A DNA stretch of 64,000 nt from Skermanella mucosa. GTDB lineage: Bacteria > Pseudomonadota > Alphaproteobacteria > Azospirillales > Azospirillaceae. A program made the position numbers and the translations under genes. The notes under the pieces were generated by a model. It made no database searches, was not told the DNA's origin, and was given only the letters and a program-made list of their open reading frames with translations. This document shows, piece after piece, positions 1 through 64,000 of this stretch (position 1 is the first letter of the stretch; each line of letters begins with the position of its first letter). The stretch spans positions 2,600,501-2,664,500 of the forward strand of contig NZ_CP086106.1 of assembly GCF_016765655.2 (NCBI RefSeq). Reading direction: 5' to 3'.

Positions 1-321
1 ATCAACGGCCAAGCCGGCCAGTACGGCCAGGTGAACTATGCGGCGGCCAAGTCGGGCATCCACGGCTTCACCAAGGCGCTCGCCCAGGAGGGTGCGGCCA
101 AGGGAATCACCGTCAACGCGATAGCGCCCGGCTACATCGACACCGACATGGTCCGTGCCGTTCCCCCGAACGTGCTGGAGAAGATCGTCGCCAAGGTTCC
201 GGTCGGACGGCTCGGCAAGGCGTCGGAAATCGCCCGCGGCGTGCTGTTCCTGGTGGCCGACGAGGGAGGCTTCGTCACCGGCTCGACCCTGTCGATCAAC
301 GGCGGCCAGCACATGTATTGA
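1..321 (+). CDS. phbB: Acetoacetyl-CoA reductase (SDR family), 3' part
   Basis: This is the C-terminal 106 residues of a short-chain dehydrogenase; the 5' end lies outside the window. The frame is open from base 1. The conserved YAAAK active-site motif (catalytic Tyr and Lys) is visible near the start, preceded by the GQAGQ-GQVN segment typical of PhaB/PhbB, and the C-terminus has the SDR pattern FVTGSTLSINGGQHMY. By family, it reduces acetoacetyl-CoA to (R)-3-hydroxybutyryl-CoA with NADPH for polyhydroxybutyrate synthesis in the cytoplasm. FabG (3-oxoacyl-ACP reductase) is the main alternative, but the GQHMY ending favours PhbB. A strong terminator follows at once. Confidence 0.85.
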   Translation: MNGQAGQYGQVNYAAAKSGIHGFTKALAQEGAAKGITVNAIAPGYIDTDMVRAVPPNVLEKIVAKVPVGRLGKASEIARGVLFLVADEGGFVTGSTLSINGGQHMY

Positions 322-350
322 TCCTTCGCCCCTCCGGCGGTGTTAGGATC

Positions 351-386
351 GACGGGGCGCCCCGCTGGGGCGCCCCGTCTTCATTT
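351..386 (+). terminator. Intrinsic terminator after phbB
   Basis: A perfect 13-bp stem (GACGGGGCGCCCC, 351-363, with its complement at 367-379) and a 3-base loop are followed by TTCATTT. It lies 29 bases after the phbB stop and before the ribosome binding site of the next gene, so it probably ends the phbB transcript. Confidence 0.75.
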
Positions 387-416
387 CCGCAGGCAACATT
401 TCCGAGTGGAGGACAG

Positions 417-797
417 ATGGTCGAGTACGAGGACGCCAGTCCCGAAGTCCGCGCCGTCTATGACGACATCATGGCGACCCGCAAGACCGACCTGATCAAC
501 AATTTCTGGAAGGTCCTGGCCAGCCATCCGCCGACGCTGAAGCGCACCTGGGAGAGCATCAAGGAAGTCATGGCGCCCGGCGCGCTCGATCCGCTGACCA
601 AGGAGATGGTCTATCTCGCGGTCAGCGCCACCAACAACTGCGAATACTGCATCGCCTCGCATACGGCGGCGGCCCGCAAGGCCGGCATGACGGACGAGAT
701 GCTGGGCGAGTTGCTGGCCGTCGTCGGCATGGCGAACGAGACCAACCGGCTCGCCAACGGCTACCGCGTCCAGGTGGACGAGCGGTTCAAGTCGTGA
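417..797 (+). CDS. AhpD-like carboxymuconolactone decarboxylase family protein
   Basis: 126 residues. The start at 417 is chosen because GTGGAGGA lies just upstream; the frame is open further 5' but that part crosses the terminator. The AhpD-core signature is present: Cys75-Glu-Tyr-Cys78 with His82 and an upstream acidic residue, the redox-active CxxC of alkylhydroperoxidase D-type proteins. These are small, all-helical cytoplasmic oligomers that reduce peroxides or act in thiol redox chemistry; the substrate of this single-domain version cannot be told. Its stop overlaps the GTG start of the NUDIX gene (GTGA), so the two are probably translationally coupled. Confidence 0.85.
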   Translation: MVEYEDASPEVRAVYDDIMATRKTDLINNFWKVLASHPPTLKRTWESIKEVMAPGALDPLTKEMVYLAVSATNNCEYCIASHTAAARKAGMTDEMLGELLAVVGMANETNRLANGYRVQVDERFKS

Positions 798-1258
798 CCC
801 CGCCCAAACGGGGGTACCCTGACCGGGAATATCCGGACCGGCCCTGGGTCGGGGTCGGCGTGGTGGTCTGGCAGGGCGACCGGGTCCTGCTGATCCGCCG
901 AGGCCGGGCGCCCCGACTTGGTCAATGGGGCTTGCCGGGCGGCGCGCAGTCGGTCGGCGAGACCCTGTTCGAGGCGGCGGCGCGCGAGGTGCTGGAGGAG
1001 ACCGGTCTCGTGGTCGATCCGCAGGCGGTCGTGACGGCGCTGGACTCGATCAGCCGCGATCCCGATGGGGAGATTCAGTTCCACTACACCCTCGTCGAGG
1101 TGCTGGCCGAATGCGCCGAAGGCGATCCGGTCGCGGCCGACGACGCAATGGATGCACGGTGGGTCACGCCGGAGCAGGTCTCGGAACTGGTCGAGTGGGG
1201 GGAGACGATCCGGGTGATCCAGCTGTCCCGGGCATTCCGGCGAGGGATCGCCGGGTAG
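794..1258 (+). CDS. NUDIX hydrolase
   Basis: 154 residues with a GTG start overlapping the stop of the AhpD-like gene. The full Nudix box is present: Gly50-x5-Glu56-x7-Arg64-Glu65-Val66-x-Glu68-Glu69-x-Gly71-Leu72, which binds the divalent metal and cleaves nucleoside diphosphates linked to another group. The LGQWGLPGG segment before the box and the small size resemble ADP-ribose pyrophosphatase/MutT-like house-cleaning enzymes. The exact substrate is unknown. It converges on carA with a symmetric hairpin in between. Confidence 0.9.
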   Translation: MTPPKRGYPDREYPDRPWVGVGVVVWQGDRVLLIRRGRAPRLGQWGLPGGAQSVGETLFEAAAREVLEETGLVVDPQAVVTALDSISRDPDGEIQFHYTLVEVLAECAEGDPVAADDAMDARWVTPEQVSELVEWGETIRVIQLSRAFRRGIAG

Positions 1259-1276
1259 AATTCTCGTACCTCGGAT

Positions 1277-1304
1277 GGACGGGCATCTTCATCCATGCCC
1301 GTCC
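1277..1304. terminator. Symmetric hairpin between NUDIX gene and carA
   Basis: Arms GGACGGGCAT (1277-1286) and ATGCCCGTCC (1295-1304) form a perfect 10-bp stem with an 8-base loop. It lies between the two convergent stop codons, so it could end transcription from both sides. There is no T-tract on either strand, which lowers the confidence. Confidence 0.5.
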
Positions 1305-1321
1305 AACCGTGACGAAGCCGG

Positions 1322-2515
1322 TCAGCCTCGCTTGTCGATCAGGTCCACGAAACGGTGGAACAGGTAGTGGCTGTCCTCCGGGCCGGGCGAGGCTTCGGGA
1401 TGGTACTGGACCGAGAAGATCGGCTTGCCCCTGACCTTCAGCCCCTCGTTGGTGCCGTCGAACAGGCTGACATGGGTCACTTCCACGTCGGTCGGCAGGC
1501 TGTCCGGCTTGACCACGAAACCGTGGTTCTGGCTAGTGATCTCGACCCTTCCGGTCTCCAGGTCCTTGACCGGGTGGTTGGCGCCCCGGTGGCCGCGGGG
1601 CATCTTCTCGGTCTCGGCGCCCAGCGCCAGCGCCATCAGCTGGTGTCCCAGGCAGATGCCGAACATCGGCACACCGGTATCCATCAGTCCGCGGATCGTC
1701 GGCACGGCATAGGTCCCGGTCGCGGCCGGGTCGCCCGGTCCGTTGGACAGGAAGACGCCGTCCGGCTTGTGACGCATCACGTCCTCGACCGTGGCCGTCG
1801 CCGGCACCACCGTCACCTTGGCGCCGGTCCCGGCGAGGCAGCGCAGGATATTGCGCTTGGCGCCGTAGTCGATCGCGACGACGTGGTGGCGCGGGTTCTC
1901 CTGCGTCGCGTAGCCCTGGCCGAGCTTCCACATCCCCTCGTTCCAGGAATAGGTCTGGCGGCACGAGACATCCTTGGCGAGGTCCATGCCTTCCAGGCCC
2001 GGCCATTGCCGCGCCTGGGCGACCAGCGCGTCCAGGTCGAACCGCCCGTCCGGGGCGTGGGCGATCACGCCGGTAGGCGCCCCCCCGTCGCGGATGCGCC
2101 GGGTCAGGCGCCGGGTGTCGATGCCCGAGATGCCGATCAAGTCGAAGCTCTTCAGCCAGTCGTCCAGGTGGCGGGTCGCCCGCCAGTTGGACGGATCGGT
2201 GATGTCGGCGCGAAGCACGAGGCCGCGGGCCGCGGGCGTGACCGTTTCGATATCCTCGCCGTTGGCGCCGGTGTTGCCGATATGGGGGAAGGTGAAGGTG
2301 ATGATCTGCCCGGCGTAGCTGGGGTCGGTCAGGATCTCCTGGTAGCCGGTCATCGACGTGTTGAAGCAGACCTCACCGACCGACGCGCCCACGGCACCCA
2401 GTCCGCGCCCCCACAGCACCGTACCATCGGCCAGGACGAGGACGGCGGTGGCGCCATCCGGGCGCGACGCATCTGCGGCGCTCGGCGCCGGGGTGGCGGA
2501 AATGTTTTCGGACAT
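1322..2515 (-). CDS. carA: Carbamoyl-phosphate synthase small (glutaminase) subunit
   Basis: 397 residues. CarA hydrolyses glutamine and channels ammonia to CarB for carbamoyl phosphate, the precursor of pyrimidines and arginine. The N-terminal CarA domain (GEVCFNTSMTGYQEILTDPS) is followed by a class I glutaminase domain with the nucleophile in FGICLGHQ and the His/Glu pair in QYHPEAS. The start MSENIS at 2515 gives the usual length; the upstream in-frame extension is low-complexity and is not a CarA sequence. carB is not adjacent: carA ends facing the NUDIX gene, so it is transcribed alone here, as often seen in alphaproteobacteria. Confidence 0.96.
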   Translation of the reverse strand: MSENISATPAPSAADASRPDGATAVLVLADGTVLWGRGLGAVGASVGEVCFNTSMTGYQEILTDPSYAGQIITFTFPHIGNTGANGEDIETVTPAARGLVLRADITDPSNWRATRHLDDWLKSFDLIGISGIDTRRLTRRIRDGGAPTGVIAHAPDGRFDLDALVAQARQWPGLEGMDLAKDVSCRQTYSWNEGMWKLGQGYATQENPRHHVVAIDYGAKRNILRCLAGTGAKVTVVPATATVEDVMRHKPDGVFLSNGPGDPAATGTYAVPTIRGLMDTGVPMFGICLGHQLMALALGAETEKMPRGHRGANHPVKDLETGRVEITSQNHGFVVKPDSLPTDVEVTHVSLFDGTNEGLKVRGKPIFSVQYHPEASPGPEDSHYLFHRFVDLIDKRG

Positions 2516-2846
2516 CGGTGAAAGACCCCATATTGACGGCCCTTGCGGGCGCATTACCTGAAGCGGCTCGGACCCCGGCCGCCCCGCCCCGATTTGGTCG
2601 GCAGGAGGGCGCGCGTCAACCCCGCGGCCGGACCCGGACCATGCGCCCGGGCTCGATCGCGGCCCGGCCTTGATCGTGGTTGGAACCGACCGCGTGCGAT
2701 TAGACCATGGCCGGCGCCCGGTCAATAGGATGCGGTGTCCGCATCGCTCTGTCGGGGCGGGCGGCGGGCATGCCGTGGCGCCGCTGGCGGAGGGGGCCGA
2801 CATTCGCTATCATTCTGTAAAATTTGCTTCATGAGGACTCCACACG
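2516..2846. other. Divergent intergenic region carA / yqeY
   Basis: 331 bases between the divergent starts of carA and yqeY. It must hold both promoters, but no hexamer pair convincing enough to place was found. No conserved small ORF or known riboswitch is recognised in it. Confidence 0.5.
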
Positions 2847-3302
2847 ATGTTCCGCAGCCGGCTCAACGAGGCCTTGAAAGAGGCGATGCGGTCCAAGAAC
2901 CAGCGCGCCGTCTCCACGCTGCGCCTGATTTTGGCGGCTCTGAAGGACCGTGACATCGCCGCGCGCGGGCGCGGGGTCACCGACGGCATCGATGAGGACG
3001 AGATCCTGTCCATGCTCCAGACCATGATCAAGCAGCGGCGCGAAGCCATCGCCCTATACGAGCAGGGCGGCCGGCTCGAACTGGCCGAGCAGGAGCGGGA
3101 AGAGATCGGCATCATCGAGACCTTCCTGCCCAAGCAGTTCAGCGAGGACGAGATCCGCGGCGCGGTCGACACCGTGATCAAGGATATCGGCGCCACCGGC
3201 ATCAAGGACATGGGCCGCACCATGGCCGAGCTGCGCACCCGCTATGCCGGCCAGATGGATTTCGGCAAGGCCAGCGGTTTCGTGAAGACCGCGCTGGTCT
3301 GA
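2847..3302 (+). CDS. GatB/YqeY domain protein
   Basis: 151 residues, the normal length for the stand-alone YqeY family, starting at ATG 2847 after GAGGA. The sequence has the family features MRSKNQRAVSTLRLI near the N-terminus and FLPKQFSEDEI in the middle. YqeY resembles the tRNA-binding tail of the GatB subunit of the tRNA-dependent amidotransferase; its own role is not settled. Its position directly upstream of dnaG and rpoD is widely conserved in alphaproteobacteria, which supports the call. Confidence 0.9.
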   Translation: MFRSRLNEALKEAMRSKNQRAVSTLRLILAALKDRDIAARGRGVTDGIDEDEILSMLQTMIKQRREAIALYEQGGRLELAEQEREEIGIIETFLPKQFSEDEIRGAVDTVIKDIGATGIKDMGRTMAELRTRYAGQMDFGKASGFVKTALV

Positions 3303-3486
3303 CGACTTCCTCGATAGCGGTTTCCTTTATAGCCTGTTAACCAATCATGCCTTACCGTTCCAGCGACGCCGTTCATCGGCAGCCAAGAAGCTCGGACCCG
3401 GTTCCCGCAGCACTGGAGCGGCACACGCCATGATCTGGCGATCCAACTATCGGCAATCCAAGCATTGAAGGTGATGCGCAGGCGCC

Positions 3487-5352
3487 ATGGCGTTTCCTCC
3501 CCAATTCCTTGAAGAGCTGCGGGCGCGTCTGCCGCTCTCCGACGTTGTCGGGAAACGGATGCGGCTGATCCGCGCGGGCCGGGAATTCAAGGCGCCCTGT
3601 CCCTTCCACAACGAGAAGACGCCGAGCTTCTACGTCAACGACCAGAAGGGCTTCTTCCACTGCTTCGGTTGCGGCGCCCATGGCGACATCATCGGCTTCG
3701 CGATGCGCCATGACAATCTGGCCTTTCCCGAAGCGGTCGAGCAACTGGCGTCCGAGGCCGGGCTGCAGGTGCCCCAGGCCACGCCGGAGGACCGGCAGCG
3801 CTTCGAGCGGCAGAAGTCGCTGCACGACCTGGTCGAGGCGACCTGCCGCTGGTTCGAGAAGCAGCTTTCCGGCGCCGGCGGCCATGCCGCGTTCGACTAC
3901 CTGAAGAGCCGCGGGCTTGACGAGGAGACGATGGTCCGCTTCCGCCTCGGCTTCGCCCCGGCGGACGGCAACGCTTTGCGCGTCCATCTGGCGCGGGAAG
4001 GATTCAAGGAGGAGGACATGCTGGAGGCCGGCGTCGTCAGGGCGTCGGACTATGGCGGCGGAGCCTTTTCCTTTTTCCGCAACCGCGTGATGTTCCCGGT
4101 CACCGACCGGCGCGGCCGTGTGGTCGCCTTCGGCGGCCGCATCATGGAAGGCGACGGGCCGAAATACATCAACTCCGCCGACAATCCCCTCTTCCACAAG
4201 GGGCGGCTGCTCTACAACATGAGCCGCGCTCGGCAGGCGGCGGCCGACGGCCAGCAGATCATCGTGGTCGAGGGCTACATGGACGTCATAGCCCTGGTCC
4301 GCGCCGGCTTCGACGGCGCCGTGGCGCCTCTGGGCACCGCGCTGACCGAAACCCAGATCCTGGAGCTGTGGAAACTGGCGCCCCCGGGGCGCCGGGTCCC
4401 GGTGCTATGCTTCGACGGCGATGCCGCCGGGCAGCGCGCCGCCTTTCGCGCGGTCGAGCGGGTTTTGCCGCACCTGCTGCCCGACCATTCGGTCCGCGTG
4501 GCCTTCATGGTGGGCGGCGACGATCCGGACAGCCTGCTGAGGAAGGAAGGGCCGAAAGCCATGCAGCAGGTGCTGGACGGCGCCATGCCGCTGGCCGACG
4601 TGCTTTGGCGGATGGAGGAAGAGGGCAGGGTGCTGGACACGCCCGAGGCCCGCGCCGGGCTCCAGGCCGCCTTGGACGAGCGGGTCGGCCTGATCGCCGA
4701 CCGGACCGTGCAGTCTCTCTACCGCGACGAAATGCGCCGCCGCTTCTTCGAGAAGTTCCGTGCCCGGCCGGCGTTCCAACCGGGGCAGCGTTTCACCGGC
4801 GGGAGCGGAGGCGGATTCAAGGGGCGCGGCTACCGTCCGCCGCGCAACACCGATCCGCCGCCCGATTTTCAGCGCAGCCGGCCCAGGCCCGCTCGGGAAG
4901 GTCGGGAGCGTGTCCTGCTGGCAACACTGCTGAACCACCCTGAACTGTTCGAGGAGGTCGGTGAATCAATAGGTAGCGTTGAGTTCTCACTGCCCGCGCT
5001 TGACCTGCTCCGTCAGGCCGTCGTGTCGGTGCTTAGCGAAAATACCGGGCTTGACGCTGCCGGATTGGGTAGCCACTTGACTGATAAGGGCTTCTCCCAA
5101 CTGGAAGATGCCATAGGTCCGGCTTCCTTTCTGTATGCCTTTGCCAGGCCCGATGCGACACTGGAGCAGGCCCGGCGAGGCTGGTATGACGTATGGGGGC
5201 AGACATATACCGATCATATCAAGTCCGAGCGCCGGGAGGCGACGCAATCCTTCGCCCGCGACATGAACGCCGATAACTGGTCTCGGGTCCGGGCGCTGCT
5301 CGAAGCCGAAGCCGGCGCGGCCGAGTTCGACGACCCCGACCTTGAATACTGA
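3487..5352 (+). CDS. dnaG: DNA primase
   Basis: 621 residues, full length. DnaG makes the RNA primers for lagging-strand synthesis and acts with DnaB helicase at the fork. Domains in order: an N-terminal CHC2 zinc finger (Cys38, His41, Cys59, Cys62), the catalytic core with a TOPRIM fold (VVEGYMD, Glu262-Asp266; FDGD with Asp310 and Asp312 for metal binding), a Gly/Arg-rich linker around residues 430-470, and a C-terminal helicase-interaction domain. GAAGGTGAT lies upstream of the ATG. It is the second member of the conserved yqeY-dnaG-rpoD macromolecular-synthesis arrangement. Confidence 0.97.
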   Translation: MAFPPQFLEELRARLPLSDVVGKRMRLIRAGREFKAPCPFHNEKTPSFYVNDQKGFFHCFGCGAHGDIIGFAMRHDNLAFPEAVEQLASEAGLQVPQATPEDRQRFERQKSLHDLVEATCRWFEKQLSGAGGHAAFDYLKSRGLDEETMVRFRLGFAPADGNALRVHLAREGFKEEDMLEAGVVRASDYGGGAFSFFRNRVMFPVTDRRGRVVAFGGRIMEGDGPKYINSADNPLFHKGRLLYNMSRARQAAADGQQIIVVEGYMDVIALVRAGFDGAVAPLGTALTETQILELWKLAPPGRRVPVLCFDGDAAGQRAAFRAVERVLPHLLPDHSVRVAFMVGGDDPDSLLRKEGPKAMQQVLDGAMPLADVLWRMEEEGRVLDTPEARAGLQAALDERVGLIADRTVQSLYRDEMRRRFFEKFRARPAFQPGQRFTGGSGGGFKGRGYRPPRNTDPPPDFQRSRPRPAREGRERVLLATLLNHPELFEEVGESIGSVEFSLPALDLLRQAVVSVLSENTGLDAAGLGSHLTDKGFSQLEDAIGPASFLYAFARPDATLEQARRGWYDVWGQTYTDHIKSERREATQSFARDMNADNWSRVRALLEAEAGAAEFDDPDLEY

Positions 5353-5481
5353 GGTCGCCTATGGCAGATGGAGCAGGAGCTTGGGTCAGGCCAAAAAAAG
5401 TCAGTCCTGTGTGTGCGGGTGGCGCGGGGCACCGTGGGCCTTGCGTCACGCACGTGTTATCTAGGCGGGGGCATCATTCGA

Positions 5482-7446
<1,965 letters not shown>

Positions 7447-7466
7447 GCCGGCTTGACGGAATCGGC

Positions 7467-7500
7467 GGACGCGCGGCTTCGGTCGCGCGTCCCGTCCTTT
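7467..7500 (+). terminator. Terminator after rpoD
   Basis: GGACGCGCG (7467-7475) pairs perfectly with CGCGCGTCC (7484-7492) around an 8-base loop containing TTCG, followed by CGTCCTTTCT. It lies 20 bases after the rpoD stop. Confidence 0.6.
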
Positions 7501-7578
7501 CTGCGACGAGACCGGGGCACGGCAATTATCGGGGTTGCTTTAAGGCGTTTTCGGCGGCACATTCTCGTGCCTCGCGTC

Positions 7579-7655
7579 GGGCGTGTAGCTCAACTGGTTA
7601 GAGCTGGCCGCTCATAACGGTCTGGTTATCGGTTCAAGTCCGGTCACGCCCACCA
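7579..7655 (+). tRNA. tRNA with CAU anticodon (tRNA-Ile2 more likely than elongator tRNA-Met)
   Basis: A 77-base cloverleaf with encoded CCA. The acceptor pairs GGGCGTG with CACGCCC, and the anticodon loop CTCATAA is closed by CCG/CGG; the T arm has GGTTCAAGTCC. The first base pair is G-C, so it is not initiator tRNA. A CAU anticodon can be elongator Met or, after lysidine modification by TilS, the isoleucine tRNA for AUA. Position after rpoD and the loop sequence favour Ile2, but the choice is inferred. Confidence 0.9.
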
Positions 7656-7745
7656 TTCCCCGCCGCCTTCCTCTGGTGCAAACGCTTGCAAAACTTCGGT
7701 TTTGACCGCACCTTCTTATCATGTGCTTAAGCACGCGGAGGGAGA

Positions 7746-8015
7746 ATGGCGGAAACCATCGATCTATCCTCGTTCCGACAGGCGCGCGAAGCAGCGCCAC
7801 TGGCGCGGGCCACGAACTCTTTCCTCGCCCTGGCAACCCAGACGAACCATGCCGGCCTCGATACCAGGCTGTTGCTCCAGGCCATGACCATCGCGCTGGC
7901 AAAGTTGGTCGTGGAGGCCACGGACCAGGAAGACGCCGAAAGGGTCGCCAAGCAGATCGGCGACAGCCTTCCAGCCCTGGTGGAACACCTCGTCAGGACC
8001 GACCCGACCCATTGA
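7746..8015 (+). CDS. Small conserved-type hypothetical protein
   Basis: 89 residues, ATG preceded by GGAGGGAGA. The protein is soluble, Ala/Leu-rich and predicted helical, with no membrane segment or metal motif. The sequence gives no recognised family. It stands alone between the tRNA and sufE, with its own good ribosome binding site, codon use like its neighbours, and no overlap with another gene, so it is probably real. Confidence 0.7.
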   Translation: MAETIDLSSFRQAREAAPLARATNSFLALATQTNHAGLDTRLLLQAMTIALAKLVVEATDQEDAERVAKQIGDSLPALVEHLVRTDPTH

Positions 8016-8081
8016 ACGTCAGCGGGCTTGCGCCTGGGCCGGTTGGCTGATACGGACCGGTGAACGCGACCAGGAGCCGCC

Positions 8082-8498
8082 ATGACGATCGACGAGTTGA
8101 TCGAGAACTTCGAACTGTTCGACGAGTGGGAGGACAGGTACCGCTACGTCATCGACCTGGGACGCGGCCTGCCGCCGCTGGACGACCGCTATCATACCGA
8201 TGCCTTCAAGGTCGAAGGCTGCATGAGCCAAGTCTGGCTGGTGCCGCTGCCGTCCGAGGAACGCCGTATGCGGTTCGCCGCCGACAGCGACAGCGCGATC
8301 GTGAAGGGACTGGCCGCGGTCCTGCTGACCGCTTATTCGGACCACACGCCGGAGGAGATCCTGGATACCGACCTGGAAGCCATCTTCGCCCGGATCGGCC
8401 TGGACCAGCATCTCAGCCCCAACCGGCGCAACGGCTTCTTCTCCATGGTCGAGACCATCAAGGCGTCCGCCAAGGCCCGGATCGCCGCCAGCGACTGA
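8082..8498 (+). CDS. sufE: Cysteine desulfuration protein SufE
   Basis: 138 residues, the normal SufE length. SufE takes persulfide sulfur from the cysteine desulfurase SufS and passes it to the SufBCD scaffold for iron-sulfur cluster assembly. The sulfur-accepting Cys47 is seen in the family motif VEGCMSQVW, and the PPLDDRYHTDAFKVEGC segment is typical. The other suf genes are not in the window, so this is a stand-alone sufE. It converges on the cupin gene with 9 bases between the stops. Confidence 0.93.
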   Translation: MTIDELIENFELFDEWEDRYRYVIDLGRGLPPLDDRYHTDAFKVEGCMSQVWLVPLPSEERRMRFAADSDSAIVKGLAAVLLTAYSDHTPEEILDTDLEAIFARIGLDQHLSPNRRNGFFSMVETIKASAKARIAASD

Positions 8499-8507
8499 CG
8501 CGCCCCG

Positions 8508-8966
8508 TCAGCCTTTTCCGCCGACCCGGGGCATCGGGCGCCAGTCCGGCGGAGCCAGCTCGAACCCGGCGAACTCGAAGGCCGGTGACACCGTGCAGCC
8601 GACCAGCGTCCAGGCTCCCAGCGATACCGCCGTCTGCCAGGCACCGGCGGGAACGACGGCCTGGGGGCGCTGCCCCTGGGCGAGCGCCGGTCCTAGATGC
8701 ACCGCCTCGGCATCGTGGCCGTTCGGCGAGATCGTGAGGGCCAGCGGTCCTCCGGCATACCAGTGCCATATCTCCACCGCGTCGACCCGGTGCCAGGCGG
8801 AGAACTCGTCCGCCTGCAGCAGGAAATAGATGGCCGTGCAGGAGCCACGCGAACCGTCCGCCGACTTGTCCCGGAACGTCTCGACATAATGCCCGCCCTC
8901 GGGATGCGGCTGCATCCCGAGAAGCCGGATGATCTCCGCGGCGGAGAGATCGCCGATCGGCGGCAC
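8508..8966 (-). CDS. Cupin, DUF985 family
   Basis: 152 residues. The DUF985 hallmarks are present: LGMQPHPEGGHYVETFRD at the N-terminus, then SAWHRVDAVEIWHWYAGGPL with the cupin metal/ligand histidines, and FAGFELAPPDW at the C-terminus. The family has a jelly-roll cupin fold related to yeast YML079w; a sugar-like ligand has been suggested but the function is not established. It lies 9 bases after the GST gene on the same strand and is probably co-transcribed with it. Confidence 0.88.
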   Translation of the reverse strand: MPPIGDLSAAEIIRLLGMQPHPEGGHYVETFRDKSADGSRGSCTAIYFLLQADEFSAWHRVDAVEIWHWYAGGPLALTISPNGHDAEAVHLGPALAQGQRPQAVVPAGAWQTAVSLGAWTLVGCTVSPAFEFAGFELAPPDWRPMPRVGGKG

Positions 8967-8975
8967 CGCGCGCCC

Positions 8976-9587
8976 TCAGGCCGCCGGAGGCTTGGTGGCC
9001 GCGAAGCTTTCGCGGGCGCTGGCCCCGTCGAACCAGGCGCTGAGGGTTGGCCGGCCGTGCCGCCAATCCTCGTGCCCGAAGCGGAAATCCAGGTATCCGA
9101 GCGCCGCGAGCACGGCCAGCGTCCCGATATCGGCGCGGGTGCCGAGTTGGCCGGCCTCCTTCTCCAGTTGGTCGAGGGATCGGGCCACCGCCCGGCGCTG
9201 ACGCTCCATCCAGTCGGCCGAGCGGATCTGTTCCGGCCGGTTGCCCTCCAGCCGCCGCAGGATCGCGGCATCGCAGATGCCGTCGGCGAGCGCCTGGAAC
9301 CGCAGAGCCGCCCAGCGCTCCGCGCCCGGCGGGGGAAACAGCCGTCCCTCGCCACCGGAAGCCAGGCTGTCCAGGTATTCGCAGATGACCGGGCTGTCGA
9401 ACAGCGCGGTGCCTCCTTCGACGACCAGGGCCGGGACCTTGCCGAGCGGGTTGTCGTCCGGGAGGTCGGTCTCCGGACTCCAGGCGTCGGTCTTCTCAAG
9501 CTCGACCCTGTCAGCCAGGCCCAGTTCGTGAATCACCATCATGACCTTGCGCACATAGGGCGAGGTCGCGCTGTAGCGCAGCTTCAT
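8976..9587 (-). CDS. Glutathione S-transferase family protein
   Basis: 203 residues, starting at ATG 9587 (MKLRYSATSPYVRK), chosen because AAAGGA lies 9 bases upstream; a TTG 15 bases earlier is also in frame. N-terminal thioredoxin-like domain with the SPYVRKV segment that binds glutathione, the cis-Pro motif GKVPALVVEGG and the DSPVICEYLD signature, then an all-helical C-terminal domain. The likely roles are detoxification or glutathione-linked redox work; the substrate is unknown. It lies downstream of gloB, another glutathione-dependent enzyme, on the same strand. Confidence 0.92.
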   Translation of the reverse strand: MKLRYSATSPYVRKVMMVIHELGLADRVELEKTDAWSPETDLPDDNPLGKVPALVVEGGTALFDSPVICEYLDSLASGGEGRLFPPPGAERWAALRFQALADGICDAAILRRLEGNRPEQIRSADWMERQRRAVARSLDQLEKEAGQLGTRADIGTLAVLAALGYLDFRFGHEDWRHGRPTLSAWFDGASARESFAATKPPAA

Positions 9588-9632
9588 GTCGGGTCCTTTC
9601 AAGAATGCCCTCTTTGCTTAACGAGGCAGCTG

Positions 9633-10394
9633 TCAGAAATGATCCTTGCGCCGCCGGATCTCGGCGAAGACCTCTACCGGATCGGTGCCCGCGAGGCCGA
9701 GTTCGGCGGCAAGATCCGGATCGTCGGCGCGCAGGAATGGGTTGGTCGCCCGCTCGACGCCGAGGGTGGTCGGGATGGTCGGCTTGCCGGCGTCGCGCAG
9801 CACGGCGATGTCGGCCGCGCGTTCCTTGAGGGCAGGGTTGCCGGGATCGACGCTGACCGCGAAGCGGGCGTTGGACAGCGTATATTCGTGTCCGCAATAG
9901 ACCCGAGTGTCGGCGGGCAGCTCCCGCAGCTTCAGCAACGAGTTCCACATCTGGGCCGGCGTCCCTTCGAACAACCGGCCGCATCCCAACGCGAACAGCG
10001 TATCGCCGCTGAACAGGGCGGACGCGTCGGGAAACCAGAAAGCGACATGGCCGCTGGTGTGGCCCGGCGTCTCGAAGACGCGGACTTCGTGCGAGCCGAA
10101 ATGGTAGGTGTCCTCGTCGGCGACGACCACGTCCAGTTCGGGAATGCGGCCGCGGTCGGCTGCGGGTCCGATGATGGTACAGCCGAAGCGCTGCTTCAAC
10201 ACGCCGTTGCCGCCGATATGGTCGGCATGATGATGGGTGTTGAAGATGTGCGTCGGACACCAACCTGTTCTATCCAGGGCGGCGAGCACGGGTCCGGGAT
10301 CGCCGGGATCTACGATGCCGACGGCATCGCTCTGGGGATCCTTGAAGAGGTAGACGTAGTTGTCGCTGAGCGTTGGGATGAGCTGGATATCCAT
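9633..10394 (-). CDS. gloB: Hydroxyacylglutathione hydrolase (glyoxalase II)
   Basis: 253 residues from ATG 10394 (MDIQLIPTLSDNYVYL), the normal start of the family. It is a metallo-beta-lactamase-fold enzyme that hydrolyses S-D-lactoylglutathione to lactate and glutathione in methylglyoxal detoxification. The metal motif THHHADHIGG is at residues 53-62 (His54, His56, Asp58, His59), followed by the later ligands in GHTSGH, FSGDTLF and CGHEYT. The C-terminal NPFLR segment that contacts glutathione is present. It is divergent from a methyltransferase gene with 85 bases between starts, as is common for gloB in this group. Confidence 0.95.
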   Translation of the reverse strand: MDIQLIPTLSDNYVYLFKDPQSDAVGIVDPGDPGPVLAALDRTGWCPTHIFNTHHHADHIGGNGVLKQRFGCTIIGPAADRGRIPELDVVVADEDTYHFGSHEVRVFETPGHTSGHVAFWFPDASALFSGDTLFALGCGRLFEGTPAQMWNSLLKLRELPADTRVYCGHEYTLSNARFAVSVDPGNPALKERAADIAVLRDAGKPTIPTTLGVERATNPFLRADDPDLAAELGLAGTDPVEVFAEIRRRKDHF

Positions 10395-10479
10395 GACGAA
10401 GAGGTTACCCCATGGCCGTGGGTCAGGCAAAGCCCCGGGCATGACCCCGGCTGTTGTTTCGTGTTAGACTCTGGACACA

Positions 10480-11331
10480 ATGTATACCGACGCCATTGAT
10501 CTGCGCGAGTTTTACGAGAGCAGCCTGGGACAGGTCGCCCGGCGGATGATCCGTCGTCGTGTCCGCGAGCTGTGGCCGGATGTCCGCGGCCAAGTGGTTC
10601 TGGGCGTTGGCTATGCCGCCCCGTACCTGCGCCCCTTCCGGGACGAGGCGGAGCGCACCATAGCACTGATGCCGGCGTCGCAGGGTGTCGTCTATTGGCC
10701 GGCCGAGGGTCCGGGATTGTCCGCGCTGGCGGACGAGGCGGAACTGCCGCTGCCCGACATGTCGGTCGACCGGGTGCTGCTGGTCCATGGCCTGGAATGT
10801 ACCGAGCAGCTTCGTCCGATGATGCGCGAGATCTGGCGCGTCATGGCGGGCGGCGGGCGGCTGCTGGTGGTGGCGCCGAATCGGCGCGGCATTTGGGCGC
10901 GGATCGACCGCACGCCGTTCGGACACGGCAGCCCCTATTCGCCGTCCCAGCTGAAGCACGTGCTCCGGGAGAACATGTTCGTTCCGGAACGCTCGGCCCG
11001 TGCCCTGTTCATCCCGCCGATTCGCTCCCGCTTCCTGCTCGGGTCTGCGCCGGCTTGGGAGGAGGTCGGCGAGCGCTGGTTCAAAGCTTTCGCCGGCGTC
11101 TATCTGCTGGAGGCGAGCAAGCAGATCTATGCGGGCGTGTCGCGCAAGGTGGTCCGTCCGAAGAAGCGCCGCCTGATGGTGCCGATCCCCTCCGGCGCCG
11201 GCATGCCGGGCGCCGCCGGCGCCGCCCATGTCGAGCATGTGGACGGCGTGCCGACGGCGGCCTGCGAGGAGGCGGACGAAACGACCGACTATGCCGACTT
11301 CCGCGACTTGCCAACCGGCGTCGGCAGGTAG
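10480..11331 (+). CDS. SAM-dependent methyltransferase
   Basis: 283 residues. The N-terminal part is a class I methyltransferase of the type 11 group: a degenerate glycine motif ([15 protein letters not shown]), the acidic loop [18 protein letters not shown] and post-motif [17 protein letters not shown]. The last about 60 residues are Ala/Gly-rich and weakly conserved in appearance. Substrate unknown; the divergent pairing with gloB is conserved in alphaproteobacteria. The 3' end overlaps the 3' end of uvrA on the other strand by 43 bases. Confidence 0.85.
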
Positions 11332-14144
11332 GGCGCCAGATAGCGGCCGGTGTAGCTGCGTTCCTCCCGGACGACCTTTTCGGGAGGGCCCTCGGCGACG
11401 ATGTCGCCGCCGCCAGTGCCGCCTTCCGGGCCGAGATCTATGATCCAGTCCGCGGTCTTGATGACCTCCAGGTTATGCTCGATCACCACGACGGTGTTGC
11501 CCTGGTCCACCAGGGCATGGAGCACCTCCAGGAGCTTCCGCACGTCCTCGAAATGCAGGCCGGTCGTCGGCTCGTCGAGGATGTAGAGGGTGCGGCCGGT
11601 GGCGCGGCGGCTCAGTTCCTTGGCGAGCTTGACCCGCTGGGCCTCGCCGCCCGACAGCGTGGTCGCCGCCTGCCCGACATGGATGTAGCCCAGGCCGACC
11701 CGTTCAAGCGTCTGCATCTTGTCGCGGATCGACGGAACCGCCTTGAAGAACTCGGCGCCTTCCTCCACCGTCATGTCCAGGACATCGGCGATGCTCTTGT
11801 CGCGGTACAGGATTTCCAGCGTCTCGCGGTTGTACCGCTTGCCGTGGCAGACATCGCAGGTGACATAGACGTCGGGCAGGAAGTGCATCTCGATCTTCAG
11901 CACCCCGTCACCCTGGCAGGCCTCGCACCGGCCGCCCTTGACGTTGAACGAGAATCGGCCGGGTCCATAGCCGCGGGCCTTAGCTTCCGGCAACCCGGCG
12001 AACCAGTCGCGGATCGGCGTGAAGGCACCGGTATATGTGGCCGGGTTGGACCGCGGCGTCCGGCCGATCGGCGACTGGTCGATGTCGATCACCTTGTCCA
12101 GGTGCTCTATGCCGTTGATCGCGTCATGCTCCGCCGGATGCTCCCGCGCGCCGTTGAGTTTGCGGGCGAGCGACTTGTAGAGGGTCTCGATCACCAGCGT
12201 GCTCTTGCCGCCTCCCGAGACGCCGGTGACGCAGGTGAAGGTGCCGAGCGGGATCTTCGTGGAAATATCGCGCAAGTTGTTCGACCGTGCGCCGACGACC
12301 TCCAGGAATTGGCCCTTGTGGCCTTTGCGCCGCTGGGCCGGTACAGGAACCGACCTGCGACCGGTCAGGTAGTCGGCGGTGATGCTGTCCGGGTTCTGCA
12401 TCACCTCCTCCGGCGTGCCGGCGGCGATCACCTGGCCGCCATGGACGCCGGCGGCCGGCCCCATGTCCACCAGGTAGTCGGCGGCCCGGATCGCGTCCTC
12501 GTCGTGCTCGACCACGATCACCGTGTTGCCGATGTCGCGGAGCCGCCGCAAAGTCTCCAGCAGGCGGTCGTTGTCGCGCTGGTGCAGCCCGATCGAGGGC
12601 TCGTCGAGCACATAGAGCACGCCGGTCAATCCCGAGCCGATCTGGGAGGCGAGCCGGATGCGCTGACTCTCGCCGCCCGACAGCGAGCCGGAGTTGCGGC
12701 TGAGCGTCAGGTAGTCGAGACCGACATTGTTGAGGAAGCCCAGCCGCTCGTTGATCTCCTTCAGGATGCGGTAGGCGATCTCCTGGTCCTTGGGCCGGAG
12801 ATGCTGGTTCAACTCGCCGAACCACTCGCCGGCCTTCAGGATCGACATCTCGGTGACCTGGCTGATGTGCAGGCCGCGGATCTTGACGGCCAGCGCCTCC
12901 GGCTTCAGGCGGGCGCCCTTGCAGGCCTCGCAAGGCTGGCTGGACTGGTACTTGCCCAGCTCCTCCTTGACCCAGGCGCTCTCCGTCTCGCGCCAGCGCC
13001 GTTCGAGGTTGTTGACGATCCCCTCGAAGGCCTTGTTGGTCTCGTAGCTGCGCAGGCCGTCGTCATAGCGCATGGTGACCGGCTTGCCGCCGGAGCCGTA
13101 GAGGATGGCATGCCGGACATCCTCCGGCAGGTCCTTCCACGGCTTCGTGGTCGCGACCTTGTAGTGGCGCGCCAAGCTTTCCAGCGTCTGGGCGTAGTAC
13201 TGCGAGGTCGAGTTGGCCCAGGGGGCTATGGCGCCCTTGTCGAGCGACAGGTCCTCGTTCGGCACGACCATCAGCGGATCGAAATACAGCTTCTCGCCCA
13301 GGCCGTCGCACGATGGGCAGGCGCCGAACGGGTTGTTGAACGAGAACAGCCGGGGTTCAATCTCCGGGATCGTGAAGCCGCTCTCGGGACAGGCGAACTT
13401 GGCGGAGAAGGTGGTCCGCTCGCCGCCGTCCGCGTTCTCCGCGAAGGCGAGGCCGTCGGCCAAGCCCAGGGCCTGTTCCAGCGAATCGGCGATCCGGTTG
13501 CCCAGCCCCTCGCGCACGACGATCCGGTCGACGACCACCTCGATGTCGTGCTTCAGCTTCTTGTTAAGGGCGGGGGCCTCGTCGATCTCGTACAGTTCCC
13601 CGTCGATCTTGACGCGCTGGTAGCCGCGCTTGGACAGGTCCTGGAGTTCCTTGCGGTACTCGCCCTTGCGCCCGCGCACGATCGGGGCGAGCAGCAGCAG
13701 GCGGGTGCCCTCCGGCATGTCCATGATCCGGTCGACCATCTGGCTGACCGTCTGGCTCTCGATCGGCAGGCCCGTCGCGGGCGAGTAGGGGACGCCGACC
13801 CGAGCGAACAGCAGCCGCATATAGTCGTAGATCTCCGTCACGGTACCGACGGTGGAGCGCGGATTCCGCGACGTGGTCTTCTGCTCGATCGAGATCGCGG
13901 GCGACAGCCCCTCGATCGAGTCCACGTCCGGCTTCTGCATCAATTCCAGGAACTGGCGCGCGTAGGCCGACAGGCTCTCGACATAGCGTCGCTGCCCCTC
14001 GGCGTAGATGGTGTCGAACGCCAGCGAGGACTTGCCGGACCCGCTCAGGCCAGTGATCACCACCAGCTTGTCGCGCGGCAGATCCACGTCGATGTTCTTC
14101 AAATTATGTTCCCGCGCGCCGCGGACCGTGATAGATTTGTTCAT
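11289..14144 (-). CDS. uvrA: Excinuclease ABC subunit A
   Basis: 951 residues, full length. UvrA recognises bulky DNA damage with UvrB in nucleotide excision repair. It has two ABC ATPase modules: Walker [10 protein letters not shown] at about residue 32-40 and GVSGGGKST with Lys647, each with an LSGGE signature ([15 protein letters not shown] and [15 protein letters not shown]). Zinc-binding cysteine groups are visible (CPSC, CEAC and the C-terminal CEAC-CDVC module). It is divergent from ssb, the usual arrangement. No LexA box matching the alphaproteobacterial consensus was found between them. Confidence 0.97.
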
Positions 14145-14379
14145 GAGATGTTCTTACCAGGAAGACCGGTAGAGGGGAAGCGACAAACCACAGACATATG
14201 AGCGATGCGGGATGGAATTGCGACTCCCGGCTCGGCAGATCTGTGGTGCGAATCGTGGGACACGAGAGTCGCGGCACCGGGCCGTGACGGCGTAGCCAAG
14301 GGCAGCCGTTGCGTTCCGGACCTCTCCCGCCTACGGTAGGCATCATCGCGCCACCGGCGGATCAGGAGTTAGAGAGACC
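14145..14379. other. Divergent uvrA-ssb promoter region
   Basis: 235 bases separating uvrA and ssb. An inverted pair, CCACAGA and TCTGTGG, flanks about 40 bases near the uvrA side. In many bacteria this spacer carries a LexA site; GTTC-N7-GTTC or GAAC-N7-GTTC was not found. Confidence 0.4.
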
Positions 14380-14862
14380 ATGAACGTATGGACATTCAGC
14401 GGCCGCGTCGGCGCCGATGCGGAATTGAGGACCACCCAGAGCGGCGAGAAGGTGCTGAGCTTCCGGGTGGCCAACGACGTCGGGTTCGGTGACCGCAAGA
14501 CAACCCAGTGGGTCGACTGCTCCATGTGGGGCAGGCGGGCCGAATCGGTCGCCAACTATGTCAAGAAGGGCGACAAGGTCGTGGTCAGCGGCGAGCTGAA
14601 GCTGGAGGAATTCCAGCGCCGCGACGGCACCCCCGGTTCCAAGCTGAGCGTCCGCGTCGCCGAGATGGATCTCGGCAGCAAGCAGGGTGAAGGCGGCGGA
14701 GGCGGCTACGAGGGTGGCGGCGGGGGCGGCTACGGCAGTGGCGGTGGCGGCGGCGGTGGTTACGGCGGCGGCAGCGGCGGCGACCGGGGTGGCTCGGGCG
14801 GCGGCCGTGGCGGCAGCAAGCCGGCCTTCGACCAGGATCTGGACGACGAAATCCCGTTCTAA
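14380..14862 (+). CDS. ssb: Single-stranded DNA-binding protein
   Basis: 160 residues. N-terminal OB fold (1-about 105) with the SSB pattern VGADAELRTTQSGEKVLSF and TQWVDCSMWGRRAE, a very Gly-rich flexible linker (about 108-145), and the acidic tip DDEIPF that recruits repair and replication partners. It coats single-stranded DNA during replication, repair and recombination. The segment before the linker is a little shorter than in E. coli SSB. An intrinsic terminator follows. Confidence 0.97.
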   Translation: MNVWTFSGRVGADAELRTTQSGEKVLSFRVANDVGFGDRKTTQWVDCSMWGRRAESVANYVKKGDKVVVSGELKLEEFQRRDGTPGSKLSVRVAEMDLGSKQGEGGGGGYEGGGGGGYGSGGGGGGGYGGGSGGDRGGSGGGRGGSKPAFDQDLDDEIPF

Positions 14863-14913
14863 GCTGCCGGCTCGAACCGGCCAGAGGCAGTCTGACGCAA
14901 GTTGTATGGTTGG

Positions 14914-14946
14914 GGGCTTCCCTGCTTCGGCGGGGAAGCCCTTTTC
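14914..14946 (+). terminator. Intrinsic terminator after ssb
   Basis: GGGCTTCCC (14914-14922) pairs with GGGAAGCCC (14933-14941), loop containing TTCG, followed directly by TTTTC. This is a classic rho-independent terminator 52 bases after the ssb stop. Confidence 0.85.
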
Positions 14947-15018
14947 ATTGGTTGACGGTTGACCTGCCGCGCGGGCTATGGCTGTTACGCCGGAGTATTT
15001 CACCGCAGGAAACCAGGA

Positions 15019-16476
15019 TTGGCCGAGAGTTCGCACCGTTATCCATTCATCCTGGCCCTTGGCCTGACTCTGGCGGCTTTCGCCTTGAACGCGGCAAGCG
15101 TCTTCCCGAACGGCTTCGTGGAGGACGACGGCTATTTCTACAGCAGGATCGCCTACAATATCGGGGTCAACCACCTCTCCAGCTTCGACGGGGTGTCGAC
15201 CACCAGCGGCTATCACCTGCTCTGGGGATGGCTGCTCGCCGGGATAAGCTGGATCATCGGCTTCGTCACGCCGGCGGTCCCGGTTCACCTGTTCGCCCAT
15301 CTCGCGGCCTTCTACAGCCTGATCCTGCGGGCGAGCTGGGAGGCCACCCGCCGGCCGGTGGCTGCTGTCGCGGTGGCCGCGTTGCTGTTGACCTCCAGCG
15401 GGCTGATGGAAACCGGGCTGCTGGCGCTGCTCCTCGCGATCCTCTTCCGGTCCTTCCTGGCCCGGGACGACGAGCGGCCCGCGGTCCCGATGATCCTGGC
15501 GGCCGGCCTCGTTCCGCTCGTCCGGATCGACTCCGCCATCATCGTCGCAATCCTGGTCCTGTATCTGCTGATCCGCCGGCGGCGGGCAGGCGTCGTCCTG
15601 GCCGCCGCGCTCGCGGCCGGGTGCTTCGCGCAGATCGCGCTTATGAAGGCGGTGTTTGGCGAGTTTTATTCCGTGTCGTCCTTCCTGAAAGTCAGTGCGG
15701 ACGTTCATGGTTCCGGCCTCGTCGCCCATCTCAGGGACAACATCTTCGCGTCCTCCGGACAACTGGCGCGCTTCGGCTGCATGGCACTGCTGCTCGTCTG
15801 TTGTCTGGCCACCATCGTGGGCGCCGAGACCCGTGAACAGATGCTGCGACGGGCGACCGTCGTGGCTTCGGTCCTTGCGTTCTTCACACCGCTGCTCGTC
15901 CTCGTCAATGTACGAAGCTGGTACTTCGTCGTCCCGTTCCTCGGCCTCGCCACAGTAGCCTGCCAGCCGTTCCGGACGGGCCGGAGCCGCTCCGTCGCCC
16001 CCCGCCGCGACCTCGCGCTGGGATTGGCGGCGCTTTTCCTGGCGCTGAACCTTGCCGGCCGCGTCCACTACTACGCCGGTTTCCGGGCCGACCAACTTGC
16101 CAGCGCGGAGCTGATCCGCACCATACATCTTTCGGTCCCAGCCTCCGCCCGGATGTACCAGATCGACGGCAGCGGGTTCGTCGGCTATTTCGCCGACCGG
16201 ACCCTGATCAACGGCGACGGGCTGGTGAACAGTTACGACTACGCCCGACGGCTTCGAGCCAACGCCCTAGGTGGATACCTGGCGGAGATGGGCGTCTGCT
16301 ACGTCGTGACCAACGTTGCGGAACCGCCGGTCGGCCCGGATGCCGCCATCGTCGAGATCGGCGGGCTGGTAGTCAGGCGGGGGGAGGTCGACCACGTCTA
16401 TTCGCGACCGGACCGGAACGTGAATCCCTACGCCAGGTTCAACATGTATCGCCTCCGGCGCGCCGATTGCCTGTGA
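15019..16476 (+). CDS. Polytopic membrane protein, GT-C glycosyltransferase-like
   Basis: 485 residues with TTG 15019 as start (AGGAAA upstream); the frame opens earlier at TTG 14959 but that is too close to the ssb terminator. About 9-10 hydrophobic segments are seen between residues 8 and 360, then a soluble C-terminal part of about 120 residues. The first extracytoplasmic loop carries EDDGYFYSRIAYN, resembling the acidic DD loop of GT-C enzymes that move sugars from lipid carriers. The family is not certain; a role in surface glycan or protein glycosylation is inferred. It is a single gene between ssb and the SDR. Confidence 0.7.
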   Translation: MAESSHRYPFILALGLTLAAFALNAASVFPNGFVEDDGYFYSRIAYNIGVNHLSSFDGVSTTSGYHLLWGWLLAGISWIIGFVTPAVPVHLFAHLAAFYSLILRASWEATRRPVAAVAVAALLLTSSGLMETGLLALLLAILFRSFLARDDERPAVPMILAAGLVPLVRIDSAIIVAILVLYLLIRRRRAGVVLAAALAAGCFAQIALMKAVFGEFYSVSSFLKVSADVHGSGLVAHLRDNIFASSGQLARFGCMALLLVCCLATIVGAETREQMLRRATVVASVLAFFTPLLVLVNVRSWYFVVPFLGLATVACQPFRTGRSRSVAPRRDLALGLAALFLALNLAGRVHYYAGFRADQLASAELIRTIHLSVPASARMYQIDGSGFVGYFADRTLINGDGLVNSYDYARRLRANALGGYLAEMGVCYVVTNVAEPPVGPDAAIVEIGGLVVRRGEVDHVYSRPDRNVNPYARFNMYRLRRADCL

Positions 16477-16590
16477 CCGCGACACTCGGAACCAAGCACT
16501 GGAAGCCCTGTTGTCGGTCCCATGCTGCATTGCGGCACGGACAGTGGCGATGCGCCACCCGACAACCGACAACATCGAAGGGGTTCTCAG

Positions 16591-17568
16591 ATGCCTCCAC
16601 ATCCTGACCATCCCGTGGTCGTGATCACCGGAGCTTCGAGCGGTATTGGACGCGCGACGGCCCACGCTTTCGCCCGGAAGGGAGCTACGGTGGTCCTCGC
16701 CGCCCGGCGGGCGGAAATGCTGCGCGAGGTGGAGCGCGAATGTCTCGACCTTGGTGGCCGGGCGCTGGCGGTGCCGACCGACACGACCCGGGAGGACCAG
16801 GTCGAGAGGTTGGCTGCGATGGCCCTGGAGCATTTCGGCCGGATCGACGTCTGGTTCAACAATGCCGGGGTCGGCGTCTTCGGCCGCTTCGAGGATATTC
16901 CGTCAGACGCCTGGCGCCGGGTCATAGAGACGAACCTGTTCGGCTATGTCCATGGCGCCAAGGCGGCCATGCGCCAGTTCCGCGCCCAGGGCCACGGCGT
17001 AATGATCAACAACGCCTCCATCGTGGGCCGTCTCGCGAAGCCGGACTCCACGGCCTACGCCACCAGCAAGTTCGCGGTCAGGGGCTTCTCCGAAGCCTTG
17101 AGGCAGGAAGTGCTGGACCAGCGCGATATTCATATCTGCACCATCCTGCCGTCGGTGATCGACACGCCGTTCTTCCATCATGCCGCCAATTTCAGCCATC
17201 ACCGCGTGCGCGCCGCTCCGCCGGTCTACACGCCCGAGAAAGTGGCCCGGACGGTGGTCGGTCTGGTCGATCATCCGCGTGCCGAAGTGATCATCGGCGG
17301 GATCGGCAAGGTCGCCGCGATCCAGAAGCGGCTCGCCCCCTCGCTGATGACCCGGATCAACGGCCGTGCGCTGAACTACGGCTTCCTGGCCGACGAGCCG
17401 AGCGACGAGACCACCGGAACGCTGTTCGAACCGATGCGGGACGGGCAGGGCGTCCATGGCGGCTGGAGAAAGGGTTACAACAATGGCGGCGTTCCGCTGG
17501 CGGCGCTGACCCTGCTGGCGCTTCCCGCCGCAATCGCGTTCCTGCTGCGCGCCCGCCGGGCCTACTGA
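16591..17568 (+). CDS. SDR family oxidoreductase with C-terminal membrane anchor
   Basis: 325 residues from ATG 16591 (GAAGGGG upstream). Classical SDR: cofactor motif TGASSGIG at 13-20, NNAG at 90-93, catalytic Ser143, Tyr156 and Lys160. Arg/Lys positions after beta-2 (AARRAE) suggest NADPH. After the catalytic domain there is a 100-residue extension ending in a hydrophobic segment (about 298-318) and RARRAY, which would place it on the membrane. This extended form is common in plant-associated proteobacteria, often beside stress genes. Substrate unknown. Confidence 0.85.
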   Translation: MPPHPDHPVVVITGASSGIGRATAHAFARKGATVVLAARRAEMLREVERECLDLGGRALAVPTDTTREDQVERLAAMALEHFGRIDVWFNNAGVGVFGRFEDIPSDAWRRVIETNLFGYVHGAKAAMRQFRAQGHGVMINNASIVGRLAKPDSTAYATSKFAVRGFSEALRQEVLDQRDIHICTILPSVIDTPFFHHAANFSHHRVRAAPPVYTPEKVARTVVGLVDHPRAEVIIGGIGKVAAIQKRLAPSLMTRINGRALNYGFLADEPSDETTGTLFEPMRDGQGVHGGWRKGYNNGGVPLAALTLLALPAAIAFLLRARRAY

Positions 17569-17651
17569 GGGCCGGCGTTCCGACATTAATTCAAGCAATC
17601 TCGACGTGTGCTGGAGACGATCGGGCGGTTGCTGCTGTTGACGGTCCATCG

Positions 17652-17681
17652 ATGCCCCGGTCCGCTACCGGACCGGGGCAT
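17652..17681. repeat. Perfect 13-bp hairpin upstream of the DUF2382 gene
   Basis: ATGCCCCGGTCCG (17652-17664) and its exact complement (17669-17681) are separated by CTAC. It lies 83 bases after the SDR stop and 37 bases before the DUF2382 start. No T-tract follows, so it could be a terminator of the SDR transcript, a leader hairpin or a protein-binding site. Confidence 0.7.
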
Positions 17682-17718
17682 GGCAGGCATTCAACAGATT
17701 GTTAAAGAGGACGCTGAA

Positions 17719-18543
17719 ATGGCTCAGTATACCATCGTGACCATGTTCCGGGATCGGGACGTCATCGGAACCGTCCAGCAGGAACTGCGCAATTCGGGCG
17801 TGGACCTGCACGACGGGCAGATGCTTGACCGCGATCAGGGCGACGTGGAAGGCGAACTGGTTCGCCGCCACGTCGATGGTGACGACATTCGCCATTACAT
17901 GCGCGGCGTGGAGAAGGGATATCCGCTCCTGGTGGGGACCGTGGACGAGGCCAACCTGCAGCGGACCGTGGACATCCTGGATAATCATGGCCCGGTCGAC
18001 ATGCGTGACGGCGCGGATCTGGACTCCGGTGCCGCTGATCTGACGACGGACCAATCCGCCGGCACCGGACTTTCGGCTGCGGCAACCGGCCTGCGGGACG
18101 TCAACGAGACCGACGACATGGATCGCCGGACTGGCACCGCGGAGCAGGAGGAAGTGATTCCGATCGCCGAGGAGGAACTGCGTGTCGGCAAGCGGGCGGT
18201 CGAGCGCGGCGGCGTCCGGGTTCGCAGCTACGTGGTCGAGACCCCGGTTGAGGAATCGGTCAGGCTGCGCGACGAAACCGTCCATGTGGACCGCCGCAAG
18301 GTAGACCCGAACCGCCAGGCGACCGACGCCGACTTCAAGGAGCGGGTCGTCGAATTGCACGAGACCGATGAGGAAGCGGTCGTCAGCAAGCAGACCCATG
18401 TCACCGGGGAAGTGGTCGTCCGCAAAGACGTCGAAGAGCGGGAACAGACCATCTCCGACACCGTACGCCACACCGAAGTCGACGTCGACAAGGGGGCTGC
18501 CGGTCTGGACCGTACCAATCTCGACAAGGGACCTGTTCGCTAA
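17719..18543 (+). CDS. DUF2382 (YsnF/AvaK) stress-type protein
   Basis: 274 residues from ATG 17719 with GAGGA upstream. The N-terminal about 95 residues form a general-stress-like domain (TIVTMFRDRDVIGTVQQEL). The C-terminal DUF2382 domain (about 145-262) starts EEVIPIAEEELRVGKRAVERGG and continues with the charged beta-repeat pattern VVETPVEESVRLRDETVHVDRR. Soluble, very acidic and repeat-like. In known genomes the domain is associated with stress response and sometimes with PRC-barrel domains; its molecular function is unknown. The neighbouring SDR supports a stress or envelope role. Confidence 0.85.
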   Translation: MAQYTIVTMFRDRDVIGTVQQELRNSGVDLHDGQMLDRDQGDVEGELVRRHVDGDDIRHYMRGVEKGYPLLVGTVDEANLQRTVDILDNHGPVDMRDGADLDSGAADLTTDQSAGTGLSAAATGLRDVNETDDMDRRTGTAEQEEVIPIAEEELRVGKRAVERGGVRVRSYVVETPVEESVRLRDETVHVDRRKVDPNRQATDADFKERVVELHETDEEAVVSKQTHVTGEVVVRKDVEEREQTISDTVRHTEVDVDKGAAGLDRTNLDKGPVR

Positions 18544-18568
18544 GGATCTTTAGACCAGGGTTGTCTGC

Positions 18569-19978
18569 TTACGGCGGAGGCTTCGGCGCCTCCGCCGTAC
18601 CCAGTGGGACCGTGATCGCGAACATCGATCCATGGTCGGGTCGGGAGCAGACCGTCACTGGGTGGTCGAGCAGGGCCGCCGTTCGACGGACGATCGAGAG
18701 GCCGAGGCCGACGCCGCGGAAATCCGTTTGTTCCACTTGGTCGATGCGCCTGAACTCCTCGAAGATGTCGTCCAAGCGGTCGGCGGGAATGCCGATGCCG
18801 GTATCCCATACCTCGATGCGGATGTGCACGCCGCGCCGTCGGCAGCCGAGCAGGATCTTTCCTTCGGCGGTATAGCGCACGGCGTTCGCCAGCAGGTTGG
18901 CGATGATCTGGTGTAGCAGCACCGGATCGCTCAGGACCGTGCCGTCGCAGTGGCGAACCGTAAGCGTGAGGCCGCGATTTCCGGCGAGGGGACGGAACTC
19001 GTCGCCCAACTCCTCCAGCAGATCGTCCACGGAGAAGCTCTCGAGCCGGACCTGGACCGTCCCGGTCTCCAATCTGGACAGGTCGAGCAGTCCGGCCAGC
19101 ATCCGTTCGCCGGATATGTGAGCTTTCATCAGGTTGCGCACCAACTCATGGTTGGACGTTCCAGCGAGCCGCGTATCGAGCAGGTCGATGAACAGCCGCA
19201 TGGCCTGGAGCGGCTGTCCCATGTCATGGCTGGCCGCGGCGAGAAACCGGGTCTTGGCTAGGTTGGCGCGGTCGGCCTCGTCGCGCGCGATCCTGAGGTC
19301 CGCCGTGCGCTGTTCCACCTGCCGTTCCAGGTTGTCCAGCACGGTGGAAAGCTCTTCGGCGAGTTGGATCTTGTCGAGCTTCAACAGCAGCATCTCGCGT
19401 ATCCACCCGTTCAGCTTCCACGCTGCGGTCCACAGGCCGCCGGTGAAAACTATGCCCAGCACTGCCATGCCAAGATAAACAGGGCTGCCTTCCAGGCCCA
19501 GGCGGACGACCAGAGGCAGCATGCAAGGCGCCAGGAATGCCGTCACGACCGGCATCAGCGGCGACAGCGTGGCGACCGATCCGGCGGCCATGCCGCCCAG
19601 CACGAAGGCGACGAACATGCGGTAGATCAGGGGATCGGGCATGAGCAGGACCAGCCCGATGCCCCAGATGAGACCCGACACGCCGGACGCCAAGGTGAGC
19701 TTGGCGACCATGCGGTCGGGGTCGAGGCGCCTGCTCGGACTGCCGCTCAGCCATTTCAACTGCACGAAACGGATCGCGGTCAGCCCGATCAGCAGTCCCG
19801 CCCAGAGAATGGCATGGTTGATCCGCACGACCGGGGCGAGGACCATCACGGTCAGGACGGGATTGGCCAGGTTCGCGACCAGAACCAGGGGAAGTTGCTT
19901 TACGACCAGCGAAACCTGCTCGCTACGGACATCGGAAGGCCGGCTCCTCCGGTCCGCGCCCCCATTGGCCTGTCCCAT
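18569..19978 (-). CDS. Membrane sensor histidine kinase, orphan
   Basis: 469 residues from ATG 19978 (MGQANGG); an earlier TTG is in frame. Five to six membrane segments (about 25-185) lead into a coiled coil (205-245), a HisKA domain with the phosphorylated His251 in AASHDMGQPLQ, and a HATPase domain with N box (IIANLLANAVRYT), G1 box (VWDTGIGIP) and G2 (GVGLGLSIV). The H box DMGQPL rather than ELRTPL is typical of the group that often carries a receiver domain; no receiver is attached here and no response regulator gene is adjacent. Signal unknown. Confidence 0.9.
   Translation of the reverse strand: MGQANGGADRRSRPSDVRSEQVSLVVKQLPLVLVANLANPVLTVMVLAPVVRINHAILWAGLLIGLTAIRFVQLKWLSGSPSRRLDPDRMVAKLTLASGVSGLIWGIGLVLLMPDPLIYRMFVAFVLGGMAAGSVATLSPLMPVVTAFLAPCMLPLVVRLGLEGSPVYLGMAVLGIVFTGGLWTAAWKLNGWIREMLLLKLDKIQLAEELSTVLDNLERQVEQRTADLRIARDEADRANLAKTRFLAAASHDMGQPLQAMRLFIDLLDTRLAGTSNHELVRNLMKAHISGERMLAGLLDLSRLETGTVQVRLESFSVDDLLEELGDEFRPLAGNRGLTLTVRHCDGTVLSDPVLLHQIIANLLANAVRYTAEGKILLGCRRRGVHIRIEVWDTGIGIPADRLDDIFEEFRRIDQVEQTDFRGVGLGLSIVRRTAALLDHPVTVCSRPDHGSMFAITVPLGTAEAPKPPP
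18570..18599. terminator. Strong hairpin at convergent gene ends
   Basis: TACGGCGGAGGC (18570-18581) and its complement (18588-18599) flank the loop TTCGGC. It overlaps the last codons and stop of the histidine kinase gene and lies 26 bases after the DUF2382 stop. A bidirectional terminator is likely from position, although there is no T-tract. Confidence 0.45.
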
Positions 19979-20121
19979 TGCGCCGCTGCCCCGCTCGTGA
20001 CATCGGCACGTATCATACAATGCCGCATTATTGCCGGGATCTGATTTTTTAACAGAATCCGATCATCGCTGAAATCGCTCGGGCTTGCGGTCGAGAACAC
20101 GCTGTACGGGGGAGGATCCCG

Positions 20122-20838
20122 TCACGGCGGAGATTGCTCGGTCGCAGTCGTCGGAGCCGCGCGCCGGCCGGTCCATTCCGCCAAGCAAACCACCTTGCGG
20201 CCCCCGTCGGGCAGGATGCCCTCCACCATATCCTCCATGCCGGAGACGACCGCGCCGACTTCGTCCACGGTCTCCGAAACGCTCGTGGCCAGTTCGTTTA
20301 TGTCCCTTATGTGGTCGCCGATCTCGGCCATGGATTTCCCGGTTTCGCCGGCGATGGTCCGGGCCGCCGTGGCCGCGGTCGCGAAACCCTTGCCGGACTG
20401 GGCGAAGCGGACGGTCGCGATCATGCTGTCGAGGGCCAGCAGGTTGGTTCGCGCCGCGATGTCCTGGGTCGCCTGGGTCGCCTTTGCGATCCGACAAAGG
20501 CTGCTGTTCAGGGCCCGGAGCGTGTTTCTGACCCGCTCCCGGAGGTCGCTGATACGGCCGAGGGCCGGTGTGACCGAGGCGATGGAGGCCGGTCCCGCCG
20601 GACCTGGCGGCTGGGCGGCTTCGGCCAGGGACGCCGGCCGGCCGAACCTCCGGTGGTGGACAATCCGGGCGGAGAAAAAGCCGATGCATGCCAGGACGGC
20701 CGTGCCGCCGAGCCATGCGGAGGCCGCCGTCCCGTAAGGCACTTCGCCGACGACCAGGACGCCGCCGAAGACCAGCCAGGCGGCGCTCCAGACCAACAGT
20801 TGCCCCCAAGTCGCCCCGAAGGCGCCGTTCTTGCGCAT
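20122..20838 (-). CDS. Short methyl-accepting chemotaxis-like membrane protein
   Basis: 238 residues from ATG 20838 with GGAGGATCG upstream. Two hydrophobic segments (about 13-31 and 40-58) are separated by a very short loop, so there is almost no periplasmic sensor. The C-terminal coiled coil holds a divergent version of the MCP signalling tip (about 127-170): IAARTNLLALD is kept, but the consensus AAIEAARAGE has become SMIATVRFAQ. No methylation helices of normal length are present. It may be a degenerate receptor, a cytoplasmic-array partner or another coiled-coil signalling protein. Confidence 0.75.
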   Translation of the reverse strand: MRKNGAFGATWGQLLVWSAAWLVFGGVLVVGEVPYGTAASAWLGGTAVLACIGFFSARIVHHRRFGRPASLAEAAQPPGPAGPASIASVTPALGRISDLRERVRNTLRALNSSLCRIAKATQATQDIAARTNLLALDSMIATVRFAQSGKGFATAATAARTIAGETGKSMAEIGDHIRDINELATSVSETVDEVGAVVSGMEDMVEGILPDGGRKVVCLAEWTGRRAAPTTATEQSPP

Positions 20839-21247
20839 CGCGATCCTCCGTCCTTCGGTATCAGGCGCCGCGAGGTAAGCGCCGCCCGATCCTGCGGACC
20901 CGGGTCCGCACATGCCCGAGAGTGTATCGCGTTTCGTGACTTAAGGGTTACCTATTCAGGAACAGATGGCGCAAGTAGGTTATGGCGGTCATCGGTCGAT
21001 CTGCTAGGTTCGCGCCGCCAGTCGTCAACAATGCGCGTCCGAGCGATCCTGCGGCGTAAACGTGAAAGCCCCGGCAAATGAGGCCTCCACCAGTGTCAAC
21101 ACTAAGCTGAGCAAGATAGGGTGTGTGCAATAAGCACTAAATGCCGTATTAAGATTTAGTGAAGGATGCTTTGGGGTTGGTCAGTTGTTGCTCGAATTTG
21201 TTAATAACGCGACTGCCCATGACCTTCATGATGAGCGAGAGGATTTG
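20839..21247. other. Divergent region between MCP-like gene and pstS
   Basis: 409 bases, becoming A+T-richer toward pstS. It contains the inverted repeat AGTGT-CA-ACACT at 21092-21103. TTGGTC at 21177 and TTAATA at 21201 could be a weak promoter for pstS. No convincing PhoB box (two CTGTCAT-like repeats 11 bases apart) was found. Confidence 0.4.
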
Positions 21248-22312
21248 ATGACCATCATCAGCAAGACCGTCATCCGCAGCGCAATAGCCGGGCTCGCCGG
21301 CATCGTGCTTGGGTCTTCGGCATATGCCCAGAACATCTCCGGCGCGGGCGCGACCTTCCCCTATCCGGTCTATGCCCGCTGGGCGCAGGCCTATCAGCAG
21401 GAGACCGGGACCAACATCAACTACCAGTCGATCGGCTCGGGCGGCGGCATCCGGCAGATCAAGGAAAAGACGGTGACCTTCGGCGCTTCGGACAGTCCGC
21501 TGAAGCCGGAGGAACTCGAGCAGGCCGGTCTCGTCCAGTTCCCCATGATCATGGGCGGCGTGGTCCCCGTGGTGAACGTTCCCGGCATCCAGCCGGGCCA
21601 GCTCCGGCTCGACGGCCCGACCCTTGCCAACATCTATCTGGGTGAAATCACCAGCTGGGACGACGACGCCATCAAGGCTCTCAATCCCGACCTGCAGCTT
21701 CCCGATCTCGCGATCGCGCCCGTCTACCGCTCCGACGGGTCGGGCACCAACTTCCTGTTCACCAACTACCTGAGCCAGGTCAGCGAGGACTTCAAGGAGC
21801 AGGTGGGCAGCAACACCTCGGTCCAGTGGCCGACCGGACTGGGTGCCCGCGGCAACGAAGGCGTCGCGGCCCAGACCAGCCAGATCCAAGGCGCCGTGGG
21901 GTATGTCGAGTACGCCTACGCCAAGCAGAACCAGATGACCAACGCCGTCATGAAGAACAAGGACGGGCAGTGGGTCGAACCCAACAGCGAGACCTTCCAG
22001 GCCGCGGCGGCCTCCGCCGACTGGAGCGCCAACCCCGGCTATTACGTCATCCTGACCGACCAGCCCGGCGCCAAGAGCTGGCCGATCACCGGCGCCAGCT
22101 TCATCCTGATGCATCGCCAGCCGCAGGACCCCGCCGCTTCCCAGTCGGCGCTCCGGTTCTTCCACTGGGCCTATATGAACGGCGACCAGATGGCCGACGA
22201 GCTGGACTACGTTCCGATGCCCGACAAGGTCGTGGACCAAGTCGAGCAGACCTGGACCACCGGGTTCGCCGAAGTGAACGGTGAGGCCATGTGGACCGGC
22301 GGCCAGCAGTAA
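21248..22312 (+). CDS. pstS: Phosphate ABC transporter substrate-binding protein
   Basis: 354 residues from ATG 21248, with GAGAGGA upstream. The signal peptide ends at about [18 protein letters not shown]; the mature protein begins with the conserved GAGATFP of PstS. Phosphate contacts typical of the family are visible ([33 protein letters not shown]). It captures phosphate in the periplasm for PstCAB. First gene of pstSCAB; usually induced by phosphate starvation through PhoB. Confidence 0.95.
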
Positions 22313-22338
22313 CGTAACGCCGACCTGGACGCAGAAAA

Positions 22339-23319
22339 ATGACCGATACCGCCATGACAGCCCAAAGCCGCACCCTCAGCGGCAGCCAGGCCAGACGCCA
22401 GAGCCTGATGGACAAGGCTTTCCAGTCCGCGACGGCGTTCTTCGCCGTTCTCGTCCTGCTGATCCTTGGCGGAGTCTTCGTCTCGCTGGTGCAGGGCGCC
22501 CTTCCGGCGCTCGGCACCTTCGGGTTCGACTTCGTGACCACGCAGGTCTGGAACCCCGTGACCGACCGCTTCGGCGCGGTGTCGCCGATCTATGGCACAT
22601 TGATGACGGCCTTGATCGCCATGGCGGTCGGCATTCCCATCAGCTTCGGCATCGCCGTGTTCCTGACGGAACTGGCGCCGCCGTGGCTGAAGCGTCCCGT
22701 CGGCATCGCTATCGAGCTGCTGGCCGGCATTCCCAGCATCATCTATGGCATCTGGGGCCTTTTCGTGTTCGCCCCGATCTTCCAGCAGACCCTCCAGCCG
22801 TTCCTGATCAACACGATCGGCCAGGTGCCGGTGATCGGCGACCTGTTCTCGGGCCCGCCGTTCGGCATCGGCATCTTCACCGCCGGCCTTATCCTCGGGA
22901 TCATGGTGCTTCCGTTCATCACCTCGATCATGCGCGACGTGTTCGAGACGGTGCCGCCCATGGTCAAGGAATCCGCCTACGGCCTTGGTGCCACCACCTG
23001 GGAGGTGGTCTGGAAGGTCGTGCTGCCCTATACCCGCGTCGGCGTGGTCGGCGGCGTCATGCTGGGCCTGGGACGTGCCCTGGGCGAGACGATGGCGGTC
23101 ACCTTCGTGGTCGGCAACGCGCACCGCATCGGCAATTCCCTGATGGCGCCGGGAACGACGATTTCCGCCGCGATCGCGAACGAATTCAACGAGGCCGTCG
23201 GCGAGCTGTACATCTCGTCCCTGATCGCCCTCGGCCTGATCCTGTTCTTTATTACCTTCACCGTGCTGGCACTGGCCAAGATCATGCTGATGCGCATGCA
23301 GCAGCGGTCGGGAGGCTGA
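22339..23319 (+). CDS. pstC: Phosphate ABC transporter permease PstC
   Basis: 326 residues with about six membrane segments and the ABC permease EAA loop around [35 protein letters not shown] is a strong PstC signature. It forms the inner-membrane phosphate channel with PstA. It begins 26 bases after pstS and lies 5 bases before pstA. Confidence 0.95.
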
Positions 23320-23324
23320 CCGAC

Positions 23325-24167
23325 ATGAATCTCTACGCCCGTCGCCAACTCACTAACCGGGTCGCGCTCGGCTTGTCGATGGCGGCCGCCGCCTTCGGCA
23401 TCTTCTGGCTGGTCGCGATCCTCTGGACCCTGTTCTACAACGGGCTGTCCGCGCTGGCGCCCAGCATCTTCACCATGAGCACGCCGCCGCCCGGCGTGGC
23501 GGGCGGCCTGATCAACGCGATTTACGGCAGCGTCGTGCTGACCCTGCTGGCGACCCTGATCGGCACGCCGATCGGCATTCTGGCCGGGACGTACCTGGCG
23601 GAATATTCCCGCGGCAACCTGCTGGGGCAGGTCATCCGCTTCATCAACGACATCCTGCTGAGCGCGCCGTCGATCATCATCGGCTTGTTCATCTATGGCG
23701 TCATGGTCGTCCCGATGGGCCATTTCTCGGCCTGGGCCGGCGCGGTCGCACTTTCGGTCATCGTCATCCCGGTCGTGGTCCGCACCACCGAGGACATGCT
23801 GAACCTAGTGCCGGCGAGCCTGCGCGAGGCCGCTGCGGCGCTGGGCGCCCCGCGGTGGAAGGTGATCGTGATGATCGCCTACCGTGCCGCCCGGAACGGC
23901 ATGATCACCGGCGTGCTGCTGGCGGTGGCGCGGATCAGCGGCGAGACGGCCCCGCTGCTGTTCACGTCGTTGAGCAACCAGTTCTGGAGCACCGACATGA
24001 ACGCGCCGATGGCGAACCTGCCGGTCGTCATCTTCCGCTTCGCGCTCAGCCCTTACGAGGACTGGCAGCAGTTGGCCTGGGCCGGCGCCCTGCTGATCAC
24101 CGTCACGATCCTCATCATCAACATCACCGCCCGCGTGCTCGCCGGGCTCGGATCGAAGGGACGATGA
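23325..24167 (+). CDS. pstA: Phosphate ABC transporter permease PstA
   Basis: 280 residues from ATG 23325, with GGGAGG upstream. About six membrane segments; the EAA loop is [18 protein letters not shown] and [14 protein letters not shown] is the PstA counterpart of the PstC motif. Its stop overlaps the pstB start by the ATGA arrangement, so translation is probably coupled. Confidence 0.95.
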
Positions 24168-25009
24168 CCATGCAAGAAGCCCGCTCCACCGCCACGGCCG
24201 GCCGCCAGATGCTGGTCCAGTCCATGCCGCCCGGCGCCGCGCAGGAAGGCCAGATGGTCGAGAAGATATCCGTCAGGAACCTCAGCTTCTTCTACGGGGA
24301 TTTCGAGGCGCTGAAGAACATAACCCTGCCGCTTTACGATCGGAAGGTTACCGCATTCATCGGCCCTTCGGGCTGTGGCAAATCCACGCTGCTTCGCATC
24401 CTCAACCGGATCTACGACTTGTACCCGAAGCAGCGCGCCGTGGGCGAGGTGCTTCTCGACGGGCAGAACATCCTGGCGCCGGGCATCGACCTGAACCTGC
24501 TGCGTGCCAAGATCGGCATGGTGTTCCAGAAGCCGACTCCGTTCCCGCTCAGCATCTACGACAACATCGCGTTCGGCATCCGGCTCTACGAGAAGCTGCC
24601 GCGCGACGAGATGGACGGCCGGGTCGAGCAGGCCCTGCGCCGCGCCGCCTTGTGGAACGAGGTGAAGGACAAGCTGAACCAGAGCGGCCTGAGCCTGTCC
24701 GGCGGCCAGCAGCAGCGCCTGTGCATCGCCCGGGCCGTCGCGGTCAACCCGTCGGTGCTTCTGATGGACGAGCCGGCATCGGCGTTGGACCCGATCTCCA
24801 CTTCCAAGATCGAGGAATTGATCGACGAGCTGAAGAGCGAGTACTGCATCTGCATCGTCACCCACAACATGCAGCAGGCGGCGCGCGCGTCTGACTTCAC
24901 GGCCTTCATGTATCTGGGCGAGCTGATCGAGTACGGCGTGACGGAGGACCTGTTCACGGCGCCCAAGCAGAAGCGCACCGAGGAGTACGTGACCGGCAGG
25001 TTCGGCTGA
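24164..25009 (+). CDS. pstB: Phosphate ABC transporter ATP-binding protein
   Basis: 281 residues. ABC ATPase with Walker [11 protein letters not shown]-loop in [11 protein letters not shown], signature LSGGQQQR, Walker B VLLMDEP and the switch His in VTHNMQQA; the sequence [15 protein letters not shown] is typical of PstB. It powers the PstSCA transporter. Unlike the common order, phoU and phoB do not follow; the next gene converges from the other strand only 9 bases later. Confidence 0.96.
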
Positions 25010-25018
25010 ACCGCCGCT

Positions 25019-26962
25019 TCAAAGCTGGTTCGGCGGCACGACGCCGAACTTGGCCATGCGCCGGTAAAGCGTCATCCGGCTGACGTTGAGGCTCCGGGCG
25101 GCATCCGCCACGCACCATTTGTGGCTGCGCAGGATCGCCTGGAGCCGTTCCGCCTCGGTACAGGCGGCCGGGCAGGCGGCGGCCGCGCCGGAAAAGCGCG
25201 GCATGCCAAGGGGAAGGTCCTCGCACCGGATCAGCCCGTCCTCGCAGCCGATCACCGCGGCCCGAACGACCGTCCGGAGCTGGCGGATATTGCCCGGCCA
25301 GTCGTGGCTCATCAGCAGGGATCGCGCTTCGGGCGTCAGGCGGGGAGGGGCGGGAAGCCCCGTCGCCTCCAACTCCAGCGCGCGGTCGATCAGCGCAGCC
25401 TTGTCGGCCCGGTCGCGCAGCGGCGGCAGGACGATGCGCAGGCCGTTCAGCCGGTAGAACAGGTCTGCCCGGAAGGCGCCGGAGGCGACCAGGGCTTCCA
25501 GGTCGTGGTGGCTGGCGCAGATCACGTGAAGATCCAGCGGAATGGCGCGGTCGCCCCCTAGCGGGATCACCTCCCGTTCGGCCAGGACGCGGAGCAGCCG
25601 GGTCTGGGCTCCCAGCGGCATGTCGCCGATCTCGTCCAGGAACAGGGTGCCGCCGTTGGCCTGGACCAGCTTGCCGCGCATGCCGTCGCGCCGCGCGCCG
25701 GTGAAGGCGCCTTCCGCATAACCGAACAGTTCGCTCTCGATCAGGCTTTCCGGCAGGGCCGCGCAGTTGATGCCGACGAACGCCCTGGCGGCGCGGGCGC
25801 TGGCGTCATGGATCGCGCGGGCGAAAGCCTCCTTGCCGGTCCCGGTCTCGCCGCCCATCAGGATCGGCAGGTCGCAGTCTACGAAGCGGCGGATGCGGCG
25901 GACATGGGCCTGCATCTGGGGATCGCCGCCGGCCAGCTCTTCGAGCGTCATAGGGCGGGACGGGCGCGCCGTCGCCGGGGAGCGTGCGGCGAGCCGGCGC
26001 GGCGGCTGCCGCCGCGCCGTCGCCGCCAGCGGCATCCGGAGCGTCACTGCCCAGCGCCGCTCGGTGCCGGACTGGCGTACCAGGGCCATCCCCTCGGCCA
26101 GCCGGTCCAGCGACGTCTCCAGCACGGCGTCCAGTCGGGTGCCGATCAGGGTCTTGCCGGCGAACAGCCTGCGCGCGCCGCCGTTGAGGCCGACCACGGT
26201 GCCCGCCGGATCGACCGCGATCATGGCATCGGTCTCTATCCCCGCCATCTCCGGCGAGCGGGCGAGGGCGAGCACGCAGTTCTCCCGCGTGCGGGCCAGG
26301 AACCAGGTGTCCTCAATCTGGCGCGCGGCGGACATGACGAAGCCGTGGACCAGCGACTGGAACTGCCCACCCGCCGGCGCGGTCAGGGAAGAGACGTCCA
26401 GGGCGGCCAGCAGCTCCCCGGCGGGTCCCAGGATCGGCGCCACGGAGCAGGTCAGGCCGGTGTGGCGGACCGCGAAATGATCGAAGCGATGGACCAGGAT
26501 CGGCTTGCCCGAAGCGAGGCAGGTGCCCACGCCGTTGGTGCCCTCGCAATCCTCCGCCCAGACGGCGCCGCGTTCCAGCCCGGCCCGAGCCATGCGCCCC
26601 TCGACCGGCAGGCTGCCGAACCGCTCGATCGTAACGCCGTGCCGGTCGGCCAGCAGGACGACGTAGCCGGACGCCGCGAGCTGGGCATGGAGGCCGAGCA
26701 GGCTCTCCCGGGCGAAGCCCAGGAACTCGCCGACCGGCTCGACATGGTCGCGCAACTCGGGCGGCGTCAGGACGTTGGGAGCGTTGACGGTGGCCGGGTC
26801 GAGCCGGTGCTTCAGCACGCAGCGCTTCCAGGAGTCGGCGATGATGTCGTGGGGCGGCGGACTGGTCGGCACGGCGGCTCCGTCGACCCAGGCCATGATG
26901 CGGTCTATATGGTCGCTCGCCGTCGATCCGGGCGCGATCATCATTCCCCCAATCCGTGACAC
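25019..26962 (-). CDS. Sigma-54-dependent Fis-family activator, AcoR type
   Basis: 647 residues from GTG 26962; ATG codons at 26944 and 26941 are alternative starts. Domains: N-terminal region with a GAF domain (about 80-200, including [15 protein letters not shown]), a PAS-like domain (about 235-335), an AAA+ domain with Walker A GETGTGKE (371-378), the sigma-54 contact loop GAFTGA (418-423) and Walker B FLDEIGD (441-447), and a Fis-type helix-turn-helix at the C-terminus ([18 protein letters not shown]). AcoR relatives control acetoin, alcohol and quinoprotein dehydrogenase genes. It is divergent from the Rieske/PQQ dehydrogenase operon, which has a sigma-54 promoter, so it is the likely activator. 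Confidence 0.92.
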
Positions 26963-27094
26963 CGGTTTTCCGGCTTTCCTGTCTTCGGGTCAGGCTAACT
27001 CAATAAATAATTTGAGGCTAGAGCATGAGCCGAGTTTTGAAGCAATGTTCCTAAAAATATTTCCTTGTGCGGCGCAATATCAGAGGGCTCGGCT

Positions 27095-27133
27095 TGTGAC
27101 GAATGCTGTGTGACACGTGTAACGATATGTGAC
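27095..27133 (+). promoter_or_regulatory. Candidate activator binding region (TGTGAC repeats)
   Basis: Three TGTGAC copies begin at 27095, 27109 and 27128, and the palindrome ACACGTGT lies at 27113-27120. The centre is about 65 bases upstream of the -24 element, the usual distance for enhancer-binding sites of sigma-54 activators. Binding by the adjacent AcoR-type protein is inferred. Confidence 0.5.
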
Positions 27134-27176
27134 GCCGAGGCCCGGTTGAACCTGGAGTTTTCCCACTCGACAGGAT

Positions 27177-27192
27177 TGGCACGCTCATTGCT
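27177..27192 (+). promoter_or_regulatory. Sigma-54 (-24/-12) promoter for the Rieske/PQQ dehydrogenase operon
   Basis: TGGCACG-CTCA-TTGCT matches the consensus TGGCACG-N4-TTGCW at every fixed position. The GG (27178-27179) and GC (27190-27191) are exactly 10 bases apart. Transcription would begin near 27203, leaving a leader of about 120 bases before the Rieske gene. Confidence 0.85.
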
Positions 27193-27321
27193 GCACTAAC
27201 CCCCGCATCAATCGATGTGACGGTCCGATGTCTCCTCCTTACGGTGCGGCGCAACACGCGCCGCACCGATTTCCCGGTCGGGGTCGGGCCGCCCGAAAAA
27301 GGATACAGGGGAAACTGCCAC

Positions 27322-27921
27322 GTGGATCATCAGGAGCCTGAAGTCGATATCGAGCGCCGGACCGTCCTGAAGGCGGCGTTGTGTGCCGGAGTGGCGCTTC
27401 ATCTGGCGCCGATGGGCGGTCCGGCGGAAGCCGTGGCCCAGGGAGACCCGCGCAAGTCGAGGCCCCAGGCGGGCGACCGGCTGGTGTTCGCCTCCGGCGA
27501 GCGCAAGGGAGAGCCGATCGGCGACAAGGACATCGAGCAAGGCCGGCAGCAGGTCATGGCCTATTGCCTCGACCCGGCGTCGGAAACGGTCCGCGACGGC
27601 TCGCGGCTCAACAAGGTGATGCTGATCCGGCTCGATCCGGCCGATCTGGACGAGGAGACCCGGAAGCACGCCGCCGGCGGCATCGTCGCCTTCTCGGCCG
27701 TCTGCAGCCATGCCGGCTGCGACGTTTCCGGCTGGCACGCAGAGGAGAGGATCCTCGAATGCCCGTGCCACCACTCCAAGTTCGACCCGCGCGCCAGCGG
27801 CAAGGTGGTCGGCGGCCCCGCGCCCCGCCGCTTGGCGCTCCTGCCGCTGGAGAACGGCCCCGACGGGCTGGTCGTGGCGGCCGGGTTCATCGGCAAGGTC
27901 GGCGCCGCGACGTCGGCCTGA
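27322..27921 (+). CDS. Tat-exported Rieske [2Fe-2S] protein
   Basis: 199 residues from GTG 27322, chosen because AGGGGAA lies 9 bases upstream. A twin-arginine signal is seen at the N-terminus (ERRTVLKAAL, Arg12-Arg13, hydrophobic stretch, AVA-Q). The Rieske domain has ligands Cys128 and His130 in CSHAGC and Cys147 and His150 in CPCHHS, plus Cys133 and Cys149 able to form the stabilising disulfide, as in bc1-type Rieske proteins. There is no oxygenase domain and no bc1 partner nearby. It is first in the operon with the PQQ dehydrogenase, so a role as its periplasmic electron acceptor is inferred. Confidence 0.88.
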   Translation: MDHQEPEVDIERRTVLKAALCAGVALHLAPMGGPAEAVAQGDPRKSRPQAGDRLVFASGERKGEPIGDKDIEQGRQQVMAYCLDPASETVRDGSRLNKVMLIRLDPADLDEETRKHAAGGIVAFSAVCSHAGCDVSGWHAEERILECPCHHSKFDPRASGKVVGGPAPRRLALLPLENGPDGLVVAAGFIGKVGAATSA

Positions 27922-27963
27922 GGGCAAGCAACGAAACGATAAACAACATTTCGGGAGGAAACC

Positions 27964-29691
27964 ATGGACAAGAGAGCGTTGGCCAGGGGCATCGCCGCGG
28001 TGGCGCTGATGCTGGCTCCGGTACCTGTACTGGCGGCCGGCCCGCTGGACAACTATGCGCCGGTCACCCAGGAGCGGCTGGAGAAGCCGGAGGACGGCAA
28101 TTGGCTGCAGTACCGCCGCACCTATGACAGCTGGGGCTACAGCCCGCTGTCCCAAGTGAACACCGGCAACGTCAAGGACATGGTGCCGGTCTGGAGCTTC
28201 TCGACCGGCGTGAACGAGGGGCACCAATCGCCGCCGGTGGTCAACAACGGCGTCATGTTCATCACCACGCCCCAGGCGCAGGTGATAGCGCTGGACGCCA
28301 AGACCGGCGACCTGCTGTGGCGCTACAAGCGCGAGCTGCCGGAGGACCTGACCCAGCTCCATCCGACCAACCGGGGCGTGGCGCTGCTGGGCGACAAGGT
28401 CTATGTCGGCACGGTGGACGCCTTCATCGTGGCGCTGGACGCCAAGACCGGAAAGCCGGTGTGGGAGCAGCCGGTCGAGGATTACCAGAAGGGCTACTAC
28501 ATCACCATGGCGCCGCTGGCCGCCAAGGGGAAGGTGATGGTCGGCATGTCCGGCGGCGAGTTCGGCATCCGGGGTTTCCTGGCGGCGTTCGACGCGGAGA
28601 CGGGCAAGCCCGCCTGGAAGACCAGCACCATTCCGGGACCGGGCGAGCCGGGGAACGAGACCTGGGCGGGCGAGACCTGGAAGACCGGCGGCGCCCCGGT
28701 CTGGATCACCGGCAGCTACGACCCGGCCACGGGCCTGTCCTATTGGGGGACCGGCAACGCGGCGCCGTGGATGGCCGACCAGCGGGCGGGCGACAACAAG
28801 TGGGCGAACTCCGTCGTCGCGATCGACGTGGAGACCGGCAAGATGAAGTCGGCCCACCAGTACCATTGGAACGAGGCATGGGATTGGGACGAGGTCGCGG
28901 CCCCGATCCTGGTCGACGTGCAGCGGGACGGCCGGACCTACAAGAGCCTCGTCCATGCCGGCCGCAACGGCTATCTCTGGATTCTGGAAAGGTCGGGGGA
29001 CGAGATCAAGTTCGTCGACGCCAAGCCTTTCGTCCGGCAGAACGTGTTCAAGAGCCTGGATCCCAAGACCGGGCGGCCGACCTATGACGAGACCAAGGTG
29101 CCGGGAACCGGCAAGCGGGCGGACTTCTGCCCGTCGCTGTGGGGCGGCAAGGACTGGCCGCCGGTGGCCTACAACCCGCAGACCCGGCTTATGTACATTC
29201 CGGCCAACGAGAACCTGTGCGGCTACCTGGAGGGCAAGCAGACCGAATACGAGCCGGGCCAGCTCTATATCGGCGTCGCCATCTCCGACATCGGCATGAC
29301 GGTCCATCCCGATGCCGACCATATCGGCGAGCTTCAGGCCTGGAACCTGGATACCGGGCAGAAGGTCTGGACCCAGAAGTTCGACAAGTCGCAGAACTGG
29401 GGCCCTGTACTGACGACAGGCGGCGGCCTGGTCTTCATGGGCGGCACCAACGACCGCTTCTTCCGGGCATTCGACGCCAAGACCGGCGACAGGCTGTGGG
29501 AGACGCGGACGAACTCCGGCGTGACGGGCGTGCCGGTATCCTACGAGGTGGACGGGGTGCAGTACGTCGCCGTCCAGTCCGGGTGGGGTGTCGATGCCCA
29601 GCGCAAGCAGGAGAAGCTGGCCCAGCTCGGCTACGCGACGCTGGACGTCCCCCAGGGTGGCGTCGTCTGGGTCTACGCGCTTCGCAAGTAG
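27964..29691 (+). CDS. PQQ-dependent alcohol dehydrogenase, type I, with D-x-D motif
   Basis: 575 residues with a signal peptide ending near LAAG. Eight-bladed quinoprotein propeller with several W-motif repeats (ALDAKTGDLLWRY, ALDAKTGKPVWEQ, AFDAETGKPAWK, AWNLDTGQKVWTQ). The catalytic region reads NEAWDWDEVAAP with Asp307 as the expected base and Asp309 at the +2 position; an Asp there marks the lanthanide-dependent branch, whereas calcium enzymes have Ala or Ser. The vicinal Cys-Cys pair near NRGVA of typical methanol/ethanol dehydrogenases is absent (LHPTNRGVA). There is no heme domain. It should oxidise an alcohol in the periplasm; substrate unknown. Confidence 0.92.
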   Translation: MDKRALARGIAAVALMLAPVPVLAAGPLDNYAPVTQERLEKPEDGNWLQYRRTYDSWGYSPLSQVNTGNVKDMVPVWSFSTGVNEGHQSPPVVNNGVMFITTPQAQVIALDAKTGDLLWRYKRELPEDLTQLHPTNRGVALLGDKVYVGTVDAFIVALDAKTGKPVWEQPVEDYQKGYYITMAPLAAKGKVMVGMSGGEFGIRGFLAAFDAETGKPAWKTSTIPGPGEPGNETWAGETWKTGGAPVWITGSYDPATGLSYWGTGNAAPWMADQRAGDNKWANSVVAIDVETGKMKSAHQYHWNEAWDWDEVAAPILVDVQRDGRTYKSLVHAGRNGYLWILERSGDEIKFVDAKPFVRQNVFKSLDPKTGRPTYDETKVPGTGKRADFCPSLWGGKDWPPVAYNPQTRLMYIPANENLCGYLEGKQTEYEPGQLYIGVAISDIGMTVHPDADHIGELQAWNLDTGQKVWTQKFDKSQNWGPVLTTGGGLVFMGGTNDRFFRAFDAKTGDRLWETRTNSGVTGVPVSYEVDGVQYVAVQSGWGVDAQRKQEKLAQLGYATLDVPQGGVVWVYALRK

Positions 29692-29700
29692 ATCCGGGAG

Positions 29701-29985
29701 ATGCTTCGACTTAGGTCGGTGCCGGGAGATCCGCCGTCGCGCTGGTCGGCCGAGATCGTGGCGGGCTGCGGGGAGTTCCGCAGCCTGCTGCTCGGGACCG
29801 GGCGGGACCGCCGCTACATCATCGACTTCTGCGTGGTCGCGGACCGGCCGATGATGCTGATCAGCCTGACTGACGGAACGCCGGAAGCAGCGGTCTATAT
29901 CGAAGCCGGCAGGGTCATCCTGGAGGACCGGTGCCGGCATGCCGCGGTGGTGGAGGGCGGCCTGTTGCGGGAGGAGGGGGAATAG
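29701..29985 (+). CDS. Small hypothetical protein at the end of the PQQ dehydrogenase operon
   Basis: 94 residues starting 9 bases after the dehydrogenase stop, with GGGAG before the ATG. Soluble, no signal peptide, predicted mainly beta, two cysteines, no recognised motif. The close spacing suggests co-transcription with the Rieske and quinoprotein genes. Family unknown. A G+C-rich inverted repeat with a bulge (TTGTTG...CCCGCAACAA, 29994-30026) lies just after the stop and could end the operon. Confidence 0.6.
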   Translation: MLRLRSVPGDPPSRWSAEIVAGCGEFRSLLLGTGRDRRYIIDFCVVADRPMMLISLTDGTPEAAVYIEAGRVILEDRCRHAAVVEGGLLREEGE

Positions 29986-30081
29986 GCGCGCTTTTGTTGC
30001 CCTGCGGGGGCTCTTTCCCGCAACAAGCGGCTTGACGTGGGCTCCGGATGTGCGAACCTTTCCGTCAACTGCAAACAACGG

Positions 30082-30095
30082 AAAGGAGGTGATCC
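30082..30095 (+). promoter_or_regulatory. Full-length Shine-Dalgarno sequence
   Basis: AAAGGAGGTGATCC is complementary over 14 bases to the 3' tail of 16S rRNA as known in proteobacteria. AGGAGG is 7 bases before the ATG at 30097, an optimal spacing. It decides the start of the small exported protein. Confidence 0.85.
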
Positions 30096-30096
30096 A

Positions 30097-30267
30097 ATGT
30101 CTCATGGAGCAAAGCCGGTCATTGCCGTGCTGTTCGGCATCTCGGCTCTTCTGACGGCTGGGGTCGCCAGTGCCTGCCCTTCGCACACGACCCACTCCGC
30201 TCAGGCCCCGGCCAGCGACACCGTCGCCGACCAGGGCAAGAAAGTGCAGAGCGAGACACGCGGCTGA
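30097..30267 (+). CDS. Small exported or membrane-anchored protein
   Basis: 56 residues. A hydrophobic segment (about 7-24, VIAVLFGISALLTAGVASA) ends at Cys25 in ASAC, so it may be a signal peptide with a lipoprotein-like or signal peptidase I site; the remainder is short and polar (Thr, Ser, Asp, Lys). No family is recognised. The exceptionally strong ribosome binding site and the intrinsic terminator directly after it indicate a genuine, probably well-expressed small gene. Confidence 0.75.
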   Translation: MSHGAKPVIAVLFGISALLTAGVASACPSHTTHSAQAPASDTVADQGKKVQSETRG

Positions 30268-30292
30268 CGACTGGCTGCACCATGGTAAGAGG

Positions 30293-30324
30293 CGGGCCGT
30301 CCCACACCGGGGCGGCCCGTTTTC
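30293..30324 (+). terminator. Intrinsic terminator after the small exported protein
   Basis: CGGGCCGTCCC (30293-30303) pairs with GGGGCGGCCCG (30309-30319; one G-U pair), loop ACACC, followed by TTTTCC. Confidence 0.85.
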
Positions 30325-30679
30325 CTTTGGGGAGGGGTAGGGCGGGCCTCCCCAGGCCGTGGGTGACGGTGATGGACGAAGATAGATCACCGATCCCCCG
30401 GGCGTCGCTTCAACCCAAGTTGGTACCGGACTGGCCCTGAATCAAGGATTATGTTCCTTTTATCGCCGTCGTGCCGCAGAACCCGTTGGACTGGCCGCAG
30501 ATGTCAGCAAAGGTCATGGGTCTCGATAATGTTGACATCACTCCCCCTGGTTATGTTCGCAAATGTCAGCATCCGTACCAAAGGGGGCCTGTAGCCAGCT
30601 TGGCTTGGCCACATCGACAGCCACAATCCAACTAGGTGAATACGATGTCAGGCGCCGCTCCGCCAAGCCCGAACCACAT
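30325..30679. repeat. Non-coding spacer with three ATGTCAGC-type repeats
   Basis: ATGTCAGC occurs at 30501-30508 and 30563-30570, and GTTGACAT, its near-inverse, at 30531-30538, about 30 bases apart each. No gene is seen in this 355-base stretch. It may be worn mobile-element ends or a binding array; no transposase frame remains. Confidence 0.4.
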
Positions 30680-30706
30680 CCCCGGTGATGGCGGTTATCA
30701 CCGGGG
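30680..30706 (-). terminator. Hairpin after homospermidine synthase
   Basis: CCCCGGTGAT (30680-30689) and ATCACCGGGG (30697-30706) form a perfect 10-bp stem with a 7-base loop, 15 bases beyond the stop of the minus-strand gene. There is no U-tract in that direction. Confidence 0.55.
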
Positions 30707-30721
30707 TGGGGATTGTCCCGA

Positions 30722-32140
30722 TCAGACCACCCGGAAGTTCTTGAACTGCCAGGGATCGGAGGTGTCTACGTCCTCCGGGAACAGGACGCCCCGGTTGTGC
30801 AGCGGAGTCCAGTCGCTGTAGGCACCGGTCAGTTTACCAAGGTAGGGTGCGGCGATTTCCAGCACGCGGTTGTGGTTCAGTTCCTCCGGTTCGACGATGC
30901 CGGCCCGCGGGTTCTCCATCGCCCAGATCACGCCGGCCAGGGCCGCCGCGGTCACTTGAAGGCTGGTCGCGTTGTTATGCGGGCACAACTCGCGGGCTTC
31001 CTGGATCGAAAGCTGGGAACCGAACCAGTAGGCGCCTTTCTTGTGGCCCATCAGCAGCACGCCCAGCTCGTCGATGCCGCCGATGATCTCGTCCATCATC
31101 AGGCGCTTTTCCGGTTGAAGGGTCCAGGTCTTGCCTGCGAACTCGTGGAGCGACAGGATCGCGTCGTCGCACGGGTGATAGGCATAGTGGACGGTCGGCC
31201 GGTAACGGACCGAGGTGCGGTCCCAGACGGTCAGGTAGTCGGCGATCGAGATCGCCTCGCTGTGCGTGATCAGGAAACCATGAAGCGGCCCCTCCTTGGG
31301 CGTCCAGGTTCGCACCCGGGTGCCGGCGCCGGGACGCATCAGGTAGATCGCGGCGTCGCATCCGAACTCGTGGCGCCGGCCGTCGGGGGGAAGGCCCTTC
31401 TCATGGGTTCCCCAGCCAAGTTCGGCCGGCTGCGCGCCCTCGCCGACGAAGCCGTCGATCGACCAGGTGTTGACGAACTCGCCGCGCTTCTTGGGTACGT
31501 TGGCTACCTGGGTGTCGCGCTCCGCCACATGGATGGCCTTGATCCCCAACGCCTGGGCCAGTTCCGCCCAGCCGCTGCGGGTACGCGGCTCCTTGACCTC
31601 CAGACCGGTGTCTCGGGCGACGTTGAGCAAAGCCTGCTTCATGAAATGGGAGACCAGCCCGGGATTGGCGCCATGGGTGATCACCGCGGTGGGGCCGTTG
31701 GCATAGCCGCCCTTGTGCTGCAACACCGATTCGCGCAGCGCGTAATTGGAGCGGAGCGAGGGCGACAGGCTCGTGTCGGTGTAACCGCCGGCCCAGGGCT
31801 CGATGCAGGTGTCGAGGTAGAGCGCGCCCCGGGTGTGGCAGAACTTGATCAGCGAGAGGCTGGACACGTCGACCGACAGGTTCAGGATGAAGTCGCCCTC
31901 GCCGACCATCGGGTCGAGCACGGTCCGGAAGTTGTCGCGGGTTAGCGCCACGCGGTGGAACTTGACGCCATATTCCTCCGCCTCGGCCTTGCCGCGGTCC
32001 TCGGCCGTCACGATCGAGATCTGCTCGGGCTTCATGTCGATGTGGCGCAGCAGGAGAGGCAAGATGCCCTGGCCGATGCTGCCGAATCCGACGATGACGA
32101 TGCGGCCGGCAAACTTGACGATGGGATTGGTCGTGGTCAT
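30722..32140 (-). CDS. hss: Homospermidine synthase
   Basis: 472 residues from ATG 32140 (MTTTNPIVKFAGRIVIVGFG), the normal length. The enzyme makes sym-homospermidine from two putrescines in an NAD-dependent reaction; many alphaproteobacteria use it in place of spermidine. The Rossmann motif VGFGSIGQG is at residues 17-25, and the conserved blocks LNLSVDVSSLSLIKFCHTRG, LDTCIEPWAGGY and ITHGANPGLVSHF are present. It lies 94 bases after the ornithine decarboxylase gene, which supplies putrescine, so the pair forms a pathway operon. Confidence 0.95.
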   Translation of the reverse strand: MTTTNPIVKFAGRIVIVGFGSIGQGILPLLLRHIDMKPEQISIVTAEDRGKAEAEEYGVKFHRVALTRDNFRTVLDPMVGEGDFILNLSVDVSSLSLIKFCHTRGALYLDTCIEPWAGGYTDTSLSPSLRSNYALRESVLQHKGGYANGPTAVITHGANPGLVSHFMKQALLNVARDTGLEVKEPRTRSGWAELAQALGIKAIHVAERDTQVANVPKKRGEFVNTWSIDGFVGEGAQPAELGWGTHEKGLPPDGRRHEFGCDAAIYLMRPGAGTRVRTWTPKEGPLHGFLITHSEAISIADYLTVWDRTSVRYRPTVHYAYHPCDDAILSLHEFAGKTWTLQPEKRLMMDEIIGGIDELGVLLMGHKKGAYWFGSQLSIQEARELCPHNNATSLQVTAAALAGVIWAMENPRAGIVEPEELNHNRVLEIAAPYLGKLTGAYSDWTPLHNRGVLFPEDVDTSDPWQFKNFRVV

Positions 32141-32234
32141 GGCTTGTTCCGAACAGGCTGGAGGTGGCTGACGAATGTCGGGGCCCCGCTGGGTGGATAG
32201 GTTGACGGGTGAGACAGTAGAGGACAGGCTGCGT

Positions 32235-33557
32235 TCAGGCAGCCTGTTCCGTGATGTAGCCGACCGAATTTGCATTTTCGCCGCTTCGATCGGACAGATG
32301 GGCCTGTTCATCGGCCCGATCCAGGTAGCCCGGAGTTTCCAGGAGCGGCCGATCGGTCACATCGACGAGGCGGGCATTGTCGAACCCGTTGAACGCGGTC
32401 CGCAGGCACGAGCCGTAGGCCCCGAGCTGGCCCAGCTCGATCCAGTCGCCGGTCCGGATGTCTGCCGGCAGCAGGAAGGGGCCGGCCATGTAGTCGGCGC
32501 TGTCGCAGGTCGGGCCGTAGAAGGCGAACGCCTCCTCCGCCGCGTCCGACGCTCCGGCATCCGGACGGATCATGCGCGCCGGGAAACGGAAGGCGGGGAC
32601 GCCGGCATCGGACAGGCTGCCATAGACGCCGTCATTGATGAACAGCTCGTTGCCGCGGCGCTTGATCACCTGGACCAGCAGCGAAACGCCGGGTGCGACG
32701 AGGGCGCGGCCGGGCTCGCACCACAGGCGGGTGCTGGACGGCAGGTCCAGGCGCGCGAAGCCGCGCGCAATGGCTTCCATGAAGTCTCCCAGCGGGGGCG
32801 GGGTGACGCCGGGATAGCTGACCGGGAAACCGCCGCCCACATCCATCACGTCGATCTCGACGCCGGCCCGTGCTATTACCGTGCCGGCCAGTTCGAGCGC
32901 CCGTTCGTAGGCGGCCGGATCCAGGCACTGCGATCCGACATGGAAGCAGATGCCGACCTTGCGGCCGACGGCGCGGGCGGTGCGCAGCAGCTTGGCGGCC
33001 TCGTCCGGAGCGGCTCCGAACTTGCCGGACAGGTCGTAAACGGCCGAGCCCTTCGGCAGGGCGAGGCGGATGAACAGCCCCAGGTCGTCGGCACCGTCGG
33101 TCTGTCCGACAAGCTTCTCCAGTTCCTCGGCGCTGTCGAGCGAGAAGTCGCGCACGCCGAAGTCGAAATAGGCTTGGCGGATGGCGTCCGGCGACTTGAC
33201 CGGATGCATGTAATGGATCTCGGCGTTCGGGAACATCTGGCGGACCAGACGGACCTCCCCCGGAGAAGCGGCATCGAAATGGCGCACGCCGCCCTCGTAG
33301 AGCGCGCGCAGCACCGCCGGCTCCGGATTGCACTTCACCGCGTACAGCACGTCGCCGGGAAACGCCGACACGAACCGGGCGGCGGTCGCGGACAGGACGG
33401 CAGGGCGAAGGCAGTGGACCGGATCGGAGGGGCGCAGCGTCTCGACCAGATTGTCGACGCAGGTGACGGGGCGGCGGACGGACGGCGCGCCGCGGCGGCT
33501 GAGCGTGGTGCCTCGGCGCAGCGGCGAGACGGCGGAACGGTAGCGGACTTGAGCCAT
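32235..33557 (-). CDS. Ornithine decarboxylase (PLP fold type III; may also act on lysine)
   Basis: 440 residues from ATG 33557, with GAGAGGATG upstream. Alanine-racemase-fold PLP enzyme: Lys75 in YAVKCNPEP binds PLP, HVGSQ and MDVGGGFP are phosphate-binding loops, CEPGRALVA is conserved, and the active-site Cys351 is in YGPTCDSAD. It decarboxylates ornithine to putrescine. The pairing with homospermidine synthase argues for ornithine as the main substrate, although alphaproteobacterial members can be bifunctional with lysine. The N-terminus is about 40 residues longer than usual, Arg-rich. A structured leader lies upstream. Confidence 0.93.
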   Translation of the reverse strand: MAQVRYRSAVSPLRRGTTLSRRGAPSVRRPVTCVDNLVETLRPSDPVHCLRPAVLSATAARFVSAFPGDVLYAVKCNPEPAVLRALYEGGVRHFDAASPGEVRLVRQMFPNAEIHYMHPVKSPDAIRQAYFDFGVRDFSLDSAEELEKLVGQTDGADDLGLFIRLALPKGSAVYDLSGKFGAAPDEAAKLLRTARAVGRKVGICFHVGSQCLDPAAYERALELAGTVIARAGVEIDVMDVGGGFPVSYPGVTPPPLGDFMEAIARGFARLDLPSSTRLWCEPGRALVAPGVSLLVQVIKRRGNELFINDGVYGSLSDAGVPAFRFPARMIRPDAGASDAAEEAFAFYGPTCDSADYMAGPFLLPADIRTGDWIELGQLGAYGSCLRTAFNGFDNARLVDVTDRPLLETPGYLDRADEQAHLSDRSGENANSVGYITEQAA

Positions 33558-33664
33558 GACGCATCCTCTCGTGGGCCGCGGCCGCGCCGGCAGACCCATG
33601 AAGACAAAACGACCCTAACGGCATGAAGGCCGCGGGAATGGACGAATTGAGCGGGGATGAGATC

Positions 33665-33753
33665 GGCAAATCGGGCGACGCCCCGGCACCGCTCTTGAAC
33701 GCGGTGTGCGGGATCTTCTCAGCGCCGGCGGATTTGCCCGCTACCTTACGGTA
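33665..33753 (-). promoter_or_regulatory. Structured leader upstream of ornithine decarboxylase (possible speF-type RNA)
   Basis: Read on the minus strand, a TACC-GTAA-GGTA hairpin with a GNRA-type loop (33753-33742) is followed by GGCAAATC (33738-33731) pairing with GATTTGCC (33672-33665). Inside lie a 6-bp stem around GTTCAAGA (33706-33687) and a GGGC-GTC-GCCC stem (33683-33673). It begins about 108 bases before the decarboxylase start. A conserved speF leader is known upstream of such genes in alphaproteobacteria; identity with it was not tested. Confidence 0.5.
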
Positions 33754-33900
33754 CTAAAGCCTTCTGGCCGATATCTAACATACTTACCTCCCTCTCGGGA
33801 CCGGCCCACGGATGACCGGTTCTGCCAAAAAGGACGCGGTACGTCGTTACATAACCTCAAAGGGCCAGCGGCACGTGCGGGTGCGTCAACGACCGTTGAG

Positions 33901-33936
33901 ATACTCTTTCTGTGCGCAGATGCAAGAGTATTTTTG
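33901..33936 (+). terminator. Orphan intrinsic terminator on the plus strand
   Basis: ATACTCTT (33901-33908) pairs with AAGAGTAT (33924-33931), and an inner TCTG/CAGA stem closes on TGCG; TTTTG follows. No gene on the plus strand ends here, so it may end a small RNA or a leader transcript. The inverse orientation lacks a T-tract. Confidence 0.6.
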
Positions 33937-33979
33937 TTACAGACCTGGATTTTTGGCCGGGGAGTCAGGAAACGCCGGG

Positions 33980-34777
33980 TCAGAGCAGCGCCAGGGCCAG
34001 ATAGTCGCCGAGATGGCGCCAGATGCAGCCGACTTCGCGGAACCCGACCTGCCGCAGGGCGGCCAGATGGAATTCCATGGTCATTTCCTGCTTGCGTGGG
34101 AGATTGGAGAAGCGGCGATGGCGTTCGGCCACGGCAGCTTCCAACGCAGGTTCAGCCGCGACCGCTTCCCACCAGCCGACCCAGTCGTGGGCGCCGTCCG
34201 CCTTCGCCGCCGCCCGGTTCGCCTTGATCGACGCCGCCGTCATGCGCCTGAGGGTCGGCTGGGTCTGGTCGTAGGAGCAGATGTCGCCGTTGACGAAGAC
34301 GCCGCCGGGTGCCAGCACCTGCGTCAGGTCCTGGTAGACCCGCATCAGGTTCGGGGCGCCCAGCCAGTGCAGGGCGGTGGTGCTGACGACGGCGTCGAAC
34401 TGCCGGCCGTCCAAGTAGTCGACCCAGTCCTGCCGACGCATGTCCAGCTCGATCCAGCTCCGATCGGGGCTCTCGGCGTGGACGGCGCGGGCGAGGGTCA
34501 GAAGGACGGGATCATAGTCCAGGCCGACGATCTCCGCGCCGGGCAGGCGTTCCGCCAGGCGGTCGCCGAGGCTTCCGGGACCGCATCCCAGGTCCAGGAT
34601 GACGGGGGCCACGAGACCGGCGGCGGTCAGGGCGTCGGCGATGATTTCGAATCGGATCTCCCGGTGACCGACATAGCCTTCCTGCTGCCGGTCCCATTCC
34701 TTGATCCAACGGGACGCCTTCTCAACGGGCAAGTTTCGCATCCGGGTCGCCGTCAACGCCTGATCCATTCGCGACAT
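33980..34777 (-). CDS. SAM-dependent methyltransferase, trans-aconitate methyltransferase-like
   Basis: 265 residues from ATG 34777, with AGGAATAGG before it. Class I methyltransferase: motif I VILDLGCGPGSLGDRLAERL, acidic motif II IVGLDYDP, and post-motif ALHWL as in Tam/UbiE-like enzymes, with VLAPGGVFVNGDI further on. The N-terminal KEWDRQQEGYVGHRE segment and overall length do not settle the substrate. It is divergent from a small cupin gene. Confidence 0.85.
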   Translation of the reverse strand: MSRMDQALTATRMRNLPVEKASRWIKEWDRQQEGYVGHREIRFEIIADALTAAGLVAPVILDLGCGPGSLGDRLAERLPGAEIVGLDYDPVLLTLARAVHAESPDRSWIELDMRRQDWVDYLDGRQFDAVVSTTALHWLGAPNLMRVYQDLTQVLAPGGVFVNGDICSYDQTQPTLRRMTAASIKANRAAAKADGAHDWVGWWEAVAAEPALEAAVAERHRRFSNLPRKQEMTMEFHLAALRQVGFREVGCIWRHLGDYLALALL

Positions 34778-34953
34778 CCTATTCCTGGGCCGCACGCCCG
34801 GTCCATGACCGTACCAACGTAAGTTCTCTATCCGACGATAAAACCTCCTGTGACATAAAGTCTTCACGAATGCCGGTACGGTGACGAAGAAATTGGGTAT
34901 GCCCCTGATGGTGCGACGCAGCAATCATTTGGATTATCGGAAGGATAGTATCG

Positions 34954-35277
34954 TTGAATAACAACATATTGAGAGACATTCCTCATGCAGGGCGCGAGGA
35001 AGTGATCACTCGGTTGCTGGCGATGCCGTCGGTTCGGGTCGAGCGGATCGTTTCCCACGGACAGGTGTCACCGCCGGGTTTCTGGTATGACCAGGACGAA
35101 GGAGAATGGGTGCTGGTGCTGGCCGGATCCGCAGTGCTGGAGGTCGAGGGCGAGGCAGTGGCCATACCTATGGGGCCGGGCGATTGCATCGACATTCCGC
35201 CCCGCCGGCGCCATCGCATCGCCTGGACGGACCCCGACCAGCCCACCGTCTGGCTGGCCGTGTTCTATGCCGTCTGA
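34954..35277 (+). CDS. Single-domain cupin
   Basis: 107 residues from TTG 34954, with GGAAGGATAG upstream. Cupin motif 1 reads PPGFWYDQDEGEWVLVLAGSAVLEVEG and motif 2 GDCIDIPPRRRHRIAW; some of the usual metal histidines are replaced by Asp/Glu (motif 1) but the final His is kept. It is a small beta-barrel protein; function unknown. The stop codon is inside the first copy of a 17-base tandem repeat. Confidence 0.8.
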   Translation: MNNNILRDIPHAGREEVITRLLAMPSVRVERIVSHGQVSPPGFWYDQDEGEWVLVLAGSAVLEVEGEAVAIPMGPGDCIDIPPRRRHRIAWTDPDQPTVWLAVFYAV

Positions 35278-35319
35278 TGGTCCGGATCGTCTGATGGTCC
35301 GGATCGTCTGATGATCCGG
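35272..35319 (+). repeat. 17-bp tandem repeat over the cupin stop codon
   Basis: GTCTGATGGTCCGGATC is repeated exactly at 35272-35288 and 35289-35305, with a third partial copy at 35306-35319 (one change). Each copy contains TGA, and because 17 is not a multiple of three, the three stops fall in three frames. Confidence 0.9.
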
Positions 35320-35390
35320 CCGGGGGACCTGATGAGCCCGCTACGGGAGAGAGGTGGCAGTCCTGTACAGCCGGGGCCGGGATCCCGGCA

Positions 35391-35576
35391 TCAACGCCCG
35401 CCGACTTCCTTTTCCAGATCGGAGATCCGCTTCGCCATGGCGGTGCGGATGCCGGGCGCTACGGTCGGTTTTAGGGCGGCGAACTGCTCGCGGAGCTGCT
35501 TCAACAGCAGGACCTTCTGGTCGCGGCTTCGCTTGATGGCGACATTGTCCGAGTGTTGGCCTTCGAAGGCACGCAT
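35391..35576 (-). CDS. Small coiled-coil hypothetical protein
   Basis: 61 residues, ATG preceded by AGGTCAG. Highly charged, with heptad-like segments (KVLLLKQLREQFAALK and AMAKRISDLEKEV) suggesting a helical hairpin or coiled coil. No family recognised. It is preceded by a start region typical of the genome and followed by a perfect 14-bp palindrome (35376-35389) that may act as a terminator. Codon use is similar to its neighbours. Confidence 0.55.
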   Translation of the reverse strand: MRAFEGQHSDNVAIKRSRDQKVLLLKQLREQFAALKPTVAPGIRTAMAKRISDLEKEVGGR

Positions 35577-35646
35577 GACTGACCTGTCCGTTGCTGTCTG
35601 GAGTGCTCGTGGTAGGCCGGGACCATAGGAGGCACTGCTTAATAAA

Positions 35647-36261
35647 TCAAGAAGTTACGATCGGGTGTTGAGGTGCCGCATTAACTGGGATCAAGCCCAT
35701 CGCGCGGGGGTCGTCGGCGATGCGGACTTCCTGCCGGACCGGCACGAACCCGGCGCGTTGATAGAGGCGCAGGGCCTTGGGGTGGTCCAGCGTGCAGGTA
35801 TTGACGGTCAGCTTGCGGGCCCCTCCCGTCCAGGCCGAGTCGATCGCGCAGCCCAGCAGAAAGGGGCCGAGCCTCATGCCGACGAATTCCGGGATCATGC
35901 CGAAATACCGAAGGTCCACGATATTCTCCCTGCCGCGCCGGTCCAGTTCGGCGAAGCCGGCCGGAACGCCGCCGACATACAGCACCGTGATCTCCACCTT
36001 GGGATCATGGATGATGGCGGCCAAGGCTTCGTCGTCCAGCTTGCGCCGGTCGACCCATAGCCAGGGTTCCCCGACCGTGTTGTAGAGATACCTGTAGAAG
36101 GAGACCGTCGGGCGTTCCGCCCGGAGCAACGCCAGCTTTTCGACCGGCGGGCGTAGCTTCGGCGCGTTGGGCGGGCTGGTCATCTCCAGGAAGGTGATGA
36201 CCACGCGGAGCTTGCCCGGCGGCAGACCCGGCACGACGCGAAGATCGGGTGGGGTCGGCAT
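35647..36261 (-). CDS. GNAT-family N-acetyltransferase
   Basis: 204 residues from ATG 36261, chosen for AGGAGA just upstream. The GNAT fold is visible in VLYVGGVPAGFAELDRR, the acetyl-CoA-binding strand/loop MRLGPFLLGCAIDSAW (degenerate R/Q-x-x-G-x-G) and the C-terminal LDHPKALRLYQRAGFVPV. The EVTVLYV...DLRYFGMIPEF pattern is common in a conserved alphaproteobacterial group of unknown substrate. It lies downstream of the sulfurtransferase gene across a tandem repeat. Confidence 0.88.
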   Translation of the reverse strand: MPTPPDLRVVPGLPPGKLRVVITFLEMTSPPNAPKLRPPVEKLALLRAERPTVSFYRYLYNTVGEPWLWVDRRKLDDEALAAIIHDPKVEITVLYVGGVPAGFAELDRRGRENIVDLRYFGMIPEFVGMRLGPFLLGCAIDSAWTGGARKLTVNTCTLDHPKALRLYQRAGFVPVRQEVRIADDPRAMGLIPVNAAPQHPIVTS

Positions 36262-36272
36262 CAGGTCTCCTT

Positions 36273-36311
36273 CACCGATTTCGGGCACCGATTTCAGGCA
36301 CCGATTTCAGG
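36273..36311 (-). repeat. 13-bp tandem repeat between sseA and the GNAT gene
   Basis: Three copies of CACCGATTTCAGG (the first with CGGG at its end) at 36273-36285, 36286-36298 and 36299-36311. On the minus strand the copy at 36299-36311 contains the sseA stop codon and the array ends just before the GNAT ribosome binding site. Confidence 0.9.
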
Positions 36312-37179
36312 AGTTCGCCTTGGCAGGCCCGGTCTCGACCGGCAGGTCCTCGCGCCGGCCCCATTCCGCCCAGGAGCCGTCATAGACCGCGACGTCCTCC
36401 TTGCCCAGGAGGTAGAGCCCCAGCGCGGCGACGCAGGCCGTGATGCCGCTGCCGCAGCTGGTGACGACCGGGCGCTTCATGTCGATCCCAGCCTTGTCTA
36501 CGAGCGCCTGGAGTTCGTCAGCGGACTTGAAGGTGCGATCGCCGGCGTTCAGCATGTCGGCGAACGGCAGGTTGAGGCTGCCGGGGATGTGTCCGGCCCT
36601 GCGGCCCGGCCAGAAATCGGGTTCGGCTCCGGTGAAGCGGCCGGCGGCCCGTGCGTCCACGATCTGTTCGCGGTCGCGGCCGATCGTGTCCTGGACCTGA
36701 CCGGCGTCGCGGACCAGGAACGTGTTGAGGCGCGCGGTGAAATGGCGTTCGCGCGGCATCGGCGGGAGGTCTTCGAGGGGGCGCCCCTCGGCGATCCATT
36801 TCGGCAGGCCGCCGTCCAGAACCGCGACGTCGCGATGGCCGAACACGCGGAACATCCACCAGACCCGCGCGGCGCTCATCAGTCCGTGGGTATCGTAGAC
36901 GACGATGCGGACGCCGTCGCCCAAGCCGAGCTTGCGGACCCGCGAGGTGAACTTCTCCGGTGCCGGCAGCATGTGCGGCAGGTCGCTGGAGGTGTCGGCG
37001 ATCTCGTCGATATCGAAGAACACCGCGCCGGGGATGTGGCGCTCGTTGTATTCGGCGCGGGCGTCGCGGTCGGCACCCGGCAGGAAGTAGGTCGCATCGA
37101 CCACCCGGACATCGGGAGCGCTCAGGTGCTGGGCGAGCCAGTCGGTGCTGACCAGCGCATCGGGCTTGGAATAAGGCAT
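36307..37179 (-). CDS. sseA: 3-mercaptopyruvate (or thiosulfate) sulfurtransferase
   Basis: 290 residues with two rhodanese domains; the second is catalytic with Cys242 in the loop CGSGITA. A loop of the CGSGVTA type fits mercaptopyruvate sulfurtransferase better than thiosulfate rhodanese (CRxGxTA-like). The N-terminal block [28 protein letters not shown] is typical. It moves sulfur from 3-mercaptopyruvate to thiols or cyanide and sits near the cysteine synthase gene, so both act in cysteine/sulfur metabolism. Confidence 0.93.
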
Positions 37180-37218
37180 CGTTTCCCCTCGAAAGATCGG
37201 TGCGGCTTCAGCCGGCTG

Positions 37219-37923
37219 TCATGTTGCGAGCGCGACGACCACGCGCCGGTTCTGCTTGCCCTTGTTCTCGATCTTGACGACCTCGACCCGGCCGATCTCG
37301 CCGGTGCGGGCGACATGGGTGCCGCCGCAGGGCTGGAGGTCCACGCCGTCGATCTCCACCAGCCGGACCTTGCCGGTTCCGGTCGGCGGCTTGACCGACA
37401 TGGTGCGGACGAGGTCCGGGTTGGCATCCAGCTCGGCGTCGTCGATCCAGCGGTACCGCACGGCATGGTCGCCGTCCACCAGCCGGTTCAGCGCCGCCGT
37501 CAGCTCGTCCTTGTCGAGGCTGCCGGACGGCACGTTGAAATCCAGGCGGCTTTTGTCCGTCCCGATCTGGCCGCCGGTCACCGCCCCGGGCACCACGGCG
37601 CAGAGCAGGTGCAGGCAGGTATGCATGCGCATGAGGGCGAATCGGCGGTCCCAGTCCAGCTCGACCACGACCGGCGTACCGGGCGGCGGTGCTGCGGCAC
37701 CGGGTTCGAGCACGTGGATCGCCGTATCGGGGCCGTCGCCCTTGATCGTGTCGATGATCCGTACCTCGTCGCCGCCATGGCGGAGCACGCCGGTGTCGCC
37801 CGGCTGGCCGCCGCCGGTCGGGTAGCAGACTGTCCGGTCCAGCGTGACGCCGCCGGCATCGGCCGACACGACGGTCGCATCGCACCGCGCCGCGTAGGAG
37901 TCGTGGCGGAAGATCGTTTCCAT
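37219..37923 (-). CDS. alaX: Alanyl-tRNA editing protein AlaX
   Basis: 234 residues from ATG 37923; an ATG at 37941 overlaps the stop of the cysteine synthase gene (ATGA) and is a possible coupled start. It matches the free-standing editing domain of alanyl-tRNA synthetase: the first zinc motif HTCLHLLCAVV (HxxxH-like with Cys) and the second CGGTHVARTGEIG are present, with the N-terminal VCYPTGGGQPGDTG. It removes wrongly attached Ser or Gly from tRNA-Ala. The last metal His appears as part of CGGTH. Confidence 0.92.
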   Translation of the reverse strand: METIFRHDSYAARCDATVVSADAGGVTLDRTVCYPTGGGQPGDTGVLRHGGDEVRIIDTIKGDGPDTAIHVLEPGAAAPPPGTPVVVELDWDRRFALMRMHTCLHLLCAVVPGAVTGGQIGTDKSRLDFNVPSGSLDKDELTAALNRLVDGDHAVRYRWIDDAELDANPDLVRTMSVKPPTGTGKVRLVEIDGVDLQPCGGTHVARTGEIGRVEVVKIENKGKQNRRVVVALAT

Positions 37924-37937
37924 GCGCTGCTGTGCCC

Positions 37938-38942
37938 TCATTCGTCCAGCCATGCCGGCACCGGCAGGTTCTTTTGCCGGAGAAAGGCGGGGTTGAACAG
38001 CTTCGACTGATAGCGCGTCCCGAAGTCGCACAGGATCGTCACGACGGTATGCCCAGGCCCCAGGTCCCGGGCCACCTTCATGGCCGCGGCCACGTTGATC
38101 CCGCTGGAGCCGCCCAGGCACAGGCCCTCGTTCTTCAGCAGTTCGAACAGCAGGGGCAGGGCCTCCTCGTCGGTCACCCGGTGCCAGCCGTCGATCGGGG
38201 CGGCTTCCAGGTTGCGGGTGATGCGGCCCTGGCCGATTCCCTCCGTGATCGAGCTTCCTTCGGCCTTCAGTTCGCCATGGGCATAGTGATTGTAGAGCGC
38301 GGACCCCATCGGATCGGCCAGCACGATGCGGACGTCCGGGTTCTTCTCCTTCAGCGCCATGCCCACGCCGGCCAGGGTGCCGCCGGTGCCCACCGCGCAG
38401 GTGAAGGCGTCCACCCGTCCGCCGGTCTGGCGCCAGATCTCCTGTCCCGTGGTCGCCCTGTGGCCCTCGCGGTTGGCGACGTTGTCGAACTGGTTGGCCC
38501 AGATCGCGCCGTTCGGCTCCGACGCGGCCAGTTCGTTCGCCAGGGTCTCGGAGTAGCGGACATAGTTGCCCGGATCCTTGTAGGGCAGGGCTGGGACCAG
38601 GCGAAGATCGGCGCCGACCAGCCGAAGCATGTCCTTCTTTTCCTGGCTCTGGGTTTCCGGCATCACGATGACGGTTCGGTAGCCCAGGGCGTTGCCCACC
38701 AGGGCCAAACCGATGCCAGTGTTGCCGGCAGTCCCCTCCACGATGACGCCGCCGGGCTTCAGGGCGCCGCGGTGCTCGGCGTCCCGGACGATCGCGATGG
38801 CGGCGCGGTCCTTGACGGAGCCGCCGGGATTGAGGAACTCGGCCTTTCCCAGGATGTTGCAGCCGGTCGCCTTGGAGGGACCTTCCAGCCGGATCAGGGG
38901 TGTTTCGCCGATACTTCCGATGAATCCTTCGCGTACGTCCAC
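37938..38942 (-). CDS. Cysteine synthase A (O-acetylserine sulfhydrylase) family
   Basis: 334 residues. PLP fold type II enzyme with the PLP lysine Lys44 in NPGGSVKDRAA, the substrate loop EGTAGNTGIGLA, and the phosphate-binding glycines GTGGTLAG. The EGTAGN variant and the C-terminal extension ILCDFGTRYQSKLFNP are seen in a CysK-like subfamily also related to cystathionine beta-synthase cores. It makes cysteine from O-acetylserine and sulfide. The next gene downstream overlaps by ATGA, possibly forming an operon with alaX and sseA. Confidence 0.9.
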   Translation of the reverse strand: MDVREGFIGSIGETPLIRLEGPSKATGCNILGKAEFLNPGGSVKDRAAIAIVRDAEHRGALKPGGVIVEGTAGNTGIGLALVGNALGYRTVIVMPETQSQEKKDMLRLVGADLRLVPALPYKDPGNYVRYSETLANELAASEPNGAIWANQFDNVANREGHRATTGQEIWRQTGGRVDAFTCAVGTGGTLAGVGMALKEKNPDVRIVLADPMGSALYNHYAHGELKAEGSSITEGIGQGRITRNLEAAPIDGWHRVTDEEALPLLFELLKNEGLCLGGSSGINVAAAMKVARDLGPGHTVVTILCDFGTRYQSKLFNPAFLRQKNLPVPAWLDE

Positions 38943-39034
38943 GGTGAGCGTTCTTCCCTCTGGCCTGTCGAATGGCTGACAGACTAGCTTTCGCCCGTCA
39001 CCGGATCAAGCGGGCCTCAGGCCCTCTCCCGCCT

Positions 39035-39652
39035 TCAGGTCCTCTCGCTCCTCTCGCTCCTCAGGGCGTCACGGTGCCGGGCAAGCCAGTTCAGCGCGAT
39101 GATGCTGGCGGCATTGTCGATCTCGCCCTCGTCGACCCGCCGGATCGCCTCTGCCGAGGGAACGACATGGACGCGGATGTCCTCGTGCTCGTCGGTGAGG
39201 CCGTGGATGCCCCCGGTGCCGGACGAGTCGACCAGACCCAGGAAAACCGTCACCACCTCCGTGCTGCCGCCGATGCTGGCCATGAACTCGCCGATCCGCC
39301 TGATGTCGCCGCCGATCTCGCAGCCGGTCTCTTCTAACGCTTCGCGGCGGGCGACCTCGGCCAGTTCCTCGCCGGGCTTTACCACTCCCGCAGGGACTTC
39401 GAAGCTCCAGGCGGACCGGCCGGCCAGACGCGCCGGCAGGCGGAACTGCTCCACCATCACGACCGTGTCGGCCTTCGGGTCGTAGAGCAGGGCCGCGACC
39501 GAGTTGCCGCGCTCGAAGATCTCCCGCTCGAGTTCCTGGGTCCAGGCTCCATCGAACTTCCGGTGGCGGAGCCGGTAGCGGTCCATCCGGAAAAAGCCGT
39601 CATGCAGGGTTTCCTTGGCAAGGATCTCGATATCCTGCTCGTCGTTCATCAT
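39035..39652 (-). CDS. nudF: NUDIX hydrolase, ADP-ribose pyrophosphatase type
   Basis: 205 residues from ATG 39652 (MMNDEQDIEIL); upstream frame extension appears non-coding. The N-terminal beta domain (ILAKETLHDGFFRMDRYRLRHRKFDGAW) and Nudix box GVVKPGEELAEVARREALEETGCEI place it with ADP-ribose pyrophosphatase/GDP-mannose hydrolase. It would hydrolyse ADP-ribose to AMP and ribose 5-phosphate. The FEVPAG segment before the box is typical. Confidence 0.9.
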   Translation of the reverse strand: MMNDEQDIEILAKETLHDGFFRMDRYRLRHRKFDGAWTQELEREIFERGNSVAALLYDPKADTVVMVEQFRLPARLAGRSAWSFEVPAGVVKPGEELAEVARREALEETGCEIGGDIRRIGEFMASIGGSTEVVTVFLGLVDSSGTGGIHGLTDEHEDIRVHVVPSAEAIRRVDEGEIDNAASIIALNWLARHRDALRSERSERT

Positions 39653-39779
39653 GTCGCTCGATCGCATCGGAATAAAGGCCACGGGCTGTTGTGCGGCAAC
39701 AGCGCATCTCTTAACCCATGCCGCCGCCGGGTGCGAGCACCCCGCCGGACAACCCCAATGCGTCATCCCGCCCTGCCCG

Positions 39780-40265
39780 CTACACCTCTTCGGGAACGCT
39801 TTCGGGGGTGGCATCTTCCCCTCGGCGACCTCGGTTGATCGAGGCGCTTTCGCTTACGGTGCGCAGGAAGTCGAGCGCGCGCCGGCGGACTTCGGCGTCC
39901 GTTATGCTGTAATAGGCCCGCACGAGTTCCGTGGTTTCGCGGTTGAGCAGGACGTCGGAGCCCAGGGGCGACTCGCCGATCGCGCGGGAGCCGTTGGGCA
40001 GCCGGGTCGACATCACGGCCGCGGTCTCGTCCGGCATGTCGTCGAAGAAGTAGGCCACGGGAACGTCCAGGACCCTGGACATGTCGTAAAGACGACTGGC
40101 GCCGACCCGGTTGGCGCCCCGCTCGTATTTCTGGATCTGCTGGAAGGTCAGCCCTAAGGCGTCCCCCAGCTTTTCCTGGCTGATTCCCAGCAGCAATCGA
40201 CGCAGGCGGAGCCTGGCACCCACGTGCGCATCGATCTCGTTGGCGACATTCTTCGGCTTGCCCAT
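39780..40265 (-). CDS. XRE-family transcriptional regulator, conserved alphaproteobacterial type
   Basis: 161 residues from ATG 40265, chosen because GGAGA precedes it. The helix-turn-helix occupies about residues 15-70 (VGARLRLRRLLLGISQEKLG, then FQQIQKYERGANRVGASRLY). After it come a FFDDMP motif and a short C-terminal helical part. This protein is very widely conserved in alphaproteobacteria and related regulators have been studied in rhizobia; the targets in this organism are unknown. Confidence 0.92.
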   Translation of the reverse strand: MGKPKNVANEIDAHVGARLRLRRLLLGISQEKLGDALGLTFQQIQKYERGANRVGASRLYDMSRVLDVPVAYFFDDMPDETAAVMSTRLPNGSRAIGESPLGSDVLLNRETTELVRAYYSITDAEVRRRALDFLRTVSESASINRGRRGEDATPESVPEEV

Positions 40266-40485
40266 CATTCTCCACGCCCGTCTGCGGCTGCATATCGGAT
40301 CCCGGGCGTGAAAATATCCGCGCCTCGGACGATCCGACAAAGCAAGCGCGGGCGGATCACCTCCTCGGGGAGGCACCGCCGCGCCAGCCAAGGCATGCTA
40401 TATCCAAATAAATATAAATACCACTAGAAGGCGATCGATCCTTCCGGATAACGCCGCCTATACGAGAAGATATGATGACAGTGCC

Positions 40486-41526
40486 TTAGAATGTGGGCCT
40501 GAGCCTGAGGTGGCGGAGCCGGTCGATAGACTGGACCGACACCGTCTCGACCCGTCCCGCGCGCTGGATCCCGAGCGGGACGCTGACGCCGGCTTCGCCC
40601 AACGCCCAGATTTTCCGATAGAAATCCGCAAGCCGGTTGACCGGCTGGCCGCCGACGGCGACGATCGCATCGTCCGGGCGCAGGCCGGCCGCCGCCGCCG
40701 GGCTGCCCGGCGTGACCCGCTGGATGACGAGCCGGTCTCCGGCCTGCTGGGTGGTGACGCCGAGCCAGGGACGGGGCGACTCGGCGGAGCGGCCGAGTGC
40801 CAGCAGATCGCCGAGAATGGGATGGAGCACATCCACCGGGATGAACATGTTGCCGGGTGCCACCAGCGGCGGCGCCGCGTCGTGGACGAACAGGGAGCCG
40901 ACGCCCATAAGTTCACCCCTGGGCGAGACTAGTGCCGCGCCCCCGAATTCGGCAATGGCCGGCGAGGTGAAGATCGCCTCGTCCAGCAGGTATTCCCAGT
41001 ATCCCGCGAACTCCCGTTTGCTGACGACCAGCGTCGCGTGGACCGCGCCGGGACCGCCGTGGGCCAGGGCCAGCATCGGATCACCGACCTTGGCCTCCTC
41101 GGAGCGGCCGAGCCGCATCGGCTTGGCGCGGAACCCGTACTGTCCCCTGAGCAGGCCGAAGCCGCTGACATGGTCGTAGGCCACGATCTCGGCGGGATGG
41201 ACCTTGCCTTCGGCGGTCCGGACCTCGACCGCGCTGGCTTCCATGATCAGGTAACCGATGGTGACGATCAGTCCCGCGCCGTCGATCACGATGCCGCTGC
41301 CAATACGCTCCGTACCGAGGCTTTCGGCGGAGCGGGCGTCGGAGGGGACCGTAGCCTTGATCCCGACGACCGACTGCATCATCGCGGTCACGTCGGGCGC
41401 CTCGACCCGCTGGGCAGCGACCGGAGCCGGCCTCGCGACCCATGGGGCCGCGGCCAGCGCGGCGATCAATCCAAGCCGGCCCAGGCGGGCCAGCGGTCGG
41501 TCCAGCAGGCGGACAGGCGAAAGCAT
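40486..41526 (-). CDS. DegP/HtrA-like protein lacking the catalytic triad
   Basis: 346 residues from ATG 41526 with GGGAGGTC upstream. Signal peptide (about 1-39), chymotrypsin-like double barrel (about 45-215) and one PDZ domain (about 240-335, PWLGVTTQQAGDRLVIQRVTPGSPAAAAGLRPDDAIVAV... in outline). Aligned by eye with DegP, the catalytic His of TNNHVI is Tyr92 (VTIGYLIM), the Asp of SDIAL is Gly122 (SGFGLL) and the Ser of GNSGGAL is Gly195 (EFGGAAL). A peptidase activity is therefore unlikely; a periplasmic chaperone or scaffold is inferred. Confidence 0.85.
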   Translation of the reverse strand: MLSPVRLLDRPLARLGRLGLIAALAAAPWVARPAPVAAQRVEAPDVTAMMQSVVGIKATVPSDARSAESLGTERIGSGIVIDGAGLIVTIGYLIMEASAVEVRTAEGKVHPAEIVAYDHVSGFGLLRGQYGFRAKPMRLGRSEEAKVGDPMLALAHGGPGAVHATLVVSKREFAGYWEYLLDEAIFTSPAIAEFGGAALVSPRGELMGVGSLFVHDAAPPLVAPGNMFIPVDVLHPILGDLLALGRSAESPRPWLGVTTQQAGDRLVIQRVTPGSPAAAAGLRPDDAIVAVGGQPVNRLADFYRKIWALGEAGVSVPLGIQRAGRVETVSVQSIDRLRHLRLRPTF

Positions 41527-41721
41527 CACAGACCTCCCTCGCATCCGCGCGATCGCCGCGCGCCGTATCAATCACATGTGCGGGAACGGAGGCTTCATCA
41601 AGCGCCTGTCGGGCAAGGAGGGCGGACAAAAAAGTGCGGGGGCAGGCAGCGCGGCAAGGCCTGCCCCCGCTGCAGTCGCGCCAGCGAAGGAGAGGTGGGA
41701 AGGGGATGAAGGGTCCGCGGC

Positions 41722-41922
41722 TCAGCGCGGCAGGGGCACCAGGATCATCGGCCGGGTATTCTCCGGCAGGGCAGCGTCCGGGACGGCCAGGAGGTCGGAC
41801 GGCCCCTGCCACGCGGTGAACGCGATTCCGCCGGCCACCGCAACGGTCAGTGCCAATCCGGCCAGGGCCGCCACGGCGTGGTTGCGGGTGAACGATGCTG
41901 TATGTCCTGCCGCGATTTGCAT
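41722..41922 (-). CDS. Small single-span membrane protein
   Basis: 66 residues, ATG preceded by GAGGAGCGG. One hydrophobic segment (about 16-38, AVAALAGLALTVAVAGGIAF) and a polar C-terminal tail with PLP-rich end. No family recognised. It lies 195 bases upstream of the DegP-like gene on the same strand and could be co-transcribed. Confidence 0.6.
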   Translation of the reverse strand: MQIAAGHTASFTRNHAVAALAGLALTVAVAGGIAFTAWQGPSDLLAVPDAALPENTRPMILVPLPR

Positions 41923-42401
41923 GATCCGCTCCTCGTACTGACTTACAGGCCTGCCTTGAGTTCCCCGATCCTTCAGGGTTCCGCTCGGGCCGGCCGGTTC
42001 TCCGGCCGGGGCGTCGGATCACATCGAACCGTCACTCCAGGCCAACAATTCGCTTTCGAAAAGTATGATGCACGAATCCGGCGGGCATCTGCCACGTTTT
42101 CAAAAAGGTCCGCCTGAATAGTTTTGAAGGTGTAGTAAAAATGCGTCAGCATTGTCGACCTATTCCATAATCAGGTAAACAAAGAGCGACTATATAAAGA
42201 AGTTTGTCTTTCCTGAAAACAAGATAATATCGATAGGGGTATATGTGTTCTCAACGGAAGAGGGCAGGGGAGGGCAGGGGAGGGGACAGCTTTCCGGTGG
42301 GGCAGGCCGAAGATTAGTCACCAGGGCGCAAGTTTAGCCGCTGGCCGCGGTGATGGCCGCGCTGCCATGCCTTTGCTCAAATGTCGAGGAACATGGGGGA
42401 T
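41923..42401. other. Low-G+C spacer beside tRNA-Cys with a G-quadruplex motif
   Basis: 479 bases without a gene. Bases 42100-42250 are clearly A+T-rich compared with the window. At 42262-42285 five runs of three or four G separated by 1-2 bases form a G-quadruplex motif. Confidence 0.6.
42262..42285 (+). repeat. G-quadruplex motif
   Basis: Five G-runs (GGG, GGGG, GGG, GGGG, GGGG) separated by CA or A; it contains a direct repeat of AGGGCAGGGG. Confidence 0.8.
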
Positions 42402-42475
42402 TGGAGGCACGGCCGGGAATCGAACCCGGATATACGGATTTGCAGTCCGCTGCATCACCACTCTGCCACCGCGCC
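42402..42475 (-). tRNA. tRNA-Cys (anticodon GCA)
   Basis: 74 bases with encoded CCA. Acceptor GGCGCGG (one G-U pair) pairs with CCGTGCC; anticodon GCA in the loop CTGCAAA; T arm GGGTTCGATTCCC. The discriminator base is U, as in cysteine tRNAs. Confidence 0.95.
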
Positions 42476-42733
42476 AGGTGCCGGGACCGGCCCTTGATCG
42501 TGCCGGCTCCGGAGAGGTGACCTGATATAGCCGGCCCGGAACCGCCGGTCAAGCGGCGGACGGCGTGCCGCTACCCGCCGATGAGGCATCCATGCGACAG
42601 ACCGCCTGTGTCGTCAGACGCTTCGATGGCTCTCCGTTGTGTTCGAACGCATTGACGGATATAAGGCGATACAGCGCCGCTCCGCCGCGGAAGACTGGCG
42701 CGCCGGATGAAACAAGATCAGAAAACGGTTGCC

Positions 42734-43390
42734 ATGCCCGATTATTCCGCAGCCCGCTACAACATGGTCGAAGGGCAGGTCCGCCCCAACAAAGTAACCG
42801 ACCACGCGCTGGTCGATGCGATGTCGACCATTCCCCGCGAACTGTTCGTGCCCAAGGCGTCGCGCGGCTTCGCCTATGTGGACGAAGATATCCCGGTCGC
42901 CAAGGGGCGGTATCTGATCGAGCCCATGGTGATCGCCCGCCTCCTCCAGGAGGCGCGGGTCAAGCCGACGGACATCGTCCTCGATATCGGCTGCGGCACG
43001 GGCTACGCCAGCGCCCTCCTGTCGCGCATGGCGGCGACCGTGGTCGCGCTCGAGGAGAACCCCGAGCTGGCGGCCCGGGCCGAGGAGACGTTGCGCGAAC
43101 TGGGCGTGGACAACGTCGTGCTGGTGCAGGGGCCGCTGACCGAGGGCTATGCCAAGCAGGCGCCCTACGACGCAATCCTGATCCACGGCGCGGTGACCGA
43201 GGTTCCGAAGGCGATCCTGGACCAGCTGGCGGACGGCGGCCGGCTGGTGACGGTGGTGGCGCCGGACGCGCGGATGGGGCAGGCGCGCCTGTTCCAGCGC
43301 ACCGGCGCGGTCGAGACCGGCCGCATCCTGTTCGATGCCTCCACTCCCCTGCTTCCGGGCTTCGAGCCCAAGCCGGTCTTCCAGTTCTGA
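42734..43390 (+). CDS. pcm: Protein-L-isoaspartate O-methyltransferase
   Basis: 218 residues from ATG 42734 (MPDYSAARYNMVEGQVRPN), the start expected from the family; an ATG at 42707 is in frame. Motif I is DIGCGTGYASALL. PCMT methylates damaged isoaspartyl residues so they can revert to Asp. The N-terminal RYNMVEGQVRPNKVTDHALVD segment is typical of the alphaproteobacterial group, whose gene commonly lies upstream of a TolC-family outer-membrane protein gene, as here. Confidence 0.92.
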   Translation: MPDYSAARYNMVEGQVRPNKVTDHALVDAMSTIPRELFVPKASRGFAYVDEDIPVAKGRYLIEPMVIARLLQEARVKPTDIVLDIGCGTGYASALLSRMAATVVALEENPELAARAEETLRELGVDNVVLVQGPLTEGYAKQAPYDAILIHGAVTEVPKAILDQLADGGRLVTVVAPDARMGQARLFQRTGAVETGRILFDASTPLLPGFEPKPVFQF

Positions 43391-43450
43391 CGACCGGCCG
43401 CGATGTCCGACGGATGCGGGCCTGGAGCATCAAGTGACTAGGAGCGAGTG

Positions 43451-43783
43451 ATGACCGACACAGTGCCGCTGCAGATAGATGTCGATGCTCTTCAGGGTCT
43501 GCGCCAGTCCGGCGCCGATCTCGCCCTGGTGGACGTGCGGGAACCTTGGGAGTTCGAACTCTGCGCGATCGAGGGGAGCACCAGCGTTCCCCTGGGGGCG
43601 CTGGCCCGTCGCGCCGGGGAACTCCCGAAGGATCGGCAGATCGTCGTGGTGTGCCATCATGGTGGGCGGAGCGCCCAGGCGACCGCCTGGCTGCGTCACA
43701 ACGGGTTCGACAAGGCGACCAACCTGATGGGCGGCGTTGACGCATGGGCTCGCCGAATCGATCCGACGATGAAGGTGTATTGA
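43451..43783 (+). CDS. Single-domain rhodanese
   Basis: 110 residues, with AGGAGCG before ATG 43451. A single rhodanese fold: DVREPWEFE, then active-site Cys68 in CHHGGRSAQ, and NLMGGVDAWAR at the C-terminus. It transfers sulfane sulfur, or in some systems senses redox state. It lies between pcm and tolC and its stop overlaps the tolC start by one base (TGATG). Confidence 0.92.
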   Translation: MTDTVPLQIDVDALQGLRQSGADLALVDVREPWEFELCAIEGSTSVPLGALARRAGELPKDRQIVVVCHHGGRSAQATAWLRHNGFDKATNLMGGVDAWARRIDPTMKVY

Positions 43784-45165
43784 TGAGACGGAACTCACGG
43801 CGGACCGGCACCGCCCTCGGTGCTTCACTGGGCGGCGCCCTGCTGGCCCTGGTGGCGAGCCAGCCCGCCTCTGCGCAGAGCCTGGAGGAAGCGCTGGCGA
43901 ACGCCTATGCGACCAATCCGACGATCGATTCGCAGCGCGCCCAGCTGCGCGCGACCGACGAACTGGTGCCGCAGGCGCTGTCCGGCTACCGTCCGTCGGT
44001 GGAAGCCACCGCCGACGCGGGCTACAACCGGCAGCGGACCCGTGCGGCCGGCGTCAACCGCGACAGCAACCTGCAGCAGCGGGGAGTCGATCTCAGCGTC
44101 GTGCAGCCGCTCTATACCGGCGGCAGGACGGAGGCGAGCACCAAGCGCGCCGAAGCCCTGGTCCAGGCCCAGCGGGCGGACCTGCTGTCCACCGAGCAGT
44201 CGGTCCTGCTCGATGCCGCGACCGCCTACCTGGACGTGGTGCGGGACCAGGCCGTCGTGGACCTGAACGTCAACAACGAGCAGGTGCTGCGGCGGCAGCT
44301 CGACGCCTCGCAGGACAGGTTCAATGTCGGCGAGATCACCCGGACCGACGTCAGCCAAGCGGAGTCGCGGCTTGCCCGCGCGGTTTCCGACCGGATTCAG
44401 GCCGAGGGCCTGCTGAGCGCCAGCCGCGCGGTCTATGCCCGCCTGATCGGATCGCCTCCCGGCCGGCTGACGGCACCACGCCTGCGCTTCGACCTGCCGG
44501 CGACCCGCGAGGAAACGATCTCGCTGGCCGAGAGCAACAATCCCGGCGTGGTGGCGGCGGAGTATTCGGAAACGGCGGCCCGCAACGCGGTCGACCAGGT
44601 CCGGGGCGAGATGCTGCCGTCGGCCAACCTGCGCGGCACTGTGTCGCGTGTCTATGAGCCGAGCAGCCAGGCCGACCGGTCCGACGGCGCCTCGGTGGTG
44701 GCTTCCGTCACGATCCCGCTCTACCAGGCCGGTTCGACGGCGGCGCGGGTCCGCGAGGCCCGGCAGACCGCCAGCCAGCGGCGCATCCAGATCGAGGAGG
44801 CGCGGCGCCAAGTGGTGGAAAACGCCATCCGGGCCTGGGAGGGACTGACCACCGCCCGCGCCACGATTCAATCGCGCCAATCCCAGGTCCGGGCCTCCGA
44901 GATCGCGCTGGAAGGCGTGCGCCAGGAAGCCCTGGTCGGATCGCGGACGACCCTGGACACGCTGGACTCGGAGCAGGAGCTGCTGGATGCGCGGGTCGAA
45001 CTGGTCCGGGCGCAACGCGACGAGACCGTCGCCGCCTTTGCCGTGCTGGAAGCCACCGGTCAGCTCACCGCCCGCCAACTCGGACTCCAGGTCAACTACT
45101 ACGACCACGAGAAGCACTACAAACAGGTTCGCGACAAGTGGTGGGGCACCGATATCGATGAGTGA
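43783..45165 (+). CDS. tolC: TolC-family outer membrane channel
   Basis: 460 residues with a signal peptide ending near SAQ-SLEEALANAYATNP. Two repeats of the outer-membrane-efflux domain with the long helical pattern (ALVQAQRADLLSTEQSVLLDAA... TAYLDV and DVSQAESRLARA). TolC forms a trimeric outer-membrane exit duct for RND/ABC drug efflux and type I secretion. It is the usual partner of pcm in alphaproteobacteria. Confidence 0.95.
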   Translation: MRRNSRRTGTALGASLGGALLALVASQPASAQSLEEALANAYATNPTIDSQRAQLRATDELVPQALSGYRPSVEATADAGYNRQRTRAAGVNRDSNLQQRGVDLSVVQPLYTGGRTEASTKRAEALVQAQRADLLSTEQSVLLDAATAYLDVVRDQAVVDLNVNNEQVLRRQLDASQDRFNVGEITRTDVSQAESRLARAVSDRIQAEGLLSASRAVYARLIGSPPGRLTAPRLRFDLPATREETISLAESNNPGVVAAEYSETAARNAVDQVRGEMLPSANLRGTVSRVYEPSSQADRSDGASVVASVTIPLYQAGSTAARVREARQTASQRRIQIEEARRQVVENAIRAWEGLTTARATIQSRQSQVRASEIALEGVRQEALVGSRTTLDTLDSEQELLDARVELVRAQRDETVAAFAVLEATGQLTARQLGLQVNYYDHEKHYKQVRDKWWGTDIDE

Positions 45166-45264
45166 AACTTCGGCTCTCGCCAGACCGGTTGAACGACTTG
45201 GTAGTAATTTAACCTGTTGTGACATAGGCTCCGGGTTCCGGATCAGGCCCCTGGGGTTGCGCTG

Positions 45265-45918
45265 ATGAGTGATACCAAGTCCCAGCAAGAACCATCGATG
45301 GAGGAAATCCTAGCCTCCATCCGGCGAATCATATCCGAAGACACCGAGCCTGCGGAGCCGAGCAAGCCTGAACCGGCCCCGCCGCCTCCCGCTCCCACGC
45401 CGGCTCCCGTCTCGGCCTATGTCGCTCCGCCTCCGCCGCCTCCTCCCGAGGAGCCGATGGACGAGGATGTGCTGGAACTCACCCAGATGGTGCAGGACGA
45501 CGGTTCCGTCATCGACGTGGAGGATCCGCAGGACGATCCATGGGCCCGGGCGATGGATCCGGAGCCCGAACCCGAGGAGCCTGAGCCGCCGCTGTCCCTC
45601 GACTCCCTGGACGACCTGTTCGACAAGCCGGCGCCGCGCCGTCAGCCGGTTTCCAGCTATGACGACGACGATCTGGTGTCGGCACCGACGGCGGCCGCGA
45701 CCAGCGCCGCCTTCGCGCAGCTCGCGAGCAGCATCGGCGGCAACCGCTTCTCCGGCAGTATGCAGGCCTATGGCGGCGGCCCGACGGTCGAGGATATCCT
45801 GAAGGACGTCATGCGGCCGCTGCTGCGCGACTGGCTGGACCAGAACCTGCCGCCCATGGTCGAGCGAATGGTCCAGCGCGAGATCGAGAAGATGGTACGC
45901 CGCGCCCAGGGCGGCTGA
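45265..45918 (+). CDS. popZ: Pole-organizing protein PopZ (DUF2497)
   Basis: 217 residues. N-terminal helix MEEILASIRRIISED, a long Pro/Glu/Asp-rich disordered middle, and a C-terminal oligomerisation helix (TVEDILKDVMRPLLRDWLDQ then NLPPMVERMVQREIEKMVRR). In Caulobacter PopZ makes a polar matrix that anchors the chromosome origin. The gene lies before valS, as in other alphaproteobacteria. The central acidic linker is longer and more Pro-rich than average for the family. Confidence 0.93.
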   Translation: MSDTKSQQEPSMEEILASIRRIISEDTEPAEPSKPEPAPPPPAPTPAPVSAYVAPPPPPPPEEPMDEDVLELTQMVQDDGSVIDVEDPQDDPWARAMDPEPEPEEPEPPLSLDSLDDLFDKPAPRRQPVSSYDDDDLVSAPTAAATSAAFAQLASSIGGNRFSGSMQAYGGGPTVEDILKDVMRPLLRDWLDQNLPPMVERMVQREIEKMVRRAQGG

Positions 45919-46052
45919 CGAGCGATCCAGCCATAAGCCTTGGGCGTCAGAACTGATCGGGGCGGACCGTGCTGAAGGCAGGGTCCGCCAAATCCATTTC
46001 CGTGGTCCAGGTCATTCAGATCCAGGGACCCGAAAAGTTGAAAGATTCAGCG

Positions 46053-48710
46053 ATGCTGGACAAGACCTACCGCCCCGCCGACGTCGAAGCGAAGCACTAC
46101 GACGCGTGGGAGAAGTCGGGCGCCTTCGCCGCCCATGCCGAGTCGAACGCCCGGCCCTATACCATCATGATGCCGCCGCCCAACGTGACGGGCAGCCTGC
46201 ACATGGGGCACGCGCTGACCTTCACCCTCCAGGACATCCTGATCCGGTACCACCGCATGCGCGGCGACGACGCCCTGTGGCAGCCGGGAACCGACCATGC
46301 CGGCATCGCGACCCAGATGGTGGTCGAGCGTAATCTGGCAGCCGAAGGCAAGACGCGCCACGACTTGGGCCGCGCCGCCTTCATCGACAAGGTCTGGCAG
46401 TGGAAAGCTGAGTCGGGCGGCACGATCACGCGCCAGCTTCGCCGGCTGGGCGCCTCGCCCGACTGGGAGCGCGAGCGCTTCACCATGGACGAGGGCCTGT
46501 CGGAGGCGGTCGCCAAAGTCTTCGTCACGCTGCACAGGCAGAAGCTCATCTACCGCGACAAGCGCCTGGTCAACTGGGACCCGAAGCTGCATACCGCGAT
46601 CTCCGACCTGGAAGTGGAGTCGCGGGAGGTCAAGGGACACCTCTGGCACTTCAAGTATCCGTTGGAGAACCAGCCAGACCGCTTCATCACCGTCGCGACC
46701 ACCCGGCCGGAAACCATGCTGGGCGACACCGCCATCGCGGTGCATCCTGAGGACGAGCGCTATCGCGACCTGATCGGAGGCTTCGCGGTGCTGCCGCTGG
46801 TCGGGCGGCGCATCAGGATCGTCGGTGACGAGTATGCCGACCCGGAGACCGGCAGCGGCGCGGTCAAGATCACCCCGGCACACGATTTCAACGACTTCGA
46901 GGTCGGCCGGCGCCACGGCCTGGAGATGATCAACGTCCTGGACCGGGACGCCCGGATCATCGACGACGCGATCATCCCCGAAGCCTACCGCGGCCTGGAC
47001 CGGTACGAGGCGCGCAAGCGGATCGTCGCCGACCTGGAAGAGCTGGGCCTCGTCGAGAAGATCGAGCCGCACACGCACATGCTGCCCCACGGCGACCGGT
47101 CCGGCATGGTGATCGAGCCGTGGCTGACCGACCAATGGTACTGCGACGCGGTCACCCTGGCCCAGCCCGCGATCAAGGCGGTCGAGGAGGGCAGGACGGT
47201 GTTCGTTCCCAAGCAGTGGGAGAACACCTATTTCGAATGGATGCGCAACATCCAGCCCTGGTGCATCAGCCGGCAGATCTGGTGGGGCCATCAGATCCCG
47301 GCGTGGTACGGCCCGGACGGGACCGTCTTCGTCGAGGAGACCGAGGAGGCGGCCAAAGCGGCGGCCGCGGCCCATTACGGCTCGGAGACCGAGCTGACCC
47401 GCGACCCGGACGTGCTGGACACCTGGTTCTCGTCGGCGCTGTGGCCGTTCTCGACCTTGGGCTGGCCGCAGCAGACCAAGGAGCTGGAACGCTACTACCC
47501 GGGCGACGTGCTGGTCACCGGCTTCGACATCATCTTCTTCTGGGTCGCCCGGATGATGATGATGGGGCTTCACTTCATGGGCGACGTGCCGTTCCGCCAC
47601 GTCTACATCCACGCCCTGGTGCGCGACGAGCGCGGGCAGAAGATGTCGAAGTCCAAGGGCAACGTCATCGACCCACTGAACCTGATCGACGAATATGGCT
47701 GCGACGCGCTGCGCTTCACGCTGGCGGCCATGGCGGCGCAGGGGCGCGACATCAAGCTGGCGGTCGGCCGCGTCGAGGGATACCGCAACTTCGCGACCAA
47801 GCTGTGGAATGCCGCGCGCTATTGCCAGATGAACGAGTGCCTGCCGCAGGCGGGCTTCGACCCCGGGGCCGTCGGCCAGACGGTCAACCGCTGGATCGTC
47901 GGCGAGGTGGCGAAGACGTCTGCCCGCGCGGCCGAGGCGATCGAGGCCTATCGCTTCAACGACGCGGCCAACACGCTGTACCAGTTCACCTGGGGTACCT
48001 TCTGCGATTGGTACCTGGAGTTCACCAAGCCGATCCTCAACGGAGACGACGCCGCCGCCAAGGCGGAGACGCGGGCGACGACAGCCTGGGTGCTCGACGA
48101 GATCCTCCACCTGCTGCACCCCTTCATGCCCTTCATCACGGAGGAGCTTTGGGAGCAGATCGGTACTGACCGGGCGACCGGCCTGATCCGCGCCGCCTGG
48201 CCGGAGTTCGGCCCGGAGATGGAGAACGGTGCCGCCCAGGCCGAGATGGACTGGGTGGTCCGCCTGGTTTCGGCGATCCGTACCGTCAGGAACGAGATGA
48301 ACGTGCCGGCGGGCGCCCAGATCCCGATGCTTCTCAAGGACGCCTCGGCGGAGACGGTCCAGCGGTTGGATACCCACCGCGACATCATCCTGCGCATGGC
48401 CCGCCTGTCCTCCGCCGCGACGACCGGCGATCCGGCGCCCAAGGGAGCCGTCCAGGCGGTGCTGGACGAGGCGACGGTGGTGCTGCCCCTGGCCGGCGTG
48501 ATCGACATCGACCAGGAGAAGGCCCGCCTGACGAAGGAGATCGACAAGCTTTCCGGTGAGGTCGCGAAGATCGACCAGAAGCTGAACAACGCGAACTTCG
48601 TTTCCCGCGCGCCCGAAGAGGTGATCGAGGAGCAGCGGGACCGCCGTGCTGCGGCGGAGTCGGCGAAGCAGAAGCTGGCCGAGGCGCTCGCACGGCTGAC
48701 TTCGGCGTAA
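46053..48710 (+). CDS. valS: Valyl-tRNA synthetase
   Basis: 885 residues from ATG 46053 ([19 protein letters not shown]). Class I aminoacyl-tRNA synthetase with HIGH-type motif [14 protein letters not shown], editing domain (CP1) in the middle, KMSKS at 530-534 and an anticodon domain followed by a C-terminal coiled coil (residues about 815-885, [18 protein letters not shown]). It charges tRNA-Val. A long inverted repeat follows the stop. Confidence 0.97.
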
Positions 48711-48714
48711 GCCG

Positions 48715-48783
48715 GCGTCGGACCACCGTTTCCCAGGGGGCTTTACTGACGATGACCTCGACGGGAAATGGTGGTCCGACGCC
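48715..48783. repeat. Long inverted repeat after valS
   Basis: Left arm 48715-48734 and right arm 48763-48783 pair over about 20 bases with one bulged C and one G-U pair, around a 28-base loop. It begins 4 bases after the valS stop. There is no T-tract, so it is either a processing hairpin, a strong RNA 3' end or an unusual terminator. Confidence 0.7.
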
Positions 48784-49041
48784 GATGGCGCGGTCCGGAC
48801 CATCCGCGTTTCCTATAAAAGAACAAAGAGTGTACAAGAAGAGAGCGCGGTGACATCCCAGCGGGGAACCCGAGGGTTTGCGGTCCTTTGGCAAAGAGAG
48901 ATGTATACATCATCAGCCAAGCCGAAGCTGTTTCACGGTGTCGCCGACACTTACGATTGCTGCCAGTATATTTTCCTATGAACGGGGCTTTGCCTCGAAT
49001 CCCTGTCTGAAAATTTCCGATAGCGTGGATTGGATCGGTTC
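48784..49041. other. Spacer between valS and the small gene
   Basis: 258 bases of moderate G+C with no convincing gene. A perfect 12-bp palindrome GATGTATACATC is at 48900-48911 and could be a regulator site. Confidence 0.4.
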
Positions 49042-49070
49042 TTGATCAAACAGCGCGGGGTATTTATATT
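49042..49070 (+). promoter_or_regulatory. Sigma-70 promoter for the 80-residue gene
   Basis: TTGATC (-35, 49042-49047), 17-base spacer, TATATT (-10, 49065-49070). Transcription would begin near 49077, 26 bases before the ATG at 49103. Confidence 0.7.
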
Positions 49071-49102
49071 CTTTTGTGTTAACACTATGGCGAAGGAGTG
49101 AG

Positions 49103-49345
49103 ATGCCATCGAGACCAGCGGGCGACTTGGGGCGCCGCGGCAAAGCGGCAAGGCGCCCACCGCAAAGTGATTCGCCGCACGTCTCGTCAACCCGCAAGAA
49201 GCCGCCGGCTGGTGGGCGCCGAGAGGTCGCTGCAAGCTCTGCAGTGGCTAAACCTTTAGGTGTTGAAGAGCTTCTCGATGAAATAGAGAAGGAAGCCAAC
49301 CAGAAAGGTTGGATAGATTATGATGAAAGCAATCCATTCAAGTAG
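49103..49345 (+). CDS. Small two-part hypothetical protein
   Basis: 80 residues with GAAGGAGTGAG before the ATG. The N-terminal half is strongly basic (Arg/Lys/Pro-rich, SRPAGDLGRRGKAARRPP), the C-terminal half acidic and helical (LGVEELLDEIEKEANQKG). No family recognised. A good promoter and ribosome binding site support it. The composition (nucleic-acid- or membrane-binding tail plus acidic helix) suggests a small regulator or antitoxin-like protein, which is speculation. It sits alone in lower-G+C DNA between valS and ilvD. Confidence 0.6.
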   Translation: MPSRPAGDLGRRGKAARRPPQSDSPHVSSTRKKPPAGGRREVAASSAVAKPLGVEELLDEIEKEANQKGWIDYDESNPFK

Positions 49346-49858
49346 AATCGCTCATCGTAGCGCGGCTCCGCGATATCCAAGGCTATGTTGAAAGTAGAAT
49401 ATCCGCCACATTTTCAAAAATCGGCCAGAGATCTCGATCCCGGATACCAAACAATCATCACTTAGATGATTCAGGCAGTGAGATTGGCAACGGATTTAAG
49501 AACCAGATTGAGTATTCACTGAATAAATCTTGGCAATCGTTTTGTTTTGATTCATTGTGGGTGGTGCCTAATCTACCGTAGAATCGCGGCCGGCTCCGCG
49601 GCGAAGATTGAGTCACTACTTTTCGGCCGCGTTTTCTTCGAGAACGAGAGATTGTGGTTCGACTTCGAGAAGTCGCCGCCCGTTTTCTAGAGAATTGGTG
49701 GCGCGAGCCAGCCATGCGCCTTTCGCATCCGAGCATCCCGCCCCGCCATTCACCTTTGCCGTCCAAAGCGCACTAGGCTTCGGAAACCCGCGGCGCTATG
49801 TTCCGGCGCAACAAGAGCAGCCCTCCGCGGGCCAAATGGCAACAAGAGGTAATCGGTC
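49346..49858. other. Low-G+C spacer upstream of ilvD
   Basis: 513 bases without a credible gene. It has a hairpin AATCATC-ACTTA-GATGATT at 49453-49471, TAGAATCGC twice (49344 and 49580 regions), and GCGGC-rich short hairpins. No attenuator peptide with Leu/Ile/Val codons upstream of ilvD was found. Confidence 0.5.
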
Positions 49859-51598
49859 ATGCCCTACGGCGACAACAAACCCACCACCTGGGACAAATCG
49901 AACCTGCCGAGCCGGCATGTGTCCGTTGGGCCCGAGCGGGCGCCGCATCGCTCCTATTACTACGCCATGGGGATGACGGAGGAGGAGATCGCGCAGCCCT
50001 TCATCGGCGTCGCGACCTGCTGGAACGAGGCGGCTCCCTGCAACATCTCGCTGAACCGGCAGGCGCAGGCGGTCAAGATCGGCGTCAAGGCGGGGGCGGG
50101 CACCCCGCGCGAATTCACCACCATCACCGTCACCGACGGCATCGCGATGGGCCATGCCGGCATGAAGTCGTCGCTGGTCAGCCGCGAGGTCATCGCGGAC
50201 TCCGTCGAGGTGACCATGCGGGGCCACTGCTACGACGGGCTGGTCGGGCTGGCAGGCTGCGACAAGTCGCTGCCCGGCATGATGATGGCCATGGTGCGGC
50301 TGAACGTTCCGAGCGTCTTCATGTATGGCGGCTCGATCCTGCCGGGCAAGTACAAGGGCAAGGACGTCACGGTGCAGGACGTGTTCGAGGCGGTCGGCGC
50401 CCACTCGGCCGGCCGGATGAGTGACAGCGACCTGCACGAGCTGGAATGCGTCGCCTGCCCGTCGGCCGGTTCCTGCGGCGGTCAGTTCACCGCCAATACG
50501 ATGGCCTGCGTGTCCGAGGCGATGGGCATAGCGCTTCCCGGTTCCGCCGGCGCCCCGGCCCCCTACGAGAGCCGCGACGCTTATGCCGAGGCTTCGGGCC
50601 GTGCCGTCATGGAACTAGTCAAGCGCAACATTCGGCCGCGGGACATTGTGACCCGCAAGGCGCTGGAGAACGCCTGCGTCGTCGTGGCCGCCTCCGGCGG
50701 ATCGACCAACGCGGGCCTGCACCTGCCGGCGATCGCGCACGAGTGCGGTATCGAGTTCGACCTCCACGACGTCGCCGAGGTGTTCAAGCGCACCCCTTAC
50801 ATCGCCGACCTGAAGCCGGGCGGGCGTTATGTCGCCAAGGACCTGTTCGAGATCGGCGGCGTGCCGGTCCTGATGAAGGCGCTTCTGGACGGCGGATACC
50901 TGCACGGCGACTGCATGACGGTGACCGGCAAGACGATCGCGGAGAACCTCGCCGACGTGGTGTTCCCGACCGACCAGGACGTCATCCGTCCGACCAGCGA
51001 CCCGATCACCCCGACCGGCGGCGTCGTGGGCTTGCGCGGCAATCTGGCGCCCGGCGGCGCGATCGTGAAGGTCGCCGGCATGAAGAAGCTCCAGTTCAGC
51101 GGCCCGGCCCGCGTGTTCGACTGCGAGGAGGAGGCCTTCGCCGCCGTCGAGCGCCGCGACTACAAGGAAGGCGAGGTGATCGTCATCCGCTACGAGGGAC
51201 CGCGGGGCGGCCCCGGCATGCGCGAGATGCTGTCGACCACCTCGGCCATCTACGGCCAGGGCATGGGCGACAAGGTTGCCCTGATCACCGACGGCCGTTT
51301 CTCAGGTGCCACGCGCGGCTTCTGCATCGGCCATGTCGGGCCGGAGGCGGCGGTCGGCGGTCCGATCGGCCTGCTGAACGACGGCGACATCGTCTCGATC
51401 GACGCCGAGGCCGGGACCATCACGGTCGAGCTGTCGGACGAGGAATTGGCGGAGCGCCGCAAGGCGTGGACGCCGCGCCGCCACGACTTCCAGTCCGGTA
51501 CGCTGTGGAAGTACGCGCAGCTCGTCGGCGACGCCGAGAAGGGGGCGGTGACCCACCCCGGCGGAGCGGCCGAAACCCACTGCTACGCCGACATCTGA
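49859..51598 (+). CDS. ilvD: Dihydroxy-acid dehydratase
   Basis: 579 residues. IlvD dehydrates 2,3-dihydroxy-isovalerate and its homologue to keto acids in valine, leucine and isoleucine synthesis and carries an iron-sulfur cluster. Cluster cysteines are seen at Cys54 (ATCWNE), Cys134 (GLAGCDKS) and Cys206 (SAGSCGGQF). [12 protein letters not shown] and [22 protein letters not shown] are conserved. The ATG has AGAGGTAA upstream. Confidence 0.95.
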
Positions 51599-51632
51599 CG
51601 GCACGGCACAAGTCCCGGATCGGCTTCGACCC

Positions 51633-52427
51633 ATGTCCTTCGTCCTGTCGAAGCTGGTCTGGGCGCTCGTGAAGCCCGGCAACGTCCTGGCGGCTTTGCT
51701 GGTCGTCGGGCAGCTTTTGCAGGTCAGCGGCCGCTCCGGCCTGAGGCGGGCAGGGTGGTGGATGACCACCGCAGGCATCCTGGCGGTGGCCCTCATCACG
51801 CTGCTGCCGATCGGGCAGGTGACCCTTCGGCCGCTGGAGGAGCGGTTTCCCCGGCCGGACCTGCCCGAGGTGGTGGACGGGATCATCCTTCTCGGCGGTT
51901 CCGTCCATACCGAGATGACCGCCGACCGGGGGCAGCCGGTGCTGAACGGCGCCGCCGAGCGGATCACCGAGTTCGTCAGGCTTGCCCGGCGCTATCCGGA
52001 TGCCCGGCTGGTCTTCACCGGCGGGTCAGGCTTCGTCTTTTCCGGCGACCTGCGGGAAACCGACGTCATCGCCGAGGTGCTGGACGGGCTGGGCTTCGAC
52101 ATTTCCCGGATCCTGTTCGAGCGCGAGTCGCGCAACACCTACGAAAATGCGCTCTTCACCAAGGATCTGGTCGGCGCGGCTTCCGGCGGAACCTGGCTCA
52201 TCATCACGTCCGCCGCCCATATGCCGCGGTCGGTCGGCATCTTCCGCAAGGCCGGCTGGCCAGTCGTGGCCTACCCGGTCGACTACCGCAGCGCCGGCGA
52301 ACTGATGTGGGGACCGGACCTGCTGGCCGGCCTGGATGCGCTGAACGAAAGCATGCGCGAATGGATCGGGCTGGTCGCCTACAGGATCATGGGCCGGACC
52401 GACAGCCTGTTTCCCGGACCCGCCTGA
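51633..52427 (+). CDS. YdcF/ElyC family (DUF218) membrane protein
   Basis: 264 residues with two N-terminal membrane segments (about 15-33, 43-62) and a DUF218 domain: GIILLGGSVHTEM, FTGGSG, ESRNTYENALFTKDL and VTSAAHMPRSVGIFRKAG. In E. coli ElyC (YcbC) is linked to peptidoglycan and envelope stability. Catalytic role unknown. It is followed by rlpA and a D,D-carboxypeptidase gene, consistent with envelope function. Confidence 0.88.
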   Translation: MSFVLSKLVWALVKPGNVLAALLVVGQLLQVSGRSGLRRAGWWMTTAGILAVALITLLPIGQVTLRPLEERFPRPDLPEVVDGIILLGGSVHTEMTADRGQPVLNGAAERITEFVRLARRYPDARLVFTGGSGFVFSGDLRETDVIAEVLDGLGFDISRILFERESRNTYENALFTKDLVGAASGGTWLIITSAAHMPRSVGIFRKAGWPVVAYPVDYRSAGELMWGPDLLAGLDALNESMREWIGLVAYRIMGRTDSLFPGPA

Positions 52428-52507
52428 TTACTCGAATCGGTTAACCATTTTTGTTGGAGCTTTGGCTTAGATGGGTTAGGTTCGCCCCACCTATCGAGGA
52501 AGCCAGG

Positions 52508-53479
52508 ATGGCCGGGAAAGCTGTGGCCAGCAATCTGTTGAATGCTCTGCTGGTGGCCGCCGCCATCATCGCCCTGTCGGGATGCTCCACCCAGACCCCA
52601 TCGTCCAAGGTGGCCGGCCAGGGTGGCGTCCGGTCCGCCATGGGCGGCTACAAGATCGGGGAGCCATACCAGATCAAGGGGGTCTGGTACTATCCCAAGG
52701 AGGATTTCGGCTACGACGAGACCGGGATAGCGTCGTGGTACGGACCAGGATTCCACGCCGAAACGACGGCGAACGGCGAACGGTTCGACCAGAACGAACT
52801 GACCGGCGCGCACAAGACGCTGCCGATGCCGAGCCTCGTGCGGGTGACGAACCTGGAGAACGGCCGGTCCATCATCGTCCGGATCAACGACCGAGGCCCG
52901 TTCGTGCCCGGCCGAATCGTCGACCTGTCCCGCCGCGGCGCCCAACTGCTCGGGTTCGAAGCTCAGGGGAGCGCGAAGGTCCGCGTCACGGTCCTGCCGG
53001 ACGAAAGCAGGGCGGTCGCCGCCGCCGCGCGGGCAGGGCAGGCCGGAGTCGACGTGGCGCAAGTATCGCCCGACGGAGCCCCGGTACCGGTCGCGGCGCC
53101 GCGGGGTGCCGTGCAGGTCGAAGGAGCCCAGGTCCCGATACAGGTCGCGGAACGGCGTGCGTTCGATCCGGCGCAGACCCTTCCGGGTGCCACGGTGGAC
53201 GGCCGGTTCATGCCGGCTCCGGTCGTCGCCGAGCTTCCGGTGCGCTCTTCCGGCAGGATCTACGTGCAGGCCGGGGCCTTCACGGTGTATGAAAACGCCA
53301 ACAGGCTGCGGGCGCGGCTGTCGGGCCTGGGGGTTTCCCGGATCGACCCGGCCATGGTCGGCGATACCCAGTATTTCCGGGTCCGTGTCGGTCCTCTTCC
53401 GACCATTGAGGCGGCGGACCAGGTCCTGGGCCAAGTGATCGAGGCCGGCAGCAACGGCGCACGGGTCATCGTCGATTGA
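52508..53479 (+). CDS. rlpA: Septal RlpA-like lipoprotein
   Basis: 323 residues from ATG 52508 with GAGGAAG upstream. Lipobox LSGC with the modified Cys26; DPBB domain with GIASWYGPGFHAETTANGE and the conserved RINDRGPFVPGRIVDLSRRGA; C-terminal SPOR domain (about 245-320, YVQAGAFTVYENANRLRARL). RlpA cleaves denuded peptidoglycan strands at the septum in some bacteria. A disordered linker separates the two domains. Confidence 0.93.
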   Translation: MAGKAVASNLLNALLVAAAIIALSGCSTQTPSSKVAGQGGVRSAMGGYKIGEPYQIKGVWYYPKEDFGYDETGIASWYGPGFHAETTANGERFDQNELTGAHKTLPMPSLVRVTNLENGRSIIVRINDRGPFVPGRIVDLSRRGAQLLGFEAQGSAKVRVTVLPDESRAVAAAARAGQAGVDVAQVSPDGAPVPVAAPRGAVQVEGAQVPIQVAERRAFDPAQTLPGATVDGRFMPAPVVAELPVRSSGRIYVQAGAFTVYENANRLRARLSGLGVSRIDPAMVGDTQYFRVRVGPLPTIEAADQVLGQVIEAGSNGARVIVD

Positions 53480-53558
53480 AGACGATACGGGGGCGTCCGC
53501 GAGGATCGAACCCCGGGCAGCGCGCGGCTGGAGTCCATGCCGCGCAGGTACTTGGAAA

Positions 53559-54728
53559 ATGAGGATAACGAAAGAGATGTCCGTCGCCCATCCGCGCAAA
53601 CCGATCGCCTGGATCGCAGGGATCATCGTCTCCTGCATCGCGAGCGTCTCGTCGGCTGCGTCGATCGACACCATCGCGAAGCAGGCGATCCTGATCGACA
53701 TGTCGACGGGGACAACCCTGTTCGAGAAGAACGCCCACCAGCGCATGCCGACCTCCTCGATGAGCAAGATCATGACCATGTACATGGTCTTCGATCGTCT
53801 CAGGGCGGGCCGCCTGTCGCTGGACGATACGCTTCCGGTCAGCGAGCGTGCCTGGCGCATGCAGGGCTCGAAGATGTTCACCGAGCTGAACGCGCAGATC
53901 AGGGTCGAAGACCTCATCAAGGGCGTCATCGTCCAGTCCGGCAACGACGCCTCGGTCGTGCTGGCGGAAGGGCTGTCCGGCTCGGAAGAGCGGTTCGCGG
54001 AGGAAATGACGCGGCGCGCGCGGGAGATCGGCCTGAACGAGAGCAACTTCAAGAACTCCACCGGCTGGCCCGACGAGAACCACTATTCGACCGCCTCCGA
54101 CCTGGCGCTGCTGGCCCAGCACCTGATCAAGGACTACCCGGAATACTATCACTACTACTCCCAGACCGAGTTCACCTATCACGGGATCAAGCAGGGCAAC
54201 CGCAACCCGCTGCTGTACCGCAACATGGACGTGGACGGGCTGAAGACCGGCCATACCGAGACCGCGGGCTACGGCCTGACGGCGTCAGCGGAGCGCAACG
54301 GCCGGCGGCTCGTGCTGGTGGTCAACGGGCTGCCCAGCATGCAGGCCCGCGCCGACGAGTCGGCCCGCCTGCTGGAATGGGGGTTCCGGGAATTCGAGTC
54401 CTACGCCCTGTTCAAGAAGGGGGAGCCGGTCGATCAGGCCGCCGTCTGGCTGGGTGATTCCGACACCGTCCCGCTGGTGGTCGAGGAGGACCTGCGGGTC
54501 ACCATGAACCGGGACGAGCGCCGCAACCTCAAGGTCTCGGTCGTGCTGGAGGAACCTGTGCCGGCACCGGTCGCCCAGGGCACGCCGCTGGGCAAGATCG
54601 TCATGGAGGCGCCGGGCTTCAGCAGGAAGGAAGTGCCGCTGGTGGCGGGCCAGAGCGTCGATCGGCTCGGCTTCGTCGGCCGGATCGGCGCCGCGGCGAT
54701 GCACCTGATTTCGGGCGGAGGCAGCTGA
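53559..54728 (+). CDS. D-alanyl-D-alanine carboxypeptidase (penicillin-binding protein 5/6 type)
   Basis: 389 residues (ATG 53577 is an alternative start). Signal peptide ending near SSA-ASIDTIA. Serine peptidase S11 motifs: Ser67-x-x-Lys70 in SSMSK, Ser127-Gly-Asn129, and Lys229-Thr-Gly231. It trims the terminal D-Ala from peptidoglycan pentapeptides. The C-terminal beta domain follows. No amphipathic C-terminal anchor is obvious. It is first in a compact run with tmk and holB. Confidence 0.93.
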   Translation: MRITKEMSVAHPRKPIAWIAGIIVSCIASVSSAASIDTIAKQAILIDMSTGTTLFEKNAHQRMPTSSMSKIMTMYMVFDRLRAGRLSLDDTLPVSERAWRMQGSKMFTELNAQIRVEDLIKGVIVQSGNDASVVLAEGLSGSEERFAEEMTRRAREIGLNESNFKNSTGWPDENHYSTASDLALLAQHLIKDYPEYYHYYSQTEFTYHGIKQGNRNPLLYRNMDVDGLKTGHTETAGYGLTASAERNGRRLVLVVNGLPSMQARADESARLLEWGFREFESYALFKKGEPVDQAAVWLGDSDTVPLVVEEDLRVTMNRDERRNLKVSVVLEEPVPAPVAQGTPLGKIVMEAPGFSRKEVPLVAGQSVDRLGFVGRIGAAAMHLISGGGS

Positions 54729-54731
54729 CCG

Positions 54732-55361
54732 GTGACGCGCGGCCGATTCATCACGTTCGAAGGCGGCGAGGGCGCTGGCAAGAGTACCCAGCTCAAGCTG
54801 CTGGTGGCGGCGCTGGCGGGGCAGGGCAGGGATGTCCTGGCAACCCGCGAGCCCGGCGGGGCCACGGGGGCGGAAGAGATCCGCAAGCTCCTGGTGTCCG
54901 GAGAGCCGGGCCGGTGGGATGGGGTGACCGAAGCCCTTCTCCATTTCGCGGCGCGCCGTGACCACCTGACGCGGACGGTCTGGCCGGCGCTGGACGCCGG
55001 CCGCTGGGTCGTTTCCGATCGCTTCGCCGACAGCACCATGGCCTATCAGGGCTATGGCCATGGGTTGGGGCGGGAGCCGATCGAGCGGCTTTATGGCGTG
55101 ACCGTCGGCGATTTCGCCCCCGACCTGACCCTGATCCTCGACATTCCGCCGGGTACCGGAGTCGCTCGCGCCCACTCCCGGCATGACGGCGAGGACCGCT
55201 ACGAGCGGATGGATCTGGGCTTCCACGAGCGTCTCCGCGACGGGTTCCTGGACATAGCGTCCCGCGAACCCGGCCGTTGCGTCGTGATCGATGCCGGCGG
55301 CACGGTCGAGCAGGTCCATGCCGCCATCCTGGCCGCCGTGACCGGGCGGCTCCGGCCATGA
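54732..55361 (+). CDS. tmk: Thymidylate kinase
   Basis: 209 residues from GTG 54732, 3 bases after the previous stop. P-loop FEGGEGAGKST (9-19), the DR motif in VVSDRFADSTMAYQG and the LID region around ARAHSRHDGEDRYE. It phosphorylates dTMP to dTDP for DNA synthesis. Its stop overlaps the holB start (ATGA). Confidence 0.96.
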   Translation: MTRGRFITFEGGEGAGKSTQLKLLVAALAGQGRDVLATREPGGATGAEEIRKLLVSGEPGRWDGVTEALLHFAARRDHLTRTVWPALDAGRWVVSDRFADSTMAYQGYGHGLGREPIERLYGVTVGDFAPDLTLILDIPPGTGVARAHSRHDGEDRYERMDLGFHERLRDGFLDIASREPGRCVVIDAGGTVEQVHAAILAAVTGRLRP

Positions 55362-56443
55362 GCACGGAGATTGCCGATCCCCGCCATAATCCGGAGCTTC
55401 TGGCCCATGACCAGGCGGAGCGGATCCTGCTCGACGCCTGGAACTCGGGCCGGCTGCCGCATGCTTGGCTGATCGGCGGCGTGCCGGGCATCGGCAAGGC
55501 GACCCTGGCGTTCCGGTTCGCCCGGTTCCTGCTGTCCCAGGGCCAGGAGTCGGGCGGACTGTTCGGCGATCCGCCGCCCGCGACCAGCCTGCGGATCGGT
55601 CCCGAACATCCCGTGTTCACACGCGTCGCGTCCGGCGGGCATGCCGACCTTCTGACCATCGAAAGGCCCTTCGACGACAAGAAGGGCCGGCTGAAGTCGG
55701 ACATCCCGGTCGACCAGGTCCGCCGCATAGCGCCGTTCCTGCGCCTTACCGCCGCCGAAGGCGGCTGGCGGGTGGTCGTGCTCGACGGGGCCGAGCGGCT
55801 GAACATGAACGGCCAGAACGCGATCCTGAAGATCCTGGAGGAGCCGCCGGCCCGGACCGTGCTGCTGGTCGTCACGGAGAATCCCGGCGGCCTGCTCCCG
55901 ACCATCCGGTCGCGCTGCCGCAAGCTGCTGCTCAACCCGCTGCCCGAGGAAGTCGTCGCAGACCTGCTGGCCCGGATGCGGCCGGATCTCGCCGACGCCG
56001 ACCGGGCAGCGCTGGCCCGGCTGGCCGAAGGCAGCATCGGCCGGGCGCTCGATCTGGCCGAGGCGGGAGGGCTGGCGCTGTACCGTGACCTGATGGGCCT
56101 GCTCGGCACGCTGCCGCGACTCGACGTCGTTGCCGCGCATGGGCTGGGGGACAAGCTGGCGCGCAAGGGAGCCGACACCGCATACTATGCGGTGACCGAT
56201 CTGCTGGTCTGGTGGCTCGCCCGCTTCGCCCGTTCGCTCGCCCGTGGAGCGATCCCGCCGGAAGTGGTCCCCGGGGAGGCAGCCCTGATGCAGCGTCTCG
56301 CGCGGGATCGCGGCCTTGATCGGTGGGTGGAGGTATGGGAAAAGGTCAATCGCCTTTTCGCACGGGCCGAAAGTGCCAATCTCGATCGCAAACAGGTCGT
56401 CCTGAACGCCTTGCTGACGGTGGAGGCCGCCGCTTCGGCCTGA
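55358..56443 (+). CDS. holB: DNA polymerase III subunit delta prime
   Basis: 361 residues, starting inside the tmk stop. AAA+ clamp-loader subunit with GGVPGIGKATLA near residue 40-51 and sensor/SRC-type motif PTIRSRCRKLLLNPL at about 185. The delta' subunit is the stationary part of the clamp loader; its degenerate P-loop (GKA) is usual. tmk-holB-metG-tatD is the common alphaproteobacterial order. Confidence 0.94.
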   Translation: MSTEIADPRHNPELLAHDQAERILLDAWNSGRLPHAWLIGGVPGIGKATLAFRFARFLLSQGQESGGLFGDPPPATSLRIGPEHPVFTRVASGGHADLLTIERPFDDKKGRLKSDIPVDQVRRIAPFLRLTAAEGGWRVVVLDGAERLNMNGQNAILKILEEPPARTVLLVVTENPGGLLPTIRSRCRKLLLNPLPEEVVADLLARMRPDLADADRAALARLAEGSIGRALDLAEAGGLALYRDLMGLLGTLPRLDVVAAHGLGDKLARKGADTAYYAVTDLLVWWLARFARSLARGAIPPEVVPGEAALMQRLARDRGLDRWVEVWEKVNRLFARAESANLDRKQVVLNALLTVEAAASA

Positions 56444-56498
56444 CGATCGAGGGCGGCACCGGAATTCAAGAAGTCACGCCGCGCAGGAGAGCCAAGAA

Positions 56499-58055
56499 AT
56501 GGCCGGGCCACAGCCCTTCTACATCACGACGCCGATCTATTACGTCAACGACGTGCCCCATATCGGCCACGCCTATACTACGCTGGCGTGCGATGTCCTG
56601 GCCCGGTTCATGCGGCTGGACGGCCGCGACGTGAAGTTCCTGACCGGCACCGACGAGCATGGCCAGAAAGTCGAGAAGTCGGCCCAGGTGGCCGGCGTCG
56701 ATCCCCAGGCCTTCACCGACCGGGTGTCGCAGAATTTCCGCGACCTCGTCGGTGCCATGAACTATTCCAACGACGACTTCATCCGCACGACCGAGCCGCG
56801 CCATATCGAAGCCTGCCAAGCCCTGTGGCGGACGCTTGCCGACAAGGGCGAGATCTATCTTGGGTCCTACGCCGGCTGGTATGCCGTCCGGGACGAGGCG
56901 TTCTACGGCGAGGATGAACTGACCACCACGCCGACCGGCAGGAAGCTGGCGCCCAGCGGGGCGGAGTGCGAGTGGGTCGAGGAGCCGAGCTACTTCTTCC
57001 GCCTGTCGGCCTGGCAGGACCGGCTGCTGAGGTTCTACGACGAGCACCCCGACTTCATCCTGCCGCCGGGCAAGCGCAACGAGGTGATGGCCTTCGTCAA
57101 GTCGGGGCTGCGCGACCTGTCGGTCAGCCGGACCACCTTCAACTGGGGCGTCCCGGTGCCGGGCGACGAGCAGCACATCATGTATGTCTGGCTCGACGCG
57201 CTGACCAACTATATCACGGCGCTGGGCTATCCCGACACCGCGCCGGGCACGCCGTATGCCAAGTACTGGCCGGCCGACCTGCACATGGTCGGCAAGGACA
57301 TCCTGCGGTTCCACGCGGTCTATTGGCCGGCTTTCCTGATGGCGGCCGGCCTGGAGCCGCCCAAGCGGGTGTTCGCCCATGGTTGGTGGACCATCGAAGG
57401 CCAGAAGATGTCCAAGTCCCTGGGCAACGTGATCGCGCCCGAGACGCTGGTCTCGACCTACGGGCTGGACCCGACGCGCTATTTCCTGCTGCGCGAAGTT
57501 CCGTTCGGCAATGACGGGGACTTCTCGCACCGGGCGATGGTCAATCGCTTGAACGGCGACCTGGCGAACGACTATGGCAATCTGGTGCAGCGCGTGCTGT
57601 CCATGATCCAGAAGAACTGCGGCGCCACGGTACCGGACGCCGGCGCCTTCGGCGAAGCCGACGACAAGCTCCTGGGTTCGGCCGGGGCCTTGCTCGATAC
57701 CGTCCGGCGGGAACTGTCGGTGCAGGCCTTCCACAAGGCGATCGAGGCGATCTGGGCCGTCATCGGCGACGCCAACCGCTATGTTGACGAGCAGGCGCCC
57801 TGGGCATTGCGCAAGACCGATCCGGCGCGTATGGGAACGGTTCTGTATGTGTTGGCCGAGACGATCCGCCGGCTGGCGATCCTGACCCAGCCGCTGATGC
57901 CCGACGCGTCGGCGAAGATCCTGGACCAGCTCGCCGTTCCGGCCGGAGAGCGCGGGTTCGACAGGCTCGCCGAAGGGCAGGCGCTGGCGTCGGGAACCCC
58001 GCTGCCCCGTCCCGAGGGCGTGTTCCCGCGGTTCGTCGAGGAAGCTGGAAACTGA
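56499..58055 (+). CDS. metG: Methionyl-tRNA synthetase
   Basis: 518 residues, with GGAGAGCC upstream. Class I synthetase with HIGH-type YVNDVPHIGHAY, LTGTDEHGQKV and KMSKS in GQKMSKSLGN. It belongs to the short form without a C-terminal EMAP/dimerisation domain; the zinc-knuckle cysteines of the long form are not seen in the insert after YAGWYAVRDEAFY. It charges tRNA-Met for initiation and elongation. Confidence 0.96.
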   Translation: MAGPQPFYITTPIYYVNDVPHIGHAYTTLACDVLARFMRLDGRDVKFLTGTDEHGQKVEKSAQVAGVDPQAFTDRVSQNFRDLVGAMNYSNDDFIRTTEPRHIEACQALWRTLADKGEIYLGSYAGWYAVRDEAFYGEDELTTTPTGRKLAPSGAECEWVEEPSYFFRLSAWQDRLLRFYDEHPDFILPPGKRNEVMAFVKSGLRDLSVSRTTFNWGVPVPGDEQHIMYVWLDALTNYITALGYPDTAPGTPYAKYWPADLHMVGKDILRFHAVYWPAFLMAAGLEPPKRVFAHGWWTIEGQKMSKSLGNVIAPETLVSTYGLDPTRYFLLREVPFGNDGDFSHRAMVNRLNGDLANDYGNLVQRVLSMIQKNCGATVPDAGAFGEADDKLLGSAGALLDTVRRELSVQAFHKAIEAIWAVIGDANRYVDEQAPWALRKTDPARMGTVLYVLAETIRRLAILTQPLMPDASAKILDQLAVPAGERGFDRLAEGQALASGTPLPRPEGVFPRFVEEAGN

Positions 58056-58062
58056 GAGCACG

Positions 58063-58869
58063 ATGCTGATCGACAGCCATTGCCATCTGGATTTCCCCGA
58101 CTTCGCGGAGGAGCGGGACGAGGTGATCGCGCGGGCGAAGCGGGCAGGGGTGGCCCGCATGGTCACGATCTCGACCCGGATCAGCCGGTTCGACCAGATC
58201 CGGGAGATCGCGGAAGCCTATGACGAGGTCTATTGCACCGTCGGCGTTCACCCGCATCAGGCGGCCGAGGAACAGGCCGTGACCTCGGTCGAGAGGCTGG
58301 TCGAACTGTCGCGGCATCCCAAGGTGGTCGGGATCGGCGAAAGCGGCCTGGACTATTTCTACGACAACAGCCCGCGCGATATCCAGCAGGCGGGTTTCCG
58401 CATGCACGCCCAGGCCTGCCGCGAGACCGATCTTCCCATCGTGGTCCATACCCGCGACGCCGACGAGGATACCGCCCGCATCCTCAAGGAGGAGGGAGCG
58501 GGGCAGGGGCTTCGGGGCGTCCTGCACTGCTTCAGCTCCGGCCGAGCGCTGGCCGAGCAGGCCCTGGAGTTCGGGTTCTATATCTCTCTGTCGGGCATCG
58601 TGACCTTCAAGCGGTCCGAGGAGCTGCGCGACATCGTCCGGTCGGTGCCGCTCGACCGTATCCTGGTGGAGACCGACGCGCCGTTCCTCGCGCCGATCCC
58701 GAAGCGCGGCAAGCGCAACGAGCCCTCCTTCGTGGCCCATACGGCGGCCGCCGTCGCCCAGGTCAAGGGCATAAGCCCGGAAGAACTCGCGGCGCGGACG
58801 ACCGAAAATGTCCTGAAGCTGTTCAACCGAATGCCGGCACCCGCCGCCGGGACGATTCCCGCATCATGA
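58063..58869 (+). CDS. tatD: TatD-family metal-dependent hydrolase (DNase)
   Basis: 268 residues. TIM-barrel amidohydrolase fold with metal ligands in DSHCHLDF, VGVHPHQA, GESGLDYFY, VVHTRDADED, HCFSSG and ETDAPFLAP. TatD proteins show 3'-5' exonuclease activity and are linked to DNA repair. The gene begins 7 bases after metG and overlaps the next gene by ATGA. Confidence 0.94.
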   Translation: MLIDSHCHLDFPDFAEERDEVIARAKRAGVARMVTISTRISRFDQIREIAEAYDEVYCTVGVHPHQAAEEQAVTSVERLVELSRHPKVVGIGESGLDYFYDNSPRDIQQAGFRMHAQACRETDLPIVVHTRDADEDTARILKEEGAGQGLRGVLHCFSSGRALAEQALEFGFYISLSGIVTFKRSEELRDIVRSVPLDRILVETDAPFLAPIPKRGKRNEPSFVAHTAAAVAQVKGISPEELAARTTENVLKLFNRMPAPAAGTIPAS

Positions 58870-59639
58870 GGATCACCATTCTCGGTTCGGGCGGGTCGGG
58901 AGGCGTTCCGCTGATCGGAGGCGATTGGGGGGCCTGCGACCCGGCCAACCCGAAGAACCGGCGGAGCCGGCCTTCGATTCTGGTCGAGGACCGGGGATCC
59001 CGCGTGCTGGTGGACACAAGCCCGGACCTGCGGGAACAGCTGATCGCCACCCGGACGACTTGGTTGAGCGGCGTGGTCTTCACCCACGGCCATGCCGACC
59101 ACACCCATGGGCTCGACGACCTTCGCGGCATCAACCATGCGATGGACGCGCCGATCGACGTTCATGCGGACCGGAGCACGCTGGACGACCTGATGCACCG
59201 GTTCGGCTATTGCTTCACGCCGATCAAGCCGGGCTCGATCTATTACAAGCCGGCGCTGGTTCCGCACGTGATCACCGGCCCGTTCAGCGTCGGCGGGATC
59301 GAGATCCTGCCGTTCGAGCAGGATCATGGCTGGATGAAGACGCTGGGCTTCCGGTTCGGACGGTTCGGCTATTCCACCGATGTGGTCAGGATGGAGGATG
59401 CCGCCTTCGAAGCGCTGGAGGGCATCGACACCTGGGTGGTCGATTGCGTCCGCGTGGCTCCTGCCCATCCCGTCCATGCCCATCTCGAGCTGACGCTGGA
59501 GTGGATCGAACGGGTTCGCCCGCGTCGGGCCTATCTGACCCACATGAACCAGAGCATGGACTACGAAAAGGTGATGGCGATGCTCCCTCCGGGAGTCGAG
59601 CCGGCCTATGACGGCTTGGTGATCGACATCCCGGATTGA
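58866..59639 (+). CDS. Metallo-beta-lactamase-fold hydrolase, PhnP-like
   Basis: 257 residues from ATG 58866, overlapping the tatD stop. The N-terminal ILGSGGSGGVPLIGGDWGACD block with CDPANPKNRR and the metal motif FTHGHADHTHGLDDLRG match the PhnP/TatD-linked group of MBL-fold phosphodiesterases. Later metal ligands are in EQDHG, YSTDVV and LTHMN. Activity on cyclic phosphates or nucleic acids is inferred. This three-gene order with tatD and metG is conserved in alphaproteobacteria. Confidence 0.9.
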   Translation: MRITILGSGGSGGVPLIGGDWGACDPANPKNRRSRPSILVEDRGSRVLVDTSPDLREQLIATRTTWLSGVVFTHGHADHTHGLDDLRGINHAMDAPIDVHADRSTLDDLMHRFGYCFTPIKPGSIYYKPALVPHVITGPFSVGGIEILPFEQDHGWMKTLGFRFGRFGYSTDVVRMEDAAFEALEGIDTWVVDCVRVAPAHPVHAHLELTLEWIERVRPRRAYLTHMNQSMDYEKVMAMLPPGVEPAYDGLVIDIPD

Positions 59640-59656
59640 GCGGCTTTCGATCTCCG

Positions 59657-60985
59657 TCACTCGGCGGCGGCGCTGGCCTCCTTTAGCGCGAACCGCCGCT
59701 CCATGTCGCGGCGCACCCGCACGGCCTCGGTGTCGGGAATGCTGATGTCCGCCCAGGTGACGATCCGGCCGGCCGGAACGTCCTTCAGCAGCTTGACCTT
59801 GTGAGCGAGGCCGATCGGCAGCGCCCCTTCGGCAAGGCTCCGCTCGGCCGGAACCAGCTTGCCCCAGACGGTGTAGCCGCCCTCGCCGTCGAGCATTTCC
59901 CCGGCCTTGAGCGGCCGCTTTGCGACGGCGGCCACGTCGCCGCGGAAACCGCGGGTCTGGCCGGTCGGCTCGCCGCGGAGCGCCGCCGACAGCACCGAGA
60001 TGCCCAGCTCCAGCCCGATCAGGTGGTACGGCTTGTACATGGCGGCGTAGTTGCCGGTGTCGTCCGTCTTCAGGCCGTACTGCTTGAAGCAGGCCCGGGC
60101 ATAGTCGTTCGGCGCCTTCAGGACGACGTAGACGCCCCAGCGCAGGTCCCGGAAGACCGGCCTGCCGTCCCGTTCCAGGGAGGAGACGGTCTCCACCATG
60201 CCCTCGCGCTCCAGCACGCCACCGGCGGAAGCGGGCCGCAGGACGTGGGGCAGGTCGTCCACGCCGCAGGGCGGGAAGAGCAGGCCGTCGGACGGCACGG
60301 CGAGTTCGCAGGCGTTCGCGATCGCCGCCATTTCGAGCGCCGACTTGGTCCCGTCCAGGAAGGAATTGAACATCTGGGCGTTCATGCCGGCGGTGCGGGC
60401 CTCCTCGGGCGTCAGGCCGTAGTGGGACCAGACATCGTCCGGGGTCACCGTGTGGAACAGCGGCAGGTACTTGGTCCCCTTGCCGGCCGCGACCACCTGG
60501 AACCCGCAGGAGCGGCCCCAGTCCACCATCTCGGCGGTGAGCGCGGGCTGATCGCCGTAGGCCATGGAATAGACTACGCCCTTGGCCCGGGCCTCCTCCG
60601 CCAGCAGGGCGCCGGCCAGGACGTCCGCCTCGACGTTCACCATGACGATGTGCTTGCCGGCCGCGATGGCGGCGCGGGCGTGGGCGATGCCGGCGGCCGG
60701 GGCGCCGGTCGCCTCGACGACGACTTCCACGCGATCGTCTCCGCACGCCTCGGCGCCGGAGGTGACGAACTCCGTGCGCGCGATCCGGGCTTCGTCCCAG
60801 CCGACCTGCCGGCACGCCGACTTGGCCCGTTCGGGGTCGAGGTCGGCGATCACGGCGACCTCCAGGCCCGGCGTCGTCGGGACCTGGGACAGGAACATGG
60901 AGCCGAACTTGCCGGCGCCGATCAGGCCGACCCGGACCGGCCTGCCTGCGGCGACCCGGGCCTGGAGCAGATGATGGAGATTCAT
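59657..60985 (-). CDS. NAD(P)-dependent oxidoreductase with SAF domain
   Basis: 442 residues from ATG 60985. N-terminal Rossmann domain of the homoserine dehydrogenase type (VRVGLIGAGKFGSMF), a central catalytic domain (EVVVEATGAPAAG, VVAAGKGTKYLP) and a C-terminal SAF-like domain (about 365-430; KRPLKAGEMLDGEGGYTVWGKL). The family reduces or oxidises hydroxy/keto acids but is poorly characterised. It is downstream of a PhyH dioxygenase and a GntR regulator, probably in one operon; the catabolic pathway is unknown. Confidence 0.8.
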   Translation of the reverse strand: MNLHHLLQARVAAGRPVRVGLIGAGKFGSMFLSQVPTTPGLEVAVIADLDPERAKSACRQVGWDEARIARTEFVTSGAEACGDDRVEVVVEATGAPAAGIAHARAAIAAGKHIVMVNVEADVLAGALLAEEARAKGVVYSMAYGDQPALTAEMVDWGRSCGFQVVAAGKGTKYLPLFHTVTPDDVWSHYGLTPEEARTAGMNAQMFNSFLDGTKSALEMAAIANACELAVPSDGLLFPPCGVDDLPHVLRPASAGGVLEREGMVETVSSLERDGRPVFRDLRWGVYVVLKAPNDYARACFKQYGLKTDDTGNYAAMYKPYHLIGLELGISVLSAALRGEPTGQTRGFRGDVAAVAKRPLKAGEMLDGEGGYTVWGKLVPAERSLAEGALPIGLAHKVKLLKDVPAGRIVTWADISIPDTEAVRVRRDMERRFALKEASAAAE

Positions 60986-60992
60986 CAGGCCC

Positions 60993-61793
60993 TTACTCCG
61001 CAGCCAGCCGGCCGGACCGGGCATAGGCGGTCAGGGCGTCGTCGGCGACCGTCTCGATCGGCGTGAAATCCCGATGGGCGATCCATTCCGGCCGGGTCGG
61101 CTTGCGGATGTGGTTGGAGACCGCGCACAGGGTCAGATAGACGATCTTGCGAGGGTAGGGGGTGATGTTGCCCGCCGAGCCATGGACAAGGTTGCCGTGG
61201 AACATCAGGACGGAGCCGGGCTTGCCGGTCGGTGCCACGATGCCGCCTTCGTCCACCAGCTTGGCTACGGCGTCATGATCCAGCGTCCAGAGCGGGTAGG
61301 AAGTGGTCTGCTTGTCGTGGCCGGCCGGGAGCGTGCCGTGGGTGTGGCTGCGCGGGATCAGCATCAGGGGGCCGTTGATCGGCATGACCTCGTCGATGAA
61401 GACCGAGATGTTCATGGCGCGGGGTTCCGGCATGCCGTCGTCGCGCGCCCAGGTTCCATAATCCTGGTGCCACTGCCAGACCTCGCCGTCAAAGGCGGCC
61501 TTCGCGTTGATCTTGTACTGGTGCATGTAGAGCTTTTCGCCGAAGAACTGCTCAACGGGCTCGATCAGGCGGGGATGGGCGCCGAGGATGCGGAAAGCCT
61601 CGTTGTAGGTGTGCGCGGCGAAGGCGGTGCGCGGCGCGCCGCTCTTCTCGCGCCAGACTTCCGGTCGGTCGGAGCGGTAGATCTGCTCGGCCTCGCGGCG
61701 CAGGACCTCCACTTCCTCGGGCGTGAAGGCTTCCGGCAGGAAGATGTAGCCCTGTTCCTCGAAGGTGGCGAGCTGTTCCGGGGTGAGTTTCAT
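60993..61793 (-). CDS. Phytanoyl-CoA dioxygenase family (EctD-like) hydroxylase
   Basis: 266 residues. Fe(II)/2-oxoglutarate dioxygenase with the facial triad His109-x-Asp111 (WQWHQDYGTW) and His204 (NLVHG), plus Arg215 for 2-oxoglutarate. The stretch QDYGTWARDDGMPEPRAMN resembles ectoine hydroxylase, and GPLMLIPRSHTHG is common to PhyH enzymes. No ectABC genes are near, and its neighbours are a SAF oxidoreductase and GntR regulator, so a different small-molecule substrate is likely. It lies 7 bases from the oxidoreductase gene. Confidence 0.88.
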   Translation of the reverse strand: MKLTPEQLATFEEQGYIFLPEAFTPEEVEVLRREAEQIYRSDRPEVWREKSGAPRTAFAAHTYNEAFRILGAHPRLIEPVEQFFGEKLYMHQYKINAKAAFDGEVWQWHQDYGTWARDDGMPEPRAMNISVFIDEVMPINGPLMLIPRSHTHGTLPAGHDKQTTSYPLWTLDHDAVAKLVDEGGIVAPTGKPGSVLMFHGNLVHGSAGNITPYPRKIVYLTLCAVSNHIRKPTRPEWIAHRDFTPIETVADDALTAYARSGRLAAE

Positions 61794-61819
61794 GGTCGTT
61801 TCCTCCGTTGCTGTTGTGA

Positions 61820-62503
61820 TCAGGCGGCCTGGTTGATCGCCGCCAGTCTTTGGGATGTCTCGGTGCCGGCGCGGCTGGCGTGCTTGAGTGCTGCGGCTTC
61901 GGCGTTGGTGGCGTCACCGGCCAGGATGAAGCCCGCGATGACGGCATGTTCGTTCCAGACCTTGGGCCGGTGCCCCGGCTCGTTCAGGACGACCCCCATG
62001 GACCGCTTGAGATGCGGCCATTGCGGCGCCACGGTTTCCTCGATCGCCGAGTTTCCGGACAGGCGGTAGATCGCCGTATGGAAGTCGGCGTCGGCCTGGA
62101 TGAAGACGGCCGCTGGTCTGTCGGGATCCAGCGACGCGCCACGCTGAAGCGCGTCTTCAAGCTCCCGGCGTGCCGAGGGTCCGGCGGTGCCGGCCGCGAT
62201 CCGCAGCGCTGCCAGCCGGGCGGCGAGGGCGTCGAGCGACGTCCTGACCTGGTAGAGGTCGAGGATGCGGGCCGCATCCAGCGGCGCCACGGTCAGGCCG
62301 CGCTTGCCGCTTTCCACGAGCAGGCCTTGGCGCTTGAGGAGCTGGAGAGCGTGGCTGACCGGCTGACGGGATACCCCGAGCCTTTCGGCAAGTTCCTCCT
62401 GGCGGATGCGGCTGCCGGCCGGCAAACTGCCGTCGGCGATCGCCTTTACGAGAGATTCGTAGACTTGGTCGATCAGAACCGGCTGGGAGGATATCGGCTT
62501 CAT
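61820..62503 (-). CDS. GntR-family regulator (FCD domain)
   Basis: 227 residues. N-terminal winged helix (about 10-70, LAERLGVSRQPVSHALQLLKRQGLL) and a C-terminal all-helical FCD domain with the metal-binding histidines of the family (DADFHTAIYRLSGN, about 145; W-x-EHAVIAGFILAGD). FCD regulators bind organic acids or sugar acids. It is first in the operon with the PhyH and SAF genes, and a 17-bp palindrome lies upstream, so local autoregulation is likely. Confidence 0.92.
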   Translation of the reverse strand: MKPISSQPVLIDQVYESLVKAIADGSLPAGSRIRQEELAERLGVSRQPVSHALQLLKRQGLLVESGKRGLTVAPLDAARILDLYQVRTSLDALAARLAALRIAAGTAGPSARRELEDALQRGASLDPDRPAAVFIQADADFHTAIYRLSGNSAIEETVAPQWPHLKRSMGVVLNEPGHRPKVWNEHAVIAGFILAGDATNAEAAALKHASRAGTETSQRLAAINQAA

Positions 62504-62529
62504 GGGTCCGTCGCTCGGGTAAGGAGTTT

Positions 62530-62546
62530 CGGAATTCAGAATTCCG
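62530..62546. promoter_or_regulatory. Palindromic operator candidate for the GntR regulator
   Basis: CGGAATTCAGAATTCCG is a perfect 8+1+8 inverted repeat, 27 bases upstream of the GntR start. GntR regulators typically bind short palindromes in their own promoter, so this is the best candidate site. Confidence 0.65.
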
Positions 62547-62746
62547 TATGCGGTGAAGCTAGGCTAATCAGTCCCGATGGTCAACCCACATACCGTTGTA
62601 TCCAGAAAATTATTTCCATAATATAAATTATCACATCCAGGTTGGGGTGCGGAAAGGGCGGTATCCGTGTTCCCGGTTTGCCTGGATTGTCGTGGTGCGA
62701 TGCCGACGACCCTGCCCGCCTGTTAATGGTTCCAGGAGGATTTCAA

Positions 62747-63703
62747 ATGCATAGCGACTCCCTGCATCGTTGGCAGCATGACCATAGTTTCGGCCAGGAT
62801 CGCGCGGCGGTCGGCGAGCGGCGCACGATGCTGGTGGTCGCTTTGACCGCCATCACCATGGTGATCGAGATCGGTGCCGGCGTTTGGACCGGATCGATGG
62901 CGCTGCTGGCGGACGGCGTCCACATGGCATCCCATGTGCTGGCGCTCGGCATTTCGGCCTTCGCCTATGTCTATGCGCGCCGGCATGCCCACGATGCCCG
63001 CTTCAGCTTCGGGACCGGCAAGGTCAATGCCCTGGCCGGCTTCACCGGTGCACTGCTGCTGGCCGTCGTGGCGCTGGGAATGGCCTGGGAAAGCGCCGGC
63101 CGCCTGCTCGCCCCTGGGGAAATCGCGTTCGACGAGGCGATCGTGGTCGCTGTCCTGGGGCTTGTGGTCAATGCGGCGAGCGTCGTGATCCTCGGCGGTC
63201 ACCGGCACGATCATGAGCATGCCCATGACCATCATCACGGAGATGAGCATCATCATCACCATGGGCACCATGGCGAGGACCATAACCTGAGATCGGCTTA
63301 CCTGCATGTCCTGACCGATGCGCTGACCTCGGTTCTGGCGATCCTGGCGCTTCTCGGGGCCAAGTATCTCGGAGCCGGTTGGCTGGACCCGGTAATGGGC
63401 ATAGTCGGCGCTGTTCTGGTCGCCAACTGGTCACGCGGCCTGCTGCGCAGCACGACCGGTGTCCTGCTGGACCACCAAGCTCCCGAACCTGTGCGGGAGC
63501 GGCTGCGGAACATCTTCGAAATCGGGAGCGGCGATCGGATCGCCGACCTGCATGTCTGGTCGATCGGCCCCGGAATCCATGCCGCCATCGTCAGCATCGT
63601 GACGCATGAACCAAAGACGCCGGAATTCTACCGGAGCTTGGTTCCTGACGATCTAGGCATCAGGCATTTGAGCGTGGAGGTCAATTCTACCGAACAACTA
63701 TGA
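62747..63703 (+). CDS. Cation diffusion facilitator metal exporter with His-rich loop
   Basis: 318 residues from ATG 62747, AGGAGG upstream. Six membrane segments; metal-site motifs ALLADGVHMASH in TM2 and VLTDALTSV (His187 and Asp191) in TM5. Between TM4 and TM5 a loop (about 152-179) has 16 histidines with Asp and Glu residues. The C-terminal domain is of the CDF type. It exports divalent ions such as Zn, Co, Ni or Cd; the long His loop resembles the DmeF/CzcD branches. No adjacent metal regulator is seen. Confidence 0.9.
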   Translation: MHSDSLHRWQHDHSFGQDRAAVGERRTMLVVALTAITMVIEIGAGVWTGSMALLADGVHMASHVLALGISAFAYVYARRHAHDARFSFGTGKVNALAGFTGALLLAVVALGMAWESAGRLLAPGEIAFDEAIVVAVLGLVVNAASVVILGGHRHDHEHAHDHHHGDEHHHHHGHHGEDHNLRSAYLHVLTDALTSVLAILALLGAKYLGAGWLDPVMGIVGAVLVANWSRGLLRSTTGVLLDHQAPEPVRERLRNIFEIGSGDRIADLHVWSIGPGIHAAIVSIVTHEPKTPEFYRSLVPDDLGIRHLSVEVNSTEQL

Positions 63704-64000
63704 ATCTTCAGAGGATTCAAAGTCAAAAACAAATCCCTTGTCATTCACAGTTACGAATCCGCACTGGTACATGTCTATCCTGCTTTCAGTGATCTGATAC
63801 AGGACATACAGTCTCTTGGATTTGAATTTCTGCTCGACCAGCGCATGCATTGTGCCGATTTCGTCATCGTGGAACCGGTAATCCGTCTTCTCGGGCGGAG
63901 TGGTGCCGGCCGAAACAACCAATTCTATCACAATGCTTCGATGTTTTGGCTGCAGTTCACTAAGCCGCCTGTTGAATTCAGGTGTAAGTTCGACGTTCGG
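63698..64000 (-). CDS. Unidentified protein, 3' part, running off the window
   Basis: The frame is open from base 64000 to the stop at 63698 (100 residues) and continues beyond the window, so the start is not seen. The sequence is soluble with mixed strands and charged helices (VNDKGFVFDFESSEDS at the end; LYVLYQITESRIDMYQ before it). No family recognised. The G+C content is clearly lower than in the neighbouring exporter. It overlaps the end of the CDF gene by 6 bases on the opposite strand. Possible recent acquisition or start of an accessory region. Confidence 0.6.
   Translation of the reverse strand, partial: PNVELTPEFNRRLSELQPKHRSIVIELVVSAGTTPPEKTDYRFHDDEIGTMHALVEQKFKSKRLYVLYQITESRIDMYQCGFVTVNDKGFVFDFESSEDS

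Follow-up and report, generated by a model that had tools for sequence, protein, structure and literature searches.

To our knowledge, every lanthanide enzyme described to date is a PQQ dehydrogenase, and the electron acceptors which have been characterised for them are cytochromes. Among the PQQ-dependent alcohol dehydrogenases (PQQ-ADHs), type 6a is a phylogenetic type to which two proteins of Methylobacterium aquaticum 22A, 1p32165 (Adh4) and 1p30675 (Adh6), have been assigned (PMC7356819), and in deep ocean water the PQQ-dehydrogenase transcripts are dominated by a set of types that includes it (PMC11996626). Adh6 has been published with an Ala (Ala301) at the metal position (PMC5784242). 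Here, we analysed a 64,000-nucleotide stretch of the Skermanella mucosa genome (contig NZ_CP086106.1, positions 2,600,501 to 2,664,500; hereafter the window), in which a PQQ-ADH gene is located next to the gene of a Rieske protein.

The dehydrogenase and its metal column

The dehydrogenase gene (27964..29691 of the window, + strand) encodes a protein of 575 amino acids, of which about the first 25 are predicted to be a signal peptide. The protein is a member of the PQQ-dependent methanol/ethanol dehydrogenase family (TIGR03075): it scores 586.8 bits against this model (cut-off 480.05) and also matches PF01011. Its AlphaFold model has a mean pLDDT of 90.8, falling below 50 in residues 1-25 only, and forms an eight-bladed propeller, with Z scores of about 47-55 against family members. 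The nearest known fold is that of PedH (Z 54.7, rmsd 1.5 Å over 530 residues).

The original prediction had placed a D-W-D motif with a catalytic Asp307 at 28882-28890 (+ strand). Translation from the ATG at 27964 reads gat tgg gac as D307-W308-D309, and a phmmer alignment puts D307 and D309 in the columns of D323 and D325 of PedH (6zcv), respectively, so that both the motif and the role of D307 hold. In the same alignment E199 (28558..28560, + strand) corresponds to PedH E199 and N265 (28756..28758, + strand) to PedH N281; both metal ligands are invariant in our alignments A1, A2 and A3. Because D307, D309, E199 and N265 fall on PedH ligands, all four lanthanide ligands are there.

The alignment that could have contradicted the prediction, by placing Asp309 outside the lanthanide-coordinating column, places it inside, since this column is Asp in solved XoxF (6dam, 4mae, 6oc5) and PedH (6zcw/6zcv) chains and Ala, Ser or Thr in solved calcium enzymes. 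Ala is found in 4aah/1g72 (WDFA) and in 4tqo and 5xm3 (WDYA), Ser in 1flg (WDFS), and Thr in 1kv9 (WDFT) and in 1kb0, 1yiq and 8gy2 (WDYT). Calcium enzymes had been expected to carry Ala or Ser; both were seen, and Thr has to be added.

Residues 131-137 (QLHPTNR; 28354..28374, + strand) occupy the place where other quinoproteins have a vicinal Cys-Cys pair, which is replaced here. Alignments of the clade to which the enzyme belongs (see below) revealed that the pair is absent throughout, except in a distant Deinococcus copy, and that the site reads H-P-TNRG or similar. The missing pair and a secondary match to TIGR04528 ('acido_non_PQQ') might suggest a paralogue that is inactive or lacks PQQ, like those of the acido-empty-quinoprotein group, but this is highly improbable given that the TIGR03075 score is far higher and above its cut-off, that the metal ligands and the PQQ-site residues R334 and W247 are conserved, and that conservation is strong across phyla. 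In the first clade alignment set, N265, D307 and W247 are kept in all 97 rows, and E199 and R334 in 96 of them. Acido-empty-quinoprotein identity was rejected, as the TIGR04528 score is 372.6 bits vs a cut-off of 650 and the metal ligands are kept. The Skermanella genome also encodes PqqE above its cut-off, and therefore PQQ can probably be made.

The type 6a clade and its Asp-to-Ala branch

Using an alignment-based scan of genome contigs, we detected relatives of the window enzyme at 57-70% identity in Proteobacteria, Rokubacteria, Acidobacteria, Gemmatimonadetes and Myxococcota. Plasmid copies occur in Roseomonas, Azoarcus, Methylobacterium, Alteromonas and Paracoccus, and a more distant one is present on a Deinococcus plasmid. 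The 80 loci taken from genomes are those scoring highest against an alignment headed by the window protein, and they are biased towards its own branch; therefore, frequencies among them are not those of the whole of type 6a. The clade dehydrogenase of one congener (G004, locus L015) is identical to the S. stibiiresistens copy (L083).

In a tree built with the motif columns left out, the clade separates with full support from the PedH-like and XoxF-like proteins of the same genome, and the PedH-like proteins L001/L050 group on a branch of their own, also with full support. XoxF identity was rejected, as the XoxF-like L002 lies outside the clade in trees, and so was ExaF/PedH (type 2b) identity, as PedH-like proteins branch apart and the vicinal Cys pair is absent in the window enzyme. 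With the XoxF and ExaF/PedH types named in the prediction the enzyme shares the D-x-D column, but it is itself placed in a distinct clade, PQQ-ADH type 6a.

This name comes from plasmid pMaq22A_1p of M. aquaticum 22A, which carries two full-length clade members about 305 kb apart. The locus tags 1p30675 and 1p32165 are separated by 298 tag steps, which fits this distance, and the copy at 144 kb, the place fitting 1p30675, reads WDWA. From the tag spacing and the published Ala301 we infer that the plasmid copies are Adh4 and Adh6; because they cluster in the clade, their tag spacing fits and the Ala matches published Adh6, we named the clade type 6a.

Position 309 is Asp in 94 of the 97 rows of the first aligned set and Ala in the other three. 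After further members had been added, seven sequences with Ala formed a single branch (Alteromonas and Paracoccus together with the M. aquaticum Adh6 type and relatives), and every clade member examined outside this branch has Asp. The tree needs one change to explain this distribution; because the outgroups have Asp, it is more simply read as a loss of Asp than as a gain. It has been reported that M. aquaticum 1p30675, with Ala at the metal position, is repressed by La3+, and that the Asp member 1p32165 has no clear pattern of response to La3+ (PMC5784242). Because the Ala member is La3+-repressed, the metal behaviour of the Ala branch within type 6a appears as expected for a calcium enzyme, judging from this one published member.

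Lanthanide binding by the window enzyme is well supported but unproven. The predicted dependence on lanthanides agrees with the Asp column, the four ligands and a predicted fold closest to PedH, but D-x-D is not fully diagnostic: it is no proof by itself, because membrane glucose dehydrogenases (m-GDHs) carry it too and yet work with Ca/Mg (PMC11996626). All five PQQ dehydrogenases that we read in the Skermanella genome (G000, L001-L005) are D-x-D, including an m-GDH-like protein with WDYD, and no A/S/T type was seen among the five. The window enzyme might, like m-GDHs, use Ca or Mg despite its D-x-D, or be promiscuous for Ca and lanthanides. We consider this improbable, since the nearest solved D-x-D relatives, PedH and XoxF, are lanthanide enzymes, the aligned calcium enzymes of the methanol/ethanol family have A/S/T, and the one studied member of the Ala branch inside the clade is repressed by La.

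The Rieske partner and its gene neighbourhood

The gene located 42 bases upstream of the dehydrogenase on the same strand (27322..27921, + strand) encodes a Rieske [2Fe-2S] protein (PF00355) which is predicted to be exported (twin-arginine signal ERRTVLK) and contains the cluster motif CSHAGC...CPCHHS. Among proteins of known structure, it is closest to the Thermus Rieske protein 1nyk (E 1e-34). Profile searches revealed a Rieske gene directly adjacent to the dehydrogenase, on the same strand, in 73 of 88 clade loci. In the other 15 loci, among them a Gemmatimonadetes/Pseudomonadales group and part of the Acidobacteria, this search showed no Rieske neighbour, so the partner is not universal. 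In further clade loci examined beyond the 88, a Rieske gene lies beside every dehydrogenase. Rieske-adjacent loci span Proteobacteria, Acidobacteria, Rokubacteria, Gemmatimonadetes, Myxococcota and a Deinococcus plasmid. The Rieske gene is upstream in most clade loci and downstream in the Alteromonas and Paracoccus branch.

We also searched for both proteins in 35 genomes belonging to the bacterial family of the window. Rieske proteins of the partner type were found in the window's own genome (G000), G001, G002 and G004, which are the four genomes with a full-length clade dehydrogenase, and in G010. In G003, only pieces of the dehydrogenase were detected, at contig ends. G010 encodes two Rieske proteins of the partner type, and no full-length clade dehydrogenase was detected in it.

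An alternative is that the enzyme is lanthanide-dependent but works with an ordinary cytochrome c whose gene lies elsewhere; the Rieske protein, although co-transcribed, would then serve in something else, for example in maturation or in a different oxidoreductase step. XoxF and PedH systems are generally known to use cytochromes, a CxxCH protein is encoded in the region of each of the PedH-like, XoxF-like and third methanol/ethanol-type PQQ-ADH genes of the genome, and the 15 loci without a Rieske neighbour would fit as well. However, no small CxxCH protein was found within 5 kb of the window dehydrogenase, the Rieske gene is directly adjacent in 73 of 88 loci on either side depending on the branch, and the two proteins co-occur across genomes of the family. 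We therefore regard this alternative as rather unlikely, though the least unlikely of those considered here. No Rieske gene was found near the PedH-like, XoxF-like or third PQQ-ADH genes. For the window enzyme, gene order suggests electron transfer to the Rieske protein; gene neighbourhood does not prove such a transfer.

In a non-exhaustive search of the literature, consisting mostly of titles and abstracts, we found no description of a Rieske/PQQ dehydrogenase pairing. In papers examined beyond the abstract, the Rieske protein is a bc1 subunit or appears in the title of a reference only. The publications found that name type 6a mention no Rieske partner. The pairing, which recurs in many bacteria, seems to be undescribed within the literature searched.

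Ahead of the Rieske gene lies a sigma-54 (-24/-12) promoter, TGGCACGCTCATTGCT (27177..27192, + strand), which is an exact match to the consensus and the sole match in the window at one mismatch or fewer (0.56 expected). Divergent from the gene pair, a sigma-54 activator with GAF, AAA+ and Fis domains (PF01590, PF00158 and PF02954; 25019..26962, - strand) is encoded, which we take to be AcoR-like. Related activator genes are present in 9 other clade loci. Comparable sigma-54 sites were found in 6 other clade loci, all of which carry the related activator gene, and were not found in three Alteromonas/Paracoccus loci with the activator gene.

Downstream of the dehydrogenase, a small ORF of 94 amino acids (29701..29985, + strand), with no Pfam match, is a possible third gene of the transcript; it is conserved in two close congeners only, as is a 56-amino acid ORF with a signal-like N-terminus (30097-30267, + strand). 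In other clade loci, aldehyde dehydrogenases and molybdopterin oxidoreductases are among the neighbours, which fits oxidation of alcohol to aldehyde and onward.

Several additional features of the neighbourhoods were observed. A molybdopterin oxidoreductase cluster is present in 24 clade loci, and in Roseomonas (L042, 9701-12446) the dehydrogenase is followed by a molybdopterin oxidoreductase as well as a 2Fe-2S protein. In the window, the gene of a saccharopine-dehydrogenase-like protein (30722-32143, - strand), presumably a homospermidine synthase, adjoins that of an ornithine/arginine decarboxylase-type protein (32235-33599, - strand), and the two probably form a polyamine pair. On the other side, genes for a PBP-like binding protein, permeases and an ABC ATPase lie in a row (21242-25006, + strand) and resemble a pst operon for phosphate uptake.

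Proposed mechanism and comparison with known systems

Based on these observations, the locus probably encodes a periplasmic type 6a lanthanide-PQQ alcohol dehydrogenase whose electrons leave via the adjacent Rieske protein, the pair being driven by sigma-54. What the analysis shows directly is the motif and its column, the ligands, the predicted fold, the conserved Rieske neighbour and the promoter sequence; the identity of the metal, the substrate, the electron route and the inducer are inferred from these. The enzyme most likely binds a light lanthanide via E199, N265, D307 and D309, and a primary alcohol (or aldehyde) would be oxidised by the lanthanide-PQQ pair, which would accept two electrons. 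These most likely go one by one to the predicted Tat-exported, bc1-type Rieske [2Fe-2S] protein, which would take the place that a dedicated cytochrome c has in XoxF/PedH systems and feed them into the respiratory chain. Transcription of the two genes probably starts at the sigma-54 promoter under control of the divergent GAF-type activator, and induction therefore probably follows an organic inducer.

It is about an even chance that this arrangement represents a respiratory module widespread in bacteria, with a lanthanide-PQQ alcohol dehydrogenase passing electrons to a dedicated exported Rieske protein and not to a cytochrome c, and that one branch of it switched from the lanthanide-type to a calcium-type pocket but kept the Rieske protein. 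A conserved Rieske partner, if true, would be a new electron route for lanthanide enzymes, present in soil and marine bacteria of several phyla. The Asp-to-Ala branch within one conserved gene pair offers a natural experiment on metal choice, which is directly testable across Asp and Ala members in cultured Methylobacterium.

Of the described systems, the two M. aquaticum proteins belong to the same type as the window enzyme. Adh4 (1p32165) is 62% identical to it, reads WDWD and has a Rieske neighbour; Adh6 (1p30675) is 53% identical and also has a Rieske neighbour, but differs by WDWA. In all three, H-P/Y-TNRG replaces the vicinal Cys pair. PedH/ExaF (type 2b; 6zcv, 6zcw) is the best structural and sequence match, with the same four metal ligands and D-x-D, but is about 40% identical, has the vicinal Cys pair and is placed apart from the clade by the tree; the PedH-like gene of the Skermanella genome, unlike the window gene, has no adjacent Rieske gene. 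XoxF proteins (4mae, 6dam, 6oc5) have the D-x-D lanthanide column in common with the window enzyme, whereas they are about 34-38% identical to it and lie outside the clade; the XoxF-like gene of the genome (WDYD) differs from the window gene in having a CxxCH protein encoded just downstream. For the partner, the nearest solved relative across the full mature length is the Thermus thermophilus Rieske protein (1nyk, 3fou; E 1e-34). The 3fou entry is annotated as the Rieske subunit of a quinol-cytochrome c reductase, whereas the partner described here is encoded beside a dehydrogenase.
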